Shown: positions 1 through 64,000 of the stretch, piece by piece | Layout of the letters: every line of letters begins with the position of its first letter | Numbering within the stretch: position 1 is the first letter of the stretch | From: Pseudomonadota bacterium | GTDB lineage: Bacteria > Pseudomonadota > Alphaproteobacteria > Rhodobacterales > Rhodobacteraceae | NCBI GenBank assembly: GCA_020161615.1 | Contig: JAIUPD010000004.1 | Span: 186,001-250,000, forward strand | DNA: 64,000 nucleotides | Direction of reading: 5' to 3' | Made by a program: the position numbers and the translations under genes | Notes under the pieces: generated by a model | Told to the model about the DNA's origin: nothing | The model's input: only the letters and a program-made list of their open reading frames with translations | The model's database searches: none

Positions 1-1286
1 GCGCCGGGAATGGCGATCTCGTCAAAGCCCGAGAGGCCCGTTTCCAGCGAGGCCAGCGCCTTTTGCAGCGATTCGTGGATGGTGCGGCCGATGGCCATCG
101 CCTCGCCCACCGATTTCATCGCGGTGGTCAGGTCGGGCCTGGAGCCCGGGAATTTCTCGAAAGCAAAGCGCGGGATCTTGGTGACCACGTAGTCGATGGT
201 CGGCTCGAAGCTGGCCGGCGTGACCTTGGTGATGTCGTTGTCCAGCTCATCGAGCGTATAGCCCACGGCCAGTTTCGCCGCGACCTTGGCGATGGGGAAG
301 CCGGTGGCCTTCGACGCCAGCGCCGAGGAGCGCGAGACGCGCGGGTTCATCTCGATCACGACCATGCGGCCGTCCTTGGGGTTGACCGCCCATTGCACGT
401 TCGAGCCGCCGGTCTCCACCCCGATCTCGCGCAGCACGGCGATCGAGGCCGAGCGCATGATCTGGTATTCCTTGTCGGTCAGCGTCAGCGCCGGGGCGAC
501 GGTGATCGAATCGCCGGTGTGCACGCCCATCGGATCGACGTTCTCGATCGAGCAGACGATGATCGCGTTGTCCGCCTTGTCGCGGACGACCTCCATCTCA
601 TACTCTTTCCACCCCAGTAGGCTCTCGTCCACCAGCACCTGCGCGACCGGCGAGGCCTCGAGCCCCGAGCGCACGATGGCCTCGTAATCGTCGCGGTTAT
701 AGGCGACGCCACCGCCGGTGCCGCCCAGCGTAAAGGCGGGGCGGATGATCGCGGGCAGGCCGATGTGTTCGAGGTCCTGCATCGCCTGCGCGATGCCGGC
801 CTTGATGTCGTATTTGCCGTTCGGCAGTTTCGGCGCGGCGACGATGGTGGCTTTCGGGTTCTCCAGCCCGATGCGGTCCATCGCCTCGCGGAAGAGTTTG
901 CGGTCCTCGGCCATTTCGATGGCGTGCCGGTTGGCGCCGATCATGGTGACGCCGAATTTCTCCAAGACGCCCATGTCATCGAGCGCCAGCGCCGTGTTCA
1001 GCGCGGTCTGCCCGCCCATGGTCGGCAGCAGGGCATCGGGGCGCTCGGCCTCGATGATCTTGGCGACGACTTCGGGGGTGATCGGCTCGATATAGGTGGC
1101 GTCCGCCAGCTGCGGATCGGTCATGATCGTCGCGGGGTTCGAGTTCACCAGGATGACCCGGTAGCCCTCTTCGCGCAGGGCCTTGCAGGCCTGGGCGCCG
1201 GAATAGTCGAATTCGCAGGCTTGGCCGATGACGATAGGTCCCGCGCCGATGATCATGATGGAGGTGATATCGGTTCTTTTCGGCAT
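1..1286 (-). CDS. carB: Carbamoyl-phosphate synthase large subunit, N-terminal part (cut by window edge)
   Basis: CarB makes carbamoyl phosphate from bicarbonate, glutamine-derived ammonia and two ATP, for pyrimidine and arginine synthesis in the cytoplasm. About 428 codons of the roughly 1,070-codon gene are inside the window. The start ([20 protein letters not shown]) has the classic CarB N-terminus with its glycine-rich nucleotide-binding turn. It is followed by [10 protein letters not shown], the first ATP-grasp domain ([28 protein letters not shown]) and DFSG-type linker sequence near the window edge. The ATG at 1284-1286 is the only start giving the full conserved N-terminus. The gene is transcribed away from the acetate kinase gene. 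The family call is secure; only the C-terminal half cannot be seen. Confidence 0.97.
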
Positions 1287-1641
1287 GTCGGACCCCGTGC
1301 GTGCATGACGTGCGTGCGCTGAAGGCCGTCCCCCCGGGGGGGCGGCGCGCAAATTGAGGCGGGTTATAGCCAGAGGCCGGTCCGGCGCAAGCCCTGATCG
1401 GCGGGTGCGGCGCTTGCGGAGGGGGCGGAACCGGGGGGCCACCCCCCCCCAGCCGCGCCACGGGCGCGGCGTTCTCGGCTGAAACGTGCCACTGGCACGT
1501 TTCCGAGACGCCGATCACCCCCCGGCGTATTTAGGGCAGAATGAAGGGGCGGGTTTCCGCAGAGCAGGACGCGGCAGCGCAGCGTCATGGTTTCGTAACC
1601 CGGGCGAGCATCCTATCGTGGCGGCAAACCGGAGGGTGCGG
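1287..1641. other. Gene-free divergent spacer between carB and ackA-pduL
   Basis: This 355-bp spacer holds divergent promoters that I cannot place with confidence. It contains runs of C and G (1331-1343 and 1429-1449), a perfect 23-bp palindrome at 1481-1503, and a short AT-rich motif at about 1528-1549 (GTATTTAGGGCAGAATGAAG). A similar motif recurs near 30820. The ribosome-binding site GGAGG of the downstream gene is at 1631-1635. No convincing gene was seen. Confidence 0.6.
1481..1503. repeat. Perfect 23-bp palindrome (11-bp arms, 1-nt centre)
   Basis: The arms GAAACGTGCCA and TGGCACGTTTC flank a single C at 1492. It could be an operator or a dispersed intergenic palindrome. A related but shorter hairpin lies at 30845-30862, and both lie close to a TATTT...GAAG motif. 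Confidence 0.6.
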
Positions 1642-3444
1642 ATGCGGATTCTTGTCTTCAACGCAGGCAGTTCCAGCCTGAAATTTGGCGTCTTCGACCG
1701 GGCGCGCGGCCCGGGGCAGGAGGTCCGCCAGGTCCTCAAGGGTTCGTTCGACCGGTTCCGGGACGGGGGCTGCGAGGTGACATCGGAGGTGGGCGGCGCG
1801 CGCCGGAGCGGGACGGCGCCGCACGGGGATCTCGGCGCCGCCATCGCCGCCGTGCCCGGGTTGCTGGCGGCCGAGGGAATCGCCGGGATCGAGGCGGTCG
1901 GCCATCGCATCGCCCATGGCGGCCCCGATTTCACGGGTCCCGCCACGCTGGACGAGGCGACGCTGGCCTGGGTCGAGCGGCTGACGCCGCTGGCGCCACT
2001 GCACAACCCGGCCAATCTGCAGGCGGTGCGGGTGGCGCGGCAGGTCTGGCCGGATCTGCCGCAGGTCGGCGTCTTCGACACCAGTTTCCACCTGACCAAC
2101 CCGCCCCGTGTCACCACCTATGCCGTGCCCGAAAGCTGGCGCGCGGCGGGGCTGCGGCGCTACGGTTTCCACGGCACCAGTCACAAATACGTGGCGGAAC
2201 GCGCGGCCGAGGCTCTGGGCCAGCCGGTCACGGCGCTGAGGATCATCTCGGTCCATCTGGGCAACGGCGCCTCGGTCTGCGCCGTCAACCTTGGGCGCAG
2301 CCTCGAATCCTCGATGGGGCTGACGCCCTTGGAGGGGCTGGTGATGGGCACGCGCTCGGGCGATGTGGACCCGGGCGCCTTCGGCTATCTGCACCGGCAA
2401 TTGGAGCTCGGTATCGAGGAAATCGAGGCGGCGCTGAACCGCGACTCGGGGCTGAAAGGGCTGACCGGCTCGTCTGACATGCGCGATGTCGAGGATCGCG
2501 CGGCGGCGGGCGACGGGGCGGCGCAGCTGGCCATCAACCTCTATGCCCACCGGGCGCGCAAATACGTCGGGGCCTATGCGGCGGCGATGGGGGGCGTCGA
2601 TGCGGTCGTCTTCACCGGCGGTATCGGCGAGAATTCCCCCTCGATGCGGCGGCGGATCTGCGACGGGCTGGAGTTCATGGGGCTGCGGCTCGATTTCGAC
2701 CGCAATCAGGCGGTGGACCTGAAGGACCGCGCCGCGCCGCAGATCCAGGCTTATGGCTCGCGCGTGGCGGTGCTGGTCACGGAAACCGCCGAGCAATTGC
2801 AGATCGCCCGCGAGGTGGCGCAGCATCTGGCCCGGCCCGCCGCCGCGCCGAAGCCCATTCCCGTGGCGGTTTCCGGGCGGCATGTGCATCTGGCGGCGGA
2901 CAGCCTCGCCGCGCTTTTCGGCCCGGGCTATGACCTGACGGTGAAGAAGGCGCTGCGCCAGCCCGGCAATTGGGCGGCCGAGGAGCGGGTCACGCTGGTC
3001 GGTCCCAAGGGGCGGATCGAGAATGTGGCGATCCTCGGCCCCCTCAGGAAGCGCACGCAGATCGAGGTCTCGCGCACCGACAGTTTCGCGCTGGGCATCG
3101 ACGCGCCGGTGCGGGATTCCGGGCAACTCGATGGGACGCCGATGATCCGGCTGATCGGACCCCACGGGCAGATCGACACCGACGGGCTGATCGTTGCCGC
3201 CCGCCATATCCACATGAACCCGGCCGATGCGCAGGCGATGGGGCTTGAGGACGGGCAGATCGTCGGCGTGAAGGTCGGGCAGGGGGAACGCTCGCTGACC
3301 TTCGGGCGCACGCTGATCCGTATCCAGCCCAATGCCTTCACCGAGATGCATATCGACACCGACGAGGCCAATGCCGCCGGGATCGGCGCGGGCTGGGAAG
3401 GCGAGATCGTCGAGCTGGAGGCGCATCTCGATCCCGGCGCCTGA
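1642..3444 (+). CDS. ackA: Fused acetate kinase - PduL-type phosphotransacylase
   Basis: The protein is 600 aa. Residues 1 to about 395 are an acetate/propionate kinase: MRILVFNAGSSSLKFGVF at the start, HNPANLQAV, VGVFDTSFH, YGFHGTSHKYV, HLGNGASVCAV and FTGGIGENS. Residues from about 404 to the end are a PduL-type phosphate acyltransferase, with the two metal-binding histidine motifs GRHVHL (about 411) and ARHIHM (about 519). Together they should interconvert acyl-CoA, acyl phosphate and acetate (or propionate), making ATP. Usually these are two genes, and no separate pta or pduL is in the window. The ATG at 1642 was chosen because GGAGG lies 6 nt upstream and the kinase motif starts at residue 1. 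No bacterial-microcompartment genes are nearby and no encapsulation peptide is apparent. Confidence 0.93.
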   Translation: MRILVFNAGSSSLKFGVFDRARGPGQEVRQVLKGSFDRFRDGGCEVTSEVGGARRSGTAPHGDLGAAIAAVPGLLAAEGIAGIEAVGHRIAHGGPDFTGPATLDEATLAWVERLTPLAPLHNPANLQAVRVARQVWPDLPQVGVFDTSFHLTNPPRVTTYAVPESWRAAGLRRYGFHGTSHKYVAERAAEALGQPVTALRIISVHLGNGASVCAVNLGRSLESSMGLTPLEGLVMGTRSGDVDPGAFGYLHRQLELGIEEIEAALNRDSGLKGLTGSSDMRDVEDRAAAGDGAAQLAINLYAHRARKYVGAYAAAMGGVDAVVFTGGIGENSPSMRRRICDGLEFMGLRLDFDRNQAVDLKDRAAPQIQAYGSRVAVLVTETAEQLQIAREVAQHLARPAAAPKPIPVAVSGRHVHLAADSLAALFGPGYDLTVKKALRQPGNWAAEERVTLVGPKGRIENVAILGPLRKRTQIEVSRTDSFALGIDAPVRDSGQLDGTPMIRLIGPHGQIDTDGLIVAARHIHMNPADAQAMGLEDGQIVGVKVGQGERSLTFGRTLIRIQPNAFTEMHIDTDEANAAGIGAGWEGEIVELEAHLDPGA

Positions 3445-3483
3445 CGTCTTGCGGGGCGGGCGCCGGCATGGAACAAAGGGCCT

Positions 3484-3620
3484 GTTCTCAGGGCGGGGCG
3501 AAATTCCCCACCGGCGGTAAGCGGCCGAAACCGCAAGCCCGCGAGCGCCTGCCTTCGGGCGGGGTCAGCAGATCAGGTGCGATTCCTGGGCCGACGGTCA
3601 TAGTCCGGATGAAAGAGAAC
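3484..3620 (+). promoter_or_regulatory. FMN riboswitch (RFN element)
   Basis: The conserved RFN core is present in order: GTTCTCAGGGCGGGG, then ACCGGCGGTAA, AGCCCGCGAGCGCC, GGTCAGCAGATCAGGTG, the CCGACGGTCATAGTCCGG block and GAAAGAGAAC. Helix P1 pairs GTTCTC (3484-3489) with GAGAAC (3615-3620). It lies 72 bp before ribH. There is no hairpin with a T-run before the ribH ATG, so control of translation initiation is more likely than termination (inference). Confidence 0.96.
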
Positions 3621-3692
3621 CATCGCCTCCCGTGTCTGGCACGCGGGGGTGCATGGGATCGCCTTGGGTGACGTGTCGCTAGAGGAGAGACC

Positions 3693-4127
3693 ATGACACA
3701 CACCCGTTACGCCTTTGTCAAAGCCGGTTGGCATGCCGCCATCGTCGACCGCGCGCTCGAAGGATTTCTTCAGATCATCCCCGCCGAACAGGTCGATGTC
3801 GTCGACGTGCCCGGCGCCTTCGAGATGCCGTTGATGGCCCGCGATCTGGCAGCGAGTGGGCGCTATGCCGCCGTGGCCTGCGCCGCCTTCGTGGTGGATG
3901 GCGGTATCTATCGGCACGATTTCGTGGCGCAGGCGGTGGTCAGCGGCCTGATGCAGGCGGGGCTGGAGACGGGGGTGCCGGTGCTCTCGGTCTCGCTGAC
4001 GCCGCACCAGTATCAGGAGACGGCGCATCACGATGCCATCTATCGCGCGCATTTCGTGCAGAAGGGGCGCGAGGCGGCCGAGGCGGCGCTGAAGATCACC
4101 GCGGCGCGGCAGGCTTTGCCCGCCTGA
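3693..4127 (+). CDS. ribH: 6,7-dimethyl-8-ribityllumazine synthase (RibH2 type)
   Basis: The enzyme condenses 5-amino-6-ribitylamino-uracil with 3,4-dihydroxybutanone 4-phosphate, the penultimate step of riboflavin synthesis. The protein is 144 aa. AFVKAGWHAAIVD, DVPGAFEMPL, FVVDGGIYRHDFVA, GVPVLSVSLTPH and a late AHF...AAEAAL helix match the Brucella RibH2 (decameric) branch rather than the icosahedral RibH1 type. RBS AGAGGAG lies at 3681-3687. It is monocistronic under the FMN riboswitch at 3484-3620. The other riboflavin genes are not nearby, so this is probably the second, FMN-regulated lumazine synthase of the genome (inference). Confidence 0.95.
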   Translation: MTHTRYAFVKAGWHAAIVDRALEGFLQIIPAEQVDVVDVPGAFEMPLMARDLAASGRYAAVACAAFVVDGGIYRHDFVAQAVVSGLMQAGLETGVPVLSVSLTPHQYQETAHHDAIYRAHFVQKGREAAEAALKITAARQALPA

Positions 4128-4129
4128 CC

Positions 4130-4555
4130 TCAGGCCAGGGCGGGGAGGCGGCGCCGGGCCTGGTCCAGCGCCAGCATCCCCGCCAGCATGGCCAGCACGA
4201 AGGTCAGGCCGCTGGCGCCGCTCCATCCCAGGGCGGCGACGGCGGGGCCGGGGCAGAAGCCCGCCAGCGCCCAGCCCGCACCGAACAGCACCGATCCGCC
4301 CAGAAGCGGCGCGTCGATCCGCGCGGTGGGGCGCCCGGGGAAGGGTTCGCCCACCACCGAGGCCGGGCGCCGGGCGGCGAGGCGCCAGGCCAGCGCCATC
4401 GGCAGGATGGCGCCCCCCAGCACGAAAGCGAGCGTCGGGTCCCACGCGCCCGCAAGGTCGAGGAAACCTTGCACCTTGGTGGTATCGGTCATGCCCGAGA
4501 CCAGCAGGCCCAGGCCGAAGAGCGCGCCGGAAGCGGCGGAAATCCAGGGGCGCAT
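4130..4555 (-). CDS. YeeE/YedE-family membrane protein, second half-protein
   Basis: The protein is 141 aa with about four hydrophobic segments and the conserved GFCPGPAVA motif near residue 105. YeeE/YedE proteins include the thiosulfate transporter TsuA. In many alphaproteobacteria the protein is split in two, this being the DUF6691-like half. Its ATG overlaps the stop of the upstream half-gene by one base (TGATG at 4553-4557), so the halves are translationally coupled and probably form one membrane complex. It converges with ribH with a 2-bp gap. The substrate (thiosulfate or another sulfur species) is inferred from the family. Confidence 0.88.
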   Translation of the reverse strand: MRPWISAASGALFGLGLLVSGMTDTTKVQGFLDLAGAWDPTLAFVLGGAILPMALAWRLAARRPASVVGEPFPGRPTARIDAPLLGGSVLFGAGWALAGFCPGPAVAALGWSGASGLTFVLAMLAGMLALDQARRRLPALA

Positions 4556-4992
4556 CAGATCACCCCCATGACATGGCGGGCGAGGAACATGACGGCGAAG
4601 CCCGCGCCCAGGAAGGTCAGCGTCGTCAGGATCGAGCGGGGCGAAAGGCGGGCCATGCCCACAACCCCGTGGCCCGACGTGCAGCCATTCGCCAGCCGGG
4701 TCCCCACACCGACCAGCAGCCCCGCCAGCAGCAGAAGGCCGGTGTCGCCGGTGACATGCGTGTCGGGGGCGCCGTGGAACGCCACCGCCAGCGCCGGAGC
4801 CCCGATCAGGGCGGCGACGAAGGGCAGGGTTTCGCGCCAGGTCCGGCGCTCGGCCGGGCGCTCGACCAGACTGCCGAGGATGCCGCTGGCGCCCATCACC
4901 CGGCCATTGCCCAGAAGCAGCAGCGCGGCGGCGAGGCCGATCATCAGCCCGCCAGCAAGGCCGGTCGGCCAGTCGAGGGGGATTGCGGTCAT
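4555..4992 (-). CDS. YeeE/YedE-family membrane protein, first half-protein
   Basis: The protein is 145 aa and hydrophobic, starting MTAIPLDWPTGLAGGLMIGL. It carries the signature NGCTSGHGVVG (about residue 107), whose cysteine is the conserved sulfur-handling residue of this family. GLLVGVGTRLANGCTSGHG is typical of the N-terminal half. It is the first gene of a two-gene operon with the half-protein at 4130-4555. No beta-lactamase-like persulfide dioxygenase or BigR regulator, which often accompany this pair, is directly adjacent. A role in sulfur-compound uptake is likely; the exact substrate is unknown. Confidence 0.9.
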   Translation of the reverse strand: MTAIPLDWPTGLAGGLMIGLAAALLLLGNGRVMGASGILGSLVERPAERRTWRETLPFVAALIGAPALAVAFHGAPDTHVTGDTGLLLLAGLLVGVGTRLANGCTSGHGVVGMARLSPRSILTTLTFLGAGFAVMFLARHVMGVI

Positions 4993-5151
4993 GGCGGGGC
5001 TCCTTTGGCAGGAAACGTTCCCGGCAGACATGGGGTTCCGCGGGGCGGCACAGCAAGGCCGCGGCGGCAGATAGGGCGGGTCTTCCGGGTGCGGCCTTGG
5101 CGGCGGAACCGGGGTCCATGTCCGGGGTGCCAAGAGGGAGGTCGTTCCAGA

Positions 5152-5180
5152 CGAAAACGGCGGGGACCTGCCCCGCCGTT
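5152..5180 (-). terminator. Rho-independent terminator of the TRAP/catabolic operon
   Basis: AACGGCGGGG (5156-5165) pairs with CCCCGCCGTT (5171-5180) around a 5-nt loop, followed on the minus strand by TTTTCGT. It lies 9 bp beyond the stop of the TRAP permease. Confidence 0.7.
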
Positions 5181-5188
5181 CCATGGTC

Positions 5189-7534
5189 TCACGCCGACAG
5201 GGCGCGGGGCCGGTTGCCGATATGGTGCCAGACCAGCAGCGCCACGCCGATCCCCACCGCAGGCAGTTGCAGCGCCGGATTGCCCGAGAGGACAAGGAGC
5301 GCCAGCGCCAGCCTGAGCCCCATCTCCCAGCCCGCCAGACGCCGCTGGTCGAACCGCGCGAGCGCGCTGGCCAGCAGGTACAGCGACAGGCCCAGCCGCG
5401 CCAGCAGCCACAGCAGCGGCAGCAGGTGGAACTCGCCGTCATAGCCCGGCAGGAACCGCGCCCCGCCGGTGGCGGCGTCGGGGTTCAGGACCGCGGCCTG
5501 GACCAGCAGGATCTCAGGGTTGAAGGCGAAGATGAACGGGATCACGAACATCACGATCCCCGAGCGCACCGCCGAGAACGAGGTTCCCACCGGATCCGAC
5601 TTGGCGATGGTCGAGGCCGCGTAGGAGGCGACGGCGACGGGTGGTGTGATGGCGCTGACGCAGGCGAAGTAGAAGATGAACATATGCGCGGTGAAATGCG
5701 CCATGCCCAGCCCCACCAGCAGCGGCCCCATCAGCAGCGCCGCGTTCACATAGGCCGGAACCGCCGGCATCCCCATGCCCAGCAGGATCGCCAGCACCAT
5801 CGTCACCCCCAGCGCCACGAACTGGAACAGCAGGGGGGCGTTGTCGCCGAGGTTCATCGCCCGCAGCCAGCCGAGGATATCGAGCGCGATGAAACTGGGC
5901 AGGGCGGTCAGGTTGAGGCTGATGTCGATGACCGAAACGGCAAGGAACATGAGGTACAGCCCGGCCGAGGTGATGCCGGCCTGGGCCAGCGCGTCGATCA
6001 GTTTCGACGGGGTCTCGCGGAAGGCGCGGTCGATGAACAGCAAGCCCATCAGCACCACCGCCGCCCACCAGCCGACACTGCCCGCGTCGCCCAGCGTGTT
6101 CTGGATCAGCTGCATGATCCAGGGCAGTTGCTCGGCCCGGCAGGCGCCGCTGGCCATCTCGACCGCGACAGCGCCCAGCAGCCGGCTCAGGGGATCGCAG
6201 CCGATGGCGTCCTTGGGCACCAGCAGCAGCACGATGATCAGCGCCAGCGGCACGGCGATCTGGCTCAGCAGCAACAGGTCGCGACGGGTGAGGCGCATCT
6301 CGGGCGGGACCTCGCCCACGGCCTCGATCCCCTGCTTCCGCGACTGGAACATGACCGACAGGAACATGCAGACGAAATAGGCCACTGCCGGGATCGCCGC
6401 AGCGATGGCCACGTCGCGGTAGGGCACGCCGGTCATCGCCGCCAGCACGAAGGCGGCGATGCCCATGATCGGCGGCATCACCTGCCCGCCGGACGAGGCG
6501 GCGGCCTCGATCCCCGCGGCATAGCTTTTCTTGAAGCCCGCGCGGATCATCATCGGGATGGTGATGGTGCCGGTGCCCAGCACATTGACCACCGGTGTCC
6601 CGGTCGTGGTGCCGAAAAGCGCCGAGGCGACGATGGCGGAATGGGCCGAGCCCCCCCTCAGGCGCCGGGTCGAGACGACCGCAACCTTGATCAGCGTGCG
6701 CCCGCCCGCCGAGACGGAGAGCAGCGAGCCCAGCACGATATAGGGAAAGACCGTGTTCAGCATGATATGCAGGAACTGGCCCAGAAGGCCCGAGCCCTGG
6801 TTGACCAGCAGGTCCTGAACCCGCGGTCGTCCGTCCAACAGCGTTCGCGGCTCACCTCCCAGCGCGGTGATGAGATAGCGATTCATCCCTTGGGTGCCGA
6901 AGACGTACCAGATGGTCACCGTGGCGATGGCATAGAGCGCCAGCGCGATGGAGACGAGGACCAGCGAGAAACCCCAGACCTGCGTGTTGTAGGCCAGGAA
7001 GACGATCACGGCGAGGCCGACGATCAGGGTGATCCAGGGGCCCGTGGTGGCGATGCAGCGCGGGTTGTCGATCGAGGTCGGGGCGGGCAGGCCCAGGGCC
7101 AGCGCCACCTCGCGCTCGGCGGCCAGCGCGCGTTCCATCAAGGCCGCGCGTTCGCCGGTGATCACGTCGATCAGGCAGACGGCCTCGTTCTCGATCAGAT
7201 AGGTGGTGGCGATGGTCAGCGCGGCCACGACCAGCGCGATGTCCAGCGCCAGCCCCAGCCGGCGGCGGGCCTTGCCCTTGTCCTGCCACTCGCGCCAGAT
7301 CGAATGCCAGAGCGCCACGATGATCATCATCCAGGCAAAGGCGATGGGGTAGTAATATTCATAGGGAAAGCGGCGCACCGCCAGCCAGTCCCAGCCGGTC
7401 AGATCCTGCCAGAACTGGTCCCAGCCCGGGATCGCCGGGGTGGAGTTGATCATGCCGGTGACCACGAAGATCAGGGCCATGGCATAGACGACCCGACGCA
7501 CGGCCGGGCGGATCTGGGGCGCTTCGGTTTCCAT
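5189..7534 (-). CDS. TRAP transporter fused permease (DctQ-DctM fusion, TAXI type)
   Basis: The 781-aa polytopic protein carries the small (4-TM) and large (about 12-TM) TRAP permease subunits on one chain, as is usual for TAXI-type systems. It starts METEAPQIRPAVRRVVYAMALI. DctM-like features include GTGTITIPMMIRAGFKK, SSGGQVMPPIMGIAAFVLA and GMGMPAVPAYVNAAL. It imports a substrate, probably an organic acid, across the inner membrane using an ion gradient. It is last in a leftward operon and 71 bp after the binding protein, from which it is separated by a 9-bp perfect hairpin. Gene context suggests an aromatic acid or related carboxylate as the cargo (inference). Confidence 0.94.
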   Translation of the reverse strand: METEAPQIRPAVRRVVYAMALIFVVTGMINSTPAIPGWDQFWQDLTGWDWLAVRRFPYEYYYPIAFAWMMIIVALWHSIWREWQDKGKARRRLGLALDIALVVAALTIATTYLIENEAVCLIDVITGERAALMERALAAEREVALALGLPAPTSIDNPRCIATTGPWITLIVGLAVIVFLAYNTQVWGFSLVLVSIALALYAIATVTIWYVFGTQGMNRYLITALGGEPRTLLDGRPRVQDLLVNQGSGLLGQFLHIMLNTVFPYIVLGSLLSVSAGGRTLIKVAVVSTRRLRGGSAHSAIVASALFGTTTGTPVVNVLGTGTITIPMMIRAGFKKSYAAGIEAAASSGGQVMPPIMGIAAFVLAAMTGVPYRDVAIAAAIPAVAYFVCMFLSVMFQSRKQGIEAVGEVPPEMRLTRRDLLLLSQIAVPLALIIVLLLVPKDAIGCDPLSRLLGAVAVEMASGACRAEQLPWIMQLIQNTLGDAGSVGWWAAVVLMGLLFIDRAFRETPSKLIDALAQAGITSAGLYLMFLAVSVIDISLNLTALPSFIALDILGWLRAMNLGDNAPLLFQFVALGVTMVLAILLGMGMPAVPAYVNAALLMGPLLVGLGMAHFTAHMFIFYFACVSAITPPVAVASYAASTIAKSDPVGTSFSAVRSGIVMFVIPFIFAFNPEILLVQAAVLNPDAATGGARFLPGYDGEFHLLPLLWLLARLGLSLYLLASALARFDQRRLAGWEMGLRLALALLVLSGNPALQLPAVGIGVALLVWHHIGNRPRALSA

Positions 7535-7550
7535 CGCTCGCTCGTGTCAG

Positions 7551-7583
7551 AAAGAAAGAGGGGCCTGCCCGGAAGCAGGCCCC
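7551..7583 (-). terminator. Intercistronic hairpin between TAXI binding protein and permease
   Basis: GGGGCCTGC (7560-7568) pairs perfectly with GCAGGCCCC (7575-7583). On the minus strand it is followed by TCTTTCTTTC. It probably attenuates read-through or protects the 3' end of the binding-protein mRNA, giving more binding protein than permease. Confidence 0.6.
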
Positions 7584-7605
7584 CGGGTCGATCACCGTCA
7601 GGCGA

Positions 7606-8649
7606 TCATTGGGCGCAATCGGGGACGTCGTAGCCCGCCTCTTCCCAGGCGCGGACGGCGCCGGGATGATAGCGGACCGGGTTCAGCCCGCACATGCCCG
7701 AGGCGACGGGATCGAGGTTCTCGAAGCCGACGTTGCGGGCGTAGAGGGCCTTTTCATAGATCTGGTCCAGCGTCTCGATATGGGCGCGGGTCAGTTGATA
7801 GGCCAGCTCCTCGTCCATCGCCGCGTTGACGCAATTGCCGCCGACCGAGCCGCGGGTGCGGAAGGCGCCGTCTTCGGACACGACATGTGCGTTCTCGCCC
7901 AGCGCGGCCATCTGTTCGGCGCTCAGGATGAAGGGGGCCGAGCCCGGCGCGGTCAGCACGCGCTGCACCGCCTCGCTTTCGAATTGCTCGATGGGGATCG
8001 AGTAGAAGTTCATCCGCCCGGCCGACAACGCCTGCAGCGGCCGGTCCGAGGGGATGTATTCCGGCAGCAGCGCCACATCGACCGAGCCTTCGGTAATCGT
8101 GGTCGCCATCTGCGACCAGTCGCTTTCCACGGCGGTGAAGCCAGTCCCGGCCTCGAGCCCGGTCATCACCTGGATGAGCGAGCGCGCTTCGTTGGTCGCG
8201 GCGCCGCGGGGCGGGCCGTCCAGCACGCGGCGGCCCACCAGATTGTCCCAGCCGGTGACGCCCGCCGTCTCGTATCCGTAAAGCGTGTAGGCGCCGAAGG
8301 AATAGGGGTAGAGGACGCGCAGATTGGCGGCCAGTTCAGCCCCCCGTTCCGCGCCGAGATCGGCGTAGGGGCCGACCCCGCGCGACATCAGGAACGGCAG
8401 GCTGAAGGGGCAGATGCCGATATCGGTGCGCCCCTCGGCCACCGCCTGCGTGGCGTTGACCCCGGTCTGGCCCAGGGTGATCTGGATATCGGCGATCCCG
8501 CGTTCCGAGGCCACTTCGGCCAGATGGGCGATGGTCAGATGGACCGCGACGCCGGGCGTCGAGGTCATCGCGGTCAGGTTCACCTGCGCCAGCGCCCCTT
8601 GGGCGCCGAGCGCAAGGGCGAGGGTCGCGGTCGTGGCCAGGGTCTTCAT
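7606..8649 (-). CDS. TAXI-family TRAP solute-binding protein
   Basis: The protein is 347 aa with a clear signal peptide (MKTLATTATLALALGAQGALA, cleavage near residue 22). The mature part has the TAXI fold features: an early TSTPGVAVHLTIAHLAEV, GQTGVNATQAVAEGRTDIG, YGYETAGVTGWDNLVGRRV and EGSVDVALLPEYIP. It should bind a substrate in the periplasm and deliver it to the fused permease at 5189-7534. The gene sits between a metallo-hydrolase gene and the permease gene in one leftward operon. The ligand is not predictable from sequence; the neighbouring O-demethylase and ring-cleaving dioxygenase point to a phenolic acid. Confidence 0.93.
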   Translation of the reverse strand: MKTLATTATLALALGAQGALAQVNLTAMTSTPGVAVHLTIAHLAEVASERGIADIQITLGQTGVNATQAVAEGRTDIGICPFSLPFLMSRGVGPYADLGAERGAELAANLRVLYPYSFGAYTLYGYETAGVTGWDNLVGRRVLDGPPRGAATNEARSLIQVMTGLEAGTGFTAVESDWSQMATTITEGSVDVALLPEYIPSDRPLQALSAGRMNFYSIPIEQFESEAVQRVLTAPGSAPFILSAEQMAALGENAHVVSEDGAFRTRGSVGGNCVNAAMDEELAYQLTRAHIETLDQIYEKALYARNVGFENLDPVASGMCGLNPVRYHPGAVRAWEEAGYDVPDCAQ

Positions 8650-8737
8650 GCATTCCTCCCTTGTAGTTGTGGTGTCGCCGCGGCTGCGGCCCCTTTCGTC
8701 TTTCCCGGCCGCGCCTCCTCGCGCGGGCGGGTGGTCG

Positions 8738-9631
8738 TCAGCGCGCCGGGTGGCGGTAGGGTTCGATCGAGATGTTGCGCCCGATGCGGATGGTCATCAG
8801 GTCTTCGGCGATCAGCACAATCCCGTCGTATTCCGCCGCCAATTCGCCCAGCACATCGTCCATCGGCAAAGGATCGGGCGGCAGCAGCGCCAGATGGGTG
8901 AGCATGGCCAGGCGCGGCTTGGTCTGGGCGAAGACCTTGCCCACATCGGTGGGCGAGGCGTGGTGGTCGATGGCCACCTTTACCTTGGGGTAATTGGCCA
9001 GCGTCGTGTCGCGGGCGGCGGCGATTTCATGCACGAAGACATCCGCACCCTTCGCCTGGGCGATCAGGTTCTCATTATAGCGGGTGTCGTGGGAATGGAC
9101 GAAGACGCGGCCCTTGTATTCCACCCGGAAGCCATAGGCCGAGGGGATGTTGTCGCCGTGATCCACCAGGATCGCCCGGATCACCAGCCCGCCGCGGTCA
9201 TAGACCACGCCCTCGGTATAGACATGCGGGATGATGCGCATGTGCTCGGGGTCGATCTCGTTGTCGTTGACGCGGATGTTGCGGTCGGGGCGGGTGGCCT
9301 GCCAGGCGCCCTCGGCCAGATCCTCCAGCCCCTCGGGGCCATAGACGGTCAGCGGCTTGCCGCGCCCGGCCCAGCCCTGTGGAATGGTGCCCGACATGAG
9401 CAGGTCGAAGATCCCGGCATAATGGTCGGAATGGTAATGCGACAGGATCACCGTATCGACATAGCCGACCGGGATGCCCAGCTGCGACATGCGGATCACC
9501 GTGCCGCGGCCGCAATCGATCATCACCTTCTCGCCGCCCGCCTCGATCAGGGTCGAGGTGCCGAAGGCATGGATGCTGGGGTTCGGGATGCCGGTGCCCA
9601 GCAGGGTCACTTTCAGCACATCGTCATTCAT
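8738..9631 (-). CDS. MBL-fold metallo-hydrolase
   Basis: The 297-aa protein has the metallo-beta-lactamase metal motif HYHSDH (His65, His67, Asp69, His70), further metal ligands in VHEIAAARDT and DHHASPTDVG, and an N-terminal LLGTGIPNPS strand-turn as in RNase Z/arylsulfatase-like members. There is no signal peptide, so it is cytoplasmic. It is in the leftward operon 26 bp after the CoA-transferase gene and before the TAXI transporter. A lactonase or (thio)ester hydrolase acting on a ring-cleavage product is a reasonable guess; the family alone does not fix the substrate. Confidence 0.88.
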   Translation of the reverse strand: MNDDVLKVTLLGTGIPNPSIHAFGTSTLIEAGGEKVMIDCGRGTVIRMSQLGIPVGYVDTVILSHYHSDHYAGIFDLLMSGTIPQGWAGRGKPLTVYGPEGLEDLAEGAWQATRPDRNIRVNDNEIDPEHMRIIPHVYTEGVVYDRGGLVIRAILVDHGDNIPSAYGFRVEYKGRVFVHSHDTRYNENLIAQAKGADVFVHEIAAARDTTLANYPKVKVAIDHHASPTDVGKVFAQTKPRLAMLTHLALLPPDPLPMDDVLGELAAEYDGIVLIAEDLMTIRIGRNISIEPYRHPAR

Positions 9632-9656
9632 CTCGTTTCTCCTCCCGCAGCCCGGT

Positions 9657-10799
9657 TCAGGACCGGCTGCCGGTCTTCAATTCGCGGCGGATCTCGTCGC
9701 CATGGGCATCCAGCAGCGGCGGCGGGGTCAGGTCGCGTTCGGCCTCGCCATCGAAGCTGTAGGGGGCGCGGACCGTGGTGAAGGTCTCGTCCGCGACGCC
9801 CGGCACGGTCAGCTTGATGCCGAGGTGTCTGGCCTGCGGATCCTCCAGCGCCTCGTTGCTGTCATAGGCGGGGGAATAGGGCACGCCCGCTTCCTCCAGC
9901 GCGGCGCACCATTCGGCGCGGGTCTTCTGCGCAAAGACCGGGGCAAAGACGGCGATCAGCTCTTCTTGATGCTTGATGCGTTCAAGGCGTTCGTTGAAGC
10001 GCGGGTCCTCGTTCAGGGCCTGCATCCCGGTCGCTTCCAGCAGCCCCTCCCAGAATTTGACGGGCGAGGAGAGGTGGAAAGCGATCCAGGTCCCGTCGGC
10101 GCATTTGAACGTGTAGCTTTGCGACACGACCGGGCGCGACAGCGGGCCCATGATCTCGCCCACGCTATAATAGTGCGTGAAGCTGTCGAGGTTGAAGTGG
10201 CACATGGCCTCGAGCATCGAGATGTCGATGCGGCGCCCCTTGCCCGAAGACGCGCGTTCGGTCAGCGCCGCCAGCACCGCCATCGCCGCGTATTGGCCGG
10301 TCACGGCGTCGGCGATGGCCGGGCCGATGACGCGGGGGTTGTCGGGGGGTGTCAGCAGCCGCAGATAGCCCGCCGCCGCCTGGGCCACGGAATCGAAGGT
10401 TGGCCGCTTCATCGCCGGACCCGAGGGGCCGAAGCCCGAGATCGCGCAATAGATCAGGTCGGGCTTGATCGCCCTCAGCGCCGCCTCGCCCGCGCCCAGC
10501 TTCTCGGCCACGCCGGGGCGGAAGTTCTGGATGAAGACGTCCGCCGTGGCGATCAGCTGGTGAAAGGTTTCCAGATCCTCGGGCTGCTTGGTGTCCAGCG
10601 CGATGGAGCGCTTGTTGCGGTTGTAGGTCTGGTAATGCGGCGAATAGAGCCCGCCCTTGAAGGCGCGGAACGGGTCGCCCGTGCCCGGCAGTTCCACCTT
10701 GATCACATCGGCGCCCAGGTCGCCCAGATGCATCGCCGCGGCGGGGCCGGTGATATAGGTGCCCAGCTCGACGACGCGGATGTTCTTCAGGATCTTCAT
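9657..10799 (-). CDS. CaiB/BaiF class III CoA-transferase
   Basis: The protein is 380 aa, the usual length for formyl-CoA transferase-like enzymes. Family features are RVVELGTYITGPAAAMHLGD, GADVIKVELPGTGDPFR, QNFRPGVAEKLGAG and GPAIADAVTGQYAAM, whose Asp164 is probably the catalytic acyl-carrying residue. It moves CoA between carboxylic acids. Its stop overlaps the upstream lyase gene by 4 nt in ATGA arrangement: this gene's ATG is at 10797-10799 and the lyase stop at 10796-10798. The pairing suggests that the CoA ester made here is cleaved by the citrate-synthase-like lyase (inference). Confidence 0.92.
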   Translation of the reverse strand: MKILKNIRVVELGTYITGPAAAMHLGDLGADVIKVELPGTGDPFRAFKGGLYSPHYQTYNRNKRSIALDTKQPEDLETFHQLIATADVFIQNFRPGVAEKLGAGEAALRAIKPDLIYCAISGFGPSGPAMKRPTFDSVAQAAAGYLRLLTPPDNPRVIGPAIADAVTGQYAAMAVLAALTERASSGKGRRIDISMLEAMCHFNLDSFTHYYSVGEIMGPLSRPVVSQSYTFKCADGTWIAFHLSSPVKFWEGLLEATGMQALNEDPRFNERLERIKHQEELIAVFAPVFAQKTRAEWCAALEEAGVPYSPAYDSNEALEDPQARHLGIKLTVPGVADETFTTVRAPYSFDGEAERDLTPPPLLDAHGDEIRRELKTGSRS

Positions 10800-11608
10800 A
10801 CCTTGTCCTCCGCCGGGGCCTCGTGGCCCGACAGCAGGCCGTCGTAGGAAATCGCCAGATCGGCATGGTTCGACATGACAAAGCCGATGGACCGCAGCGA
10901 TTCCTCGTAAAGATGCGCCGAAAGCCCGGCGGTCCGGGCCAGCAGCGGCACCGCCTTCAGCGCCTCCAGCGGCCAGCCCGCATCCAGGATCGCGGCCGGG
11001 ATCGCGCCCGAGACGTTGATCGGCAGCGGCCGGTGCATGATGCCCGGCGCCTGCTCGCCCAGAATGCGCAGGGTTTCGACATAGCGGCCGCTGAGGCCGA
11101 GGTCGTCGCAGAGTTCCAGCAGCCGGATGGCCCGCGGATCGCCCTCGGCATGCTGCGGATGGCCGAGGCCCGGCACCTTCTTGCGCTCGATCTTCAGCTG
11201 GGTGACGTGATCCTGGGCCGAGGCGGCGATGTCGCCGTCCTTGGCGTCGCTGAGGACCTGATGCAGGAATTGTCCCGCCGTCTCGGTCGAGCCCGCCACC
11301 ACACTGCCCATGCCCAGCAGGCCCGCCGCCATGGCGCCCTGCCAGGCCTCGGGGCCCGCGGCAAGGGTCATGCGCGCGGCCTGCACGCTGGGCACCAGCC
11401 CGTGTTCGGCGATGGCCACCAGGCAGGCGTCCAGCATCCGGCGCTGGGCCTCGGTCGGCATGTCGCCGATCACCAGCAGCCAGAAGTAATCGGTAAAGCC
11501 GATCTTGCCGATCAGGTCATGGCAGAGGTCGCGGCCGCGTACCGTGATGGAATGGGCGTCCGAGGTGGCGATGGCCGTGTAGGGCTGGTTTTGTTTTCCG
11601 ATCCGCAT
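10796..11608 (-). CDS. Citrate-synthase-like protein, probable citryl-CoA-lyase-type C-C lyase
   Basis: The protein is 270 aa, much shorter than citrate synthase (about 430 aa) and close to stand-alone citryl-CoA lyase modules. HGLVPSVQAARM matches the citrate-synthase core, and GLGHPQH (His150) matches the conserved GxGH loop. By eye, the first catalytic histidine of citrate synthase (usually LHGGANE) reads VVAGSTE and the late NVDFY reads SAHLYEE, which fits lyase-type rather than synthase-type members. It probably cleaves or forms a 3-hydroxy-acyl-CoA resembling citryl- or citramalyl-CoA. It is first in the leftward operon, with a putative IclR operator immediately upstream (11618-11632). 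Confidence 0.8.
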   Translation of the reverse strand: MRIGKQNQPYTAIATSDAHSITVRGRDLCHDLIGKIGFTDYFWLLVIGDMPTEAQRRMLDACLVAIAEHGLVPSVQAARMTLAAGPEAWQGAMAAGLLGMGSVVAGSTETAGQFLHQVLSDAKDGDIAASAQDHVTQLKIERKKVPGLGHPQHAEGDPRAIRLLELCDDLGLSGRYVETLRILGEQAPGIMHRPLPINVSGAIPAAILDAGWPLEALKAVPLLARTAGLSAHLYEESLRSIGFVMSNHADLAISYDGLLSGHEAPAEDKV

Positions 11609-11616
11609 CTCTAATC

Positions 11617-11632
11617 TTTTCGCATTGCGAAA
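11617..11632. promoter_or_regulatory. Putative IclR operator, copy 1
   Basis: TTTCGCATTGCGAAA (11618-11632) has 7-bp arms around one central base. It lies 9 bp before the lyase ATG, overlapping its leader, inside the divergent spacer shared with the dioxygenase gene. An identical 15-mer precedes the LigM-like gene at 13496-13510. Confidence 0.75.
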
Positions 11633-11723
11633 TATTTTTCTCTTGCCGAAGCGTAAGCGCGCGGCTTAGGCTTCGTCAAGCCACTTTGTGGGCGGATCGG
11701 ACGCGAGGCGCGGGAGGGACAGC

Positions 11724-12581
11724 ATGAGCGACGTGAACCAATACACCATCACCCAGGCGGTGAAGGATTCCTTCAAGACCGAGCCGGGCAGCCGGTTCGA
11801 ATCGCTGCTGCAGGGGCTGATCGAGCATCTGCACGATTTCACCCGCGAGCAGAACGTCACCCACGAGGAATGGATGGCGGCGCTGATGTTCCTCTACGAT
11901 TGCGGGAAGATCTCGACGCCCGAGCGGCACGAATTCATCCTGCTCTCCGACGTGCTGGGCTGGTCGGCGCTGGTCGACATGATCAACACCAAGGGCGGCG
12001 CGACCGAGGGGTCGAACCTCGGGCCCTTCTACCTCGACAACGCGCCGGCCAAGGCTTTGGGCGCGGATCTGGGCGACGGACGGGATGGCGTCACGCTGCT
12101 GGTCCACGGCCGGGTGATGGACACGCTGAAGAACCCGCTGCCCGGCGCGCAGGTCGATACCTGGCAGGCTGACGGCGCCGGAACCTATCCGATCCAGGAG
12201 GAGGGGCAGGACAAATACGACCTGCGCGGCAAGTTCACGGTCGATGATCAGGCGCGCTATTATTACACCACCGTCCTGCCCAAGCCCTATACCGTGCCCT
12301 ATGACGGTCCGGTCGGCGTGTTGCTCAGGGCGGGCAACCGCCACGCCTGGCGCGCGCCGCATCTGCATTTCATCGTCACCGCCCCGGGCATGTCCGGCAT
12401 CACCACCGAGGTCTTCTTCAAGAACACCGATTACGTCGACAATGACGCGGTGTTCGGCGTGCGCCGCTCGCTGATTCGCGACATCAAGCCCGCGCGCAAC
12501 ATCGAGGCTTTGGGCTATGCCCTCGACAAGAGGCCCGATGCCGTGGTCGAAATGGATTTTGTTCTGGCACCGGAAGGGTGA
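11724..12581 (+). CDS. Intradiol ring-cleavage dioxygenase (hydroxyquinol/catechol 1,2-dioxygenase family)
   Basis: The 285-aa protein has the dioxygenase N-terminal helical domain (residues 20-105, with HEFILLSDVLGWSALVD and GATEGSNLGPFY) and the intradiol beta-sandwich. The Fe(III) ligands can be assigned as Tyr155 (GTY), Tyr189 (PKPY), His213 and His215 (APHLHF), with Arg210 nearby. It opens an ortho-dihydroxylated aromatic ring between the hydroxyls using O2. It resembles hydroxyquinol 1,2-dioxygenases more than protocatechuate enzymes. ATG 11724 follows GGGAGGG at 11713-11719. It is divergent from the lyase operon and 6 bp ahead of the IclR gene. The substrate could be hydroxyquinol or a related polyphenol. 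Confidence 0.92.
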   Translation: MSDVNQYTITQAVKDSFKTEPGSRFESLLQGLIEHLHDFTREQNVTHEEWMAALMFLYDCGKISTPERHEFILLSDVLGWSALVDMINTKGGATEGSNLGPFYLDNAPAKALGADLGDGRDGVTLLVHGRVMDTLKNPLPGAQVDTWQADGAGTYPIQEEGQDKYDLRGKFTVDDQARYYYTTVLPKPYTVPYDGPVGVLLRAGNRHAWRAPHLHFIVTAPGMSGITTEVFFKNTDYVDNDAVFGVRRSLIRDIKPARNIEALGYALDKRPDAVVEMDFVLAPEG

Positions 12582-12587
12582 GGCGGT

Positions 12588-13391
12588 TTGGACGAGGAAA
12601 GCGAAAGACCGGCGGGCTTTGTCGAGGCGCTGGCCAAGGGGATCGCCATCCTCGAAGCCTTCGACGCCCGCCATAACGAGATGACCCTTTCCGAGGTGGC
12701 GCGGCGGGTGAATGTCTCGCCCGCGGCGGCGCGGCGGGGTCTGATCACGCTGATCGAGCTGGGCTATGTCGGCCAGAGTGGCAAGCGCTTTCACCTCAAG
12801 CCGAAGGTGATGGCGCTGGGCTCGTCCTTCTATTTCGCCGCGCGGGTGGATGAGATCATCCTGCCCGACCTGCGCCGGCTGGTGGAGATGTTCGGCGATG
12901 CCTCGTCCGTGGGGACGCTGAACGACCACAACGTGATCTATGTCGCGCATTACTCGCAGCAGCGGGCAAGGCGGGCCTCGGCCGTGGCCGGGGCGAGCTA
13001 TCCGGCCTTTGCCACGTCGATCGGCCGGGTGCTGGTGGCGGGGCTGCCGGACGCCGCGCTCGATGCCTGGCTGGACGCGCTGGAGCCCGTGCCGCTGACC
13101 GCGCGCACCCTGGTCGACAAGGCCGCGCTGAGGGCGGAAATTCTGGCGGTGCGCCAGCAGGGCTATGCCACGACGGTGGACCAGCTGGATTACGGGATCA
13201 CCGCGCTGGCGGTGCCCATCGTCAACGAGGAAGGGCGCACCATCGCCGCCGTCAACAGCTCGGGCTATTCCGGGATGCTGTCGCCCGAGGCGCTGGTCGC
13301 CGAGCGGCTGGGCGAGTTGCGGGCGGTGGCCAAGTCCATTGCCCTGCAGCTGACCCGCTTTCCGACGCTGCGCGCGGTCCTCGACAATTGA
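12588..13391 (+). CDS. IclR-family transcriptional regulator
   Basis: The 267-aa protein has a winged helix-turn-helix at residues 12-75 (LSEVARRVNVSPAAARRGLITL) and a C-terminal effector-binding domain (YPAFATSIGRVLVAGL, DYGITALAVPIVN). It most resembles the PcaR/PobR branch that senses aromatic acids. It begins with TTG at 12588, 6 bp after the dioxygenase stop, so the two are cotranscribed. The two identical palindromes at 11618-11632 and 13496-13510 are its likely binding sites, making it the local regulator of uptake, demethylation and ring cleavage (inference). Confidence 0.92.
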   Translation: MDEESERPAGFVEALAKGIAILEAFDARHNEMTLSEVARRVNVSPAAARRGLITLIELGYVGQSGKRFHLKPKVMALGSSFYFAARVDEIILPDLRRLVEMFGDASSVGTLNDHNVIYVAHYSQQRARRASAVAGASYPAFATSIGRVLVAGLPDAALDAWLDALEPVPLTARTLVDKAALRAEILAVRQQGYATTVDQLDYGITALAVPIVNEEGRTIAAVNSSGYSGMLSPEALVAERLGELRAVAKSIALQLTRFPTLRAVLDN

Positions 13392-13393
13392 GC

Positions 13394-13425
13394 GGGTGCC
13401 GGGAATTCCCGGCGCCCTTCCTTTT
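13394..13425 (+). terminator. Rho-independent terminator after the IclR gene
   Basis: GGGTGCCGGGAA and TTCCCGGCGCCC (13394-13417) form a near-perfect stem with one G:T pair, followed by TTCCTTTTC. It lies directly after the IclR stop and separates the dioxygenase-IclR unit from the LigM-like gene. Confidence 0.75.
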
Positions 13426-13494
13426 CGCCGGAGGCTTGGGGAATCAGGCTTGACGCCCCGGAATTCTCTGCGTTATTTTCGTAATAAGCAAGAA

Positions 13495-13511
13495 TTTTCG
13501 CATTGCGAAAA
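13495..13511. promoter_or_regulatory. Putative IclR operator, copy 2
   Basis: TTTTCGCATTGCGAAAA (17 bp, 8-bp arms) contains the same 15-mer as 11618-11632. It lies 36 bp before the LigM-like ATG. An additional imperfect repeat, TTATTTTCGTAATAA, lies just upstream at 13472-13488. Confidence 0.75.
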
Positions 13512-13547
13512 GATTGGCGATACCAGAGACCAGATCGGGAGGACCTG

Positions 13548-14927
13548 ATGAACAAACCCCACAGCCTTGCCCCCACGAGCCTGCAGGACGCGCTGGACGC
13601 GGCCGGCGGGCCGATCAACCTGCTGCGCAGCTCGCAGCTGGGCACGACGATCTTCCCGGGCATCCCGCCCGAGTTCACCAACTGGCGCGACGAACAGCGC
13701 GCCTGGAAGCACAGCGTGGCGATGCTCGAACAGAGCTATCACATGACCGAAGTGCATGTGCGCGGCGCCGATGCGCTGGCCTTCATGGCCGGGCTGATGA
13801 CCAACCGGGCCGATAATTTCGACGTGATGCGCGCCAAGCAGATCGTCATGTGCGGGCCGGATGGCCGGATGATCTCGGACGCGGTGCTGTTCCGTGAAGA
13901 GGCCGATTTCATGCGCGTGGTCGGTCCGCCCACGGCTGCCAACTGGGTCGAATACAACGCGACCAAGACTGACCTGAACGTCACCGTCACCCGGGATGAG
14001 AACTTCATCCGCCCCCGCGCGCGGCGCGATGTCTATCGTTTCCAGCTGCAGGGCCCGAACGCGCTGGCCCTGATGCAGGAGGTGACCGAGGGCACGCTGC
14101 CCGAGATCAAGTTCTTCCACATGGGCGCCTTCAAGATCGCCGGTTGCGACGTGCGCGCCGTGCGCCACGGCATGGCCAGCACCCCGGGATTCGAGCTGTA
14201 TGGCCCCTGGGAGGACCAGCAGGCGGTGCGCGAGGCGGTCGAGCGCGTGGGCGAGAAATACGACCTGCGCAAGGCGGGGTCGGTGACCTATGGCACCGCT
14301 GCACAGGAATCGGGTTGGATGCCGCGCCCCCTGCCCGCGATCTACGAGGGCGAGACCATGGCGGACTACCGCCGCTGGATCCCCGCGCAGAGCTTCGAGG
14401 CCGCGGGCTCGCTGGGCGGCAGCTTCGTCTCCGACCGGATCGAGGATTATTATGTCGAGCCCTATGAGGTGGGTTACGGCACGCTGGTGCATCTGGGCCA
14501 TGATTTCATCGGCCGCGACGCGCTGGTCGAGAAGAAGCAGACCCAGAAGCGCCGCAAGATGACGCTGATCTGGAACAACGACGACGTGTTCCGGGTGCTG
14601 CAGAACTCGCTCAGGAACGACGGGCCGCGGTCGAAATTCATCTCGCTGCCGGTGCCGATGTATTCCTCCTTCCAGGCCGATCAGGTGCTGGCGGGGGGCA
14701 AGCCCGCGGGCGTGTCGAACTGGATGAGCTATTCGTCCAACGCGGGCGCAATCCTGTCCACCGCGCTGATGGATCTGGAGCATTGCGAGATCGGCAAGGA
14801 AGTGACGCTCCTCTGGGGCGAGCCCGACAGCCGCCGCCGTACGGTCGAGGCGCATGAAGTGACCGAGATCCGCGCGACCATCGCCCCGGTGCCCTATTAC
14901 GCCAAGACCAACAAGACCGAGGGCTGA
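13548..14927 (+). CDS. ligM: LigM/DesA-like tetrahydrofolate-dependent aromatic O-demethylase (GcvT family)
   Basis: The 459-aa protein has the aminomethyltransferase (GcvT) fold and close likeness to LigM of Sphingobium: PEFTNWRDEQRAWKHSVA, HGMASTPGFELYGP, ESGWMPRPLPAIY, SLGGSFVSDRIEDYYV, GHDFIGRDAL and a C-terminal TIAPVPY. LigM moves the methyl group of vanillate or 3-O-methylgallate to tetrahydrofolate. The match spans the whole length, whereas GcvT itself is about 370 aa. ATG 13548 follows GGGAGGA at 13537-13543. It is the last rightward gene of the catabolic island and has its own operator-bearing promoter and a terminator. Other methylated substrates (for example dimethylglycine-like) are less likely given the ring-cleaving neighbour. 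Confidence 0.88.
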   Translation: MNKPHSLAPTSLQDALDAAGGPINLLRSSQLGTTIFPGIPPEFTNWRDEQRAWKHSVAMLEQSYHMTEVHVRGADALAFMAGLMTNRADNFDVMRAKQIVMCGPDGRMISDAVLFREEADFMRVVGPPTAANWVEYNATKTDLNVTVTRDENFIRPRARRDVYRFQLQGPNALALMQEVTEGTLPEIKFFHMGAFKIAGCDVRAVRHGMASTPGFELYGPWEDQQAVREAVERVGEKYDLRKAGSVTYGTAAQESGWMPRPLPAIYEGETMADYRRWIPAQSFEAAGSLGGSFVSDRIEDYYVEPYEVGYGTLVHLGHDFIGRDALVEKKQTQKRRKMTLIWNNDDVFRVLQNSLRNDGPRSKFISLPVPMYSSFQADQVLAGGKPAGVSNWMSYSSNAGAILSTALMDLEHCEIGKEVTLLWGEPDSRRRTVEAHEVTEIRATIAPVPYYAKTNKTEG

Positions 14928-14949
14928 TCCCCTCTCCTGTCTGACCTTG

Positions 14950-14979
14950 AAAGGCGGCCCCGAACCGGGCCGCCTTTTT
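14950..14979 (+). terminator. Rho-independent terminator after the LigM-like gene
   Basis: AAAGGCGGCCC (14950-14960) pairs with GGGCCGCCTTT (14967-14977), followed by TT. It lies between the convergent LigM-like and GT61 genes. Confidence 0.85.
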
Positions 14980-14987
14980 CATGGCGC

Positions 14988-16217
14988 TCAGCGGTGCGCC
15001 TTCATCAGGGCCGCCGCCTCCTTGGTCAGATGCTGCAGGCCCAGCGCCTCGAACTGTCCGAGCATGGCCTCGTCGGTGTTATGGGGCCGCAGCCAGGGGG
15101 CGATGGTGGGGTGATAGACCGCGCGCAGCCAGGACAGCACATCCTCGTCGCGCTGACGCTCGAACAGCTTGTTGCGCCAGATGCGGCCCAGCGGCACGCC
15201 CAACCCTTCGAAATGCTCAAGCACCGCATCGACGCGATAGAGGCTGCACATCGAATGCGAGACGCGCCATCCCTCGGCATTGGTGACCGTCAGGCCGCCC
15301 GCCTGGCTGGCCACGTAATGCAGCGCGCGGCAGCGGGGCTCCAGCTGGTGCAGGGCGATATGGCTGCGGGGACGGCGGCGCAGGATCCAGATCTCCTGAT
15401 CCAGACGGCCCAGCAACTGGCGGCCATGCACTGCCGAGCCCTCGGCAAAGACCAGATGCCTTGCACCGGCGTAGATCCGCATCTGCTCGGGCAGGGACAG
15501 CATCTCGGGATAGATGACCTGCACGCCCGCCTGTTGCAGGCAGAAAGCAAGGTAGCGCTCGCCCGCCATCCGCCCCGATTCCGGCGACAATTGCGCGCGC
15601 GAGACATAGACCACGCCCTCCGGGGTGACGGGGGGGAGATTGTCGGCAATCCGCTCTTCCAGCAGATCGAGGTATTCGGGCGGCGGTGGCGGGCCGTTCA
15701 GCTGCTCGGCCTGGGCCGCGACATGCAATTCCCGAAACAGCGTCGGCCGGTAGACGAAGCGCAGCCGCTCCAGCGGCACATGCAGCCAGTCCAGGATGGC
15801 GCGGAACACCGGCGCCATGTCCTGGGGGCCCATCGGCCGGGCGCTGCTGAAATAGAGCGGCAGATCCGGCGCATCGGCGAGTGTCTGGGGAATCCGCGGC
15901 ACGGTTTCCGAGCAGATATGCCCGAAATGATCGTCATGGACCGAGACGAAGGCGCAGGGTTCCTCGACAACCTCGGGGTTCGAGGCGTCGATGGTCGGGC
16001 GCAGGCAGAAGGGGCGCCGGTCGCGCCAGAGCCGCACATGGGTCTGCGTGTCGAAATCCGGCCACAGGACGCCCGGCGTGCGGCGGTTCGGGGCGCGACC
16101 GGCCAGGATATCGTGGAACACCTGCATCGGCGGCAGGGTCCGGGTGCGCCGCCCCGGGGTGGCCTCGGTCGCTGTCGGTTGCTCCGTGCCGGAGGTCCCG
16201 CGCTGGTTCTGCTGCAT
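14988..16217 (-). CDS. Glycosyltransferase family 61 (DUF563) protein
   Basis: The 409-aa protein has no signal peptide and is probably cytoplasmic or peripheral. Features of GT61/DUF563 proteins are FVSVHDDHFGHICSETVPRI, VYVSRAQLSPESGR, YPEMLSLPEQMRIYAGARHLV and the conserved FAEGSAVHGRQLL, near the sugar-nucleotide site. These enzymes transfer a sugar, often xylose or a related residue, to glycans; bacterial members are mostly uncharacterised and turn up with capsule or EPS genes. It stands alone here, convergent with the LigM-like gene, about 31 kb from the polysaccharide-precursor genes. The acceptor is unknown. Confidence 0.8.
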   Translation of the reverse strand: MQQNQRGTSGTEQPTATEATPGRRTRTLPPMQVFHDILAGRAPNRRTPGVLWPDFDTQTHVRLWRDRRPFCLRPTIDASNPEVVEEPCAFVSVHDDHFGHICSETVPRIPQTLADAPDLPLYFSSARPMGPQDMAPVFRAILDWLHVPLERLRFVYRPTLFRELHVAAQAEQLNGPPPPPEYLDLLEERIADNLPPVTPEGVVYVSRAQLSPESGRMAGERYLAFCLQQAGVQVIYPEMLSLPEQMRIYAGARHLVFAEGSAVHGRQLLGRLDQEIWILRRRPRSHIALHQLEPRCRALHYVASQAGGLTVTNAEGWRVSHSMCSLYRVDAVLEHFEGLGVPLGRIWRNKLFERQRDEDVLSWLRAVYHPTIAPWLRPHNTDEAMLGQFEALGLQHLTKEAAALMKAHR

Positions 16218-16456
16218 GGACGGGGTATTGCCTGATGGTGCCTGTCGCGGGATCGTAGCCAGATTTGCCGCAGGGGGGAATGCGGGAAATCGGCGCCCCG
16301 GGGCCCGGCTCAGGCGCGGTGGATCGCCCCGCCGGCCCGCGCGCCCCTTTGGCCCGGTCTTTGGGCCCGCGGGCCAGAACTGTCCGACGAGGCTCGCAAC
16401 AGCCCACGAAAAGTCCCGGTCTTGCCGGTCTCACGCTCGACGTTCTGGAGAGAAAG

Positions 16457-16532
<76 letters not shown>

Positions 16533-16681
16533 CACGCGGCGCTAGATGCGGCATTCGGCGGGCGGTGTCAAGGGCCGCTGCGGCGGGAATATCGGGTCTG
16601 CGCGGCAGGGGGAGGGGACGTTGCCCTTGCATCGGCTGAGGGGTATGGTGGGCGACCTTTGTACCATCACAGGACCCCCCG

Positions 16682-17149
16682 ATGCCCCTGCGCAACCGGA
16701 TCTCCGAGGACCTCAAGACGGCCATGAAAGCCAAGGATCAACTGCGGCTTTCCACGCTCAGGCTGATCAACGCCGCCATCAAGGACCGCGACATCGCCTT
16801 GAGGGGGCAGGGCGAGGACCGCGAGATGTCCGAGGGCGAAATCACCAATGTGCTTTCGCGCATGGTCAAGCAGCGCCAGGAAAGCGCGCGCGCCTATGAA
16901 GAGGGCGGGCGGCTGGAGCTGGTCGAGCGCGAACTGGCCGAGATCGCCGTGATCGAGGATTACCTGCCCCGGCAGCTGTCCGAGGATGAGGTGGAAGCGG
17001 CCATCGCCGAGGCGATCACCGAGCTGGAGGCGAATTCGATTCGCGACATGGGCCGGGTGATGAATGCGCTGAAGGCGAAATACACCGGCCAGATGGATTT
17101 CGGCGCCATTGGCCCGGTGGTCAAGGCGCGGCTCAGCGGCGGGGCCTGA
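16682..17149 (+). CDS. GatB/YqeY domain-containing protein
   Basis: The 155-aa protein matches the whole YqeY family length: [77 protein letters not shown] and [20 protein letters not shown]. YqeY is a small helical protein related to the tRNA-binding tail of the GatB amidotransferase subunit. It may bind tRNA or act in tRNA quality control, but its precise role is not established. It is monocistronic, about 150 bp beyond the divergent tRNA-Ala gene. Confidence 0.93.
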
Positions 17150-17155
17150 GGCCTG

Positions 17156-17650
17156 TCAGGCGTAGCTTTTCAGCCGCATCAGCAGCGCCGCCAGTTCCTC
17201 GTGCAGCTGCGCCCGCTCGCCGGGGGTGAGGAAGGCGCCAAGCTCGACCTCGCGCCCGCCCCCCGCCAGGATCAGGTAATTCTCCACTGGGCCGCCGCGG
17301 GCCACCAGCCGCAGGCTGACCCAATGCGGATCCGCCCGCCATTCCTGCTGCGGCCCGCGCGGGTTGGTGCGGATGAGATGCACCGCCTGCCGGTCCAGCG
17401 TCATCTCTTCCAGGATGGCGCGGTCTTTCCAGTTGCGGTCGAGCCCGTACCACAGCCCCCACAGCGCCAGCCCGGCGAAGGGCAGAAGCCCCCAGAGCAC
17501 GCTTGAGCCCAGCACGGCGATGAGGGGCATGGCCAGCGTCGCCGCGGTCAGAGCGATGACCATGACGAAGCCGCGCGGGTTGAGCGCGTTATGCGGCCAG
17601 GCGCGCAGCCTGGCGTGGGTCTCGTCCGTGCGGGTCAGGGTATAGGGCAT
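17156..17650 (-). CDS. DUF2244 membrane protein
   Basis: The 164-aa protein has two adjacent hydrophobic helices (about residues 27-70) followed by a soluble beta-rich domain with WVSLRLVARGGPVENYLIL and ELGAFLTPGERAQLHEELAALL, the conserved C-terminus of DUF2244 proteins. The function of the family is unknown. In Rhodobacteraceae it is often linked to respiratory-chain genes, and here the gene lies two genes from ctaD. Its ATG overlaps the stop of the GST gene by one base (TGATG), so it is translated from the RidA-GST-DUF2244 transcript. Confidence 0.85.
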   Translation of the reverse strand: MPYTLTRTDETHARLRAWPHNALNPRGFVMVIALTAATLAMPLIAVLGSSVLWGLLPFAGLALWGLWYGLDRNWKDRAILEEMTLDRQAVHLIRTNPRGPQQEWRADPHWVSLRLVARGGPVENYLILAGGGREVELGAFLTPGERAQLHEELAALLMRLKSYA

Positions 17651-18297
17651 CAGGGGCGGGGACGCAGCGCATCGTAGGGGACCATGACATGCTCGGCATA
17701 GGCCGGGCGGGCGCAGAGCCGGTCGTAATAGGCGCGCACGGCCGCGGGCGCGTCGGGCGTGATCCCCTCCAGCGTGAAATAGCGGTAGAGCATGTTGCCG
17801 AAATGGATATCGGCCAGCGTCAGATCCGCGCCCATCATGTAGGGATGGCTCTCGAGCCGGGCCTCGGCGATGCGGAAGCGCTGGGTCAGCGTCGTCATCG
17901 CCGTTTCGACCGCGGCCATGTTCCGCTGCTCGGGCTTGTGAAACATCATCGGGTAGAAGACCGACCCGCTGAAGGCCAGCGAGACGTTGATCTTGGCCCA
18001 TTCCGCCCATCGGTCGGTATCGGCGCGGGCCAGCGGGTCGGAGGGCCAGAAACTTTCGGGCGCGTAGCGGTTGGCGAGGTAGCGCAGGATCGCTCCCGAT
18101 TCCCACAGCGGGATCGAGTCGCCGTCGGTCATGACCGGCACCAGCCGGTTGGGGTTCATCGCGGTGAATTCGGGCGTGTCCGTGCCGCCGAAGCGGTGGC
18201 CGATGTCGTGGCGGGTATGGGGCAGTCCCAGTTCGGCCACGGCCCACATCACAGCCTGCACGTTGGACGAATCCTTGCGGCCCCAGATCGTCAGCAT
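17650..18297 (-). CDS. Glutathione S-transferase family protein
   Basis: The 215-aa protein has a thioredoxin-like N-terminal domain (MLTIWGRKDSSNVQAVMWAV, with Ser10 or Ser11 as the likely glutathione-activating residue, then NRLVPVMTDGDSIPLWESGAILRYLA, the cis-Pro and gamma-glutamyl-binding ES motif). The helical C-terminal domain carries LTLADIHFGNML. It probably conjugates or reduces small electrophiles with glutathione. The start overlaps the end of the RidA gene by 7 nt and the end overlaps DUF2244 by one base. The substrate is unknown. Confidence 0.92.
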   Translation of the reverse strand: MLTIWGRKDSSNVQAVMWAVAELGLPHTRHDIGHRFGGTDTPEFTAMNPNRLVPVMTDGDSIPLWESGAILRYLANRYAPESFWPSDPLARADTDRWAEWAKINVSLAFSGSVFYPMMFHKPEQRNMAAVETAMTTLTQRFRIAEARLESHPYMMGADLTLADIHFGNMLYRYFTLEGITPDAPAAVRAYYDRLCARPAYAEHVMVPYDALRPRP

Positions 18298-18695
18298 GTC
18301 GTCTTGTCCCTCATTGCCGCGATGACGCGGATTTCCACCAAGGCGCCCTCACGGCGCAGCCCGCCGGCCTCGACCGCGGTCCAGGCCGGGAACGGAGGCT
18401 GGACATAATCGCGCCGCACGGCGGCGAACAGGTCGAAATGCTTGCGGATGTCGATGTGGTAGCTGGTCATCTCGACGATATCGCCCATGCCCAGCCCGGC
18501 TTCGGCCAGCACCGCGGCGATCTTGTCGAAGGCGTTGCGAAACTGGGTTTCGGGGTCAGCGGGCATGGCACCCGAAGGATCGCTGCCCGTCATGCCGGTG
18601 ACGAAGACATGGCCCTGCGACAGCACGCCGGGCGAGAGGGACAGCGCCCGGGCGGCGGTTTCCGAGCCGGGCGGAACAAGGGCGTTGGCGGGCAT
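18291..18695 (-). CDS. RidA/YjgF-family protein
   Basis: The protein is 134 aa. RidA proteins hydrolyse reactive enamine/imine intermediates released by PLP enzymes. Features are LSPGVLSQGHVFVTGMTGSDPSG, QFRNAFDKIAAVLAEAGLGMGDIVEMTSY, FPAWTAVEAGGLRREGALVEI; the final VEIRVIAA matches the family C-terminus. The usual arginine of active RidA (xCxRx) appears here as VEIRV. ATG 18695 was preferred to a GTG two codons upstream because GGAG then lies 5 nt ahead of it. It is the first gene of a three-gene operon with GST and DUF2244. Confidence 0.9.
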   Translation of the reverse strand: MPANALVPPGSETAARALSLSPGVLSQGHVFVTGMTGSDPSGAMPADPETQFRNAFDKIAAVLAEAGLGMGDIVEMTSYHIDIRKHFDLFAAVRRDYVQPPFPAWTAVEAGGLRREGALVEIRVIAAMRDKTTC

Positions 18696-18715
18696 CGGCA
18701 CTCCTTCGGGGCCAA

Positions 18716-18745
18716 GAAAAAGGCCCCGGTCTGCACCGGGGCCTT
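18716..18745 (-). terminator. Rho-independent terminator of ctaD
   Basis: AAGGCCCCGG (18720-18729) pairs with CCGGGGCCTT (18736-18745) around a 6-nt loop. On the minus strand it is followed by TTTTTC. It separates ctaD from the RidA operon. Confidence 0.88.
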
Positions 18746-18761
18746 CAAGGGTATCGCGGGC

Positions 18762-20414
18762 TCAGTGGGCGCGCGAGTGGTCCCAATCCTCACGCTTCGG
18801 CAGCGTCTCGAAGGTGTGCTCCGGCGGCGGGCAGGGCAGGGTCCATTCCAGCGTGTCGGCGTGCTCGTTCCAATAGTTGTTCTCGGTCACGCGTTTGCCG
18901 TGACGCAGCGTGTAATACATCACGCCGATGAAGAACACGAACGAGGCGAACGACAGGAAGGCGCCGATCGACGACCAGAAGTTCCACATGGCGAAGGCTT
19001 CCGGGTAGTCGATGTAGCGGCGCGGCATGCCCTGGCGGCCCAGGAAGTGCTGCGGGAAGAAGGTCAGGTTGGCACCGATGAACATGGTCCAGAAGTGCAG
19101 CTTGCCCGCCCATTCCGGGTATTGCCGGCCCGACATCTTGCCGATCCAGTAATAGATCCCGGCAAAGAGCGCGAAGACCGCCCCCAGCGACATCACGTAG
19201 TGGAAGTGCGCCACGACGAAATAAGTGTCGTGATAGATCCGGTCGACCGGGGCCTGCGACAGGACGATGCCGGTCACGCCGCCGACGGTGAACAGGAACA
19301 GGAACCCGAAGGCCCAGAGCATCGGCGTCTCGAACGACAGCGAGCCGCGCCACATGGTGGCGATCCACGAGAAGATCTTCACGCCCGTGGGCACCGCGAT
19401 CGTCATCGTCGCCAGCATGAAATAGGTCTGCTGGGTCAGCGACATGCCGACAGTGTACATGTGGTGCGCCCAGACGACGAAGCCCAGCGCGGCGATGGCG
19501 ACCATCGCGTAGACCATCGGCAGATAGCCGAAGATGGGCTTGCGCGAGAAGGTGGCGATCACGTGGCTGACGATGCCGAAGCCGGGGACGATGATGATGT
19601 ACACTTCCGGGTGGCCGAAGAACCACAGGATGTGCTGGTAGAGGATCGGGTCACCGCCGCCGGCCGGGTCGAAGAAGGTCGTCCCGAAGTTGCGGTCCGT
19701 CAGCAACATGGTGATGGCGCCGGCCAGCACCGGCAGGGCCAGCAGGATCATCCAGGCGGTGACGAAGACCGACCAGGCGAAGAGCGGCACCTTGTGCAGC
19801 GTCATGCCCGGGGCGCGCATGTTGAGGAAGGTGGTGATGATGTTGATCGCGCCCAGGATCGACGAGGCGCCCGACAGGTGCACCGCGAAGATCGCGAAAT
19901 CCATCGAGAAGCCGGTCTCGCGGGTCGAAAGCGGCGGGTAAAGCACCCAGCCCACGCCCGAGCCCAAGCCGCCCTCGCCACCCGGCACGAAGACCGAGAT
20001 CACGGCCAGCGAGGCCCCGGCGACATAGAGCCAGTAGGACAGGTTGTTCAGCCGCGGGAAGGCCATGTCCGGCGCGCCGATGTGCAACGGCATGAAATAG
20101 TTGCCGAATCCGCCGAAAAGCCCGGGGATGATGACGAAGAACATCATCAGCACGCCATGGGCGGTGACGATCACGTTCCACAGATGCCCGTTGGGCGAGC
20201 ATTCTGCCGCCATGAAGCCTTCGTGGCACATGTACTGCACGCCCGGCTCCATCAGCTCCAGGCGCATGTAGACGGTGAAGGCCACCGCGACGAACCCGAC
20301 GATCGCCGACGTGAACAGGTAAAGGACGCCGATGTCCTTGTGGTTGGTGGACATGAACCAGCGGGTAAAGAACCCGCGATGGTCTTCGTGTCCGTGGGCG
20401 GCTGCGTTGGCCAT
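18762..20414 (-). CDS. ctaD: Cytochrome c oxidase aa3 subunit I
   Basis: The 550-aa, 12-TM catalytic subunit reduces O2 to water at the heme a3-CuB centre in the inner membrane while pumping protons. It shows [33 protein letters not shown], the HPEVYI CuB/His-Tyr motif, [19 protein letters not shown], the heme-ligand block [15 protein letters not shown] and a C-terminal [20 protein letters not shown] nearly identical to Paracoccus CtaD. ATG 20414 was chosen because GGGAG lies 6 nt ahead and the MANAAAHGH start fits the family. It is monocistronic, with its own terminator, and there is a candidate Fnr-type box upstream. Subunits II and III are not in the window. Confidence 0.98.
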
Positions 20415-20723
20415 TCGTTGCTCCCGTTCCCTTACGAACTTTTTTCTCACGCGATCAGGGCCGGAATCGTGGGGTACACGCGGCCGAGACTTATTCCCGT
20501 TCTAGAATGGACAGGCAGCGGCGGCAACGTCCCTGTTGTCGCAGACCGGAAAATTTTGACGCAGGTCAAGGACGGCGCATTGCCGCAGTCCGAATCGCTG
20601 CCGGGCCGGGTGGCGCCTGCTGTTTGATCACATTTCGCCGCCGCGTCTGAAATACTGGGTCAGCAAGATTGACTTAAATCCCGGCGCGCGCTGAGGTCGG
20701 CGCCGCAAGACCGGGAGGGACTC
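20415..20723. other. Gene-free divergent spacer between ctaD and an aminotransferase gene
   Basis: This 309-bp region holds the ctaD leader and promoter, a putative Fnr/Crp-type box at 20556-20569, and the aminotransferase promoter with RBS GGGAGGG at 20713-20719. No gene was seen. Confidence 0.6.
20556..20569. promoter_or_regulatory. Putative Fnr/Nnr-type binding site
   Basis: TTGACGCAGGTCAA is a perfect inverted repeat (TTGAC-N4-GTCAA) that fits the FnrP/FnrL/NNR box of alphaproteobacteria. It lies 142 bp upstream of the ctaD start and 155 bp upstream of the aminotransferase start. Oxygen control of the aa3 oxidase is the obvious reading, but the target gene is not proven. Confidence 0.6.
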
Positions 20724-21932
20724 ATGGATTGGCAACAGGTGCTGGCCACGCGCAGCGGGCGGATGAAGGCGTCCGAGATCCGCGAATTGCTGAAACTGCT
20801 GGACCAGCCCGACATCATCTCGTTCGCGGGCGGCATCCCCGATCCCGCGCTCTTTCCCGCCGCCGCCTTCCGCGAGGCCATGGACCGGGCGCTGTCCGGC
20901 CCGACCGCCGGCGCCGCGCTGCAATATTCGGTCTCCGAAGGCTACAAGCCGCTGCGCGACTGGATCGCCGGGCATATGGCCTCGATCGGCATTCCCTGCG
21001 CCCCCGATCAGGTGCTGATCACCTCGGGCTCGCAGCAGGCGCTGGATTATCTGGGCAAGCTGTTGCTCGACCCGGGCGATACCGCGCTGGTCACCTGGCC
21101 CGCCTATATGGGTGCGCTGGGGGCCTTCAACGCCTATGAGCCGCGCTACGACCGGCTCGACCCCAAGGGCAACCGCCCGGCCGAGGCGATCGCCGAGGCG
21201 GCCGAAACGGCAGGCGGGCGGGTGAAATTCGCCTATCTCTCGGCCGATTTCGCCAATCCGACGGGCGAGACGCTGGACCGCAGCGGGCGCGAGGCGTTGC
21301 TGGATCTGGCCGAGGCACTGGACATCCCGATCATCGAGGATGCCGCCTATCAGGCGCTGCGCTACGATGGCGAGCCGGTGCCGCCGATCCTGGCGCTGGA
21401 ACTGGCGCGCAAGGGCGATCTGAACGCCTGCCGCACGATCTATTCGGGGTCCTTCTCCAAGGTGCTGTCGCCGGGGCTGCGCGTCGGCTGGGTGGTGGCC
21501 GCTGCGCCGGTCATCCAGCGGCTGGTTCTGATGAAACAGGCGGCCGACCTGCATTCGCCGACGCTGAACCAGATCGCGACCGAACAGGTGGCCCGCGCCA
21601 TCTTCGACGCGCACACCGCCAATCTGCGCCGCGTCTACGGCGCCCGGCGCGACGCGATGCTGGCAGCGCTGGCCCGGCATATGCCCGAGGGGGTGCGCTG
21701 GACGAAGCCCGAGGGCGGGATGTTCGTCTGGCTGACCCTGCCGGAGGGGATGGAGGGCGCCGATCTGCTGGCCCGCTCCTTGCAGACCGAGAGAGTCGCC
21801 TTTGTGCCGGGCCGGGCCTTCTTCGCCGATGGGTCGAACGGCAACACCATCCGGCTCAGCTTTTCTTGCGCCGACGAGGCGATGATCGAGGAGGGGATGA
21901 AGCGGCTGGGGCGGTTGGTCGGGTCGGCGTGA
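20724..21932 (+). CDS. PLP-dependent aminotransferase (class I/II, 2-aminoadipate/LysN-like)
   Basis: The 402-aa fold-type I aminotransferase carries DIISFAGGIPDPALFP, LQYSVSEGYKPLRDWI, LITSGSQQALDYLGK, FANPTGETL, IIEDAAYQALRYDG, the PLP-lysine motif SGSFSKVLSPGLRVGW and FSCADEAMIEEGMKRL. These match the MocR-related aminotransferases (2-aminoadipate, aromatic or branched-chain amino acids) without a GntR DNA-binding domain. It is a stand-alone gene; the amino donor and acceptor cannot be fixed from context. RBS GGGAGGG lies 5 nt upstream. Confidence 0.9.
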   Translation: MDWQQVLATRSGRMKASEIRELLKLLDQPDIISFAGGIPDPALFPAAAFREAMDRALSGPTAGAALQYSVSEGYKPLRDWIAGHMASIGIPCAPDQVLITSGSQQALDYLGKLLLDPGDTALVTWPAYMGALGAFNAYEPRYDRLDPKGNRPAEAIAEAAETAGGRVKFAYLSADFANPTGETLDRSGREALLDLAEALDIPIIEDAAYQALRYDGEPVPPILALELARKGDLNACRTIYSGSFSKVLSPGLRVGWVVAAAPVIQRLVLMKQAADLHSPTLNQIATEQVARAIFDAHTANLRRVYGARRDAMLAALARHMPEGVRWTKPEGGMFVWLTLPEGMEGADLLARSLQTERVAFVPGRAFFADGSNGNTIRLSFSCADEAMIEEGMKRLGRLVGSA

Positions 21933-21939
21933 TGCCGAA

Positions 21940-21994
21940 GGTGGGGGGAAACCCCACCCTACGGGCGCCCTGCAGGGCGGGATTTCATCCCGCC
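21940..21994. repeat. Two adjacent hairpins between convergent aminotransferase and lipB genes
   Basis: GGTGGGG/CCCCACC (21940-21958) and GGCGGGAT/ATCCCGCC (21976-21994) flank a GCCCTGCAGGGC palindrome. The second hairpin overlaps the last codons of lipB. There are no T-runs. The form resembles REP-like intergenic hairpins of Rhodobacteraceae and may act as a bidirectional terminator. Confidence 0.5.
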
Positions 21995-22665
21995 GCGCTA
22001 CCGCCCTCGCAGACGAGCGGCGCCTCGAACACCTGATCGAATTGCCGCAGCAGGGCGACGTCCAGATCCGCCATCGTCACCGGCAGGCCCAGATCCACCA
22101 GCGAGGTGACGCCGTGCTCGCGGATACCGCAGGGCACGATTCCGGTGAAATGCCCCAGATCCGGCTCCACATTGATCGAGATGCCGTGAAAGCTGACCCA
22201 GCGGCGCAGCTTCACGCCGATGGCGGCGATCTTGTCCTCGCGCGGCAGGCCGCCGGGGTGGGGCGCCTTTTCCGGCCGCTGGACCCAGACGCCGACCCGC
22301 CCCTCGCGCCGCTCGCCCGTCACGTTGAATTCGCCCAGCGTGCGGATCACCCAATCCTCCAGCCGGTGCACGAAACAGCGCACGTCGCGGCCCCGCTGGT
22401 TGAGGTCGAGCATGACATAGGCCACGCGCTGACCGGGCCCGTGATAGGTGTATTGCCCGCCGCGCCCGGCGGTGAAGACCGGGAAACGGCCGGGATCGGT
22501 CAGATCCTCGGCCCGGGCCGAGGTGCCGGCGGTATAGAGGGGCGGATGCTCCAGCAGCCAGACCGCCTCGTCCGCCTCGCCCCTGGCGATGGCGGCGACG
22601 CGGGCCTCCATCGCGGCCAGCGTCTCGGGATAGGGCTGAAGGCCGGGCAGCACCGTCCATTCCAT
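21985..22665 (-). CDS. lipB: Octanoyl-[ACP]:protein N-octanoyltransferase
   Basis: LipB moves octanoyl groups from acyl carrier protein to lipoyl domains, the first step of lipoate assembly. The protein is 226 aa, with [30 protein letters not shown] (RGG and HGPGQ are signature residues), [17 protein letters not shown] containing the catalytic lysine, and GIVPCGI containing the catalytic cysteine. ATG 22665 gives the standard N-terminus. It is divergent from a very small gene at 22751. It is monocistronic and no lipA is nearby. Confidence 0.95.
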
Positions 22666-22750
22666 CGCGATGAACTTTCTTTGAACCGTTGGCCGATACG
22701 TAACGACGCATGGGAGACAGTCAACCAAGCCCGACCCGAAAGAGGCCGAG

Positions 22751-22921
22751 ATGTCCCGCCCCCTGCGCGCCGAGATCCGCACCCAGACCCAGATCGCCAC
22801 GTTGATCCTGCTGGCGGCCCTGGCCGCGCTGCCCATCGTCGCGGCGCTGCCCGCGCGGGCGGGCGGCGAGGATGCCGCGCGTCCGGCCGTGCTGTCGGTC
22901 GTGCCCCCGCCTGCCAGATAA
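22751..22921 (+). CDS. Small hypothetical protein with one hydrophobic segment
   Basis: This 56-codon open frame starts at ATG 22751 (AGAGG about 6 nt upstream) and ends at TAA 22919-22921. It encodes a basic N-terminus, a hydrophobic stretch ([20 protein letters not shown], residues 15-34) ending in ARAGG, and a proline-rich tail. It reads like a tiny secreted or single-pass membrane protein. I recognise no family. It lies between the divergent lipB and the peptidoglycan-binding-like protein gene. Confidence 0.45.
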
Positions 22922-23015
22922 CGCCCGGCGCTTCACCCTTGGCGCGAATCACCCAAGGGGCTAGCCTTTGCCCGCCATTCCTCAAAGCCCGTTTTGCAGT
23001 ATCAGGATAGATGCC

Positions 23016-24296
23016 ATGTCAGCGAAGAAGTCAGCGAAGATCCTTACCTCCACCCTTCTCGCCGCGGCGCTCATGACCGGGACGACCGGCCGCGTCAGCG
23101 CCGATATCGGCGACGCCATCGCCGGGGGGATCATCGGCGGCCTCATCGTCGGCGGTATCCAGAGCAGCCAGCGCCCCCGGACCCAGACCCGCACGGTGAT
23201 CGTCGATTCCGGCGCCCGGCAGCAGGCGCGCGAGGTGCAGACCGCGCTGAACCACTTCTATTTCAACGTCGGTGCGCCGGATGGCGTGCTGGGCCGCCAA
23301 TCGCGCGCCGGAATCTCGCAATACCAGGCTTATCTGGGCTTCCCGATCACCGGCCAGCTGATGGAATTCGAGCGTCAGGTGCTGGTCACCGCCTATCAGC
23401 GGGCGCAATTCGGCGGGCCGCAGGTTATCCAGGTCAGCCAGAGCCACCCGGACGGGCTGCGCGGCTTCCTGCTGGTGGTGCGCGACGAGATGCTGGGCCG
23501 GCCCCAGCAGCAGGGCACGCTGACCGCCGCCGCCCCGGTGGCCGAGCCCGTGCCGCAGCCGACCGCCACCGCCGCACCGGTGACCGGCATGCCGAATTTC
23601 GTCGGATCCGGCGGGCGGGCGCAGCAGGCCTCCCTCGCCTCGCATTGCAACCGCGTGGGTCTGGTGACCTCGGCCAATGGCGGGTACACGACGCTGGGCA
23701 ACATCACCGACCCCGGCTTCACCCTGAACGAGCAATTCTGCCTGGCGCGCGGCTATGCCATCGCCGATGGCGAGGCGCTGATGGCACAGCTGGGAGTCGC
23801 GCCGCAGGACGTGGCTGCGCAATGCGCGGGCCTGGGCACCACGCTGGAGCCGCAGGTCGCCGCCCTCTCGCTGCAAAGCCGTGAGGTGGTGCTGGCGGGA
23901 ATGACGCAATGGGTCCTGACTTCGGGGATGAGCACCGGCGATCTGGCGACCAATGCGCGGATCTGCCTGTCCTCAGGCTATGCCACCGACAACCTGCCGG
24001 TGGCCATCGGTTCGGCCCTGATCCTGGCCGCGCTGGGCGAGACGGCGTACGGCGAGTTGCCCGCGCATCACCTGATGCAGGGGATCGGCGCCACGCAGCG
24101 CCCGGATCTGGCGGCGCAATGGTATCGCACCAGCATGCCGGTGGCCGAGGGGATGGCGGTGTCCTTCCAGCCCGGCCCGGCCGATCGCAACCGGGTGATC
24201 CTGGCCGCCGTCGACATGGCGACCGGCGCCCAGCCCGCCGCCGCAACCCAGCCCGCCGCGCCGGTCACGCAGCCGACCGCGCCCGCAGGCAAGTAA
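23016..24296 (+). CDS. Secreted peptidoglycan-binding-domain-like protein
   Basis: The 426-aa protein has an N-terminal signal (KILTSTLLAAALMTGTTGRVSA), a short glycine-rich hydrophobic stretch (IAGGIIGGLIVGGI), and a PG-binding-1-like repeat at about residues 65-115 (VQTALNHFYFNVGAPDGVLGRQSRAGISQYQ). After a Pro/Ala/Thr linker comes a helical domain with paired cysteines (SHCNRVG, NEQFCLARGYAIADG, ARICLSSGYA), then a Pro-Ala tail. It is probably periplasmic or envelope-associated. ATG 23016 is preferred to an out-of-frame ATG at 23011. It converges with the LytTR gene. No enzymatic motif is visible. Confidence 0.8.
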   Translation: MSAKKSAKILTSTLLAAALMTGTTGRVSADIGDAIAGGIIGGLIVGGIQSSQRPRTQTRTVIVDSGARQQAREVQTALNHFYFNVGAPDGVLGRQSRAGISQYQAYLGFPITGQLMEFERQVLVTAYQRAQFGGPQVIQVSQSHPDGLRGFLLVVRDEMLGRPQQQGTLTAAAPVAEPVPQPTATAAPVTGMPNFVGSGGRAQQASLASHCNRVGLVTSANGGYTTLGNITDPGFTLNEQFCLARGYAIADGEALMAQLGVAPQDVAAQCAGLGTTLEPQVAALSLQSREVVLAGMTQWVLTSGMSTGDLATNARICLSSGYATDNLPVAIGSALILAALGETAYGELPAHHLMQGIGATQRPDLAAQWYRTSMPVAEGMAVSFQPGPADRNRVILAAVDMATGAQPAAATQPAAPVTQPTAPAGK

Positions 24297-24325
24297 CGCC
24301 CTGACAGGGTTATCCGGGGCCGGGC

Positions 24326-25105
24326 TCAGAGGAGCCCGGCCTCTTTCACCGCCCGCAGATAGGTCCGGCTGACCGGGATCTCGCGCCCGTCGGCCAGCGT
24401 CAGCACCGCGCGCCCGCCCTCGCGCCGCGCCGCGCTGACCTGATCGCGGGCCACCCAATGCGAGCGGTGGACCTGCAGGCCCGGGCAGCCCTCGGCTTCG
24501 GCGATGGCATCGGACAATCGCAGCAGCAGCAGCGCCCGGCCGCGGCTCGTCACGACCTCGACGTAATGATCCTGCACCGAGAGCGAGATCAGCGCGCCGC
24601 GCTTGTCCAGGGGCAGGCGCGACAGCAGCCGCGGCGCCCGAGGGAGCGGGTCGGCGGCGGCAGGGGTGGGAGGCGCACGGGGAATGAAGGTGAGCGCGGC
24701 GGTGACGAGCACGGCGACCGGCACGGTCGACAGCGCCAGCGAGGCCAGTTCCTCCGCGGCGAAGGGCGAGATTCCGAAGGCCAGCGCATTGAGCGCCGCG
24801 ACCTCGATCAGCACCACCGCCGCGACTGGCAGGCTGGCCACGGCCCAGCGGCCGAGGGGCGACAGGCCGCGGCGCCGCAAGGCGCCGTCGATCCACAGGC
24901 TGACCAGCCAGCCGCTGGTCGCCGTTACCCCCACGACCACCGACCAATAGGCCAGCCGCGCGCCCAGGCCCAGGCTGGCCAGCGTGCCGAACGGGCCCGA
25001 AAGCGCCAGCACCGCCGCCACCACCGCCATGACCTGCCAGACCACAGGGCGGCGCAGGATGCCGTGCATTTCACGAAGCGCGAGGCGCAAGGCAGTGTCA
25101 CTCAC
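24326..25105 (-). CDS. Membrane-anchored LytTR-family transcriptional regulator
   Basis: The 259-aa protein has four hydrophobic segments in residues 20-145 and a C-terminal LytTR DNA-binding domain: LISLSVQDHYVEVVTSRGRALLLLRLSDAI, GLQVHRSHWVARDQV, REIPVSRTYLRAV. Membrane-bound LytTR regulators often form regulator-inhibitor pairs with an adjacent membrane protein. The gene starts with GTG at 25105 and is divergent from the DUF2306-like protein at 25200, 94 bp away, a likely target of its regulation (inference). The signal sensed is unknown. Confidence 0.88.
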   Translation of the reverse strand: MSDTALRLALREMHGILRRPVVWQVMAVVAAVLALSGPFGTLASLGLGARLAYWSVVVGVTATSGWLVSLWIDGALRRRGLSPLGRWAVASLPVAAVVLIEVAALNALAFGISPFAAEELASLALSTVPVAVLVTAALTFIPRAPPTPAAADPLPRAPRLLSRLPLDKRGALISLSVQDHYVEVVTSRGRALLLLRLSDAIAEAEGCPGLQVHRSHWVARDQVSAARREGGRAVLTLADGREIPVSRTYLRAVKEAGLL

Positions 25106-25199
25106 GAAGGGATCCTCGGGACTGGCGTAAGCGCGATGGAGCGCCGGCGGGTGCTGCGGCAGGGCAGGGGCATCGCCCCCAATACAACGAGGCCCCTGG

Positions 25200-25721
25200 A
25201 TGTTAAACCTCTCGCCCCTGCTGGAAGCCGCGCCGGTCGTCCAGCTTCACGTCGCTGCCGCGCTGCTGGCCTTGCTCCTCGGCCCCGTCGCCTTGTTCCG
25301 TCGCCGCCGCGACCGGTTGCACAAGGCGCTGGGCTATCTGTGGATCGCCGCCATGGCTTGCGCCGCGCTGTCGAGTTTCTGGCTCCATTCGATTCGGCTG
25401 ATCGGCCCCTTTGGCCCGATCCATCTGCTTTCGGTCCTGAGCCTCGGCTCGCTGGTCTATGGCCTGCGGGCGGCCATCTCAGGCAACATCCCGGCGCATC
25501 GCAAGACAATGCAGGGGCTCTACTTTTTCGGCCTGGCCCTGCCCGGGGTCTTCACGCTCTGGCCCGGCCGGACCATGAATCGGGTCCTCTTCGACATGGC
25601 GCCGATGCTTGCGGTGCCGGTCATGGCGATCCTGATCCTGGTGCTGGTGTGGCAAGGGCGCAAAAGGCCCGCGCAGAAAGCTGCGCGGGGGGCCGCTTTC
25701 CCTCTTCACAACCCTTTCTGA
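25200..25721 (+). CDS. DUF2306-like membrane protein
   Basis: The 173-aa protein has four predicted membrane helices. Family features are HVAAALLALLLGPVALFRRRRDRLHKALGYLW, HSIRLIGPFGPIHLLSVLSL and IPAHRKTMQGLYF, with histidines in or near the membrane as in DUF2306 proteins. Function is unknown; a heme- or ion-related membrane role has been suggested for similar folds but is not shown. It is divergent from a membrane LytTR regulator gene, a pairing that suggests a regulated membrane protein. Confidence 0.8.
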   Translation: MLNLSPLLEAAPVVQLHVAAALLALLLGPVALFRRRRDRLHKALGYLWIAAMACAALSSFWLHSIRLIGPFGPIHLLSVLSLGSLVYGLRAAISGNIPAHRKTMQGLYFFGLALPGVFTLWPGRTMNRVLFDMAPMLAVPVMAILILVLVWQGRKRPAQKAARGAAFPLHNPF

Positions 25722-25750
25722 ACCGGCTACATGCAGCCCACCAATCCAGT

Positions 25751-25837
25751 GCGGTCGTGGCGGAATTGGTAGACGCGCAGCGTTGAGGTCGCTGTGGGCT
25801 AACCCCCGTGGAAGTTCGAGTCTTCTCGACCGCACCA
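25751..25837 (+). tRNA. tRNA-Leu (anticodon GAG)
   Basis: This 87-nt class II tRNA has acceptor GCGGTCG/CGACCGC, D arm GGCGGAATTGGTAGACGC, anticodon stem CAGCG/CGCTG with loop TTGAGGT (anticodon GAG), a long variable arm, T arm GTTCGAGTC, discriminator A and encoded CCA. A strong terminator follows. Confidence 0.96.
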
Positions 25838-26201
25838 TTTCAAAGCCCCTGAGAACAAGGACTTTCGTGTTCTCAGGGGCTTTTGTCTATCCGGCGGCAG
25901 CGCGTCGTATCGGCCCCGGGCCCGGACGCCTTGCCCCTGTTCCCCTTCTGCACGGAAAAGCGCCGGACGCTGCGAAACCTGCCCGCCAGCGGTGCAGCGA
26001 CCACAGGTCCGCCGGGCGGAACGCCCGCGAAACCCGCACAGACTGGCCGATCCTCCTGCAGAGGGCGCAAATGGCCCTCCTTTTGTCGTGTTTGACCCTT
26101 GTCGAATGGAAGCGGGCGGATATTCGCTTGAAATGAGGGGGCGGGGTGTTTTTACTGATCCCCAAGAACAACAAACAAAAGTCCCAACAGGGGGAAGTTA
26201 C
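25838..26201. other. Gene-free spacer after tRNA-Leu: terminator and leader of the polyamine ABC operon
   Basis: These 364 bp contain the tRNA terminator (25842-25884) and an AT-richer leader at about 26125-26190 (GTTTTTACTGATC, then ACAACAAACAAAAG) just before RBS GGGGAAG at 26191-26197. An in-frame extension of the ATPase frame upstream of GTG 26202 has no family resemblance and was not used. No other gene was seen. Confidence 0.6.
25842..25884 (+). terminator. Rho-independent terminator of tRNA-Leu
   Basis: A 16-bp perfect stem, AAAGCCCCTGAGAACA (25842-25857) with TGTTCTCAGGGGCTTT (25868-25883), ends in TTTTG. Confidence 0.93.
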
Positions 26202-27299
26202 GTGTCCCAAGCCCGCGCCGACGGTTTCGTCGTCTTTGATCGCGTGCAGAAAAGCTATGACGGCGAAGTTCTTGTCGTCAAAGATCTGAACCTCAGCATG
26301 CCCAAGGGGGAATTCCTGACCATGCTGGGCCCGTCGGGGTCGGGGAAAACCACCTGCCTGATGATGCTGGCCGGGTTCGAAACCGCGACGCATGGCGAGA
26401 TCCTGCTGGACGGCAAGCCGATCAACAACATCCCGCCGCACAAGCGCGGGATCGGCATGGTGTTCCAGAATTACGCGCTGTTCCCGCATATGACGATCGC
26501 CGAAAACCTCGGCTTTCCGCTGGAAGTGCGCGGCATCGGCAAGTCCGAGCGCGAGGCGAAGATCAAGCGCGCGCTGGACATGGTGCAGATGGGCGCCTTC
26601 GGCAACCGCCGTCCGGCGCAGCTGTCGGGCGGCCAGCAGCAGCGGGTCGCGCTGGCCCGGGCGCTGGTGTTCGAGCCCGAGCTGGTGCTGATGGACGAAC
26701 CGCTGGGTGCGCTGGACAAGCAATTGCGCGAACACATGCAGTTCGAGATCACCAACCTGGCGCATAACCTGGGGATCACCACGGTCTATGTCACCCATGA
26801 CCAGACCGAGGCGCTGACCATGTCGGACCGCGTGGCGGTCTTCAACGACGGCCGCATCCAGCAGCTGGCCCCGCCCGAGGACCTCTATGAGCGGCCCGCC
26901 AACAGCTTCGTCGCCCAGTTCATCGGCGAGAACAACAAGCTCGACGGTACGGTCGAGACGATCAACGGCGACAAATGCACGGTGCGGCTGGACGATGGCA
27001 CGCTGATCGACGCGCAGCCGGTGAACGTGAGCAAGGCGGGCGAGCGCACCCGCGTCTCGATCCGGCCCGAGCGGGTGGAATCGAACCCCGACCGTCTGGC
27101 GCGCGACGCCCATCTGGTCGAGGCCGAGGTGCTGGAATTCATCTACATGGGCGACACCTTCCGCTTCCGGCTGCGCGTGGCGGGGCGTGACGATTTCGTC
27201 ATGAAATACCGCAACGCGCAGGATCAGCGCAGGCTGTCGGCGGGCGACAAGATCCGCATCGGCTGGCGCCCCGAGGATTGCCGGGCCCTCGACGCCTGA
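26202..27299 (+). CDS. potA: Polyamine-type ABC transporter ATP-binding protein
   Basis: The 365-aa ATPase has Walker A GPSGSGKTT (about residue 45), Q-loop FQNYALFPHM, signature LSGGQQQRVALARAL, Walker B LVLMDEPLGALD, the H-loop VTHDQTEAL, and a C-terminal TOBE domain (VSIRPERV). It powers uptake of a spermidine/putrescine-like or other cationic solute with the three downstream genes. The GTG at 26202 is chosen because GGGGAAG precedes it at suitable spacing and upstream codons lack family likeness. It is the first gene of a four-gene operon (ATPase, binding protein, two permeases). Confidence 0.92.
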   Translation: MSQARADGFVVFDRVQKSYDGEVLVVKDLNLSMPKGEFLTMLGPSGSGKTTCLMMLAGFETATHGEILLDGKPINNIPPHKRGIGMVFQNYALFPHMTIAENLGFPLEVRGIGKSEREAKIKRALDMVQMGAFGNRRPAQLSGGQQQRVALARALVFEPELVLMDEPLGALDKQLREHMQFEITNLAHNLGITTVYVTHDQTEALTMSDRVAVFNDGRIQQLAPPEDLYERPANSFVAQFIGENNKLDGTVETINGDKCTVRLDDGTLIDAQPVNVSKAGERTRVSIRPERVESNPDRLARDAHLVEAEVLEFIYMGDTFRFRLRVAGRDDFVMKYRNAQDQRRLSAGDKIRIGWRPEDCRALDA

Positions 27300-27375
27300 C
27301 ACACACCATCGCGCCGCCTTTGCCCGCAGGGCGGCGTGCAAAATCAGCGGGCAGACCGACCAGGGAGTCTAACGA

Positions 27376-28479
27376 ATGAAACTGAAAACGATTTTGATGG
27401 GGGCCGCCGGCGTCATGGCGCTGGGCGCCTCCGCCGCCAGCGCCCAGGACATGACCATCGTGTCGTGGGGCGGCGCCTATCAGGCGTCGCAGGTCAACGC
27501 CTATTTCACCCCCTATCTGGCCGCCAATCCGGGCCTGAACATCATCACCGACGAAAGTTCGGCCGATGCGGTGGCGCGTCTGCGCGCCATGCAGGAAGCG
27601 GGCAACATCACCTGGGATCTCGTGGACGTCGAGGCCGCCGATTCGCTGCGGCTTTGCGACGAAGGTCTGGCGATGCCGATCAACGCCGACGAACAGCTCG
27701 CGCCCGCGCCCGATGGCACCTCGGCCACCGAGGATTTCGGCCCGATGCTGGTCTCGGAATGCTTCATCCCGCAGATCGTCTTCTCGACCACTTTCGGCTA
27801 CCGCACGGACATGGTGCCCGAAGGCGTCGAGCCGCCGACCGATGCCTGCGCCGTCTTCGACCTGGAGACCTATCCGGGTCGCCGCGCGCTGAACCGTCGC
27901 CCGGTCGGCAACATGGAATGGGCGCTGCTCTGCGACGGCGTGCCCTATGACGAAGTCTACGACATGCTGGAGACGGAAGAAGGCCTGACCCGCGCCTTCG
28001 CCATGCTCGACACTATCAAGGACCAGACGATCTGGTGGTCGGCCGCCGCCGAAACGCCGCAACTTCTGGCCGATGGCGAGATCTTCATGGGCTCGACCTA
28101 TAACGGGCGCCTCTTCTCGGCCATCGCCGAGCAGGACCAGCCGATCGGCATGGCCTGGGGCTATCAGATGCTGGACATCGACGGCTGGATCGTGCCCGCC
28201 GGTCTGCCGGAAGACCGCCTGCAGCGCGTGATGGATTTCCTCTATTTCGCGACCGATACCCAGCGTCTGGCCGATCAGGCCGCCTATATCTCGTATGGTC
28301 CGGCCCGTGCCTCGTCGGCGCCGCTGGTCGGCACCCACGCCACGCTGGGGATCGAGATGGCGCCGCACATGCCGACCGACCCGGCCAACATGACCGGCGC
28401 CTTCGTCACCAACTACCTGTGGTGGGCTGATTACCGCGACGAGATCGACGCCCGCTTCCAGGCCTGGCTGGCGCAATAA
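27376..28479 (+). CDS. potD: Polyamine-type ABC transporter substrate-binding protein
   Basis: The 367-aa protein has signal peptide MKLKTILMGAAGVMALGASAASA and a PotD/PotF-like fold: TIVSWGGAYQASQVNAYF, DESSADAVARLRAMQEAGNITWDLVDVE, STTFGYRTDMV, WWSAAAETPQLLADGE, STYNGRLF and WGYQMLDIDGWIVPAG. It binds the solute in the periplasm. The acidic, aromatic-rich composition fits a cationic ligand such as putrescine or spermidine, but opine- or GABA-type ligands also use this family. A 12-bp perfect hairpin follows the stop, probably raising its level over the permeases. Confidence 0.9.
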   Translation: MKLKTILMGAAGVMALGASAASAQDMTIVSWGGAYQASQVNAYFTPYLAANPGLNIITDESSADAVARLRAMQEAGNITWDLVDVEAADSLRLCDEGLAMPINADEQLAPAPDGTSATEDFGPMLVSECFIPQIVFSTTFGYRTDMVPEGVEPPTDACAVFDLETYPGRRALNRRPVGNMEWALLCDGVPYDEVYDMLETEEGLTRAFAMLDTIKDQTIWWSAAAETPQLLADGEIFMGSTYNGRLFSAIAEQDQPIGMAWGYQMLDIDGWIVPAGLPEDRLQRVMDFLYFATDTQRLADQAAYISYGPARASSAPLVGTHATLGIEMAPHMPTDPANMTGAFVTNYLWWADYRDEIDARFQAWLAQ

Positions 28480-28486
28480 CAGGCTG

Positions 28487-28516
28487 GCGGCCGGCCCCCC
28501 TGACGGGGCCGGCCGC
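28487..28516 (+). terminator. Intercistronic hairpin after the ABC binding-protein gene
   Basis: GCGGCCGGCCCC (28487-28498) pairs perfectly with GGGGCCGGCCGC (28505-28516). There is no T-run, so transcript stabilisation or partial attenuation is more likely than full termination. Confidence 0.6.
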
Positions 28517-28577
28517 TGCGCATCAGACGCAGGCTTTCCGCGCCAAGACGGGAACCGGCAGCGACAGGGATTGACAG

Positions 28578-29843
28578 ATGACGATGAGTGACACGCGGAC
28601 GCCCGAGTTGACCGGCGGCGCCCTGAAGCGGCAGTTGGGCCGGGCGCTGCGGCGACAGAAATTGCGCGCGCTGATGCTGATCGCGCCCCTGCTGATCTTC
28701 ATCTTCGTGGGCTTCCTGATGCCCATCGTCTCGATGCTGATGCGCTCGGTCGAGAACAACATCGTCGTCGAGACGCTGCCCCAGACCATTGCGGCGCTGG
28801 ACAGCTGGGATGTCGATTCCACCGAATTGCCGCCCGAACCCGTGTTCCGCGCGCTGGTCGCCGACCTGCAGGTGGCGATCGAGAACCGCACCGCGCTGAA
28901 CCTCGCCCGCCGCATGAATTTCGAGGCCGCGGGCTGGACCACGATGATGCGCCGGGCCCAGCGCGAGATGCCGGATTGGGATCTGGAAACCGACGGCCCG
29001 TTCCGCGAGCGCGTGCTGGACCTGCACCGCGACTGGGGCGCGCTGGAGACCTGGCGCTCGCTCAAGGCCTATTCCAGCCCCTATACCACCGGCTATTATC
29101 TGGCCGCCGTCGACCTGACCATGGTCTCGGGCCATGTCGAGGCTGTGCCGGACAATCAGGCGTTGCATCTCATGCTCTTCTGGCGGACGGCCTGGATGTC
29201 GGGGCTGATCTGTTTCATGACGCTGATCCTGGGCTATCCGGTCGCCTTCCTTCTGGCCAATATCAAGGAGCGGCACGCGAACCTCCTTCTGATCCTGGTG
29301 CTGCTGCCCTTCTGGACCTCGCTGCTGGTGCGGACCTCGAGCTGGAAGGTGCTGCTGCAGGATCAGGGCGTGGTGAACCAGTTCCTGGTCTGGATCGGCC
29401 TGGTGGCCGACGACAACCGGCTGACGATGATCAACAACAAGTTCGGGGTGATCGTGGCGATGACCCAGATCCTGCTGCCCTTCATGATCCTGCCGCTCTA
29501 TTCGGTGATGAAGACCATCCCGCCCAGCTATGTCCGCGCCGCGAAATCCCTGGGCGCGAACGACTGGATCGCCTTTTGGCGCGTGTATTTCCCGCAATCG
29601 GTGCCGGGCATCGGCGCGGGGGCGATCCTCGTCTTCATCATGGCCGTGGGCTATTACATCACCCCCGAACTGGTGGGCGGGCCGTCCGGCATGTTCATCT
29701 CGAACCGGATCGCGCACCAATGGTACGTCTCGGGCAATTGGGGGCTGGTCGGCGCGCTGGGCACGATCCTGCTGCTGGCGGTGCTGGTGCTCTATTGGGT
29801 CTACGACCGTGTCGTGGGCATCGACAACGTGAAGCTGGGGTGA
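28578..29843 (+). CDS. potB: Polyamine-type ABC transporter permease (PotB-like) with large periplasmic insertion
   Basis: The 421-aa inner-membrane permease has a first helix at about residues 30-55. A hydrophilic stretch of about 140 residues (57-198) follows before the second helix at about 200, making it far longer than the roughly 280-aa E. coli PotB. The binding-protein-dependent permease motif (SYVRAAKSLGANDWIAFWRV) that contacts the ATPase is near residue 315. It pairs with the PotC-like protein 6 bp downstream. ATG 28578 or 28584 could start it. The insertion is also seen in some alphaproteobacterial PotB-like proteins, to my knowledge. Confidence 0.9.
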   Translation: MTMSDTRTPELTGGALKRQLGRALRRQKLRALMLIAPLLIFIFVGFLMPIVSMLMRSVENNIVVETLPQTIAALDSWDVDSTELPPEPVFRALVADLQVAIENRTALNLARRMNFEAAGWTTMMRRAQREMPDWDLETDGPFRERVLDLHRDWGALETWRSLKAYSSPYTTGYYLAAVDLTMVSGHVEAVPDNQALHLMLFWRTAWMSGLICFMTLILGYPVAFLLANIKERHANLLLILVLLPFWTSLLVRTSSWKVLLQDQGVVNQFLVWIGLVADDNRLTMINNKFGVIVAMTQILLPFMILPLYSVMKTIPPSYVRAAKSLGANDWIAFWRVYFPQSVPGIGAGAILVFIMAVGYYITPELVGGPSGMFISNRIAHQWYVSGNWGLVGALGTILLLAVLVLYWVYDRVVGIDNVKLG

Positions 29844-29849
29844 GCTGAT

Positions 29850-30701
29850 ATGGCGCTTCCGACCTATGCCTCGCCCCTGCAACGGATCTGGTATTATGCC
29901 TTCCGGGTGATCTGCGGGTTGATCTTCTTCTACCTGATGTTCCCGATCCTGGTGATCATCCCGCTGAGCTTCAACGCGCAGGATTTCTTCACCTTCACGC
30001 CCGAGATGCTGGCGCTGGATCCTGACGGGTTCTCGCTGAAGCATTACCGGGACTTCTTTACCAACCCCGACTGGCAGCTCGCCACCCGCAACTCGCTGAC
30101 CATCGCGCCGATGGCGACGCTGATCTCGGTCAGCCTGGGGACGCTGGCGGCGATCGGGCTGTCGCAATCGCATGTGCCGTTCAAGCGGGCGATCATGGCG
30201 GTGCTGATCTCGCCGATGATCGTGCCGCTGATCATCTCGGCGGCGGGGATGTATTTCTTCTTCTCGGCCATCGGGCTGCAGGGGACCTATTGGGGCGTGG
30301 TGCTGTCGCATGCGATCCTGGGCATCCCCTTTGTCATCATCACCGTGACCGCCACGCTGGTGGGCTTCGACCGTTCGCTGACCCGGGCGGCGGCCTCGAT
30401 GGGGGCGGGGCCGGTGCGGACCTTCTTCAAGGTGCAGCTGCCGCTCATCCTGCCGGGGGTCATCTCAGGCTCGCTCTTTGCCTTCATCACCTCGTTCGAC
30501 GAGGTGGTGGTGGTGATCTTTGTCGGCTCCGCCGCGCAGAAGACGCTGCCCTGGCAGATGTTCATCGGGCTGCGCGAACAGATCTCGCCCACCATCCTGG
30601 CGGTGGCGACGCTGATGGTGGGGCTGTCGATCCTGCTGCTGGCGACGCTGGAAATGCTGCGGCGGCGGAACGAGCGGATGCGGGGCCTGAGCGCCGCCTG
30701 A
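29850..30701 (+). CDS. potC: Polyamine-type ABC transporter permease (PotC-like)
   Basis: The 283-aa protein has six predicted membrane helices, standard length for PotC. Features are SFNAQDFFTFTP near the first periplasmic loop, SLTRAAASMGAGPVRTFFKV (the EAA-type ATPase-contact loop), PGVISGSLFAFITSFDEVVV and AATLMVGLSILLLATLE-like final helix sequence. It forms the membrane channel with the PotB-like protein. It is the last gene of the operon; GC-rich hairpins follow the stop. Confidence 0.92.
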   Translation: MALPTYASPLQRIWYYAFRVICGLIFFYLMFPILVIIPLSFNAQDFFTFTPEMLALDPDGFSLKHYRDFFTNPDWQLATRNSLTIAPMATLISVSLGTLAAIGLSQSHVPFKRAIMAVLISPMIVPLIISAAGMYFFFSAIGLQGTYWGVVLSHAILGIPFVIITVTATLVGFDRSLTRAAASMGAGPVRTFFKVQLPLILPGVISGSLFAFITSFDEVVVVIFVGSAAQKTLPWQMFIGLREQISPTILAVATLMVGLSILLLATLEMLRRRNERMRGLSAA

Positions 30702-30750
30702 GGCCGGGCACGGAAGCGGGGGTCTGCCGCCCCCAGAGACGGCAAAAGGG

Positions 30751-30862
30751 CGGGGGGCTGCCGCCCCCCGCACCCCTGCTTCAAGGGGGGCACGCCCCCC
30801 TTGAAAATCCCCGTGGATATTTGAAGAACGAAGATGAGCCGGGGTGTCCCATGCGTGGGACA
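30751..30862. repeat. Hairpin-rich intergenic segment (three palindromes)
   Basis: Three hairpins lie in series: CGGGGGGC/GCCCCCCG (30751-30770), TTCAAGGGGGG/CCCCCCTTGAA (30780-30805) and TGTCCCA/TGGGACA (30845-30862). The motif GGATATTTGAAGAACGAAG lies between the last two. This lies between the convergent ABC operon and trxC and is probably a terminator zone; the palindrome-plus-motif pairing resembles 1481-1549. Confidence 0.55.
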
Positions 30863-30935
30863 TTTTCGCGGCTCAATGATTCCAGGGGCTTGTGGGGGCG
30901 GATTCAGGAAATCTTAGGAAAGTCCCCCGCCCGTT

Positions 30936-31382
30936 TCAGGCGATGAGGGCGAGTTTTTCCTGCACGAAACGCACCACATCCGCCGCCGGGCGGGCACCGG
31001 CGAGCCGCGCCACCTCGCGCCCTTGTGCGAAGAGGATGAAGGCCGGGATGCCGCGGATGTTGTAGCGGACCGTGGCGTCGGGATGCGACTGGGTGTCGAT
31101 CTTGGCCAGCCGGACATGCGGCGCCAGTGCCCTGGCGGCTTTCTCGAACTCGGGCGCCATGGCCCGGCAGGGGCCGCACCAGGGCGCCCAGAAATCGACC
31201 AGCAGCGGCAGGCCGTCCGTTTTCGCCATCTTTTCCAGCGTGCGGAAATCGACCGGCGCGACCTTGCCGTCCACCAGCGCATGGCCGCAGATGCCGCATT
31301 TCGGCGCAGACGCGGCCCGGTCGGCGGGGAATTGATTGGCCTGGCCGCATTCGGGACAGGTGAGGCGGAGTTTCTGCGACAT
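30936..31382 (-). CDS. trxC: Thioredoxin 2-like protein with zinc ribbon
   Basis: The 148-aa protein has an N-terminal zinc ribbon (CPECG at residues 9-13 and CGICG at 29-33) followed by a thioredoxin domain with active site WCGPC at 68-72 and cis-Pro in IRGIPAFILF. This is the TrxC layout: a cytoplasmic disulfide reductase, often induced by oxidative stress. ATG 31382 was chosen because GAGG lies 6 nt upstream and it starts directly before the zinc ribbon. It is 79 bp downstream of the TRIC-like gene and may be part of that leftward operon or have its own promoter. Confidence 0.94.
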   Translation of the reverse strand: MSQKLRLTCPECGQANQFPADRAASAPKCGICGHALVDGKVAPVDFRTLEKMAKTDGLPLLVDFWAPWCGPCRAMAPEFEKAARALAPHVRLAKIDTQSHPDATVRYNIRGIPAFILFAQGREVARLAGARPAADVVRFVQEKLALIA

Positions 31383-31461
31383 GGGATGCCTCGCATTCAT
31401 GGGTTTGAATGCGAAATGGGGCGCGGCGCCCGCTCTGTCAAGCCTGTCAGATGCGATTGCC

Positions 31462-32091
31462 TCAAATCCTGTTGCGGGGCGGGCGCGACTTGTAGACCGG
31501 CAGTTTCCAGCCAAAGAGCATCGAGCCCGCGCGCAACAGGAAGGTCACGGCCGCGCAGGCCAGCAGCGCCACCGGCGCAGGCCCGATCCCCCAGCGGACC
31601 AGCAGCGCGGTCACCGCGCCGGCGAAAGCGGCCGTCAGGTAGAGTTCGCCCTGGCGCAGCACCAAAGGCACCTCGTTGCAGACCACATCGCGCATGAGTC
31701 CGCCGAAGGCGCCGGTCATCATGCCCATCATCACCACCACGCCCGGCCCGTGGCCGAGGCTGAGCGCCACGCCGACCCCCGCGGGGACCGCGACGGCCAG
31801 CGCGCCCGCGTCCAGCCAGTCGATGGCGCGGCGGCGGTTCTCCAGCCGGTGCGCGGTGAAGAAGACCAGCACCGCGGCGGTGCAGGCGATGGCGATATAC
31901 CAGGGGTTGGCGATCCAGAACACCGCCTCGCGGTTCAGAAGCAGGTCGCGCACCGTGCCGCCGCCGACCGCGGTCAGCGAGGCGATGAAGAGGAAGCCCA
32001 CCAGGTCGAGCTGCGCGCGGCTGGCGACCAGCGCCCCGGTCAGGGCGAAGATGAAGACCGACAGATAATCGAGGCCCTGAAGCAGCGTCAT
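31462..32091 (-). CDS. Trimeric intracellular cation channel-like (UPF0126/YicG) membrane protein
   Basis: The 209-aa protein has about seven hydrophobic helices and the duplicated glycine motif of the family: [14 protein letters not shown] (about residue 40) and [17 protein letters not shown] (about 128). Prokaryotic homologues of TRIC channels form trimeric cation-conducting pores; the physiological role in bacteria is unclear. Its ATG overlaps the rnhA stop by 4 nt (ATGA), so it is translationally coupled to rnhA. Confidence 0.9.
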
Positions 32092-32537
32092 TTGAAGGGC
32101 GCCATCCCGGCGCGGGCCAGTTCGTCGGCGCGTTCGTTCTCGGCATGGCCGGCGTGGCCCTTGATCCAGGCCCAGGTGACCTTGTGGCGGCGCTGCGCCT
32201 CGTCCAGCCTTTGCCAGAGTTCGGCGTTCTTCACCGGTTTCTTGTCGGCGGTCTTCCAGCCATTCCTTTTCCAGCCGTGGATCCATTGCGTCACGCCGTT
32301 CTTCACATAGGCGCTGTCGGTGGTGATGGTCAGCGTGGTGGGCCGGGTCAGAACCTCCAGCGCGCTGATCGCGGCCATCAGTTCCATGCGGTTATTGGTG
32401 GTCTGCGCCTCGCCGCCCTGCAGTTCGCGTTCCTTGACGATGGTCTCGCCCTCCATGGCGCGCATCAGCACGCCCCAGCCCCCGGGGCCGGGATTGCCGG
32501 AACAGGCGCCGTCGGTCCAGGCGAAGAGGTCAGGCAT
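32088..32537 (-). CDS. rnhA: Ribonuclease HI
   Basis: RNase HI degrades the RNA strand of RNA-DNA hybrids (R-loops, Okazaki primers). The 149-aa protein has all catalytic positions: [15 protein letters not shown] (Asp), [10 protein letters not shown] (Glu), [10 protein letters not shown] (Asp) and [10 protein letters not shown] (Asp), with the basic handle [21 protein letters not shown]. It overlaps the upstream methyltransferase gene by 8 nt and the downstream channel gene by 4 nt, within a compact leftward operon that begins near ispH. Confidence 0.97.
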
Positions 32538-33132
32538 GGGCGGTCAGGATCACATAGCTGGCGGGCTGGTCGGAAAGGCCGGAACCCACCCCTTGCCGCG
32601 CGTGGGAGACGGTGAAACCGGCGGCGCCCAGCAGGCTGCGCAACTCGGCCTCGGTGTAATAGGCGAAGAACCGGTCGAGATCGTCCCGCCCCTCGCCCCG
32701 GCCCAGCTTCATCCCGAGGGTAAAGGTGCCGCCCGGGACCAACGCCCGGTGGATACGCGACAGGAGCGCGGGCAGGGCGGCGCGGGGAGCGTGGAGCAGG
32801 CTGAAGCTGGCCCAGATGCCATGGTAGCGCGCGTTGGCGTCGAGCGCTTCGAAGGGTTCGACGCGGACGGCGATTCCGTGGTCGCGGAGCGCGAGCGCCG
32901 CCATCTCGGGCGAGGCATCGCTGGCCTCGACGGTGAGGCCGCGGGCGCGCAGGGCGGCGGCGTGCTGGCCCGGGCCGCAGCCGAGGTCGAGGACCCGTCC
33001 GCCCGGGGGAAGCGCGGCGGCAAAGCGGTCGAGGTCGGCCTGCTGGTCGATGTCCTTCTTCCGCGCCACACCTTCGGCGTAGCGGGTCGCGGCGGTGGCA
33101 TAGACCGCGAGGGTGCGGGGATCGGCGCTCAC
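32530..33132 (-). CDS. Class I SAM-dependent methyltransferase
   Basis: The 200-aa protein has the Rossmann methyltransferase motifs: [19 protein letters not shown] (motif I, about residue 47), [14 protein letters not shown] (motif II), [19 protein letters not shown] and [13 protein letters not shown]. The substrate is unknown. It starts with GTG at 33132, overlapping the LysE stop by 4 nt, and overlaps rnhA by 8 nt, so it is translated as part of the ispH-rnhA operon. It resembles small-molecule methyltransferases rather than RNA or DNA enzymes. Confidence 0.9.
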
Positions 33133-33740
33133 GCCCGTTCCAGCGCGAGGCGCGCGCCCAGCGCGGCAAAGGAGGCGGCGAAGGCACGCCTCAGCCAGGT
33201 CATGGCGCGTTCCGATCCGAGGATCCGGTGACGCAGCCAGCCCGCGGCCAGCGCGTAGAGGAGGAAGGTCCCGGCTGTGAGGGCGACGAAGCCCAGGCCC
33301 AGTTCGACCAGCAGGGCGGCGGCGTCGGGGCTGCCGGCGGGGATGAACTGCGGCAGGAAGGCCACGAAAAACATCGGCAGTTTCGGGTTGAAGAGGTTCA
33401 GCAGGATCCCGCGGCGGACCAGCGTGGCGGCGCCGTGGCGGCTGGTGTCGGGGGTGATCTGCAGCGCGCCCGCGCCCCTAAGCGTGCCCCAGGCCATCCA
33501 GAGCAGATAGGCGACGCCCGCGTATTTGATGGTGGTGAACAGCATGGCCGAGGTTTGCAGCACCGCCGCCAGGCCCGCCATGGCGAAGCCGAGGTGCAGG
33601 ATGGTGGCCAGCGTGCAGCCCAGCACGGCCCAGAGACCGGCGCCCAGGCCCCGGCCCAGGGTGGTGGAGAGCGTGTAGATCACGCCGACCCCGGGCGCGA
33701 GGCAGACGATGAAGGCGGTCAGCAGGAATTCGGGGCTCAT
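33129..33740 (-). CDS. LysE-family exporter
   Basis: The 203-aa membrane protein has six helices. It shows the LysE/RhtB N-terminal pattern ([25 protein letters not shown]) and the characteristic [16 protein letters not shown] motif. Such proteins export amino acids or their analogues by proton exchange; the specific substrate is unknown. The stop overlaps the methyltransferase GTG by 4 nt and its ATG overlaps the ispH stop by 4 nt. A second LysE-type gene is at 45512-46135, but the two are not adjacent duplicates. Confidence 0.9.
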
Positions 33741-34687
33741 GCGGGGACCCTCAGGACGCGGGGCACCTTGAATTCGACCGATTCCACGGCGGTTTCGACG
33801 ATCTCGGTGGTCAGGTCGTAACGGGCGGCGAAGGCGTCGAGCACCTCGTTGACCAACGTTTCGGGGGCCGAGGCCCCGGCGGTGAGGCCCACGGCGCGGA
33901 TGCCCTGAAGCGCGCGCCAGTCGATGTCCACGGCGCGCTGGATCAGTTGCGCATAGGCGCAGCCGGCGGCGCGGCCGACCTCGACCAGGCGCTTGGAATT
34001 GGAGCTGTTGGGGGCGCCGATGACCAGAAGGGCGTCGATCTTCGGCGCGATCTGCTTCACCGCCGCTTGCCGGTTGGTGGTGGCGTAGCAGATGTCTTCC
34101 TTGTGCGGGCCGACGATGGCAGGGAAACGGGCCTGCAGCGCGGCGACGATGCCGGCCGTGTCATCGACCGAGAGGGTGGTCTGGGTGATGAAGGCCAGTT
34201 TCGCGGGATCGCGGGGGGTGATGCCCGCCACATCCTCGACCGTTTCGACCAGCAGGACCTCGCCTTCGGGCAGTTGGCCCATGGTGCCCACCGTCTCAGG
34301 GTGGCCGGCATGGCCGATCATCACCATCTGCAGCCCGGCTTCGTGGTGGCGTTCGGCCTCGATATGCACCTTCGAGACCAGCGGGCAGGTCGCGTCGACA
34401 TAGGTCATGTTGCGGGCCTGCGCCGCCGAGGGGACGGATTTCGGCACGCCATGGGCCGAGAAGATCACCGGCCGGTCATCGGGGCATTCGTCCAGTTCCT
34501 CGACAAAGACGGCGCCCTGGGCGCGCAGGCTGTCGACGACGTATTTGTTGTGCACGATCTCGTGGCGGACATAGACCGGGGCGCCCCATTTGGTCAGCGC
34601 CATCTCGACGATCTTGATCGCGCGGTCGACGCCGGCGCAGAAGCCGCGCGGGGCGGCGAGATAGAGGGTCAGGGGGGGCTTGGTCAT
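33737..34687 (-). CDS. ispH: 4-hydroxy-3-methylbut-2-enyl diphosphate reductase
   Basis: IspH makes IPP and DMAPP, the last step of the MEP isoprenoid pathway, using a [4Fe-4S] cluster. The 316-aa protein has the three cluster cysteines in [22 protein letters not shown] and [11 protein letters not shown], and the substrate-binding [10 protein letters not shown]. Length is standard. It lies in a leftward operon with LysE, a methyltransferase and rnhA, with 4-nt overlaps throughout; ispH-rnhA linkage is common in this family of bacteria as far as I recall. The membrane protein gene upstream ends 60 bp away. Confidence 0.97.
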
Positions 34688-34747
34688 GCGTCACTCCGGT
34701 TCGGACCAGAGGTAAGCGCTGGGGCGGGCGAGGTCCAGCGCCTTGGC

Positions 34748-35302
34748 TCAGCCGAAGACGCCGAGAAGACCGGCAAGGATCACAAGCCCGAAAGCGGCGC
34801 CGATCCAGGGCAGGGTCCGGGCGAGGCGGCCGGGCGGTGCGGGCCAGCGGGCGAAGCGGAGCGCGGCGGCGAGATGGGTGGCCAGCGCGGCGACGGCCAA
34901 GACGTAATAGGGCGCGAAATAGAGGGCTTTGGGCAGGCTCTCGACCGTGGCGGCGGCGAAGGCGATGTCAGTATCCGTCGCCGGCCGGGCCAGCAGCACG
35001 GCGGGCAGGTGCTGCAGCAGGAAGAAGGCGAGATAGAGGCCAGAGGCGAGTTGTGCCAGCGCCCAGCCGCCGACCGGACGGCCCCGCCGCCAGACCAGCG
35101 TCAGGCCCAGGGCGATCTGGGCGGCGAAGAGGGCGATGAGCAGCGGCTCCACCAGCGGATTGCGGTAGAGCGGGCGCAGCGCAGCCATCATGCCGGAATG
35201 CGCCGCCTGCCCGGCCAGAAGGGCGGCGTGATTCGCGAGATGCAGCGCGAGGAACAGGCCCAGCAGCAGGGCGTTCAGGCGATGGAGGCGGCGGAGGGTC
35301 AT
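34748..35302 (-). CDS. Small b-type-cytochrome-like membrane protein
   Basis: The 184-aa protein has five hydrophobic helices. The N-terminal RLHRLNALLLGLFLALHLANHAALL and LLQHLPAVLL, AALATHLAAAL place histidines inside helices as in succinate dehydrogenase cytochrome b and related two-heme anchors. I cannot assign it to a named family with certainty. It diverges from a TetR gene with two operator-like palindromes between them, so it (and possibly the ispH operon behind it) is probably under that repressor's control. Start ATG 35302 follows AGGG...; upstream codons run into the operator region. Confidence 0.7.
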   Translation of the reverse strand: MTLRRLHRLNALLLGLFLALHLANHAALLAGQAAHSGMMAALRPLYRNPLVEPLLIALFAAQIALGLTLVWRRGRPVGGWALAQLASGLYLAFFLLQHLPAVLLARPATDTDIAFAAATVESLPKALYFAPYYVLAVAALATHLAAALRFARWPAPPGRLARTLPWIGAAFGLVILAGLLGVFG

Positions 35303-35349
35303 GCGGGGGCCTCGTCGTGCGAAGGGCAGGGCATCGGGTCTATGGCAAG

Positions 35350-35365
35350 CATACGGTGGCGTATG
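35350..35365. promoter_or_regulatory. Putative TetR operator 1
   Basis: CATACGGTGGCGTATG has 6-bp perfect arms (CATACG/CGTATG) around 4 nt. It lies 48 bp upstream of the cytochrome-like gene start. Confidence 0.7.
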
Positions 35366-35391
35366 GATGGCGCTTCGGCTTGCCCGAGTCA

Positions 35392-35405
35392 ATACGCTGC
35401 CGTAT
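35392..35405. promoter_or_regulatory. Putative TetR operator 2
   Basis: ATACGCTGCCGTAT repeats the same arms (ATACG/CGTAT) 41 bp centre-to-centre from operator 1, ending 9 bp before the TetR ATG, a position suited to autorepression. Confidence 0.7.
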
Positions 35406-35414
35406 GGTTCCCGC

Positions 35415-35984
35415 ATGAGCCGCGACCGAATGACCCCCGAAGACTGGATCGCCGCCGCCTTTCGCCGTCTGGGGCAAGGCGGTATCGCCGCTGTCAGGGC
35501 CGAGGCGATTGCCCGTGACCTGGGGGTGTCGAAAGGCAGCTTCTATTGGCATTTCAAGGATCTGCCGGATCTGAAAGCGCGGATGCTGGCGCATTGGCTG
35601 GATCAGGCGACGGCGCGGATCCTGGCCTTGACCGAGGCCGGGGGCGGCGATCCCGCGGCCCGCCTGAGCCGGCTGATGGAACTGGCGACGGGCGATCTGG
35701 CCGAACCCTATGGCGGGCTATCGACCGAGGCGGCGATTCGCGACTGGGCGCGGACCGATCCGGTGGCGGCGGCGGCGCAGGCCGAGGCTGACCGGGCGCG
35801 GGGCGCCTATCTGGAAGCATTGCTGGAGGATCTGGGGCTGGCGCCGCCCCGCGCGGGGCAGGCCGCACGGCTGATCCTGATGGCCTATACCGGCGCGGTG
35901 CATCGGGGCATCACCGACCGGGCGCAGCTGGCGGGGGATCTGGCCGTGCTGGCCGCGGCGCTACTCAGCCCGTCAGTCCGCTGA
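35415..35984 (+). CDS. TetR-family transcriptional regulator
   Basis: The 189-aa protein has an N-terminal helix-turn-helix (GIAAVRAEAIARDLGVSKGSFYWHFKDLPDLKARML, residues 22-58) and a helical ligand domain. It is probably a repressor of the divergent cytochrome-like gene and of itself. ATG 35415 gives a standard TetR length; no good Shine-Dalgarno is visible ahead of it, and operator 2 occupies that place, so the mRNA may be leaderless or nearly so (inference). Its 3' end overlaps the convergent YqaA-like gene by 20 nt. Confidence 0.9.
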   Translation: MSRDRMTPEDWIAAAFRRLGQGGIAAVRAEAIARDLGVSKGSFYWHFKDLPDLKARMLAHWLDQATARILALTEAGGGDPAARLSRLMELATGDLAEPYGGLSTEAAIRDWARTDPVAAAAQAEADRARGAYLEALLEDLGLAPPRAGQAARLILMAYTGAVHRGITDRAQLAGDLAVLAAALLSPSVR

Positions 35985-36417
35985 AAAGCCCGGCGGTGAG
36001 GCCCGCCAGCACGATGTAGCGCGCGGTCTTCGCCACGCCCACGAACAGGGTGAACAGCCACAGCGGCGTGCGCATGGCCCCGGCCAGCACGGTTGTCAGA
36101 TCGCCGATCGGCAGCCAGGACAGCAGCAGGGTCCAGACGCCCCAGCGGTCCCACCAGCGGCGGGCCTTGGCGAATTTATCCTCGGGGATCTTCAGCCAGC
36201 GATGGCCGCCCGCCGTTTCCAGCTTCCAGCCCAGCCAGTAATTCACGAAGGCGCCCAGCGTGTTGCCGGTCGAGGCCACGAGGATCAGCAGCCAGAGCGG
36301 CGCCGCCTCCGCCACCTGCAGGGCGGCGAAGATCAGTTCGGACTGAAAGGGCAGAATGGTTGCCGCGACAAAGGCCGCGGCGAACAGGCCCAGAAGGGCA
36401 GAGAGCGTGGCGATCAG
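35965..36417 (-). CDS. YqaA/DedA-like membrane protein; start codon non-canonical or lost
   Basis: The C-terminal part (NTLGAFVNYWLGWKLET, KARRWWDRWGVWTLLLSWLPIGDLTTVLAG, FTLFVGVAKTARY) matches the YqaA branch of DedA/SNARE-associated membrane proteins. The first ATG/GTG/TTG in frame is GTG at 36315 (116 aa). In-frame codons upstream (LIATLSALLGLFAAAFVAAT, then ILPFQSELIFAALQ) encode the expected N-terminal helix and are preceded directly by the NYN gene's in-frame TGA. I therefore propose CTG at 36415-36417, with AGGG 7 nt ahead, giving 150 aa. Translation is probably coupled to the upstream NYN gene. Confidence 0.7.
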   Translation of the reverse strand: MIATLSALLGLFAAAFVAATILPFQSELIFAALQVAEAAPLWLLILVASTGNTLGAFVNYWLGWKLETAGGHRWLKIPEDKFAKARRWWDRWGVWTLLLSWLPIGDLTTVLAGAMRTPLWLFTLFVGVAKTARYIVLAGLTAGLFSGLTG

Positions 36418-36420
36418 CGA

Positions 36421-37005
36421 TCAACCCTGCGTATTGGCTTCATCGGCGGTGACATCCTCGCGCGCCGGGCGGGGTTCGCGCGGCGGGCGGCCGATCACGT
36501 CGCGCAGTTCGTCCAGCTCGATGAAATTGTCGGCCTGGCGGCGCAGTTCATCGGCGATCATCGGCGGCTGCGAGCGGATGGTCGAGACGACCGAGACCCG
36601 CACGCCCTGACGCTGTAGCGATTCGACCAGCGGCCGGAAGTCGCCATCGCCCGAGAAGAGCACGGCGTGATCGAGCCGGTGCGCGATTTCCATCGCGTTG
36701 ACTGTCAGCTCGATGTCCATGTTGCCCTTCACTTTCCGGCGCCCCATGGAATCGGTGTATTCCTTGGCGGGCTTCGTCACCATCGTGTAGCCGTTGTAGT
36801 TCAGCCAGTCGATCAGCGGGCGAATCGGCGAATAATCGTCGTTCTCAAGCAGGGCGGTATAGTAGAAGGCGCGCAGCAATTTGCCGCGGCGCATGAACTC
36901 CTGCCGCAGCAGCTTGTAGTCGATGTCGAAGCCAAGCGCCTTGCCCGCAGCGAAAAGGTTCGCCCCGTCGATGAAGAGGGCAAGCCGCTCATCCTTGTAA
37001 AACAT
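36421..37005 (-). CDS. NYN-domain (LabA/DUF88-like) putative ribonuclease
   Basis: The 194-aa protein has the PIN-like NYN fold: RLALFIDGANLFAAGKALG (first acidic residue), VKGNMDIELTVNAMEI (second) and HAVLFSGDGDFRPLVESLQRQG (third acidic cluster), with VSVVSTIRSQPP near the end. NYN proteins are predicted metal-dependent RNases; bacterial targets are mostly unknown. ATG 37005 is preferred to one five codons upstream because AAAGGA lies 6 nt ahead. It diverges from folK and is followed with a 3-nt gap by the YqaA-like frame. Confidence 0.9.
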   Translation of the reverse strand: MFYKDERLALFIDGANLFAAGKALGFDIDYKLLRQEFMRRGKLLRAFYYTALLENDDYSPIRPLIDWLNYNGYTMVTKPAKEYTDSMGRRKVKGNMDIELTVNAMEIAHRLDHAVLFSGDGDFRPLVESLQRQGVRVSVVSTIRSQPPMIADELRRQADNFIELDELRDVIGRPPREPRPAREDVTADEANTQG

Positions 37006-37115
37006 CGCAATTCCTTTCAAAATCGCAGCGTAATCGAAATAAGCGTCGCCACGATTGGCCTGCCGCCCCTGGGTGGAGTCACGGTCTGGCGGGCTACCTT
37101 GCGACCGGAACCAGA

Positions 37116-37700
37116 TTGGACAAAATTACGCGCACCGTCCACAGCAACCTGCACCTCGTGGCACTCGGCAGCAACGCGACGGAGCGGGAACACTCCAATG
37201 TCCAGCTACTTAAGCAAGCTGTCGCCGAGATCAAGGCAGAAGGTCTCGTGACCCTGCGTTTGAGCCGGCTGTTTTCCACCCCCGCCTTTCCGGCGGGCGC
37301 GGGGCCGGATTTCGTGAATGCCGCTCTGGTTGTGGAAAGCCCGCTGCCGCCCGAGGGGGTGCTGACGATCCTGCACCGGGTCGAGGCGCGGATGGGCCGG
37401 GTCCGGCGCGAGCGCTGGGGGCAGCGGGTGATCGACCTGGACCTTCTGGCGTCGGGCGACCGCGTGTTGCCTGACGAGGCGGCCCTGCGCGACTGGATGG
37501 CCCTGCCCCTGGCCGAGCAGATGCGGCGCGCGCCCGACCGGCTGATCCTGCCACATCCGAGGATGCATGAGCGCGGCTTTGTCCTGGTGCCCCTGGCCGA
37601 TGTGGCGCCGGACTGGCGGCATCCCTTGACCGGGCAGAGCGTTCGCGAGATGCTGGCGGCGCTCGATCCGGCGGAAATCGCTGCGATCAGGCCGATTTGA
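37116..37700 (+). CDS. folK: 2-amino-4-hydroxy-6-hydroxymethyldihydropteridine diphosphokinase
   Basis: FolK transfers pyrophosphate from ATP to 6-hydroxymethyl-dihydropterin in folate synthesis. The 194-aa protein has LVALGSNA near the start, FSTPAFPAGAGPDFVNAALVVES, RVEARMGRVRRERWGQRVIDLDLL (the RWGxRxxDxDLL signature) and LPHPRMHERGFVLVPLADVAP. A TTG at 37116 is used as start; the pterin-binding region would be lost with later starts. It lies 99 bp before rpoZ. folP and folB are not nearby. Confidence 0.93.
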   Translation: MDKITRTVHSNLHLVALGSNATEREHSNVQLLKQAVAEIKAEGLVTLRLSRLFSTPAFPAGAGPDFVNAALVVESPLPPEGVLTILHRVEARMGRVRRERWGQRVIDLDLLASGDRVLPDEAALRDWMALPLAEQMRRAPDRLILPHPRMHERGFVLVPLADVAPDWRHPLTGQSVREMLAALDPAEIAAIRPI

Positions 37701-37799
37701 AGGTATGGCGGGCCGAAACGGGCCGGGCTGCGCTTGTCAAGCCCGGCAAATGCCGTTACATGCCGAAGGCTGACCCCTCCCATGCAGATGGAGTGCTTG

Positions 37800-38156
37800 A
37801 TGGCCCGCGTGACGGTCGAAGATTGCGTTGACAAGGTTCCGAACCGGTTCGAGCTGGTGATCCTGGCCGCCCATCGTGCGCGCGAGATCGGAGCTGGTTC
37901 GCCGATCAGCATTGATCGCGACAACGACAAGGACCCGGTGGTCGCCCTGCGCGAGATCGCCGACGAGACCCAGGGCGCCGATTCGCTGCGCGAGCGTCTG
38001 ATCGAATCGATGCGCACCCAGAACGAAGTCGACATGCCGGAAGACGACGACATGGCGATGCGCATGGGCAACCAGGCGGACCGTCCGCAGCTTGACGATC
38101 TGACCGAGGAGCAGATGCTGCGGCAACTTGTCGCGGCGCAGATCGAGCAGGACTGA
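37800..38156 (+). CDS. rpoZ: RNA polymerase omega subunit
   Basis: Omega assists assembly of the beta' subunit and helps form a ppGpp-binding site in RNA polymerase. The 118-aa protein starts [20 protein letters not shown], with [10 protein letters not shown] and [11 protein letters not shown], then an acidic alphaproteobacterial tail ([27 protein letters not shown]). ATG 37800 follows GGAG by 7 nt. It is directly upstream of the ppGpp synthetase/hydrolase gene (20 bp gap), the usual rpoZ-spoT pairing. Confidence 0.97.
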
Positions 38157-38176
38157 GATGGCTCGGGCAGGGTCCG

Positions 38177-40342
<2,166 letters not shown>

Positions 40343-40372
40343 CCGGGGCCCCCTGAACACGGACCGCCGCGC

Positions 40373-41020
40373 GTGATCTTCAAGCGCCGAAATCCCAGAC
40401 CGCTGTTGCGGGCCATCGGCGAGTTCTTCTGGCCCCGCGGGGGCTGGCGCAGGGCTGCGACCTATGTGCTGCACCGGATGCGCCGCCTGCCCGACAGCCC
40501 CGAGCGGATTTGCATCGGCATCGCCGCGGGTCTCTATGTCTCGTTCCTGCCGCTCTACGGGCTGCATTTCCTCAGCGCGGCGCTGGTTGCCTGGATCTTT
40601 CGCGGCAATATCCTGGCGGCGCTGCTGGGCACCTTCTACGGCAACCCGCTGACGTTTCCCTTGATGGCGGCGGGGGGGATGGAGCTGGGCAGCTGGCTGC
40701 TGGGGACCGAGGTTCGGGTCTCGGTCACGAGGATCGTCGGCGTTGTCGGGCGCGCGGGCGGCGAACTGGTGCACAACCTCTTCAGCGTCTTCACCGGCGA
40801 GGCGGTGCATTGGGGGCGTCTGATCGGTTTCTATTCCAATGTCTACCTGCCCTATATGGTGGGCGGGCTGCTTCTGGGCTTGCCCTTTGCGGTGGCTGCG
40901 TATTTCGTGCATCTGCCCTTGGTGCGCGCCTATCAGCGCAGCCGCGCCAAGCGGTTGAAGGCGCGGTTCGAGGCCGCGCGGCAGCGCCAGCGCGCGCTCG
41001 AAGCCGGAGACGAGACATGA
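40373..41020 (+). CDS. DUF2062 membrane protein
   Basis: The 215-aa protein has a positively charged N-terminus ([12 protein letters not shown]), the DUF2062 core [49 protein letters not shown], and two to three membrane helices ending in a basic coiled tail ([18 protein letters not shown]). Function is unknown; homologues are often beside rsh and pdxJ in alphaproteobacteria. GTG 40373 starts the frame 30 bp after rsh, and its stop overlaps the pdxJ ATG by 4 nt. Confidence 0.9.
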
Positions 41021-41763
41021 GCAAGCCCCCCCTGCGTCTGGGTGTGAACATCGACCATGTGGCGACGCTGCGCAACGCGCGCGGCGCGGTCTATCCCGAC
41101 CCGGTACGGGCCGCGCTTCTGGCCGAAGAGGCCGGGGCCGACGGCATCACCGCCCATCTGCGCGAGGATCGCCGCCACATCCGCGACGGGGATATCGAGG
41201 CGCTGATGGCGGCCTTGCGCGTGCCCCTCAATTTCGAGATGGCGGCCACGGAGGAGATGCAGGCGATCGCGCTGCGCCATCGGCCGCATGCGGTCTGCCT
41301 AGTGCCCGAAAAGCGCGAAGAGCGCACGACCGAGGGCGGGCTCGACGTGGCCGGGGATACCGGGCGTCTGCGTGATTTCATCGCCCCCCTGTCCGAGGCC
41401 GGGTGCCGGGTATCCCTGTTCATCGGCCATGATCCGCGCCAGATCGAGGCGGCGGTGCAGGTCGGTGCGCCGGTGATCGAGCTGCACACCGGCGCCTATT
41501 GCGACCTGGTGGCCGAGGGCCGGGCCGAGGACGCGGCGCTGGAACTGGCCGCGCTGATGACCGGCGCGCGGTTCGCGGCCTCGCTGGGGCTGGAGGTTCA
41601 TGCGGGCCACGGGCTGAGCTTCGCCACCGTCTCGCCCTTCGCCGCGACGTCCGAGATCCGCGAGCTGAACATCGGCCATTTCCTGATTTCCGAGGCGGTG
41701 TTCCTGGGTCTTTCGCCGGCGATCCGGGAAATGCGGCGGCTGATGGCGGCGGCGCGGGGCTGA
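41017..41763 (+). CDS. pdxJ: Pyridoxine 5'-phosphate synthase
   Basis: PdxJ condenses 1-deoxyxylulose 5-phosphate with 3-amino-2-oxopropyl phosphate to pyridoxine phosphate (vitamin B6). The 248-aa TIM-barrel protein has [69 protein letters not shown] and [17 protein letters not shown]. It is translationally coupled to DUF2062 (ATGA overlap). acpS, which commonly follows pdxJ, is not next here but lies inverted about 2.8 kb away. Confidence 0.97.
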
Positions 41764-42067
41764 GACCCGTCCCGTTCCCCGGCTTTACCGATTGGTAACC
41801 TCATCGGCGTTGGGGGGCCGAGGGCTGGTCGTCTGGGGCTTGCGAGGCTGGCAATGAAACCTGGCGTGCAGTATGGATCGGGGCGGTACCTGGCGCGTGC
41901 GCTCCGGGCGAGCCGCGCCGATTGCCGGCATTCGCGGTTGCCCGGTCCAGTGTCCGTTCGAGGTATTGTCTTTGAACGGCAGCTCTTTCGCCGAGGGTTG
42001 CTACCCTGCGGTCACGTTGATGCGCCAGCATGGCGACGGGATCGCTTGTAACGTATTGGAACATCGA
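41764..42067. other. Gene-free leader before the CapD-type gene
   Basis: These 304 bp carry no convincing gene; an open frame in phase with the downstream gene runs through most of it but lacks family likeness. They probably hold the promoter and 5' leader of the capsule-type dehydratase gene. Confidence 0.5.
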
Positions 42068-44047
42068 TTGACGCCGACATATGTTAAGACGCTCGCTGCC
42101 CTGGACCGGCGCGCAAAAGTGGCTCTGCAGCTTCTGTGGGACGCGGGGCTGGTCACGGTCTCGTTCCTTGTGGCGATGCTGTTGCGCCTGGAGAGCCCGG
42201 CCTTCATGGCCCGGCCCGCGGTCTGGTTTTCGCTGCTGGTGGCGGTGATCGTGGCGCTTCTTGCCTTTCGCTGGCACGGGCTCTACCGCTCGCTGGTGCG
42301 GTTCATCACCGGCAAGATCCTTGGCACCGTTGGCAAGGGGGCGCTCGTGTCGGCGATCGCGCTCTATCTGGCCGGCCTGGCCTTCGATGCGGGCATCCCG
42401 AAATCGGTGCCGGTCATCACGCTGATGTTCGTGTTCCTTTCGGTCGGCGGATCGCGCTTCGTCGCGCGGGCCTATTTCCGCAGCCCCAAGACGGTGAACA
42501 AACGGCCGGTCATCATCTACGGCGCGGGCGAGGCCGGTCTTCAACTGCTCAACGCCCTCTATCACGGGCGGGAATACGTGCCGGTCGCGCTGGTCGACGA
42601 CGATCCCACCATTCAGAACCTGACCGTCGGCGGGCTGAACGTGTTCCCCGCCGACCGCATCCCGACGCTGATGCAGGAAACCGGCGCGCAGGTCGTGCTG
42701 CTGGCCATTCCCAGCATCAGCCGGGTCCGCCGCCGCGAGATCGTCGGCGCGCTGGAAGACCTGCAGCTCGAGATCAAGACGATCCCGGGCATGTCGGACA
42801 TCATCAGCGGCAAGGCCAAGATCTCGGAATTGCGGACGGTCTCGGCCGAGGATCTGCTGGGGCGCGATCCGGTGGCGCCCGATCCCGAGCTGCTGGGCCG
42901 CAACATCACCGGGCGCGTCGTCATGGTCTCGGGCGCGGGGGGATCGATCGGCAGCGAACTCTGCCGCCAGATCCTGAGCCAGCGGCCCTCGGTCCTGGTG
43001 CTCTACGAGATGTCGGAATTCGCGCTTTACGCCATCGAGGCGGAACTGGCGGAAACCGCCAAGCGGCTGGACTACCGGACGCGGATCGAGCCGATCCTGG
43101 GTTCGGTCCAGCATGTCCGCCGGATCGAGGCGGCGATCAGGGCCTTCAGGGTTCAGACCATCTACCACGCCGCCGCCTACAAGCATGTGCCGCTGGTCGA
43201 GGAGAATGTGGTCGAGGGCATCCGCAACAATGTCTTCGGGACGCTGGCCATCACCCGGGCGGCCAAGACATGCGGTGTCGAGAATTTCATCCTGATCTCG
43301 ACCGACAAGGCGGTGCGGCCGACCAATGTGATGGGCGCGACCAAGCGCATCGCCGAGCTGATCTGCCAGGCCGAGGCGCATGACCCCTCGGGCACCGTCT
43401 TTTCGATGGTGCGCTTCGGCAATGTGCTGGGTTCCTCGGGATCTGTGATCCCGCGCTTCCGGGCCCAGATCGAAAGCGGCGGGCCGGTCACGGTCACCCA
43501 CAAGGACATCAACCGCTATTTCATGACCATCCCCGAGGCCGCGCAGCTGGTGATCCAGGCGGGCGCGCTGGGGCGGGGGGGCGATGTCTTCGTGCTGGAC
43601 ATGGGCGAGCCGGTGAAGATCATCGACCTTGCCTTCAGCATGGTGAAGCTGCATGGGCTGACCCCCTATCTGGTCGATCATCCCGATGAATTCCTGCCCG
43701 AGAAGGGCGACATTCCGGTCTGCGTGACCGGGCTGCGCAAGGGCGAGAAGCTCTACGAGGAACTGTTGATCGGCAACAACCCGACGCCGACCACGCATCC
43801 CCGGATCATGACCGCCTCGGAAGTCTCGTTGCCGAGCGAGGCCCTGTCAGAGGCGCTGGACCGGCTGTTCAAGGCCTGCGAGGCCTTCGACCTGCCGACG
43901 ATTCTGGCCATGCTGCACGAATTGCCGCTGGAATATTCGCCGCTGAACACCGAACCGTCGGACCGTCTGTGGGCCGCCGAGCAGGACCCCGCCAGACCCA
44001 CCGCCCCAGCGCCGGACGCGGCGCCCGGCGCGAGCGCGCCTTCATGA
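42068..44047 (+). CDS. CapD/WbpM-type membrane nucleotide-sugar 4,6-dehydratase
   Basis: The protein is about 659 aa if started at TTG 42068 (GGA 8 nt upstream); ATG 42020 is an alternative. Four N-terminal membrane helices are followed by a first Rossmann domain (IIYGAGEAGLQLLNAL, about residue 148) and a catalytic SDR domain (VVMVSGAGGSIGSELCRQIL, about 284; HAAAYKHVPLVEEN; STDKAVRPTNVMGATKR; FGNVLGSSGSVIPRF). WbpM-like enzymes make UDP-4-keto-6-deoxy-HexNAc for O-antigen, capsule or glycoprotein sugars at the inner membrane. It overlaps the NUDIX gene by 4 nt. The Ala/Pro-rich tail is variable. Confidence 0.92.
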   Translation: MTPTYVKTLAALDRRAKVALQLLWDAGLVTVSFLVAMLLRLESPAFMARPAVWFSLLVAVIVALLAFRWHGLYRSLVRFITGKILGTVGKGALVSAIALYLAGLAFDAGIPKSVPVITLMFVFLSVGGSRFVARAYFRSPKTVNKRPVIIYGAGEAGLQLLNALYHGREYVPVALVDDDPTIQNLTVGGLNVFPADRIPTLMQETGAQVVLLAIPSISRVRRREIVGALEDLQLEIKTIPGMSDIISGKAKISELRTVSAEDLLGRDPVAPDPELLGRNITGRVVMVSGAGGSIGSELCRQILSQRPSVLVLYEMSEFALYAIEAELAETAKRLDYRTRIEPILGSVQHVRRIEAAIRAFRVQTIYHAAAYKHVPLVEENVVEGIRNNVFGTLAITRAAKTCGVENFILISTDKAVRPTNVMGATKRIAELICQAEAHDPSGTVFSMVRFGNVLGSSGSVIPRFRAQIESGGPVTVTHKDINRYFMTIPEAAQLVIQAGALGRGGDVFVLDMGEPVKIIDLAFSMVKLHGLTPYLVDHPDEFLPEKGDIPVCVTGLRKGEKLYEELLIGNNPTPTTHPRIMTASEVSLPSEALSEALDRLFKACEAFDLPTILAMLHELPLEYSPLNTEPSDRLWAAEQDPARPTAPAPDAAPGASAPS

Positions 44048-44532
44048 ACCACCTCGGAGAGCGGCAGGGCAGCGTCGGCCGCGCCTTGTTCCGCCGCCTG
44101 CTGCACAGCTATTTCCTCTTCACCCGAGGGCTCACCATCGGCGTCCGCGCCGTGGTGCGCTCGGCAGACGGGAAGTTCCTGCTGGTGCGCCACACCTATA
44201 CGCCGGGCTGGCATTTCCCGGGCGGCGGGGTCGAGAGGGGCCAGACCACCGAATCCGCGCTGCGCCGGGAATTGCTGCAGGAGACGGATCTGGAACTGGT
44301 CGGCAGGCCGGTGCTGCATGGCGTCTTCTACAACGACAAGGTCAGCAGGCGCGATCATGTGCTGGCCTATCTGTGCGAGGTCCGCGGCAACCTGGCCGGC
44401 AAGCCCGCCAGCGTCGAGATTGCCGAAATCGGCTATTTCCACCTGCAGGACCTGCCGCCGGACACCGATCCCGGCACCGTGCGCCGCATGCGCGAGATCG
44501 TCGAGGGGCTGGGGCAAAGCGCCTGCTGGTAG
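44044..44532 (+). CDS. NUDIX hydrolase
   Basis: The 162-aa protein contains the Nudix box GGGVERGQTTESALRRELLQETD-type stretch (glycines at about residues 59-61 through the REL...E core), preceded by KFLLVRHTYTPGWHFP. It hydrolyses a nucleoside diphosphate linked to another group; the TPGWHFPGGG pattern is common in NUDIX proteins near polysaccharide genes, suggesting a nucleotide-sugar or damaged-nucleotide substrate. Its ATG overlaps the stop of the CapD-type gene (ATGA), so it is cotranscribed. It converges with acpS, 4 bp apart. Confidence 0.9.
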   Translation: MNHLGERQGSVGRALFRRLLHSYFLFTRGLTIGVRAVVRSADGKFLLVRHTYTPGWHFPGGGVERGQTTESALRRELLQETDLELVGRPVLHGVFYNDKVSRRDHVLAYLCEVRGNLAGKPASVEIAEIGYFHLQDLPPDTDPGTVRRMREIVEGLGQSACW

Positions 44533-44536
44533 GGGC

Positions 44537-44938
44537 TCAGGGCTGCGGGCGGGCCTCGATCACCACGAAGGCCTGGGCCCAGGGGTGGTCGTCGGTCAGT
44601 GAGACATGCACCACCGCCTCGTGCCCCGGGGGGGTCATCGCCGCCAGCCGTTCGGCCGCCCAGCCGGTCAGCACCATGGTTGGCTGCCCGCCGCGGCGGT
44701 TCACGACGCCCATGTCCTTCCAGGAAATGCCCATGGCCAGGCCGGTGCCCAGCGCCTTGGAACAGGCCTCTTTCGCGGCCCAGCGCTTGGCCAGAGTCCC
44801 GGCCTCGTCCCGGCGGCGGGCGGCCTTGGCCAGCTCCAGATCGGTGAAGACCCGCCGCCGGAAGCGGTCGCCGAAGCGGTCGAGCGTGCCCTGGATCCGG
44901 TCGATATTGGCCAGATCGGTCCCGATCCCCAGAATCAC
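44537..44938 (-). CDS. acpS: Holo-[acyl-carrier-protein] synthase
   Basis: AcpS transfers the 4'-phosphopantetheine arm of CoA to acyl carrier protein. The 133-aa protein has the family signatures [14 protein letters not shown] with the Mg-binding aspartate and [15 protein letters not shown]. The start is a GTG at 44936-44938. Directly upstream are three overlapping six-codon minicistrons (44935-44980) linking it to the stop of the secreted-protein gene, so translation is probably coupled. acpS usually follows pdxJ in related genomes; here it is on the opposite strand beyond the CapD-NUDIX pair. Confidence 0.96.
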
Positions 44939-44980
44939 GCCCCGTTCCTCACGCCCCGTTCCTCACGCCCTTGTCCTCAT
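44935..44980 (-). repeat. Tandem 14-bp repeat forming three overlapping minicistrons ahead of acpS
   Basis: The minus strand carries AGGAACGGGGCGTG twice in tandem plus a diverged unit. Reading gives ATG-AGG-ACA-AGG-GCG-TGA (44980-44963), then GTG-AGG-AAC-GGG-GCG-TGA (44966-44949), then the same again (44952-44935). Each stop overlaps the next start as GTGA, and the last TGA overlaps the acpS GTG. The first ATG overlaps the stop of the upstream secreted-protein gene. Each AGGA can serve as Shine-Dalgarno for the next start. Confidence 0.8.
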
Positions 44981-45435
44981 TCCGCCGTTACGGCGCCTGT
45001 CGCCTGATTGATGCGGATTTCCATCCGCTCTTCGATCGGCTGGGCGCCGTTCTCGACCCCCTGATGCCAGTGATAGACTGGCAAGGACAGCAGCAATCCG
45101 CGCGCAGGATCGTAGCTGGCCGTCAGCCGCGGGATGTCCACGGCATAGAAGCCCTGGCCCGGCGAGGCCGAGGCGACATGGCATTGCCGATAGACCGGCC
45201 CGTCCGAGCCATTGCCCGAGGGCGACAGGATCAGCAGATGCGAGGCGCAGCACACCGGCTCGCCGCCGGTATCCAGCCGCGCCACCCGGATGTTGCCATT
45301 GGCGAAGGTGCGGGTGCTGATCTCCCAAGGTTCGGCGATATTGGCCGGGTTCGCAACCCAGTCGCATTCGGTGATGACCTGCGCCTGGGTCGCGGCGGCC
45401 AACAGGGAAAAGGCGGTGGCAAGAACGGCTTTCAT
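44977..45435 (-). CDS. Hypothetical secreted protein
   Basis: The 152-aa protein has a signal peptide (MKAVLATAFSLLAAATQA) and a mature beta-rich domain with four cysteines (TECDW, PVCCASH, YRQCHV) that could form disulfides in the periplasm. I recognise no family. ATG 45435 starts at the signal peptide. Its TGA overlaps the ATG of the first minicistron leading into acpS, so the two genes probably form an operon. Confidence 0.75.
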   Translation of the reverse strand: MKAVLATAFSLLAAATQAQVITECDWVANPANIAEPWEISTRTFANGNIRVARLDTGGEPVCCASHLLILSPSGNGSDGPVYRQCHVASASPGQGFYAVDIPRLTASYDPARGLLLSLPVYHWHQGVENGAQPIEERMEIRINQATGAVTAE

Positions 45436-45511
45436 GGCAAACTCCGGTTCTGAAAGCCCCATCATCCCCGAAGCGGCGGCCCCGGGCAACGCCCCGCGCG
45501 AAGACGTGAGA

Positions 45512-46135
45512 TCATGCGAGCCGCGTGGTCAGCACCTTGACGGCGGCGAAGCCGAAGAGCACTGCGAAAGCCCCGTCGAACCACCGCCTTGCCCGCAGAT
45601 AGGCGCGGGCGACGGGGCCGGCGGAAAAGGCCAGCGCCATCGCCGTAAAAGTCAGGATCGAGGTGGCGAGGCACGACAACCCCACCTGCCAGAGCACCCA
45701 GGCGGGCGAGCCGGGCGGCACGGCGACGGCAAAGACCGCGCCCCAGAAGAACACCGCCTTGGGGTTGGTCAGGTGAATGAGCGCGCCGCGGGCCCAGGCG
45801 TGGCGCAGGCTCTCGGCCCCGGCATCGCGCGCCGCGGCCGCCCCGGGCCTGACCGCCGAGCGGGCCGATTTCCACGCCAGGAATGCCAGATAGGCCGCGC
45901 CCGCGTAGCGCAGTGTCTCCACGGCCCAGGCGTGGCTCATCATCGCCACGCCCAGCCCCATGCCCGCGATCAGCGCCCAGGCGGCCGAGCCCGCAACCAC
46001 GCCCAGCGCCACCGCCAGCCCGCGCGCGCGTCCGGCGCCCATCGCCGTGCCGGTGATGGCCAGCGTGGCCGGGCCGGGCGAGGCGATGGCGATCACCCAG
46101 GCGATCAGGATCGGGATCAGGTCGGACAGGGGCAT
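45512..46135 (-). CDS. LysE-family exporter
   Basis: The 207-aa protein has six membrane helices, with IPILIAWVIAIASPGPATLAITGTAMG at the start (the P-G-P of RhtB/LysE proteins) and ALIHLTNPKAVFFWGAVFAV in the middle. It is a probable amino-acid or metabolite exporter of unknown substrate. It is followed by the secreted-protein gene (76 bp gap) and preceded by another membrane protein gene on the same strand. Confidence 0.9.
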   Translation of the reverse strand: MPLSDLIPILIAWVIAIASPGPATLAITGTAMGAGRARGLAVALGVVAGSAAWALIAGMGLGVAMMSHAWAVETLRYAGAAYLAFLAWKSARSAVRPGAAAARDAGAESLRHAWARGALIHLTNPKAVFFWGAVFAVAVPPGSPAWVLWQVGLSCLATSILTFTAMALAFSAGPVARAYLRARRWFDGAFAVLFGFAAVKVLTTRLA

Positions 46136-46203
46136 GACAGGCTCCGGGGCTGTTCGGGGGCAGAGTAGCGGGGCAGGGCGCTGGCGCAAGCGGCATTCGG
46201 CGC

Positions 46204-46794
46204 TCAGCCCAGACGCAGAAGGGCGAGGAGGGCGCCGAGCAGATAGAGCCCGGCGAGCGCGGCCTGCACGGTCCGGGCATGGCGCGCATAAGCGGCGCGG
46301 GGGCGGGGCCGCGAGAGGCCGAAGACCAATGCGGCGTAAAGTGCCGCCACCAGCGCCAGCCCGGGCAGCGCGTTCCAGCCCAGATCGGCGATCTGCCCGG
46401 GCTGGCTGGCCCAGCGCAGGGCAAGTCCGGGCTGCGTGCCATGCAGGAGGGCGGCGAGGCCCAGCGCGGCGACGGCCGATGCCGCAGCCGGTCCCTGCGC
46501 CCCTTGGCCCAGCGCCACCCGCGCCGCCGCCGTGGCCAGCCCCAGCAACACCACCGACGAGAGCACTGTCAGCCAGGGGCCGTGCGAGGCGAGGCCTGCC
46601 AGCCCCGCCCAGCCCAGCGCCACCCAGACCAGCACCGCCAGCACCACCCCGGCAGCGGCGGCGAGCCCCCGGGCCAGCCCGGCCTCGGCGGCGATGGCCG
46701 CGACCAGCAGCGCGGCGGGCCAGGGCGCGGCGATCAGCACAATCCGCACCAGCAGGATGAGGATCAGGATCAGCGACAGTTCCGAACCGGTCAT
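46204..46794 (-). CDS. Hypothetical polytopic membrane protein
   Basis: The 196-aa, very Ala/Leu-rich protein has about six hydrophobic helices with short loops. Its layout is reminiscent of LysE-like exporters, but it lacks their PGP and NPK motifs, so I do not assign it. ATG 46794 is used; a TTG lies one codon upstream. Its stop is 68 bp before the LysE-type gene on the same strand, and it diverges from the fibre-like gene at 46985. Confidence 0.65.
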   Translation of the reverse strand: MTGSELSLILILILLVRIVLIAAPWPAALLVAAIAAEAGLARGLAAAAGVVLAVLVWVALGWAGLAGLASHGPWLTVLSSVVLLGLATAAARVALGQGAQGPAAASAVAALGLAALLHGTQPGLALRWASQPGQIADLGWNALPGLALVAALYAALVFGLSRPRPRAAYARHARTVQAALAGLYLLGALLALLRLG

Positions 46795-46984
46795 CAAGGC
46801 GCGGCCCTCCTCCGGGGATCGCCCGGGCCAGCGCCATGATCACCGGAACGCGGATTTTGTCGAGGGGCGGCGCAGGATCGGGGTAACAGCGTTGACAGAG
46901 GGTGAACGGGCCGCGCGGGGGCTTCGCGGTCGTGAAGGGCGGCATGGCTATCACTCCGGGGCAAAACGCCTTCGAGGAGCCCCG

Positions 46985-49780
46985 ATGTCCGACCATTCTC
47001 CCCGGCTTGAGCTGCCCTATCTCCAGTCCGCTCAGGCCCAGAAGCACGTGACCCATAACGAGGCGCTGCGGATCCTCGACATGGTGACGCAACTGGCCGT
47101 CGTCGCCTTCGACCAGACGCTTCCACCCGCCCTGCCGCAGGAGGGCGAGATCTATGCCCTCGGGCTGGGCGCCAGCGGCGACTGGCTGGGCCATGACGGC
47201 GAACTGGCGCTTCTGGCCGATGGCTATTGGCACTTCCTGAGCCCGCAGCCGGGCTGGATGGCGACCGAGGCGGGGACCGACCGGATCCGCCTCTGGACCG
47301 GCGGCGCCTGGGTCGCGCCCGCGGGGCCGTCGTTCCAGAACCTGCCGGGCGTCGGGATCAACACCACCTCGGACGGGTCGAACCGGCTGGCGGTCGCCGC
47401 GCCGAACACGCTGCTCAGCCATGAGGGGGCCGGACATCAGGTGAAGGTCAACAAGGCGAGCGTGTCCGAGACCGCCTCGCTGCTCTTTCAGGACGATTGG
47501 TCGGGCCGGGCCGAGATGGGGCTGGCAGGCGACGACGATTTCCGCATCAAGGTCAGTGCTGACGGCAGCGGCTGGACGGATGCCCTGCGCATCGATGCCG
47601 GGACCGGGACCGTCGCGCTGTCGCTGGCACCGCTGGCGCGGCTGAACCTGTCGGGGGTTACGGCCAGTTTGCCGGTCACGGCGGTGGATGTGCTGGTCTA
47701 TGACACCAGCCGCGACAGCGATGGCGGGGCCTGGCGCAAGCGCTGCCAGCACACGAGCTGGTGGAACGAGACCCTGAACACCGCCACCCGCGGCGCGCGG
47801 CGGGAGTTCCCGGCGGTGGCGGTGATCGTCGCCGAGGCGGCGAAGGTAACGATCTACGACGGCGACGACCCGGTGCTGCCGATGTGGCGCGTGCTGGATT
47901 TCACCGGCTACAGCCTGAAGGCCATCGCCGCGCGGAACGGCCAGATCGCGGTGGCGCTGGCGGCGAACGGGCTCTCGGTCCTCGATCTGCCGGGAGATGC
48001 GCTGGCGGTCTCGCCGCGCTTCACCACCGCCTCCACGCCTGCCATCGTCAGCAACGCCACCCATGACGTTGCCATGACCGTCCTGTCGGGGGCTCCCGCC
48101 GATCCGGTCACCGGCCTGCCCGTCCCGACCATCGCCCTGGCCACCGCGGCGGGCGTCTCGGTGATCAGGGACGATGGCAGCGTGGTCGATATCGCCTATT
48201 CCACCTATTCCGTAGCCGCGCGAGTCGCGTTCCGGCCCGATGGCGCGCTGGTCTTTTCAACCGGCCCCTCCACGGCCGCCCAGGGCTGGATCCATGTGTT
48301 CCGCCGGATCCCCGCTTCCGATGTGCTGGAGACCAACGGCTATGCCAAGGGCTCGTCGGACGAGCATTACACCGCGCTTTACAACGCGGCCTATAGCCTG
48401 GACCTGCAATGGCCCGGGGTCTGGACCGCAAATGCGGCCACCTGCCTGGCCCCGGATGCCTGGGGCGGGGCGCAGGGCCTGATCCGGCTGGCACCCAACC
48501 CTTCAGCGCCGGCGAAGGGGATGCTGGCCGCCATCACCGCCAACCACAACAGCGGCTGGATGGTCGGCGCGACCAAGGGCGCCTTCCTGTCGTCGACCGA
48601 CAGCGCCGCGCTGGTCGGATCGGGCGAGCTGGTGAGCAATGGCACATTCGACACGGATCTGAGCGGGTGGAGCGCGCTGACGCCCGAGACGGTGCTGACC
48701 CAGAATGCGGGGCGCATCCGGGTCGCAAGTACCACGGCGGGCGCCTATGGCAAGGCGGCGGCGACCGTCCCGACCGTGATCGGCAAGACCTATGTCGTCC
48801 AGCTGGAGGGCTTTGCCGGGACCGGTTCGCCCTATGTCTATGTCGGGTCGAGCCCCGGCGCGTCGAATTACGCCGCCTTCTCGCCCGGCGCCGGTGCCGT
48901 CACCTTCGTGGCGCTTGCGGCCACGGCGCATATCACCCTCTACAGCAGCGGGGCGATCGGCGCCTTTCACAGCGAATACGACAATGTTTCGGTCAGGCTC
49001 GCGGATCCCGACCGGTCGGGCAGCGCCAGGGGGCTGGTCGTACAAGGCACGCTCACCCGGACGGCGGTCGCAACGGGGGCGGCGCTGATGGGCTACGGCG
49101 GCTGGTCGGCGGCGAATTACCTGGAGCAACCCCATAACCCGGCGCTCGACTTCGGGACCGGGGATTTCTGCCTCATGGGCTGGGTCAGCTTTACCGGCAG
49201 CGCCGCGCAATGCCTCGTCGCGCGGCAAGATGCCGGTCTTTCGGGTGCCCGTCTGCGGATCGAAACAGGGGGCGGCTCGATCATCGCCAGCTCGAGCGGC
49301 GCGACGCTGACCGGCACGCTGCCGATGAACACCGGCGCTTGGGGGCATGTGGTCTATCTGCGGAAGGACGGCGTGGCCCAGCTCTATCTGAACGGGCGGC
49401 TGCATCTGTCGGCCGCGGATACGGCGAGCATCACCAATACCAGCGCGAAGATGCGGCTGGGCGTCAATGTGAACGGGGCGGACCCGTTCACGGCGGGCGC
49501 GCTGGCGCTCTGGCGGATCGGCGCGACCGCGCCCTCGGCCGAGCAGATCCGCCAGATCCACGAAGACGAAAAGGCCCTGTTCCAGCCCGGCGCGCAATGC
49601 ACGCTTCACGGTGGCGCGAACGCCGTGACCGCCTTGGCGCAGCACATCGAGACCGGGCTTCTGCATGTCGGCACCAGCGCGGGCCGCAGCGATTTCAGGG
49701 GCCTGCGCCGCATCGCCCACACCACCACCGCCGTCACGGCAGCGCTGAGCGCGGCGGGCGGCCTCATCGCGGAGCAATGA
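46985..49780 (+). CDS. DUF2793-containing phage/gene-transfer-agent-like fibre or spike protein
   Basis: The protein is 931 aa. The N-terminus (SPRLELPYLQSAQAQKHVTHNEALRILD..., residues 5-90) is a typical DUF2793 domain, found in Rhodobacterales prophage and gene-transfer-agent particle proteins. The middle has repeated beta-rich segments (DGSNRLAVAAPNTLLSHEGAGHQVKVNKAS is typical of virion fibres). A carbohydrate-binding-like stretch (about 555-675; NGTFDTDLSGWSALTPETV) and a LamG-like jelly roll (about 700-860; MNTGAWGHVVYLRKDGVAQLYLNG) follow. No signal peptide. It is followed 1 bp later by a small fibre-like gene. It likely binds a surface glycan. Confidence 0.8.
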   Translation: MSDHSPRLELPYLQSAQAQKHVTHNEALRILDMVTQLAVVAFDQTLPPALPQEGEIYALGLGASGDWLGHDGELALLADGYWHFLSPQPGWMATEAGTDRIRLWTGGAWVAPAGPSFQNLPGVGINTTSDGSNRLAVAAPNTLLSHEGAGHQVKVNKASVSETASLLFQDDWSGRAEMGLAGDDDFRIKVSADGSGWTDALRIDAGTGTVALSLAPLARLNLSGVTASLPVTAVDVLVYDTSRDSDGGAWRKRCQHTSWWNETLNTATRGARREFPAVAVIVAEAAKVTIYDGDDPVLPMWRVLDFTGYSLKAIAARNGQIAVALAANGLSVLDLPGDALAVSPRFTTASTPAIVSNATHDVAMTVLSGAPADPVTGLPVPTIALATAAGVSVIRDDGSVVDIAYSTYSVAARVAFRPDGALVFSTGPSTAAQGWIHVFRRIPASDVLETNGYAKGSSDEHYTALYNAAYSLDLQWPGVWTANAATCLAPDAWGGAQGLIRLAPNPSAPAKGMLAAITANHNSGWMVGATKGAFLSSTDSAALVGSGELVSNGTFDTDLSGWSALTPETVLTQNAGRIRVASTTAGAYGKAAATVPTVIGKTYVVQLEGFAGTGSPYVYVGSSPGASNYAAFSPGAGAVTFVALAATAHITLYSSGAIGAFHSEYDNVSVRLADPDRSGSARGLVVQGTLTRTAVATGAALMGYGGWSAANYLEQPHNPALDFGTGDFCLMGWVSFTGSAAQCLVARQDAGLSGARLRIETGGGSIIASSSGATLTGTLPMNTGAWGHVVYLRKDGVAQLYLNGRLHLSAADTASITNTSAKMRLGVNVNGADPFTAGALALWRIGATAPSAEQIRQIHEDEKALFQPGAQCTLHGGANAVTALAQHIETGLLHVGTSAGRSDFRGLRRIAHTTTAVTAALSAAGGLIAEQ

Positions 49781-49781
49781 C

Positions 49782-50087
49782 ATGAGTGTCCGTATCGAGA
49801 AACCGGCTCTGTCCCTGCGCGAGCTTCTGGCGCGTCTGGCGGGTCTTGAGCAGCGGATCCCTGGGGCACCGCCCGCGCCGCTGGCCTATACCGGCGACGG
49901 GACGACCAAGACCTTCGCCTGCAAGACGGGTTACCAGCCGGGGGTGGTCTGGAAGGACGGAGTCATGCAGCGGCAGGGACCGGGCGACGCCTATGTCGTC
50001 AGTTTCGACGGGGCGACGCACAGGGTGGTTTTCGCCGTGGCGCCCGCGGCCGCCGCCCGGGTCGATATCCTGCAATGGCGGGTCTGA
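49782..50087 (+). CDS. Small phage-fibre-like protein
   Basis: The 101-aa protein has a short N-terminal helix (LSLRELLARLAGLEQRI) and a C-terminal domain with YTGDGTTKTFACKTGYQPGVVWKDGVMQ, a pattern like the repeat modules of phage tail-fibre proteins (TGDGxTTxF... xVxVNGxxQ). Its start follows the 931-aa fibre gene stop by one base, so it is translationally coupled and probably part of the same particle or structure. It converges with the phosphomannomutase gene (6 bp gap). The assignment is by pattern only. Confidence 0.6.
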   Translation: MSVRIEKPALSLRELLARLAGLEQRIPGAPPAPLAYTGDGTTKTFACKTGYQPGVVWKDGVMQRQGPGDAYVVSFDGATHRVVFAVAPAAAARVDILQWRV

Positions 50088-50093
50088 TCGGCG

Positions 50094-51458
50094 TCAGGCC
50101 GTGAGCAGGGTGCGGATCTGAGCGACACGGGCGGCGACCAGATCCGGCGCGGCCCGTGCCTCGACATTCAGGCGCAGAAGCGGCTCGGTGTTGGAAGCCC
50201 TGAGGTTCAGCCGCCAATCGGCGAAGGCAAGCGACAGCCCGTCGGTATCGTCGCGCGACAGGGCCTCGGCGGCGAAGGCCGCTTCGACCCTGGCGATGGC
50301 GGCGGCGATATCGGCCACGCGGAAATTGATTTCGCCCGAGGAGGGGAAGGCAGCGCGGCGGGCCTCGATCATCTGCGCGAGCGAGAGGCCCCGGCGGCCC
50401 ATCAGTTCCACCACCAGAAGCCAGGGGATCATGCCGCTGTCGCAGGCGACGAAATCGCGGAAGTAATGATGCGCCGACATTTCGCCGCCATAGACGGCGC
50501 CGGTCTCGCGCATTGCCTGCTTGATGAAGGCGTGCCCGGTGCGGGACTGGATCGCCTGTCCCCCGGCCGCGCGGATCACATCGAGCGTGTTCCAGACGAC
50601 GCGCGGGTCGTGGACGATCTTCGCGCCCGGTTCCTTGGCCAGGAAGGCCTCGGCCAGCAGGCCCACGACATATTCGCCGGGGATGAAGCGGCCCTCGGCG
50701 TCGAAGAGGAAGCAGCGGTCGAAATCGCCGTCCCAGGCGATGCCGAGATCGGCGCCGGCTGCCCGGACGGCTTCGGCAGTGGCGGGCTGGTTTTCGTCAA
50801 GCAGCGGGTTCGGGATGCCGTTCGGGAAGCTGCCGTCTGGCTGGTGATGCATCCGCACGACGCTGAGGGGTGCGCCTTTCGCTTCCAGCGCGGCCATGAT
50901 CGCGTCGAAGGTGGGCCCGGCGGCACCGTTGCCGGCATTGACCAGCAGCTTCAGCGGCCTGAGCGCCGGGATATCGACGAAGGACAGGACCCGCGCCACA
51001 TAGGCGTCGCGGGCGCGCTCGGCCGGGATGATCCGGCCGGGCTGCGGGGCCGGGGCGAAGGCGCCGCTTTCGGCCAGCGCCTTGACGCGGGCCAGGTCGG
51101 ACTGCGGATCGAGCGGGGCGGAGCCCGCCTTGACCATCTTCATCCCGTTGTAATCCATCGGGTTGTGCGAGGCAGTCACGCAGATCCCGCCATCGGCCCC
51201 GACATGGCTGGTGGCGAAATACATCTCTTCCGTGCCGGAGAGGCCAAGGTCCAGAACCTCGACCCCCTGCGCGACCAGCCCCTCGGCCACCGCCGCCGCC
51301 AGGCTCTCGGACGAGGCGCGGATGTCGCGCGCCAGCACCACCCGGCGGGCGCCCAGGGTCTGGGCGAAGGCGCGGCCGATGGCGCGGGCGATGCTTTCGT
51401 CCAGATCCTCGCCCAGCCGGCCGCGGATGTCGTAGGCCTTGAAACAGGTCAGCGCCAT
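50094..51458 (-). CDS. algC: Phosphomannomutase/phosphoglucomutase
   Basis: The 454-aa protein has the alpha-D-phosphohexomutase motifs in order: FKAYDIRGRLGEDL, the phosphoserine loop TASHNPMDYNGMK (Ser near residue 98), metal loop DGDFDRC, sugar-binding GEMSAHHYF and phosphate-binding RASNTEPLLRLN. It interconverts mannose 6- and 1-phosphate (and probably glucose phosphates) for GDP-mannose and other nucleotide sugars. ATG 51458 gives the standard start. It is the last of three leftward genes with ugd and manC. Confidence 0.95.
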   Translation of the reverse strand: MALTCFKAYDIRGRLGEDLDESIARAIGRAFAQTLGARRVVLARDIRASSESLAAAVAEGLVAQGVEVLDLGLSGTEEMYFATSHVGADGGICVTASHNPMDYNGMKMVKAGSAPLDPQSDLARVKALAESGAFAPAPQPGRIIPAERARDAYVARVLSFVDIPALRPLKLLVNAGNGAAGPTFDAIMAALEAKGAPLSVVRMHHQPDGSFPNGIPNPLLDENQPATAEAVRAAGADLGIAWDGDFDRCFLFDAEGRFIPGEYVVGLLAEAFLAKEPGAKIVHDPRVVWNTLDVIRAAGGQAIQSRTGHAFIKQAMRETGAVYGGEMSAHHYFRDFVACDSGMIPWLLVVELMGRRGLSLAQMIEARRAAFPSSGEINFRVADIAAAIARVEAAFAAEALSRDDTDGLSLAFADWRLNLRASNTEPLLRLNVEARAAPDLVAARVAQIRTLLTA

Positions 51459-51471
51459 GTCGTCTGGCCCC

Positions 51472-52638
51472 TCAATTCGCGCCGAAGAGGTCGCGGGTGA
51501 AGACCTTGTCCGCGACATCGGCCAGTTCGGGCGTCATGCGGTTGGCGATGATCAGGTCCGCCCCGGCCTTGAAGGCGTCGATATTGCGAACCACGCGCGA
51601 GCCGAAGTAGCTGTCCTCGGCGATCACGGGTTCGAAGATGATCACCTCGATCCCCTTGCCCTTGAGCCGTTTCATGATCCCCTGGATCGAGGATTGGCGG
51701 AAATTGTCCGATCCGGCCTTCATCACCAGCCGGTAGACGCCGACCACCCGCGGCTTCGTCGCGGCGATCCTCTCGGCCAGGAAATCCTTGCGGGTGCGGT
51801 TGGCCTCGACGATCGCGGCGATCATGTTCTGCGGCACGCCGCGGTAATTGGCCAGCAATTGCTTGGTGTCCTTGGGCAGGCAATAGCCGCCATAGCCGAA
51901 GGAGGGATTGTTGTAATGGTTGCCGATCCGTGGATCGAGGCCCACGCCCTCGATGATCTGGCGGCTGTCCATGTTCCCGGCCATGGCGTAGCTGTCCAGC
52001 TCGTTGAAAAAGGCCACCCGCATGGCGAGATAGGTGTTCGAGAAAAGCTTGATCGCCTCGGCCTCGTCGGGGTCGGTGAACAGCATCGGCACATCCGGCT
52101 CGGCCGCGCCCTGAAGCAGCAGCCTGGCGAAGACCCGCGCCGCCTCGCCCCGGTCGCCGACGATGATGCGCGAGGGGTGGAGGTTGTCGTGCAGCGCACG
52201 TCCCTCGCGCAGGAATTCCGGCGAAAAGATGATCCGGTCGCAGCCGACCTTCTGGCGCAGCTTGCGGATATGGCCGACCGGCACGGTGGATTTGACGATG
52301 ATCACCGTGGCCGGGTTGGCCGCCAGCACCGCGCGCACGGTACTGTCGACCGAGGAGGTATCGAAATGGTTATGCTCAGGGTCGTAATCCGTGGGCGTGG
52401 CGATGATGACGAAATCGGCGCCCTCGACCGCGGCGGCCAGATGGGTCGTCGCCGTCAGCGACAATGCCTGATGGGCGAGGAAATGCTCCAGATCGGCATC
52501 CTCGATCGGACTTTGGCGCGCATTGACCATCGCCACCCGTTCGGGCGCGATATCGACCGCCGAGACCTCGTTGTGCTGCGCCAGCAGCACCGCGTTCGAC
52601 AGGCCGACATAGCCCAGCCCCACCACCGCGATTTTCAT
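51472..52638 (-). CDS. ugd: UDP-glucose 6-dehydrogenase (E. coli Ugd type)
   Basis: The 388-aa protein has the same length as E. coli Ugd and extended near-identity blocks: [15 protein letters not shown] (NAD site), [46 protein letters not shown], and the catalytic cysteine in [19 protein letters not shown]. It oxidises UDP-glucose to UDP-glucuronate. ATG 52638 has GGGAG at suitable spacing; the ATG two codons upstream overlaps the Shine-Dalgarno. It lies between algC and manC. The closeness to gammaproteobacterial Ugd suggests possible horizontal origin (inference). Confidence 0.95.
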
Positions 52639-52661
52639 GTCCATACTCCCGTGTGCCCGGC

Positions 52662-54083
52662 TCAGCCGCGGGCGTAATCGTCCTGGTAGCGGATGATGTC
52701 ATCCTCGCCGAGATAGGCGCCGGTCTGCACCTCGATCAGCACCATCGGCACCTTGCCCGGGTTCTTCATCCGGTGAACCGTGCCCAGCGGGATATAGACC
52801 GACTGGTTCTCGGTGACGAGGCGAACCTCGGTGCCGATGGTGACCTCGGCCGTGCCCGAGACGACGATCCAGTGCTCGGCCCGGTGATGGTGCGATTGCA
52901 GCGAGAGGGCGGCACCGGGATGGACCACGATCCGCTTGACCTGGAAGCGTTCGCTCAGGACCAGGCTTTCGTACCAGCCCCAGGGCCGGTGGTCGCGGGG
53001 AAAGGCCTCGGCCTGGCGGGCGTGCTTGGCCTTCAGCGCCGTCACCACGCGCTTGACGTCCTGCGCCCGGCTGGCATCGGCGACCAGCACGGCGTCGGGC
53101 ATCGCGACGGCGATGATGTTCTGCAGGCCGAGGCCCACCAGCTCAACGCGCGAATCCTCGGACCGCAGCAGCGAATCGCGGCAGTCGATGGCGGTGGCGT
53201 GGCCGGTTGTGACGACCCCGTTCTGGTCGCGCGCGCCCGTTCGCCAGACGGCATCCCAGCCACCAAGGTCGGACCAGCCGCCCGCGTAGGGGACGACGGC
53301 CAGATTGTCCGCGCGTTCCATCACCGCGTAGTCGATGGAGATGTCGTGCACCCGGCCCCAGGCCGCGGGGTCGAGCCGCAGGAAACCCAGGTCCGGCCGC
53401 GCGGCGTCGAGCGAGGCCGCGACCGGTTCCATGAGCTCGGGCGCGTGGATGCGGAAGGCCTCGATGATCGCGGCGGCCGAGAAGAGGAAGATCCCCGCAT
53501 TCCACAGATGCCGGCCCGAGGCGACCATCGCCTCGGCCCGCGCGAGGTCGGGCTTCTCGACGAAGCGCAGCAGGTCCATGACCCGGGGCGCGGCGCCGTC
53601 CAGGCACTCGGCCAGTTCCAGATAGCCATAGCCGGTTTCGGCGTGATCGGGGGCGATGCCGAAGGTCACGAGTTTGCCCGCCAGCGCCGCCGGGCGGCCC
53701 AGCTCGACCGCGGCGCGGAAGGCGGGGGCATCGGGGACCACGTGGTCCGAGGGCGCGACCAGCATCAGCGCCGCCGGGTCCTCGCGCGCCAGCCACAGGG
53801 CGGCGGCCAGCACGGCGGGGGCGGTGTTCTTGCCCTCGGGCTCGATCAGCACGGCGCCGGGGTCGATTCCGGCGGCGGCCAGCTGTTCGGTGACGATGAA
53901 GCGGAAGTCCGAATTGGTCAGGACCAGGGGCCGGGCGAAATCCGGCCCCGACAGCCGCCGGGCCGAGGCCTGAAACAGCGTCTCCTCGCCGATCAGCGGC
54001 GTGAATTGCTTCGGATAGGATTTCCGCGACAGCGGCCAGAGCCGGGTGCCCGACCCTCCGGAAAGCAGAACCGGGGTGATCAC
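52662..54083 (-). CDS. manC: Mannose-1-phosphate guanylyltransferase / mannose-6-phosphate isomerase
   Basis: The 473-aa bifunctional protein has an N-terminal nucleotidyltransferase with [36 protein letters not shown] and [12 protein letters not shown]. The C-terminal cupin isomerase domain (about residues 350-470) shows [32 protein letters not shown] and [13 protein letters not shown]. It makes GDP-mannose from mannose phosphates for EPS or capsule. It is the first gene of the leftward manC-ugd-algC set, 23 bp before ugd. Confidence 0.96.
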
Positions 54084-54323
54084 AGAGAATCTCCTGCTAC
54101 AGAACCGAACTTTGCCCAGCGTGTTTGCCCGCCATCCTGGGCCTTATCGAGGCCAAATTAAGGATTTCGTGTCCGACGGGCGACGGCGTGCCACAGAAGC
54201 GCCCCGAAGCGGGAGGTTCTTGCCGGAAAGTGAAGTCCGCGCGCCGGGGCTTCGCGCTTTCTTCGGCCCTGCGGGGCAGGGTGTCGGGTCTTGCCGGATC
54301 GTGTATCCGTCCTGGAGGATCTG

Positions 54324-54866
54324 ATGACCGAAGCCGAAATCGAGGCGCTGCTGGCCGACGCCGGGCTTTTCCCGGGGGCGTCGCCGCTGACCAAGCAACA
54401 ATTGACCGACCGGATCATGGCGATCCTGGACCGCGACTGGCCCCTGGCCAAGCGCGAGGCCTCGCCCGCGGACTATGCCGCCTGGCGCGACGCGGCCGAG
54501 CCCGCGCGCCTGCGGGCGGTGGAGGCCAATCTGTTCAACCTTCGGCTGGCCGCGTATCGGCAGGCGCTGGCCCGGCTGGCGCAATACCCTCTGGCCGAGG
54601 GGCGCGCGGAAGTTGTCGAAACCGTCGCGACCGGAGCGCTGGACGATGACGGCGATCCGATGCTCGAGACGGTGATCGTTCAGGCAGCGATCCCGCCCGT
54701 GCCGGCGCAGGTCGCGCGGGCTCTGGTCGATCCGCTGACCGGGGAGCAGACGGGCAGCGAGACTGTCCCGAATCCGGTCCTTGCCGCAGACGAGGCCGAG
54801 CGGATGGCAGCGCAGGCGGTGATCGACGCGACGCCCGAGGCGGTGGTGGCCTTCGCTAAGGCTTGA
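54324..54866 (+). CDS. Hypothetical phage-fibre-associated-like protein
   Basis: The 180-aa protein is soluble and acidic, with a helical segment PADYAAWRDAAEPARLRAVE and LFNLRLAAYRQALARLAQYP, then a Thr/Pro-rich tail (GALDDDGDPMLET, DPLTGEQTGSETVP). The AYRQALARL pattern is like small phage tail or fibre-assembly proteins, but I cannot confirm a family. ATG 54324 follows GGAGG at 54314-54318. It is monocistronic, with a strong terminator, between the divergent manC and the rhamnose operon. It could be accessory to the fibre genes at 46985-50087. Confidence 0.55.
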   Translation: MTEAEIEALLADAGLFPGASPLTKQQLTDRIMAILDRDWPLAKREASPADYAAWRDAAEPARLRAVEANLFNLRLAAYRQALARLAQYPLAEGRAEVVETVATGALDDDGDPMLETVIVQAAIPPVPAQVARALVDPLTGEQTGSETVPNPVLAADEAERMAAQAVIDATPEAVVAFAKA

Positions 54867-54890
54867 TCGCCCGTCCGGGTCGTTCTGCCC

Positions 54891-54929
54891 GACCGGGGCG
54901 TCCGAAAGGGCGCTCCGGTCTTGTTTTTT
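54891..54929 (+). terminator. Rho-independent terminator before the rhamnose operon
   Basis: GACCGGGGCGTCC (54891-54903) pairs fully, with two wobbles, with GGGCGCTCCGGTC (54908-54920) around GAAA, followed by TTGTTTTTT. Confidence 0.92.
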
Positions 54930-55134
54930 CAGCGCCGGGCTGTCCGAGATCCGAAAAATTCTGGGCAAATCTTTGACATATTCCTCGGGCACCTCTCAGG
55001 GCGAAGCGCGGCCGGTCCGATTCTGCGCCTCTCTCTCCCGCCGCGGCGGCAGGGGAGGCGGGCATCTGGGCCTGCGCTGTGCTATCGACAGGCAAACGGG
55101 TCGGGGAATGCCCTGGCCGCAACGGAGGGTACGA

Positions 55135-55701
55135 GTGCAGACGTTCACAACCAGGCTCGACGGTGTGATCCGGGTGGTGCCGAAGCGCTTTGGCGATCAC
55201 CGGGGGTTCTTTGCCCAGACCTATACCCGCCGCGACTATGCCGCCGCCGGGATCGACGGCGATTTCGTGCAGGACAACCATTCGCTCTCGGCCCAGGTCG
55301 GCACGGTGCGCGGGCTGCATTTCCAGGCGCCGCCCCATGCGCAGGGCAAGCTGGTGCGCTGCGGCCGCGGCGCGATTTTCGACGTGGCGGTCGATATCCG
55401 CAAGGGCAGCCCGACCTTCGGGCAATGGGTGGGATTCGAGCTTTCGGCCGAGAATGGCGCGCAGCTTTATGTGCCGCCGGGCTTCGCGCATGGCTTCATG
55501 ACGCTGCTTCCAGACAGCGAGATCGTCTATAAATGCACCGATTACTACGCGCCCGAGACCGAAGGCGCGCTCCGCTGGGACGATCCGGCCATCGGCATCG
55601 ACTGGCCGCTGCAGGGCGAGGCGGTGCTGAGCGCGAAGGATTCCGTGGCGCCGTTGCTGGCGGATCTGGACAGCCCCTTCCTCTGGCGGGGTGAGGCATG
55701 A
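55135..55701 (+). CDS. rfbC: dTDP-4-dehydrorhamnose 3,5-epimerase
   Basis: The 188-aa cupin enzyme makes dTDP-4-keto-L-rhamnose. It has [43 protein letters not shown] (catalytic histidine), [26 protein letters not shown] and [13 protein letters not shown]. It begins with GTG at 55135; GGAGGG ends 5 nt upstream. It is the first gene of rfbCBDA, where each gene overlaps the next by 4 nt. Confidence 0.95.
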
Positions 55702-56753
55702 AGATCCTGATCACCGGCGGCGCCGGATTCATCGGCTCGGCCGTCGTCCGGCTGGCGATTGCCCGGGGGCATGAGGTGGTGAACCTCGACGCGCTGACCT
55801 ATGCCGCCTGTCTTGAGAACGTGGCCTCGGTGGCCGGAAACCCGCGCTATGCTTTCGAGCGGATCGACATCCGCGACCGGGCGGCGGTCGAGGGCTGTTT
55901 CGCACGCCATCGCCCCGAGGCTGTGATGCATCTGGCGGCGGAATCGCATGTCGACCGGTCAATCGACGGGCCCGCCGATTTCATCGAAACCAATATCGTC
56001 GGCACGTTCAACATGCTGGAAGCGGCGCGGGGCTATTGGATCGGGCAGGGGCGGCCCGGGGGGTTCCGCTTCCACCATATCTCGACCGACGAGGTGTTCG
56101 GATCGCTGCCCGCCGACCCTGCGGCCAAGTTCACCGAAGACACCGCCTATGACCCGCGCAGTCCCTATTCGGCCTCGAAAGCCGGGTCCGACCATCTGGT
56201 CCGCGCCTGGCACGAGACCTATGGCCTGCCGGTGGTCCTGACCAATTGTTCCAACAATTACGGGCCGTTCCACTTTCCCGAGAAGCTGATCCCGGTGGTG
56301 ATCCTGAACGCGCTGGCCGGCAAGCCGCTGCCGATCTACGGCGACGGGTCGAACGTGCGCGACTGGCTTTATGTCGAGGATCACGCCGACGCGCTGCTTC
56401 TGGTGCTGGAGCGCGGGCAGAATGGCCGCAGCTACAACATCGGCGGCGAGAACGAGCGCAGCAATTTGCAGCTGGTGCGCACGATCTGCGGCATTCTGGA
56501 CCGGCTGGTGCCGCGTGACGCAGGTTCTTACGCCGATCTGATCACCTTCGTCCCGGACCGCCCCGGCCATGACGCGCGCTATGCCATCGACCCGTCGCGG
56601 ATCCGGCAGGAGCTGGGCTGGCGGCCCTCGGTCACGGTCGAGGAGGGGCTGGAGCGCACCGTGCGCTGGTATCTGGAGAACGAAAGCTGGTGGCGCCCGC
56701 TGCTGGAGCGGCGCGGCGTCGGGCAGCGGCTGGGCACGGGGGGCAAGGCATGA
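55698..56753 (+). CDS. rfbB: dTDP-glucose 4,6-dehydratase
   Basis: The 351-aa SDR enzyme converts dTDP-glucose to the 4-keto-6-deoxy sugar. It has [18 protein letters not shown] (NAD site), [27 protein letters not shown], the catalytic tyrosine motif [29 protein letters not shown] and [19 protein letters not shown]. Length is standard. It overlaps rfbC upstream and rfbD downstream by 4 nt each, giving tight translational coupling. Confidence 0.97.
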
Positions 56754-57601
56754 GCGTGCTGGTCTTCGGCAAGACTGGTCAGGTCGCGACGGAATTGCAG
56801 CGGCACCCGGAGGTGCTGGCGCTGGGGCGGGACGCGGCGGATCTGTCCGACCCCGAGGCCTGTGCGGCGGCAATCCGGGCGCATCGGCCGAAAGCGGTGA
56901 TCAACGCTGCCGCTTACACGGCCGTGGACCGGGCCGAGAGCGAGGAAGCGCAGGCCTTCCGCGTCAATGCCGAGGCGCCGGCCGCCATGGCCCGCGCCTG
57001 CGCGGCGCTGGGCGTGCCTTTCGTGACGATCTCGACCGATTACGTTTTCGACGGGGCGGGGACAGAGCCCTTCGCCCCCGACGCCCCGACCGGGCCGCTC
57101 GGCGCCTATGGCCGTAGCAAGCTGGCGGGGGAAGAGGCTGTGCGGGCCGCGGGCGGGGCGCAGGCGATCCTGCGGACCTCGTGGGTCTTTTCCGCCCATG
57201 GCGCGAATTTCGTGAAGACCATGCTGCGGCTGTCCGAAACCCGCGACACGCTCAATGTCGTCGCCGACCAGATCGGCGGCCCGACCCCCGCCCGTGCCAT
57301 TGCCGAGGCCTGCCTGACCATTGCCGCGCATCTGGGCCGAGACCCGGGCGCCAGCGGCACCTATCATTTCGCCGGCGCACCGGACACGAGTTGGGCCGAT
57401 TTCGCGCGCGAGATCTTTGCCCGGGCGGGCCGGACGACCACGGTCAACTCCATCCCCACCGCCGAATACCCGACCCCCGCGCGCAGGCCGCAGAACTCGC
57501 GCCTCGATTGCCGCACGACCGAGGCGGTCTTCGGCATCGCGCGCCCCGACTGGCGGCAAGCCCTCACGCAGACCCTGACAGAGCTGGACATCCCGACATG
57601 A
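56750..57601 (+). CDS. rfbD: dTDP-4-dehydrorhamnose reductase
   Basis: The 283-aa enzyme reduces dTDP-4-keto-L-rhamnose to dTDP-L-rhamnose. It has [15 protein letters not shown] (NADPH site), [28 protein letters not shown], the catalytic [12 protein letters not shown] and [17 protein letters not shown]. It overlaps both neighbours by 4 nt in rfbCBDA. Confidence 0.96.
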
Positions 57602-58473
57602 CCGACCGCAAAGGCATCATCCTGGCCGGGGGTTCCGGCACCAGGCTTTACCCGATCACCACGGCCGTCTCGAAACAGCTGCTGCCGATCTACGACAAGC
57701 CGATGATCTATTACCCGCTGACCGTGCTGATGCTGGCCGGGATCCGCGAGATCCTGGTCATCACCACGCCGCATGATCAGGACCAGTTCCGCCGCACGCT
57801 GGGCGATGGCAGCCAATGGGGGATTTCGCTGAGCTACGTCACCCAGCCCAGCCCGGACGGGCTGGCGCAGGCCTTCATCCTGGCCGAGGAATTTCTGGCC
57901 GGCGCGCCCTCGGCCATGATCCTGGGCGACAACATCTTTTTCGGCCACGGCCTGCCCGAGGCCCTGCGCGAGGCCGGGCGGTCGGAGACTGGCGCCTCGG
58001 TCTTCGGGTACCGGGTTTCGGACCCCGAACGCTATGGCGTGGTGGATTTCGCCCCCGATGGCAGCGTGCGGCGGATCATCGAGAAGCCGAAGGTCCCGCC
58101 GTCGAGCTACGCCGTCACCGGGCTCTATTTCGTCGACGGGACGGCCCCCGCCCGGGCCCGTGCCGTCACACCCTCGGCCCGGGGCGAGCTGGAGATCACG
58201 ACGCTGCTGGAAAGCTATCTGGCCGATGGCGCGCTCAGCGTGCAGCGGATGGGTCGGGGTTATGCCTGGCTCGATACCGGCACGCATGACTCGCTGCTCG
58301 ACGCCGGGAATTTCGTCCGCACCCTGACCAACCGGCAGGGCCAGCAGGTGGGCTCGCCCGATGAGGTCGCCTTTGAGATGGGCTGGATCACCAAGGCGCA
58401 TCTGGCCGAGCGGGCGCGGCAATTCGGCAAGAACGAATACGGCGCCTATCTGGCGGGGCTGGCCGCGGACTGA
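57598..58473 (+). CDS. rfbA: Glucose-1-phosphate thymidylyltransferase
   Basis: The 291-aa enzyme makes dTDP-glucose from glucose 1-phosphate and dTTP, the entry to dTDP-L-rhamnose. It has IILAGGSGTRLYPITTAVSK, YDKPMIYYPLTVLMLAG, ILGDNIFFGHGLPEAL, RIIEKPKVPPSSYAVTGLYF and AWLDTGTHDSLLDAGNFV. It is the last gene of rfbCBDA and converges with the thiolase gene (28-bp gap). Confidence 0.97.
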   Translation: MTDRKGIILAGGSGTRLYPITTAVSKQLLPIYDKPMIYYPLTVLMLAGIREILVITTPHDQDQFRRTLGDGSQWGISLSYVTQPSPDGLAQAFILAEEFLAGAPSAMILGDNIFFGHGLPEALREAGRSETGASVFGYRVSDPERYGVVDFAPDGSVRRIIEKPKVPPSSYAVTGLYFVDGTAPARARAVTPSARGELEITTLLESYLADGALSVQRMGRGYAWLDTGTHDSLLDAGNFVRTLTNRQGQQVGSPDEVAFEMGWITKAHLAERARQFGKNEYGAYLAGLAAD

Positions 58474-58501
58474 TCCGCGGCCCGGCCCCTGTAAAGGGCG
58501 C

Positions 58502-59692
58502 TCAACCGCCGACCAGTTCCACGCCCATCGCCGTGGCCTCGCCGCCGCCGATGCAGACGGCGGCGACGCCCCTGGTTCCGCCCGAGCGTTTCAGCGCGTT
58601 CAGCAGCGTCACCAGGATCCGGGCGCCCGAGGCGCCGATCGGGTGGCCGAGGGCGCAGGCGCCGCCCAGCACGTTCATCTTCTCATGCGGGATGCCGAGG
58701 TCGCGCATGGCGACCATCGGAACCACGGCGAAGGCCTCGTTCACCTCCCACAGATCGACATCGCCGATGGTCCAGCCGGTGCGCTCCATAAGCCGGTTGA
58801 TGGCCGAGACGGGCGCGGTGGTGAAGAGCCCCGGCTCATGCGCATAGGACGCGTGGCCGGTGATCCGGGCCAGCGGTTTCAGGCCGCGCGCGGCGGCCTC
58901 GGAGGCGCGCATCAGCACCAGCGCCGCCGCCCCGTCCGAGATCGACGAGGAATTCGCCGCCGTCACCGTGCCATCCTTGCGGAAGGCGGGCTTCAGCGTG
59001 GGGATCTTGTCGGGACGGGCGCTTTTTGGCTGCTGGTCCTCGGCAATCGCGACGGTGGCGCGGCCCGAGGGGGCCTCGACCGACACGATTTCGGCCGCCG
59101 CCGCGCCATTGGCCGACGCCTCCAGCGCGCGCGACAGCGAGGCCAGCGCATAGGCATCCTGTTCCTCGCGGGTGAAGGCGTAGCGCTCGGCGCAATCCTC
59201 GGCGAAGGTGCCCATCAGGCGCCCCTTGTCGTAGGCGTCTTCCAGCCCGTCGAGGAACATGTGGTCCATCACCTGCCCGTGCCCGATCCGGGCGCCCGCG
59301 CGCATCTTGGGCAGCAGGTAGGGAGCATTGGTCATGCTTTCCATCCCGCCGGCGACGGCCACGCGCACGGACCCGGCCATGAGCTGATCATGCGCCAGCA
59401 TCACCGCCTGCATGCCTGAGCCGCACATCTTGTTCAGCGTGGTGCAGGGCGTGCCCAGGGTCAGCCCGGCCTTCAGGGCGGCCTGACGGGCCGGGGCCTG
59501 CCCCTGACCGGCGCCCAGCACGTTGCCCATCAGCACGCTGTCGATGTCCCCGGGTTGCAGCTCGGCCTCGGCTACGGCGGCCCGGATCGCGGCGCCGCCG
59601 AGGTCCGAGGCGGAAAGCGCGGCGAAATCGCCCAGCATGCCGCCGAGGGCGGTGCGCTTGGCGGCGACGATGACGATGGGATCTGCGGTCAT
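58502..59692 (-). CDS. Acetyl-CoA C-acyltransferase (thiolase)
   Basis: The 396-aa thiolase carries the nucleophilic cysteine in [11 protein letters not shown] (about residue 89), the NEAF motif in EVNEAFAVV, the catalytic histidine in [17 protein letters not shown] and the second cysteine in [15 protein letters not shown]. It cleaves 3-ketoacyl-CoA to acetyl-CoA (or condenses two acetyl-CoA). ATG 59692 has AGGA 6 nt upstream. It follows the acyl-CoA dehydrogenase gene by 8 bp on the same strand, so both act in one acyl-CoA oxidation pathway. Confidence 0.95.
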
Positions 59693-59700
59693 GGATTTCC

Positions 59701-60834
59701 TCACTGGGCCAGCGCGCGGGCGATGACGAGGCGCTGGATATCGCTGGTGCCTTCGTAGATCTGGCAGACGCGGACATCGCGCCAGATGCGTTCGACGGGG
59801 AAGTCGCGGGTATAGCCATAGCCGCCGAAGGTCTGGATCGCGGCGGAAGCCACCTTTTCCGCCATCTCGGAGGCGAAGAGCTTGGCCATCGAGGCTGCTT
59901 CCAGCGCGGGCAGGCCCGCGTCCTTCAGCGCGGCGGCGTGCAGCACCATCTGGCGCCCGGCCTCGACCTGCGTGGCCATGTCGGCCAGCCGGAAGGCCAC
60001 GGCCTGGTGGTCCATCAGCTTCTTGCCCATGCTCTCACGCTCCATCGCATAGGCGACGGCGGCCTCCAGCGCGGCGCGGGCCATGCCGACGGATTGCGCG
60101 GCGATGCCGATCCGGCCGCCTTCGAGGTTGGACAACGCGATGCGGTAACCTTGCCCCTCGTCGCCCAGCAGCGCGTCGGCCGGGAGTTCAAGGTCTTCAA
60201 GCGCGATTTGGGCCGTGTCGGACAGGTGCTGACCGAGCTTCTTCTCGATCGAGGCGACGCGCCAGCCCGGCGTCTTGGTCGGCACGACGAAGGCCGAGAT
60301 GCCCTTCTTGCCCGCCGCGGGATCGGTCACGGCAAAGACGATGGCGACATCGGCGTTCTTGCCCGAGGTGATGAATTGCTTCACGCCGTTGAGCACCCAG
60401 CCGGTGTTGGTGCGCGTGGCCCGCGTCTTCAGCGCCGCGGCGTCGGAACCCGCCTGCGGTTCGGTCAGACAAAAGGCGCCCAGCCATTCCCCGGCGGCCA
60501 TCGGGCGCAGGAATTCTTCCTTCTGCGCCTCGGTCCCGTAGCGCAGGATCGGCACGCAGCCGACCGAATTATGCACCGACATGATGGTGGAAAGGGCGCC
60601 ATTGCCGGCGGCGATCTCCTCCAGCGCGCAGGCATAGGCGACGCAATCCGTCATCGCGCCGCCCCATTCCTCGGGCACCAGCATGCCCATCAGGCCCAGC
60701 GCCCCCATCTCGGCGATGACCTCGCGCGGGAAATGGGCGCGTTCGTCCCAATCGGCGGCATGGGGCGTCAGACGTTCGGCGGCGAAGCGGCGCGCCATGT
60801 CGCGCACCATGCTCTGGTCTTCGGTCAGGATCAT
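59701..60834 (-). CDS. Acyl-CoA dehydrogenase
   Basis: The 377-aa flavoprotein has [38 protein letters not shown] (FAD region), [35 protein letters not shown] and [21 protein letters not shown], with the catalytic glutamate in [11 protein letters not shown] near the C-terminus. It oxidises short- or branched-chain acyl-CoAs. ATG 60834 was chosen over longer frames because family likeness begins there and AGGGGG lies upstream. It is divergent from a TetR gene, which probably represses it. Confidence 0.95.
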
Positions 60835-60895
60835 CGGCGGCGTCCCCCTCGCATCGGCCTGGCACCGGCAAAATGTGTCTTGCCGGTAAATTCTA

Positions 60896-60907
60896 TACTC
60901 ACTAGTA
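60896..60907. promoter_or_regulatory. Candidate TetR operator in the acyl-CoA dehydrogenase/TetR spacer
   Basis: TACTCACTAGTA is a short inverted repeat (TACT/AGTA) in an AT-rich stretch of the 106-bp divergent spacer. The arms are only 4 bp, so this is a weak candidate. Confidence 0.35.
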
Positions 60908-60940
60908 AATACGGGACGCAACAGTAATCATCGGATTCGG

Positions 60941-61579
60941 ATGCCCCGCAAACCCGCCCTCAGCGCCGATGCTTCGCCCTGGGCCCCGCCCGGCGATCGC
61001 GAGCGCGAGCGGGCGGCCAAGCGCGAGGCGGTGCTGAGGACGGCGGCGCGGTTCTTCAATCAGAAGGGGTTTCACGCCACCTCGCTCGACGATGTAGCGA
61101 ATGCGCTGAACGTCACGAAACCCACGATCTACCATTACTTCGCCAACAAGGACGAGATCCTGTTCGAATGCACCCGCCGGGGTCTCGGCGCGATCATCGA
61201 GGCCTCGCGCAAGGCGGCGGCGCAGGGGGGCACGGCGGCCGAGCGGCTGCGGAGTGTTCTCATGGCCTATGCGATGGTGATGCTGGACGATTACGGCATC
61301 TGCGTCGCGCGAACGCAGGATCACCTGCTTTCCGAGCCCTCGCGCAAACAATTCCGCGCGCTCAAGCGCGAGATCGACGCGCTGATCCGGCAAGTGGTGG
61401 CCGAGGGCGCGGCGGATGGCTCGCTGAGAATCCGCGATGTCAGGATTGCGACATTCACGGCGGCTCAGGCGCTGAACGGGCTCGGAAACTGGTACAATCC
61501 CGAGGGCCCCACAAGCCCCGAGGGGGCAGCACGACAGGTCGTCGAAACGCTGATGGACGGGCTTTCGGCAAAAGCCTGA
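60941..61579 (+). CDS. TetR-family regulator of acyl-CoA metabolism
   Basis: The 212-aa protein has a TetR helix-turn-helix at residues 27-73 (REAVLRTAARFFNQKGFHAT, LDDVANALNVTKPTIYHYFANKDEI) and a helical ligand domain resembling TetR_C regulators of fatty-acid or branched-chain degradation. It lies between the divergent acyl-CoA dehydrogenase-thiolase pair and the downstream SDR-dehydrogenase pair, so an acyl-CoA effector is likely (inference). Confidence 0.9.
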   Translation: MPRKPALSADASPWAPPGDRERERAAKREAVLRTAARFFNQKGFHATSLDDVANALNVTKPTIYHYFANKDEILFECTRRGLGAIIEASRKAAAQGGTAAERLRSVLMAYAMVMLDDYGICVARTQDHLLSEPSRKQFRALKREIDALIRQVVAEGAADGSLRIRDVRIATFTAAQALNGLGNWYNPEGPTSPEGAARQVVETLMDGLSAKA

Positions 61580-61642
61580 CAATCGCCGGATGGCGTGAGG
61601 ATCAAGGGTCCGTCAAGACGGGCCAGGCAAAAGGAGGGATAT

Positions 61643-62400
<758 letters not shown>

Positions 62401-62404
<4 letters not shown>

Positions 62405-63591
62405 GCTATGCGATGGAGCGGGGCGGCATCCCCGCCCGCGGACTTGAGATCGCCGACCGGGTGGAGGCCTTCGTCCGCGAAACCGTCGCCCCCTACGAGA
62501 AGGATCCGCGCCGCACCAGCCATGGCCCGAGCGAGGAGCTGTCCCTCGCGCTGAAGGACCTGGCGCGGGCGGCGGGGGTGATGACGCCGCATATTCTGGA
62601 GAATGGTGCGCACCTCACGCATCGTGAAACGGCCGCGGTGCTGATCCGCTCGGGCCTGTCGCCTCTGGGGCCGCTGGCCTGCCATGTCGCGGCGCCGGAC
62701 GAGGGGAATATGTACCTGCTGGGCAAGGTCGGTTCGCCCGAGCTGAAGCAGCGTTTCCTCGAACCGATGATCGAGGGGCGGATGCGGTCGGCCTTCTTCA
62801 TGACCGAACCGGCCGAGGAGGGCGGCGCGGGTTCGGACCCCTCGCTGATGCAGACGACCTGCCGGATGGACGGCAACCATTGGGTGATCAACGGCCGCAA
62901 GACCTATATCACCGGGGCCGATGGCGCGGGGCTGGGGATCATCATGGCCAAGTCCGAGGACGGGGCCTGCATGTTCCTGGTGGACCTGCCGGATCCGGCG
63001 GTGCGGATCGAGCGGGTGATGGACACGCTCGACAGTTCCATGCCGGGCGGCCATGCGGTCATCACCATCGACAACCTCAGGGTGCCCGCCACGCAGATGC
63101 TGGGCCAGTCGGGCGAGGGCTTCCGCTATGCCCAGGTGCGGCTCTCGCCGGCCCGGCTCACGCATTGCATGCGCTGGCTGGGCGCCTGCATCCGCGCCAA
63201 CGAGATCGCGACGGATTACGCCAACAAGCGCATGGCCTTCGGCAAGCCGCTGGTCGATCACGAAGGGGTCGGCTTCATGCTGGCCGACAATCTGATCGAC
63301 CTGAAACAGGCCGAGCTGATGATCTATTGGTGCGCCGATGTGCTGGACACGGGCGTGCTGGGGACGGCCGAAAGCTCCATGGCCAAGGTCGCGGTCTCGG
63401 AGGCGCTGATGCGCGTCGCCGACCGCTGCGTGCAGGTGATGGGCGGGCAGGGCGTGACGGCGGATACCATCGTCGAGCAGGTCTTCCGCGAAGTGCGCGC
63501 CTTTCGTATCTACGACGGTCCGACCGAAGTGCACAAATGGTCGCTGGCCAAGAAGATCAAGCGCGACTGGAAGAAGGCGCAGGAAGCCTGA
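62401..63591 (+). CDS. Acyl-CoA dehydrogenase, ACAD10/11-like
   Basis: The 396-aa protein has FMTEPAEEGGAGSDPSLMQTT, WVINGRKTYITGADGAGLGIIM, LGQSGEGFRYAQVRLSPARLTHCMRWLG, DRCVQVMGGQGVTADT and RIYDGPTEVHKWSLAKKI. The usual YEGTSE catalytic motif reads YDGPTE, as in ACAD10/11-type dehydrogenases, where Asp replaces Glu as base. It is translationally coupled to the SDR gene. It may handle longer or 4-hydroxy/branched acyl-CoAs; the substrate is uncertain. Confidence 0.92.
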
Positions 63592-63608
63592 GCCTTCGAT
63601 CCGGAACG

Positions 63609-63639
63609 AAAAAGCCCGTCGCTTGCGGCGGGCTTTTTG
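63609..63639. terminator. Bidirectional Rho-independent terminator
   Basis: AAAAAGCCCGTCG (63609-63621) pairs with CGGCGGGCTTTTT (63626-63638) around CTTG. It serves the dehydrogenase gene and the converging ABC ATPase gene. Confidence 0.93.
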
Positions 63640-63654
63640 TTGCCTGGGGGCGTC

Positions 63655-64000
63655 TCAGCCCGCGTCTGCGAAATGGCAGGCGACCTCATGCGTGCCGACG
63701 CGCCGCAGTTCCGGTCGGCTTTCGGCGCATTCGGTGCGGGCGATGGGGCAGCGGGTGCGGAAGGGGCAGCCCGAGGGCGGGTTCACCGGGCTCGGCACAT
63801 CGCCCTCCAGGATCGGCGCGTCGTCCTGCCGTGCGGCCTCGTCCGGGATCGCGTTGATCAGGGCCTGGGTATAGGGATGTAGGCGGTGGATCCAGACATC
63901 CTCGGCCGGGCCGATCTCGACGATGCGACCCAGGTACATGACGGCGATGCGGTTGGCGATGTAGCGCACCACCGCCAGGTCGTGCGAGATGAAGAGGTAG
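63655..64000 (-). CDS. Oligopeptide/dipeptide ABC transporter ATP-binding protein, C-terminal part (cut by window edge)
   Basis: The visible 114 codons contain FISHDLAVVRYIANRIAVMYLGRIVEIG (H-loop and beyond) and the C-terminal oligo_HPY extension HRLHPYTQALINAIP with a CPFRTRCPIARTEC cysteine motif, typical of OppD/OppF/DppF-type ATPases. It powers uptake of peptides, nickel or similar solutes. The Walker motifs lie outside the window. The gene converges on the terminator at 63609-63639. Confidence 0.93.
   Translation of the reverse strand, partial: YLFISHDLAVVRYIANRIAVMYLGRIVEIGPAEDVWIHRLHPYTQALINAIPDEAARQDDAPILEGDVPSPVNPPSGCPFRTRCPIARTECAESRPELRRVGTHEVACHFADAG

What the first reader, a model, noticed from the sequence alone, without database searches (positions are those of the whole stretch)
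5152..14979. Possible undescribed methoxyaromatic pathway: LigM-like O-demethylase and intradiol dioxygenase combined with CoA-transferase and citrate-synthase-like lyase
Seen: one leftward operon (lyase, CaiB/BaiF transferase, MBL hydrolase, TAXI binding protein, fused TRAP permease) divergent from dioxygenase-IclR, then a LigM-like gene, all enclosed by terminators. Known: LigM demethylates vanillate or 3-O-methylgallate; intradiol dioxygenases open the ring. Unusual: no maleylacetate reductase, muconate cycloisomerase or 3-oxoadipate CoA-transferase/thiolase is present. Instead a class III CoA-transferase is translationally coupled to a lyase-type citrate-synthase homologue. Inference: the ring-cleavage product is hydrated or hydrolysed to a citrate- or citramalate-like acid, converted to its CoA ester, then split to acetyl-CoA (or similar) and an oxo-acid, a lower pathway I do not recognise.
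Basis: partly seen in the sequence, partly recalled or inferred. Interest (0 to 1): 0.72.

Follow-up and report, generated by a model that had tools for sequence, protein, structure and literature searches.

The report
CoA-dependent route for opened aromatic rings
A block of genes that co-occurs in dozens of bacteria probably breaks down ring-opened (sometimes methoxylated) aromatic compounds by attaching coenzyme A and then splitting them with a citrate-synthase-like enzyme that has lost its usual catalytic residue, a route not found in the papers searched.

Summary
The eight genes are present, intact, at 5152-14979, and their neighbourhood recurs. Among 73 distinct fetched loci of the lyase homologue (chosen by similarity; window not counted), 33 with at least 64% lyase identity all have an IclR gene; 32 have CaiB and 31 a ring-cleavage dioxygenase (23 intradiol, 8 LigAB-type). 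A palindromic operator lies in the divergent lyase/dioxygenase promoter and upstream of the LigM-like gene; its exact AT-core form occurs nowhere else in the 4.87-Mb genome, and its half-sites stand upstream of the lyase in 31 of those 33 loci. LigM, dioxygenase and CoA genes thus look like one regulon.

Two first-reader assumptions weaken. The 'citryl-CoA lyase' belongs to a subfamily whose catalytic Asp is Ser, Asn or Thr (79 of 83 sequences). The LigM-like enzyme keeps Tyr247 but lacks Arg122, so vanillate and 3-O-methylgallate are unlikely substrates.

Best reading: a CoA-dependent lower pathway for hydroxyquinol/methoxyhydroquinone-type aromatics. Ring opening gives a C6 oxo-acid, CaiB makes its CoA ester, the lyase-fold enzyme cleaves it. 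Substrate and chemistry are inferred; many related loci lack any demethylase, so methoxy substrates may be lineage-specific.

The parts
5152..5178 (-). rho-independent terminator after the TRAP gene
   Evidence: GC stem of 8 pairs, 5-nt loop, TTTT, read by eye; not listed by the scan
5189..7534 (-). fused TRAP transporter permease (781 aa)
   Evidence: PF06808 180 bits; TIGR02123 320.5 bits against cut-off 320.65
7559..7584 (-). hairpin with T-rich tail between TAXI and TRAP genes (possible attenuator)
   Evidence: terminator scan
7606..8649 (-). TAXI/NMT1-like periplasmic binding protein (347 aa)
   Evidence: PF16868 53 bits; TIGR02122 43.7 bits, below cut-off 84
8738..9631 (-). metallo-beta-lactamase-fold hydrolase (297 aa), HxHxDH present
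   Evidence: PF12706; motif at residue 65
9657..10799 (-). class III (CaiB/BaiF) CoA-transferase (380 aa)
   Evidence: PF02515 340 bits; closest NCBIfam model succinate--glutarate CoA-transferase, 207 bits against cut-off 750
10796..11608 (-). citryl-CoA-lyase-like protein of the Asp-less 'S-type' subfamily (270 aa)
   Evidence: NF004868 303.7 bits (cut-off 193); best fold match 6hxp; position of the catalytic Asp is Ser200
11618..11632 (.). palindromic operator TTTCGCATTGCGAAA in the divergent promoter
   Evidence: perfect half-sites upstream of the lyase in 31 of 33 close loci
11688..12581 (+). hydroxyquinol-type intradiol dioxygenase (297 aa)
   Evidence: PF00775+PF04444; nearest solved PnpC and hydroxyquinol 1,2-dioxygenases
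12588..13391 (+). IclR-family regulator (PcaR/PcaU/PobR-like)
   Evidence: TIGR02431 226 bits, below cut-off 285
13394..13417 (+). terminator after the IclR gene
   Evidence: terminator scan
13450..13479 (+). promoter-like site TTGACG-18-TATTTT upstream of LigM
   Evidence: 2 such sites found, 1.3 expected from shuffles, so weak alone; similar sequence upstream of four orthologues
13496..13510 (.). second copy of the operator, upstream of the LigM ATG
   Evidence: the only exact AT-core copies in the genome are this one and 11618
13548..14927 (+). LigM/DesA-like tetrahydrofolate-type O-demethylase homologue; ORF open from 13503, likely start ATG 13548
   Evidence: PF01571; DesA model 524 bits (cut-off 800), LigM model 471 bits (cut-off 580); Y247 kept, R122 is Pro
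14953..14979 (+). terminator after LigM
   Evidence: 8-pair GC stem, 6-nt loop, TTTTT, read by eye; not listed by the scan

Best explanation
A dedicated, probably substrate-induced catabolic regulon in which the ring-fission product of a polyhydroxylated aromatic is converted to its CoA thioester by the CaiB-type transferase and then split by a citrate-synthase-fold enzyme, in place of the reductase/CoA-transferase/thiolase or hydratase/aldolase steps of known lower pathways. Proposed order: TAXI-TRAP imports the substrate; the LigM-like enzyme removes an O-methyl group to tetrahydrofolate; the hydroxyquinol-type dioxygenase opens the ring; the MBL hydrolase acts on an ester, lactone or enol ether of the fission product; CaiB makes the CoA ester; the S-type lyase cleaves a C-C bond. 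Most likely substrates are methoxyhydroquinone-type compounds (2-methoxy- or 2,6-dimethoxy-hydroquinone or the quinone), giving maleylacetate or 2,4-dioxoadipate. Cleavage would then yield acetyl-CoA plus maleate/oxaloacetate, or malonyl-CoA plus pyruvate. Shown by computation: conserved gene set, shared operators, intact ORFs, loss of the lyase Asp/His. Inferred: substrate, order of steps, CoA ester and products.
For: Neighbourhood: among 33 close loci IclR 33, CaiB 32, ring-cleavage dioxygenase 31, TRAP 29; in the 15 loci of the remaining group, dioxygenase 11. A CoA-forming enzyme (CaiB or AMP-ligase) is found within 9.5 kb of the lyase in 71 of 73 loci, 68 of the 70 Asp-less ones. Parts are swapped while the core stays: intradiol or LigAB extradiol; LigM or MetE-like proteins keeping HxC...C; MBL, amidohydrolase or alpha/beta hydrolase; TAXI or DctPQM TRAP. 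Operators tie LigM to the operon. Hydroxyquinol-type substrate: dioxygenase homology with Fe ligands and the SDVLG segment kept; LigM lacks Arg122; FMN-reductase-family proteins (quinone reduction is inferred) in 23 of 33 and 8 of 11 loci; an FAD hydroxylase plus LeuCD beside intradiol dioxygenase, lyase and CaiB in Burkholderia glumae. A homologue of the genome's Fe-ADH (maleylacetate-reductase-like) lies in 1 of 77 neighbourhoods, beyond an oppositely oriented gene.
Against: Demethylases are not core: 15 of 33 close loci, 3 of 11, 14 of 15 and 10 of 11 in the other Asp-less groups have neither LigM nor a MetE/UroD-like gene, and LigM is in 5 of 33. No FMN-reductase gene is among the window's eight, and it is missing in the four sister loci L001, L002, L003, L019 and six others of the 33. 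LigAB-type enzymes are known (recalled) mostly for carboxylated catechols, and TRAP systems for carboxylates. The LigM-like genes near L021 and L096 keep Arg122. 11 Asp-less loci with an AMP-ligase have no dioxygenase, so the lyase is not tied to aromatics in every lineage; group II has a VOC protein of unknown role and no counted dioxygenase (one 29% LigAB hit in L043 fell below my cut-off). It is unexplained how a citrate-synthase fold cleaves C-C without the Asp; in human ACLY, D1026A gave no acetyl-CoA, though the authors ascribe this to allostery (passages of PMC10115795). Loci were picked by similarity to the window lyase, so the counts describe its near relatives. No expression or biochemical data.
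Confidence: 0.55

Rival explanations
1. Gallate/3-O-methylgallate-type route: the vicinal triol is opened to 4-oxalomesaconate (intradiol and extradiol cleavage give the same product), hydrated to the citrate analogue 4-carboxy-4-hydroxy-2-oxoadipate, activated by CaiB and split by the lyase.
For: Explains the swap of intradiol and LigAB extradiol enzymes and LeuCD or an amidohydrolase as hydratase; the closest demethylase models are DesA and LigM.
Against: Arg122 of LigM is Pro in the window enzyme; the dioxygenase is of the hydroxyquinol type; an aldolase would do the job without CoA; the lyase lacks the Asp and His positions used to handle the acetyl-CoA enolate.
Confidence: 0.2
2. The regulon is a composite: dioxygenase, IclR and LigM feed an ordinary lower pathway elsewhere in the genome (the Fe-ADH cluster on contig C3), while lyase, CaiB and TRAP use a separate imported hydroxy-acid, as the AMP-ligase clade may do.
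For: 11 Asp-less lyase loci have an AMP-ligase and no dioxygenase; the genome has a separate intradiol/Fe-ADH cluster.
Against: Dioxygenase-lyase linkage in 31 of 33 close loci and 11 of 15 others, with two dioxygenase classes; shared divergent promoter and operator; Fe-ADH homologue in 1 of 77 neighbourhoods.
Confidence: 0.15
3. Ordinary citryl-CoA lyase of a citrate or citramalate utilisation operon next to unrelated aromatic genes.
For: The NCBIfam subfamily model named citryl-CoA lyase is passed (303.7 against 193 bits); nearest solved fold is 6hxp.
Against: Catalytic Asp replaced by Ser, Asn or Thr in 79 of 83 sequences and the H274 position by V, I, F or L in 79 of 83 (the window and 4 duplicate loci are among the 83); dioxygenase linkage.
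Confidence: 0.05

Closest known systems
Citryl-CoA lyase of Hydrogenobacter thermophilus (6hxp) and the citrate-synthase module of ATP-citrate lyase
   Same: Fold and about 29% identity in the fold alignment (sequence alignment); the H238, H320, R329 and R401 positions of citrate synthase are kept
   Different: Catalytic Asp is Ser, the H274 position is Val, the residue after the GH motif is Pro, and there is no obvious R421 equivalent (numbering recalled)
Hydroxyquinol (hydroxyhydroquinone) pathway: hydroxyquinol 1,2-dioxygenase plus maleylacetate reductase
   Same: Intradiol dioxygenase of the hydroxyquinol type
   Different: No maleylacetate reductase or thiolase in the operon; CaiB and lyase-fold enzyme instead
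Syringate/vanillate catabolism of Sphingobium SYK-6 and Pseudomonas NGC7 (LigM/DesA or VanAB; LigAB/DesB or MgaAB; LigJ/GalB hydratase; LigK/GalC aldolase)
   Same: LigM/DesA-type protein; LigAB-type dioxygenase in related loci; hydrolase after ring cleavage (PMC12314914: outline with abstract, passages and section 12 seen)
   Different: No hydratase/aldolase pair among the eight genes; CoA activation; LigM substrate residues changed
CoA-dependent itaconate/citramalate degradation (CoA-transferase, hydratase, citramalyl-CoA lyase; recalled)
   Same: Logic of CoA-transferase followed by a C-C lyase
   Different: A CitE-type lyase there, an Asp-less citrate-synthase fold here; ring-cleavage dioxygenase is part of the unit

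Membership tests
Citryl-CoA lyase | Citrate-synthase fold and family model | tested here: met
   NF004868 303.7 bits above 193; best Foldseek match 6hxp, E 1.7e-11, TM 0.76, rmsd 8.6, on a model of mean pLDDT 79, pTM 0.75
Citryl-CoA lyase | Catalytic Asp (D375 of pig citrate synthase, D1026 of ACLY; numbering partly recalled) | tested here: not met
   Ser200 in the window; S 67, N 8, T 4, D 4 of 83 sequences
Citryl-CoA lyase | Citryl-CoA cleavage activity | not testable with these tools
   needs enzyme assay
LigM/DesA O-demethylase | Score above the NCBIfam equivalog cut-off | tested here: not met
   DesA 524 of 800, LigM 470.6 of 580
LigM/DesA O-demethylase | Catalytic Tyr247 (recalled role) | tested here: met
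   Tyr in SVTYGT aligned to RAYPSN
LigM/DesA O-demethylase | Arg122 binding the substrate carboxylate (recalled role) | tested here: not met
   VGP in the window and four orthologues against VGR in LigM; DesA itself was not aligned
Hydroxyquinol 1,2-dioxygenase | Two Tyr and two His iron ligands | tested here: met
   aligned (ligand positions recalled)
Hydroxyquinol pathway | Maleylacetate reductase in the gene cluster | tested here: not met
   none among the eight genes; homologue of the genome's Fe-ADH in 1 of 77 neighbourhoods, behind an oppositely oriented gene
Gallate / protocatechuate 4,5-cleavage pathway | Oxalomesaconate hydratase and aldolase in the cluster | tested here: not met
   no such family among the eight genes; the rest of the genome was not searched for them
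Class III CoA-transferase | CoA_transf_3 domain over the whole protein | tested here: met
   PF02515 340 bits, residues 4-366

The most novel reading that the evidence does not exclude
A citrate-synthase-fold enzyme has exchanged its acetyl-CoA enolisation machinery (Asp and His lost) for a new reaction: hydrolytic retro-Claisen cleavage of 2,4-dioxoadipyl-CoA or maleylacetyl-CoA. The well-stabilised pyruvate enolate, or acetyl-CoA, would leave. This makes a CoA-dependent lower pathway for 2,6-dimethoxybenzoquinone/methoxyhydroquinone-type lignin products, with LeuCD acting as a maleate hydratase in the non-methoxylated version.
Probability: 0.2. Interest if true: 0.82.

Novelty: new variant of a known kind. 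Interest (0 to 1): 0.62.

Why it matters
Bacterial ring-cleavage products are known to enter metabolism by a handful of lower pathways. A recurrent CoA-transferase plus Asp-less citrate-synthase-fold step in Alpha-, Beta- and Gammaproteobacteria would be another, relevant to methoxylated lignin products. It would also correct a set of automatic 'citryl-CoA lyase' annotations and give a clear case of a lost catalytic residue in a central enzyme fold.

Tried and rejected
Considered and rejected: ordinary citryl-CoA lyase (Asp lost); vanillate or 3-O-methylgallate as LigM substrate (Arg122, Tyr29 and Tyr31 changed); coupling to a maleylacetate reductase (homologue of the genome's own Fe-ADH, itself only maleylacetate-reductase-like, in 1 of 77 neighbourhoods and there behind an oppositely oriented gene). 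The single-genome pattern control (reversed pattern: 3 hits) shows that two GC-core matches outside the locus are probably chance. The 3-mismatch operator scan reported 19 of 100 shuffles with at least 2 matches, so that call alone is weak; the support is the exact identity of both copies and the conservation.

Literature: ten keyword searches answered. One search, for 'citryl-CoA lyase' with 'ring-cleavage dioxygenase', gave 0 papers. None of the titles and abstract starts listed showed this gene combination, but only part of the matches was listed in three calls (15 of 89, 12 of 256, 6 of 9), and most subscription journals are not in that library, so absence from print is not proved. Of the papers, passages were seen of PMC6628648, PMC11837543 and PMC10115795; a term search of PMC6888825 found nothing. 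The LigM structure paper was not held, so residue roles for LigM and citrate-synthase numbering are recalled.

Limits: my gene calling in high-GC loci was a simple codon-bias method and missed genes, so partner counts come from tblastn with reference proteins within 9.5 kb and at least 33% identity. The loci scored are a choice by similarity to the window lyase: 25 of 25, 16 of the 135 plasmid records (8 of the 16 without annotation), 11 of the 16 non-own genomes and 25 of the 46 non-own places; the unfetched ones are mostly more distant. Before counting, 4 of 77 loci (98% or more lyase identity to another) were dropped. The 64% group border was set by me, loci are not phylogenetically independent, and one close fragment (L112) fell into group III. 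In one search a script stopped half-way on an orientation check; one search repeated it in full.

Full report
Observation. The transferase and lyase frames overlap by four bases. The leftward unit (lyase, CaiB, MBL, TAXI, TRAP) ends at a terminator at 5178-5152 (read by eye). The rightward dioxygenase-IclR unit ends at one at 13394-13417, and LigM at one at 14953-14979 (read by eye); the two read by eye are not in the list of the consensus scan. LigM probably starts at ATG 13548 rather than at the TTG at 13503. No maleylacetate reductase, cycloisomerase, thiolase, hydratase or aldolase family is among the eight genes.

Conservation. A scan of GTDB genomes with the lyase gave 25 loci. Plasmid records (135 with a match, 40 listed) and two genome searches added more: 17 of 398 Pseudomonadota genomes and 42 of 394 genomes of the family have a match at E <= 1e-30, the window's own included in both. 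The one other genome of the window's genus (G609) has none. Partner genes were scored by tblastn in 77 fetched loci, 73 of them distinct; the window itself is not among them. Group I (33 loci, lyase at least 64% identical to the window): IclR 33 (in L013 7.9 kb away), CaiB 32, intradiol dioxygenase 23, LigAB-type extradiol 8 (either one 31), TRAP 29, MetE/UroD-like 14, LigM 5 (either one 18), amidohydrolase 22, FMN-reductase-like 23, MBL 4, FAA-hydrolase-like 7. Group II (11; Sphingopyxis, Niveispirillum, Steroidobacteraceae and other Gammaproteobacteria among the named, the rest unnamed): CaiB 11, VOC protein 10, MetE/UroD-like 8, FMN reductase 8, LeuC 1, no intradiol or LigAB gene counted (one 29% LigAB hit in L043 is below the cut-off). 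Group III (15, mixed alpha- and betaproteobacterial and unnamed): any CoA-forming enzyme 14, dioxygenase 11, LeuC 5, demethylase-like 1. Group IV (11): AMP-ligase 11, dioxygenase 0. Three distant loci keep the canonical Asp. The window's own genome carries 3 PF00775 and 5 PF02900 genes in 4.87 Mb, so about 3% of 19-kb stretches would hold one by chance; I ran no random-locus control.

Modules are exchanged around a constant lyase-CaiB-IclR core: the dioxygenase class (intradiol, or LigAB-type extradiol in Rhizobiales and one Rhodobacteraceae-family genome, L096); the demethylase candidate (LigM, or MetE/UroD-fold proteins that keep HxC...C; that this is the MetE zinc site is recalled); the hydrolase (MBL, amidohydrolase, alpha/beta hydrolase, CocE-like); and the transporter (TAXI with fused TRAP, DctPQM, TonB receptor). 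In Burkholderia glumae one gene string holds intradiol dioxygenase, lyase, an MhpA-like FAD hydroxylase, CaiB and LeuCD. Cupriavidus necator N-1 has lyase, AMP-ligase and intradiol dioxygenase, with CaiB, HMG-CoA-lyase-like and LeuCD genes nearby.

Regulation. The palindrome TTTCGCATTGCGAAA occurs exactly in the lyase/dioxygenase promoter (11618-11632) and upstream of the LigM ATG (13496-13510) and nowhere else in the window with up to three mismatches (two matches at that looseness are not rare in shuffles, 19 of 100). In the whole genome TTTCG-N5-CGAAA has four sites; the two with an AT core are these two, and the reversed control pattern has three. Perfect half-sites lie within 200 bases upstream of the lyase in 31 of 33 group I loci (33 of 33 with at most one mismatch), against 36 perfect sites anywhere in the 627,287 bases of these loci. 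The four sister loci L001, L002, L003 and L019 repeat the second site upstream of LigM. It follows a TTGACG-TATTTT-like promoter, consistent with repression by the IclR protein (inference). So LigM very likely belongs to the regulon in this lineage.

The lyase. It passes the NCBIfam 'citryl-CoA lyase' subfamily model, and an AlphaFold model (best mean pLDDT 79, pTM 0.75, the other four models 67-72; 24-sequence alignment) matches 6hxp best. But the catalytic Asp, in the NVDG motif of 6hxp and ATP-citrate lyase, is Ser200. Of 83 sequences (window and 4 duplicates included), 67 have Ser, 8 Asn, 4 Thr and only 4 Asp. The position of the acetyl-CoA-binding His (H274 of citrate synthase, recalled numbering) is V, I, F or L in 79 of 83 and His in 4. 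The H238, H320, R329 and R401 equivalents are kept in 82, 83, 83 and 83 of 83. PDB titles show an archaeal D541A and a human D1026A ATP-citrate lyase, the former with citryl-CoA bound (that D541 is the same Asp is inferred). In human ACLY, wild type but not D1026A formed acetyl-CoA, which the authors ascribe to an allosteric effect (passages of PMC10115795). Normal citryl-CoA cleavage is therefore unlikely; a CoA substrate remains likely because 68 of the 70 Asp-less loci pair the gene with a CoA-transferase or ligase.

The demethylase and dioxygenase. The LigM-like protein aligns with LigM over its length and keeps Tyr247, but Arg122 is Pro and Tyr29/Tyr31 are Thr/Phe (residue roles recalled). 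Against a general rule, the more distant LigM-like proteins near L021 and L096 keep the Arg. The genome holds five such genes in all; of the four others two keep the Arg and two do not. The dioxygenase is closest to hydroxyquinol-type enzymes.

Mechanism. Best reading: a methoxyhydroquinone- or hydroxyquinol-type ring is demethylated where needed, opened, made into a CoA ester by CaiB and split by the S-type lyase. A ring that carries both the vicinal triol and the 1,2,4 pattern (from 2,6-dimethoxyhydroquinone) would explain several things at once: why intradiol and extradiol enzymes can replace each other, why FMN/quinone-reductase-like proteins and unrelated hydrolases accompany the core, and why the product (2,4-dioxoadipate) would give oxaloacetate plus acetyl-CoA, or pyruvate plus malonyl-CoA. 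The six loci with LeuC (five with LeuD too) have no counted demethylase and would be the non-methoxylated form giving maleate (inference; LeuCD-type maleate hydratases are recalled). Against it: many loci without LeuC also lack a counted demethylase (15 of 33 in group I), and the window and its sisters lack the FMN reductase. The gallate-type rival explains the dioxygenase swap equally well and is weakened mainly by the lost Arg122 and the dioxygenase type.

Novelty. None of ten keyword searches of the open-access library listed this combination (only listings seen, three of them partial); the direct pair 'citryl-CoA lyase' and 'ring-cleavage dioxygenase' gave 0 papers. The closest described systems are the hydroxyquinol pathway and the syringate/vanillate routes (PMC12314914: outline with abstract, passages and section 12 seen). 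The unit is filed as a new variant of a known kind, aromatic catabolic clusters, with an unusual enzyme subfamily at its centre.

Noticed in passing
window 1486-3444 (+): Acetate kinase fused to a PduL-type phosphotransacylase (PF00871 + PF06130 in one 652-aa frame), a possible bifunctional acetate/acetyl-CoA enzyme upstream of the finding.
   Followed up: partly
window 3480-3624 (+) and 3693-4127 (+): FMN riboswitch (109 bits) directly upstream of a lumazine synthase homologue (PF00885).
   Followed up: partly
window genome G000, loci L135, L136, L137 (contigs C1 and C9): Four further LigM/DesA-like genes; those in L135 and L136 lie near TRAP genes, one (L136) also near another MBL-fold gene, the two in L135 near a YCII and a PcaD-like gene, and the one in L137 near an AMP-ligase-like gene: a rich demethylase set.
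   Followed up: partly
L039, L044, L045, L094, L113-L119: Asp-less 'citryl-CoA lyase' paired with an AMP-ligase and no counted dioxygenase; L113 also has an isochorismatase-family gene, L039 a PEP-mutase-family gene, L094 a VOC protein. Perhaps another CoA-ester cleavage pathway.
   Followed up: partly
L016, L017, L021, L043, L084-L089: Small VOC (glyoxalase-fold) protein near the lyase and CaiB in 10 of 11 group II loci; may be a ring-cleavage enzyme or an epimerase.
   Followed up: no
L139 (G000:C3:276500-296000): Separate cluster with two intradiol dioxygenases, an FAD monooxygenase-like gene, Fe-ADH (maleylacetate-reductase-like) and BCAA-type ABC transporter.
   Followed up: partly
L024 about 10821-12001: The CaiB homologue matches in two separate pieces (79% and 73% identity), as if interrupted by a frame change or sequencing error; left as it is.
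   Followed up: no
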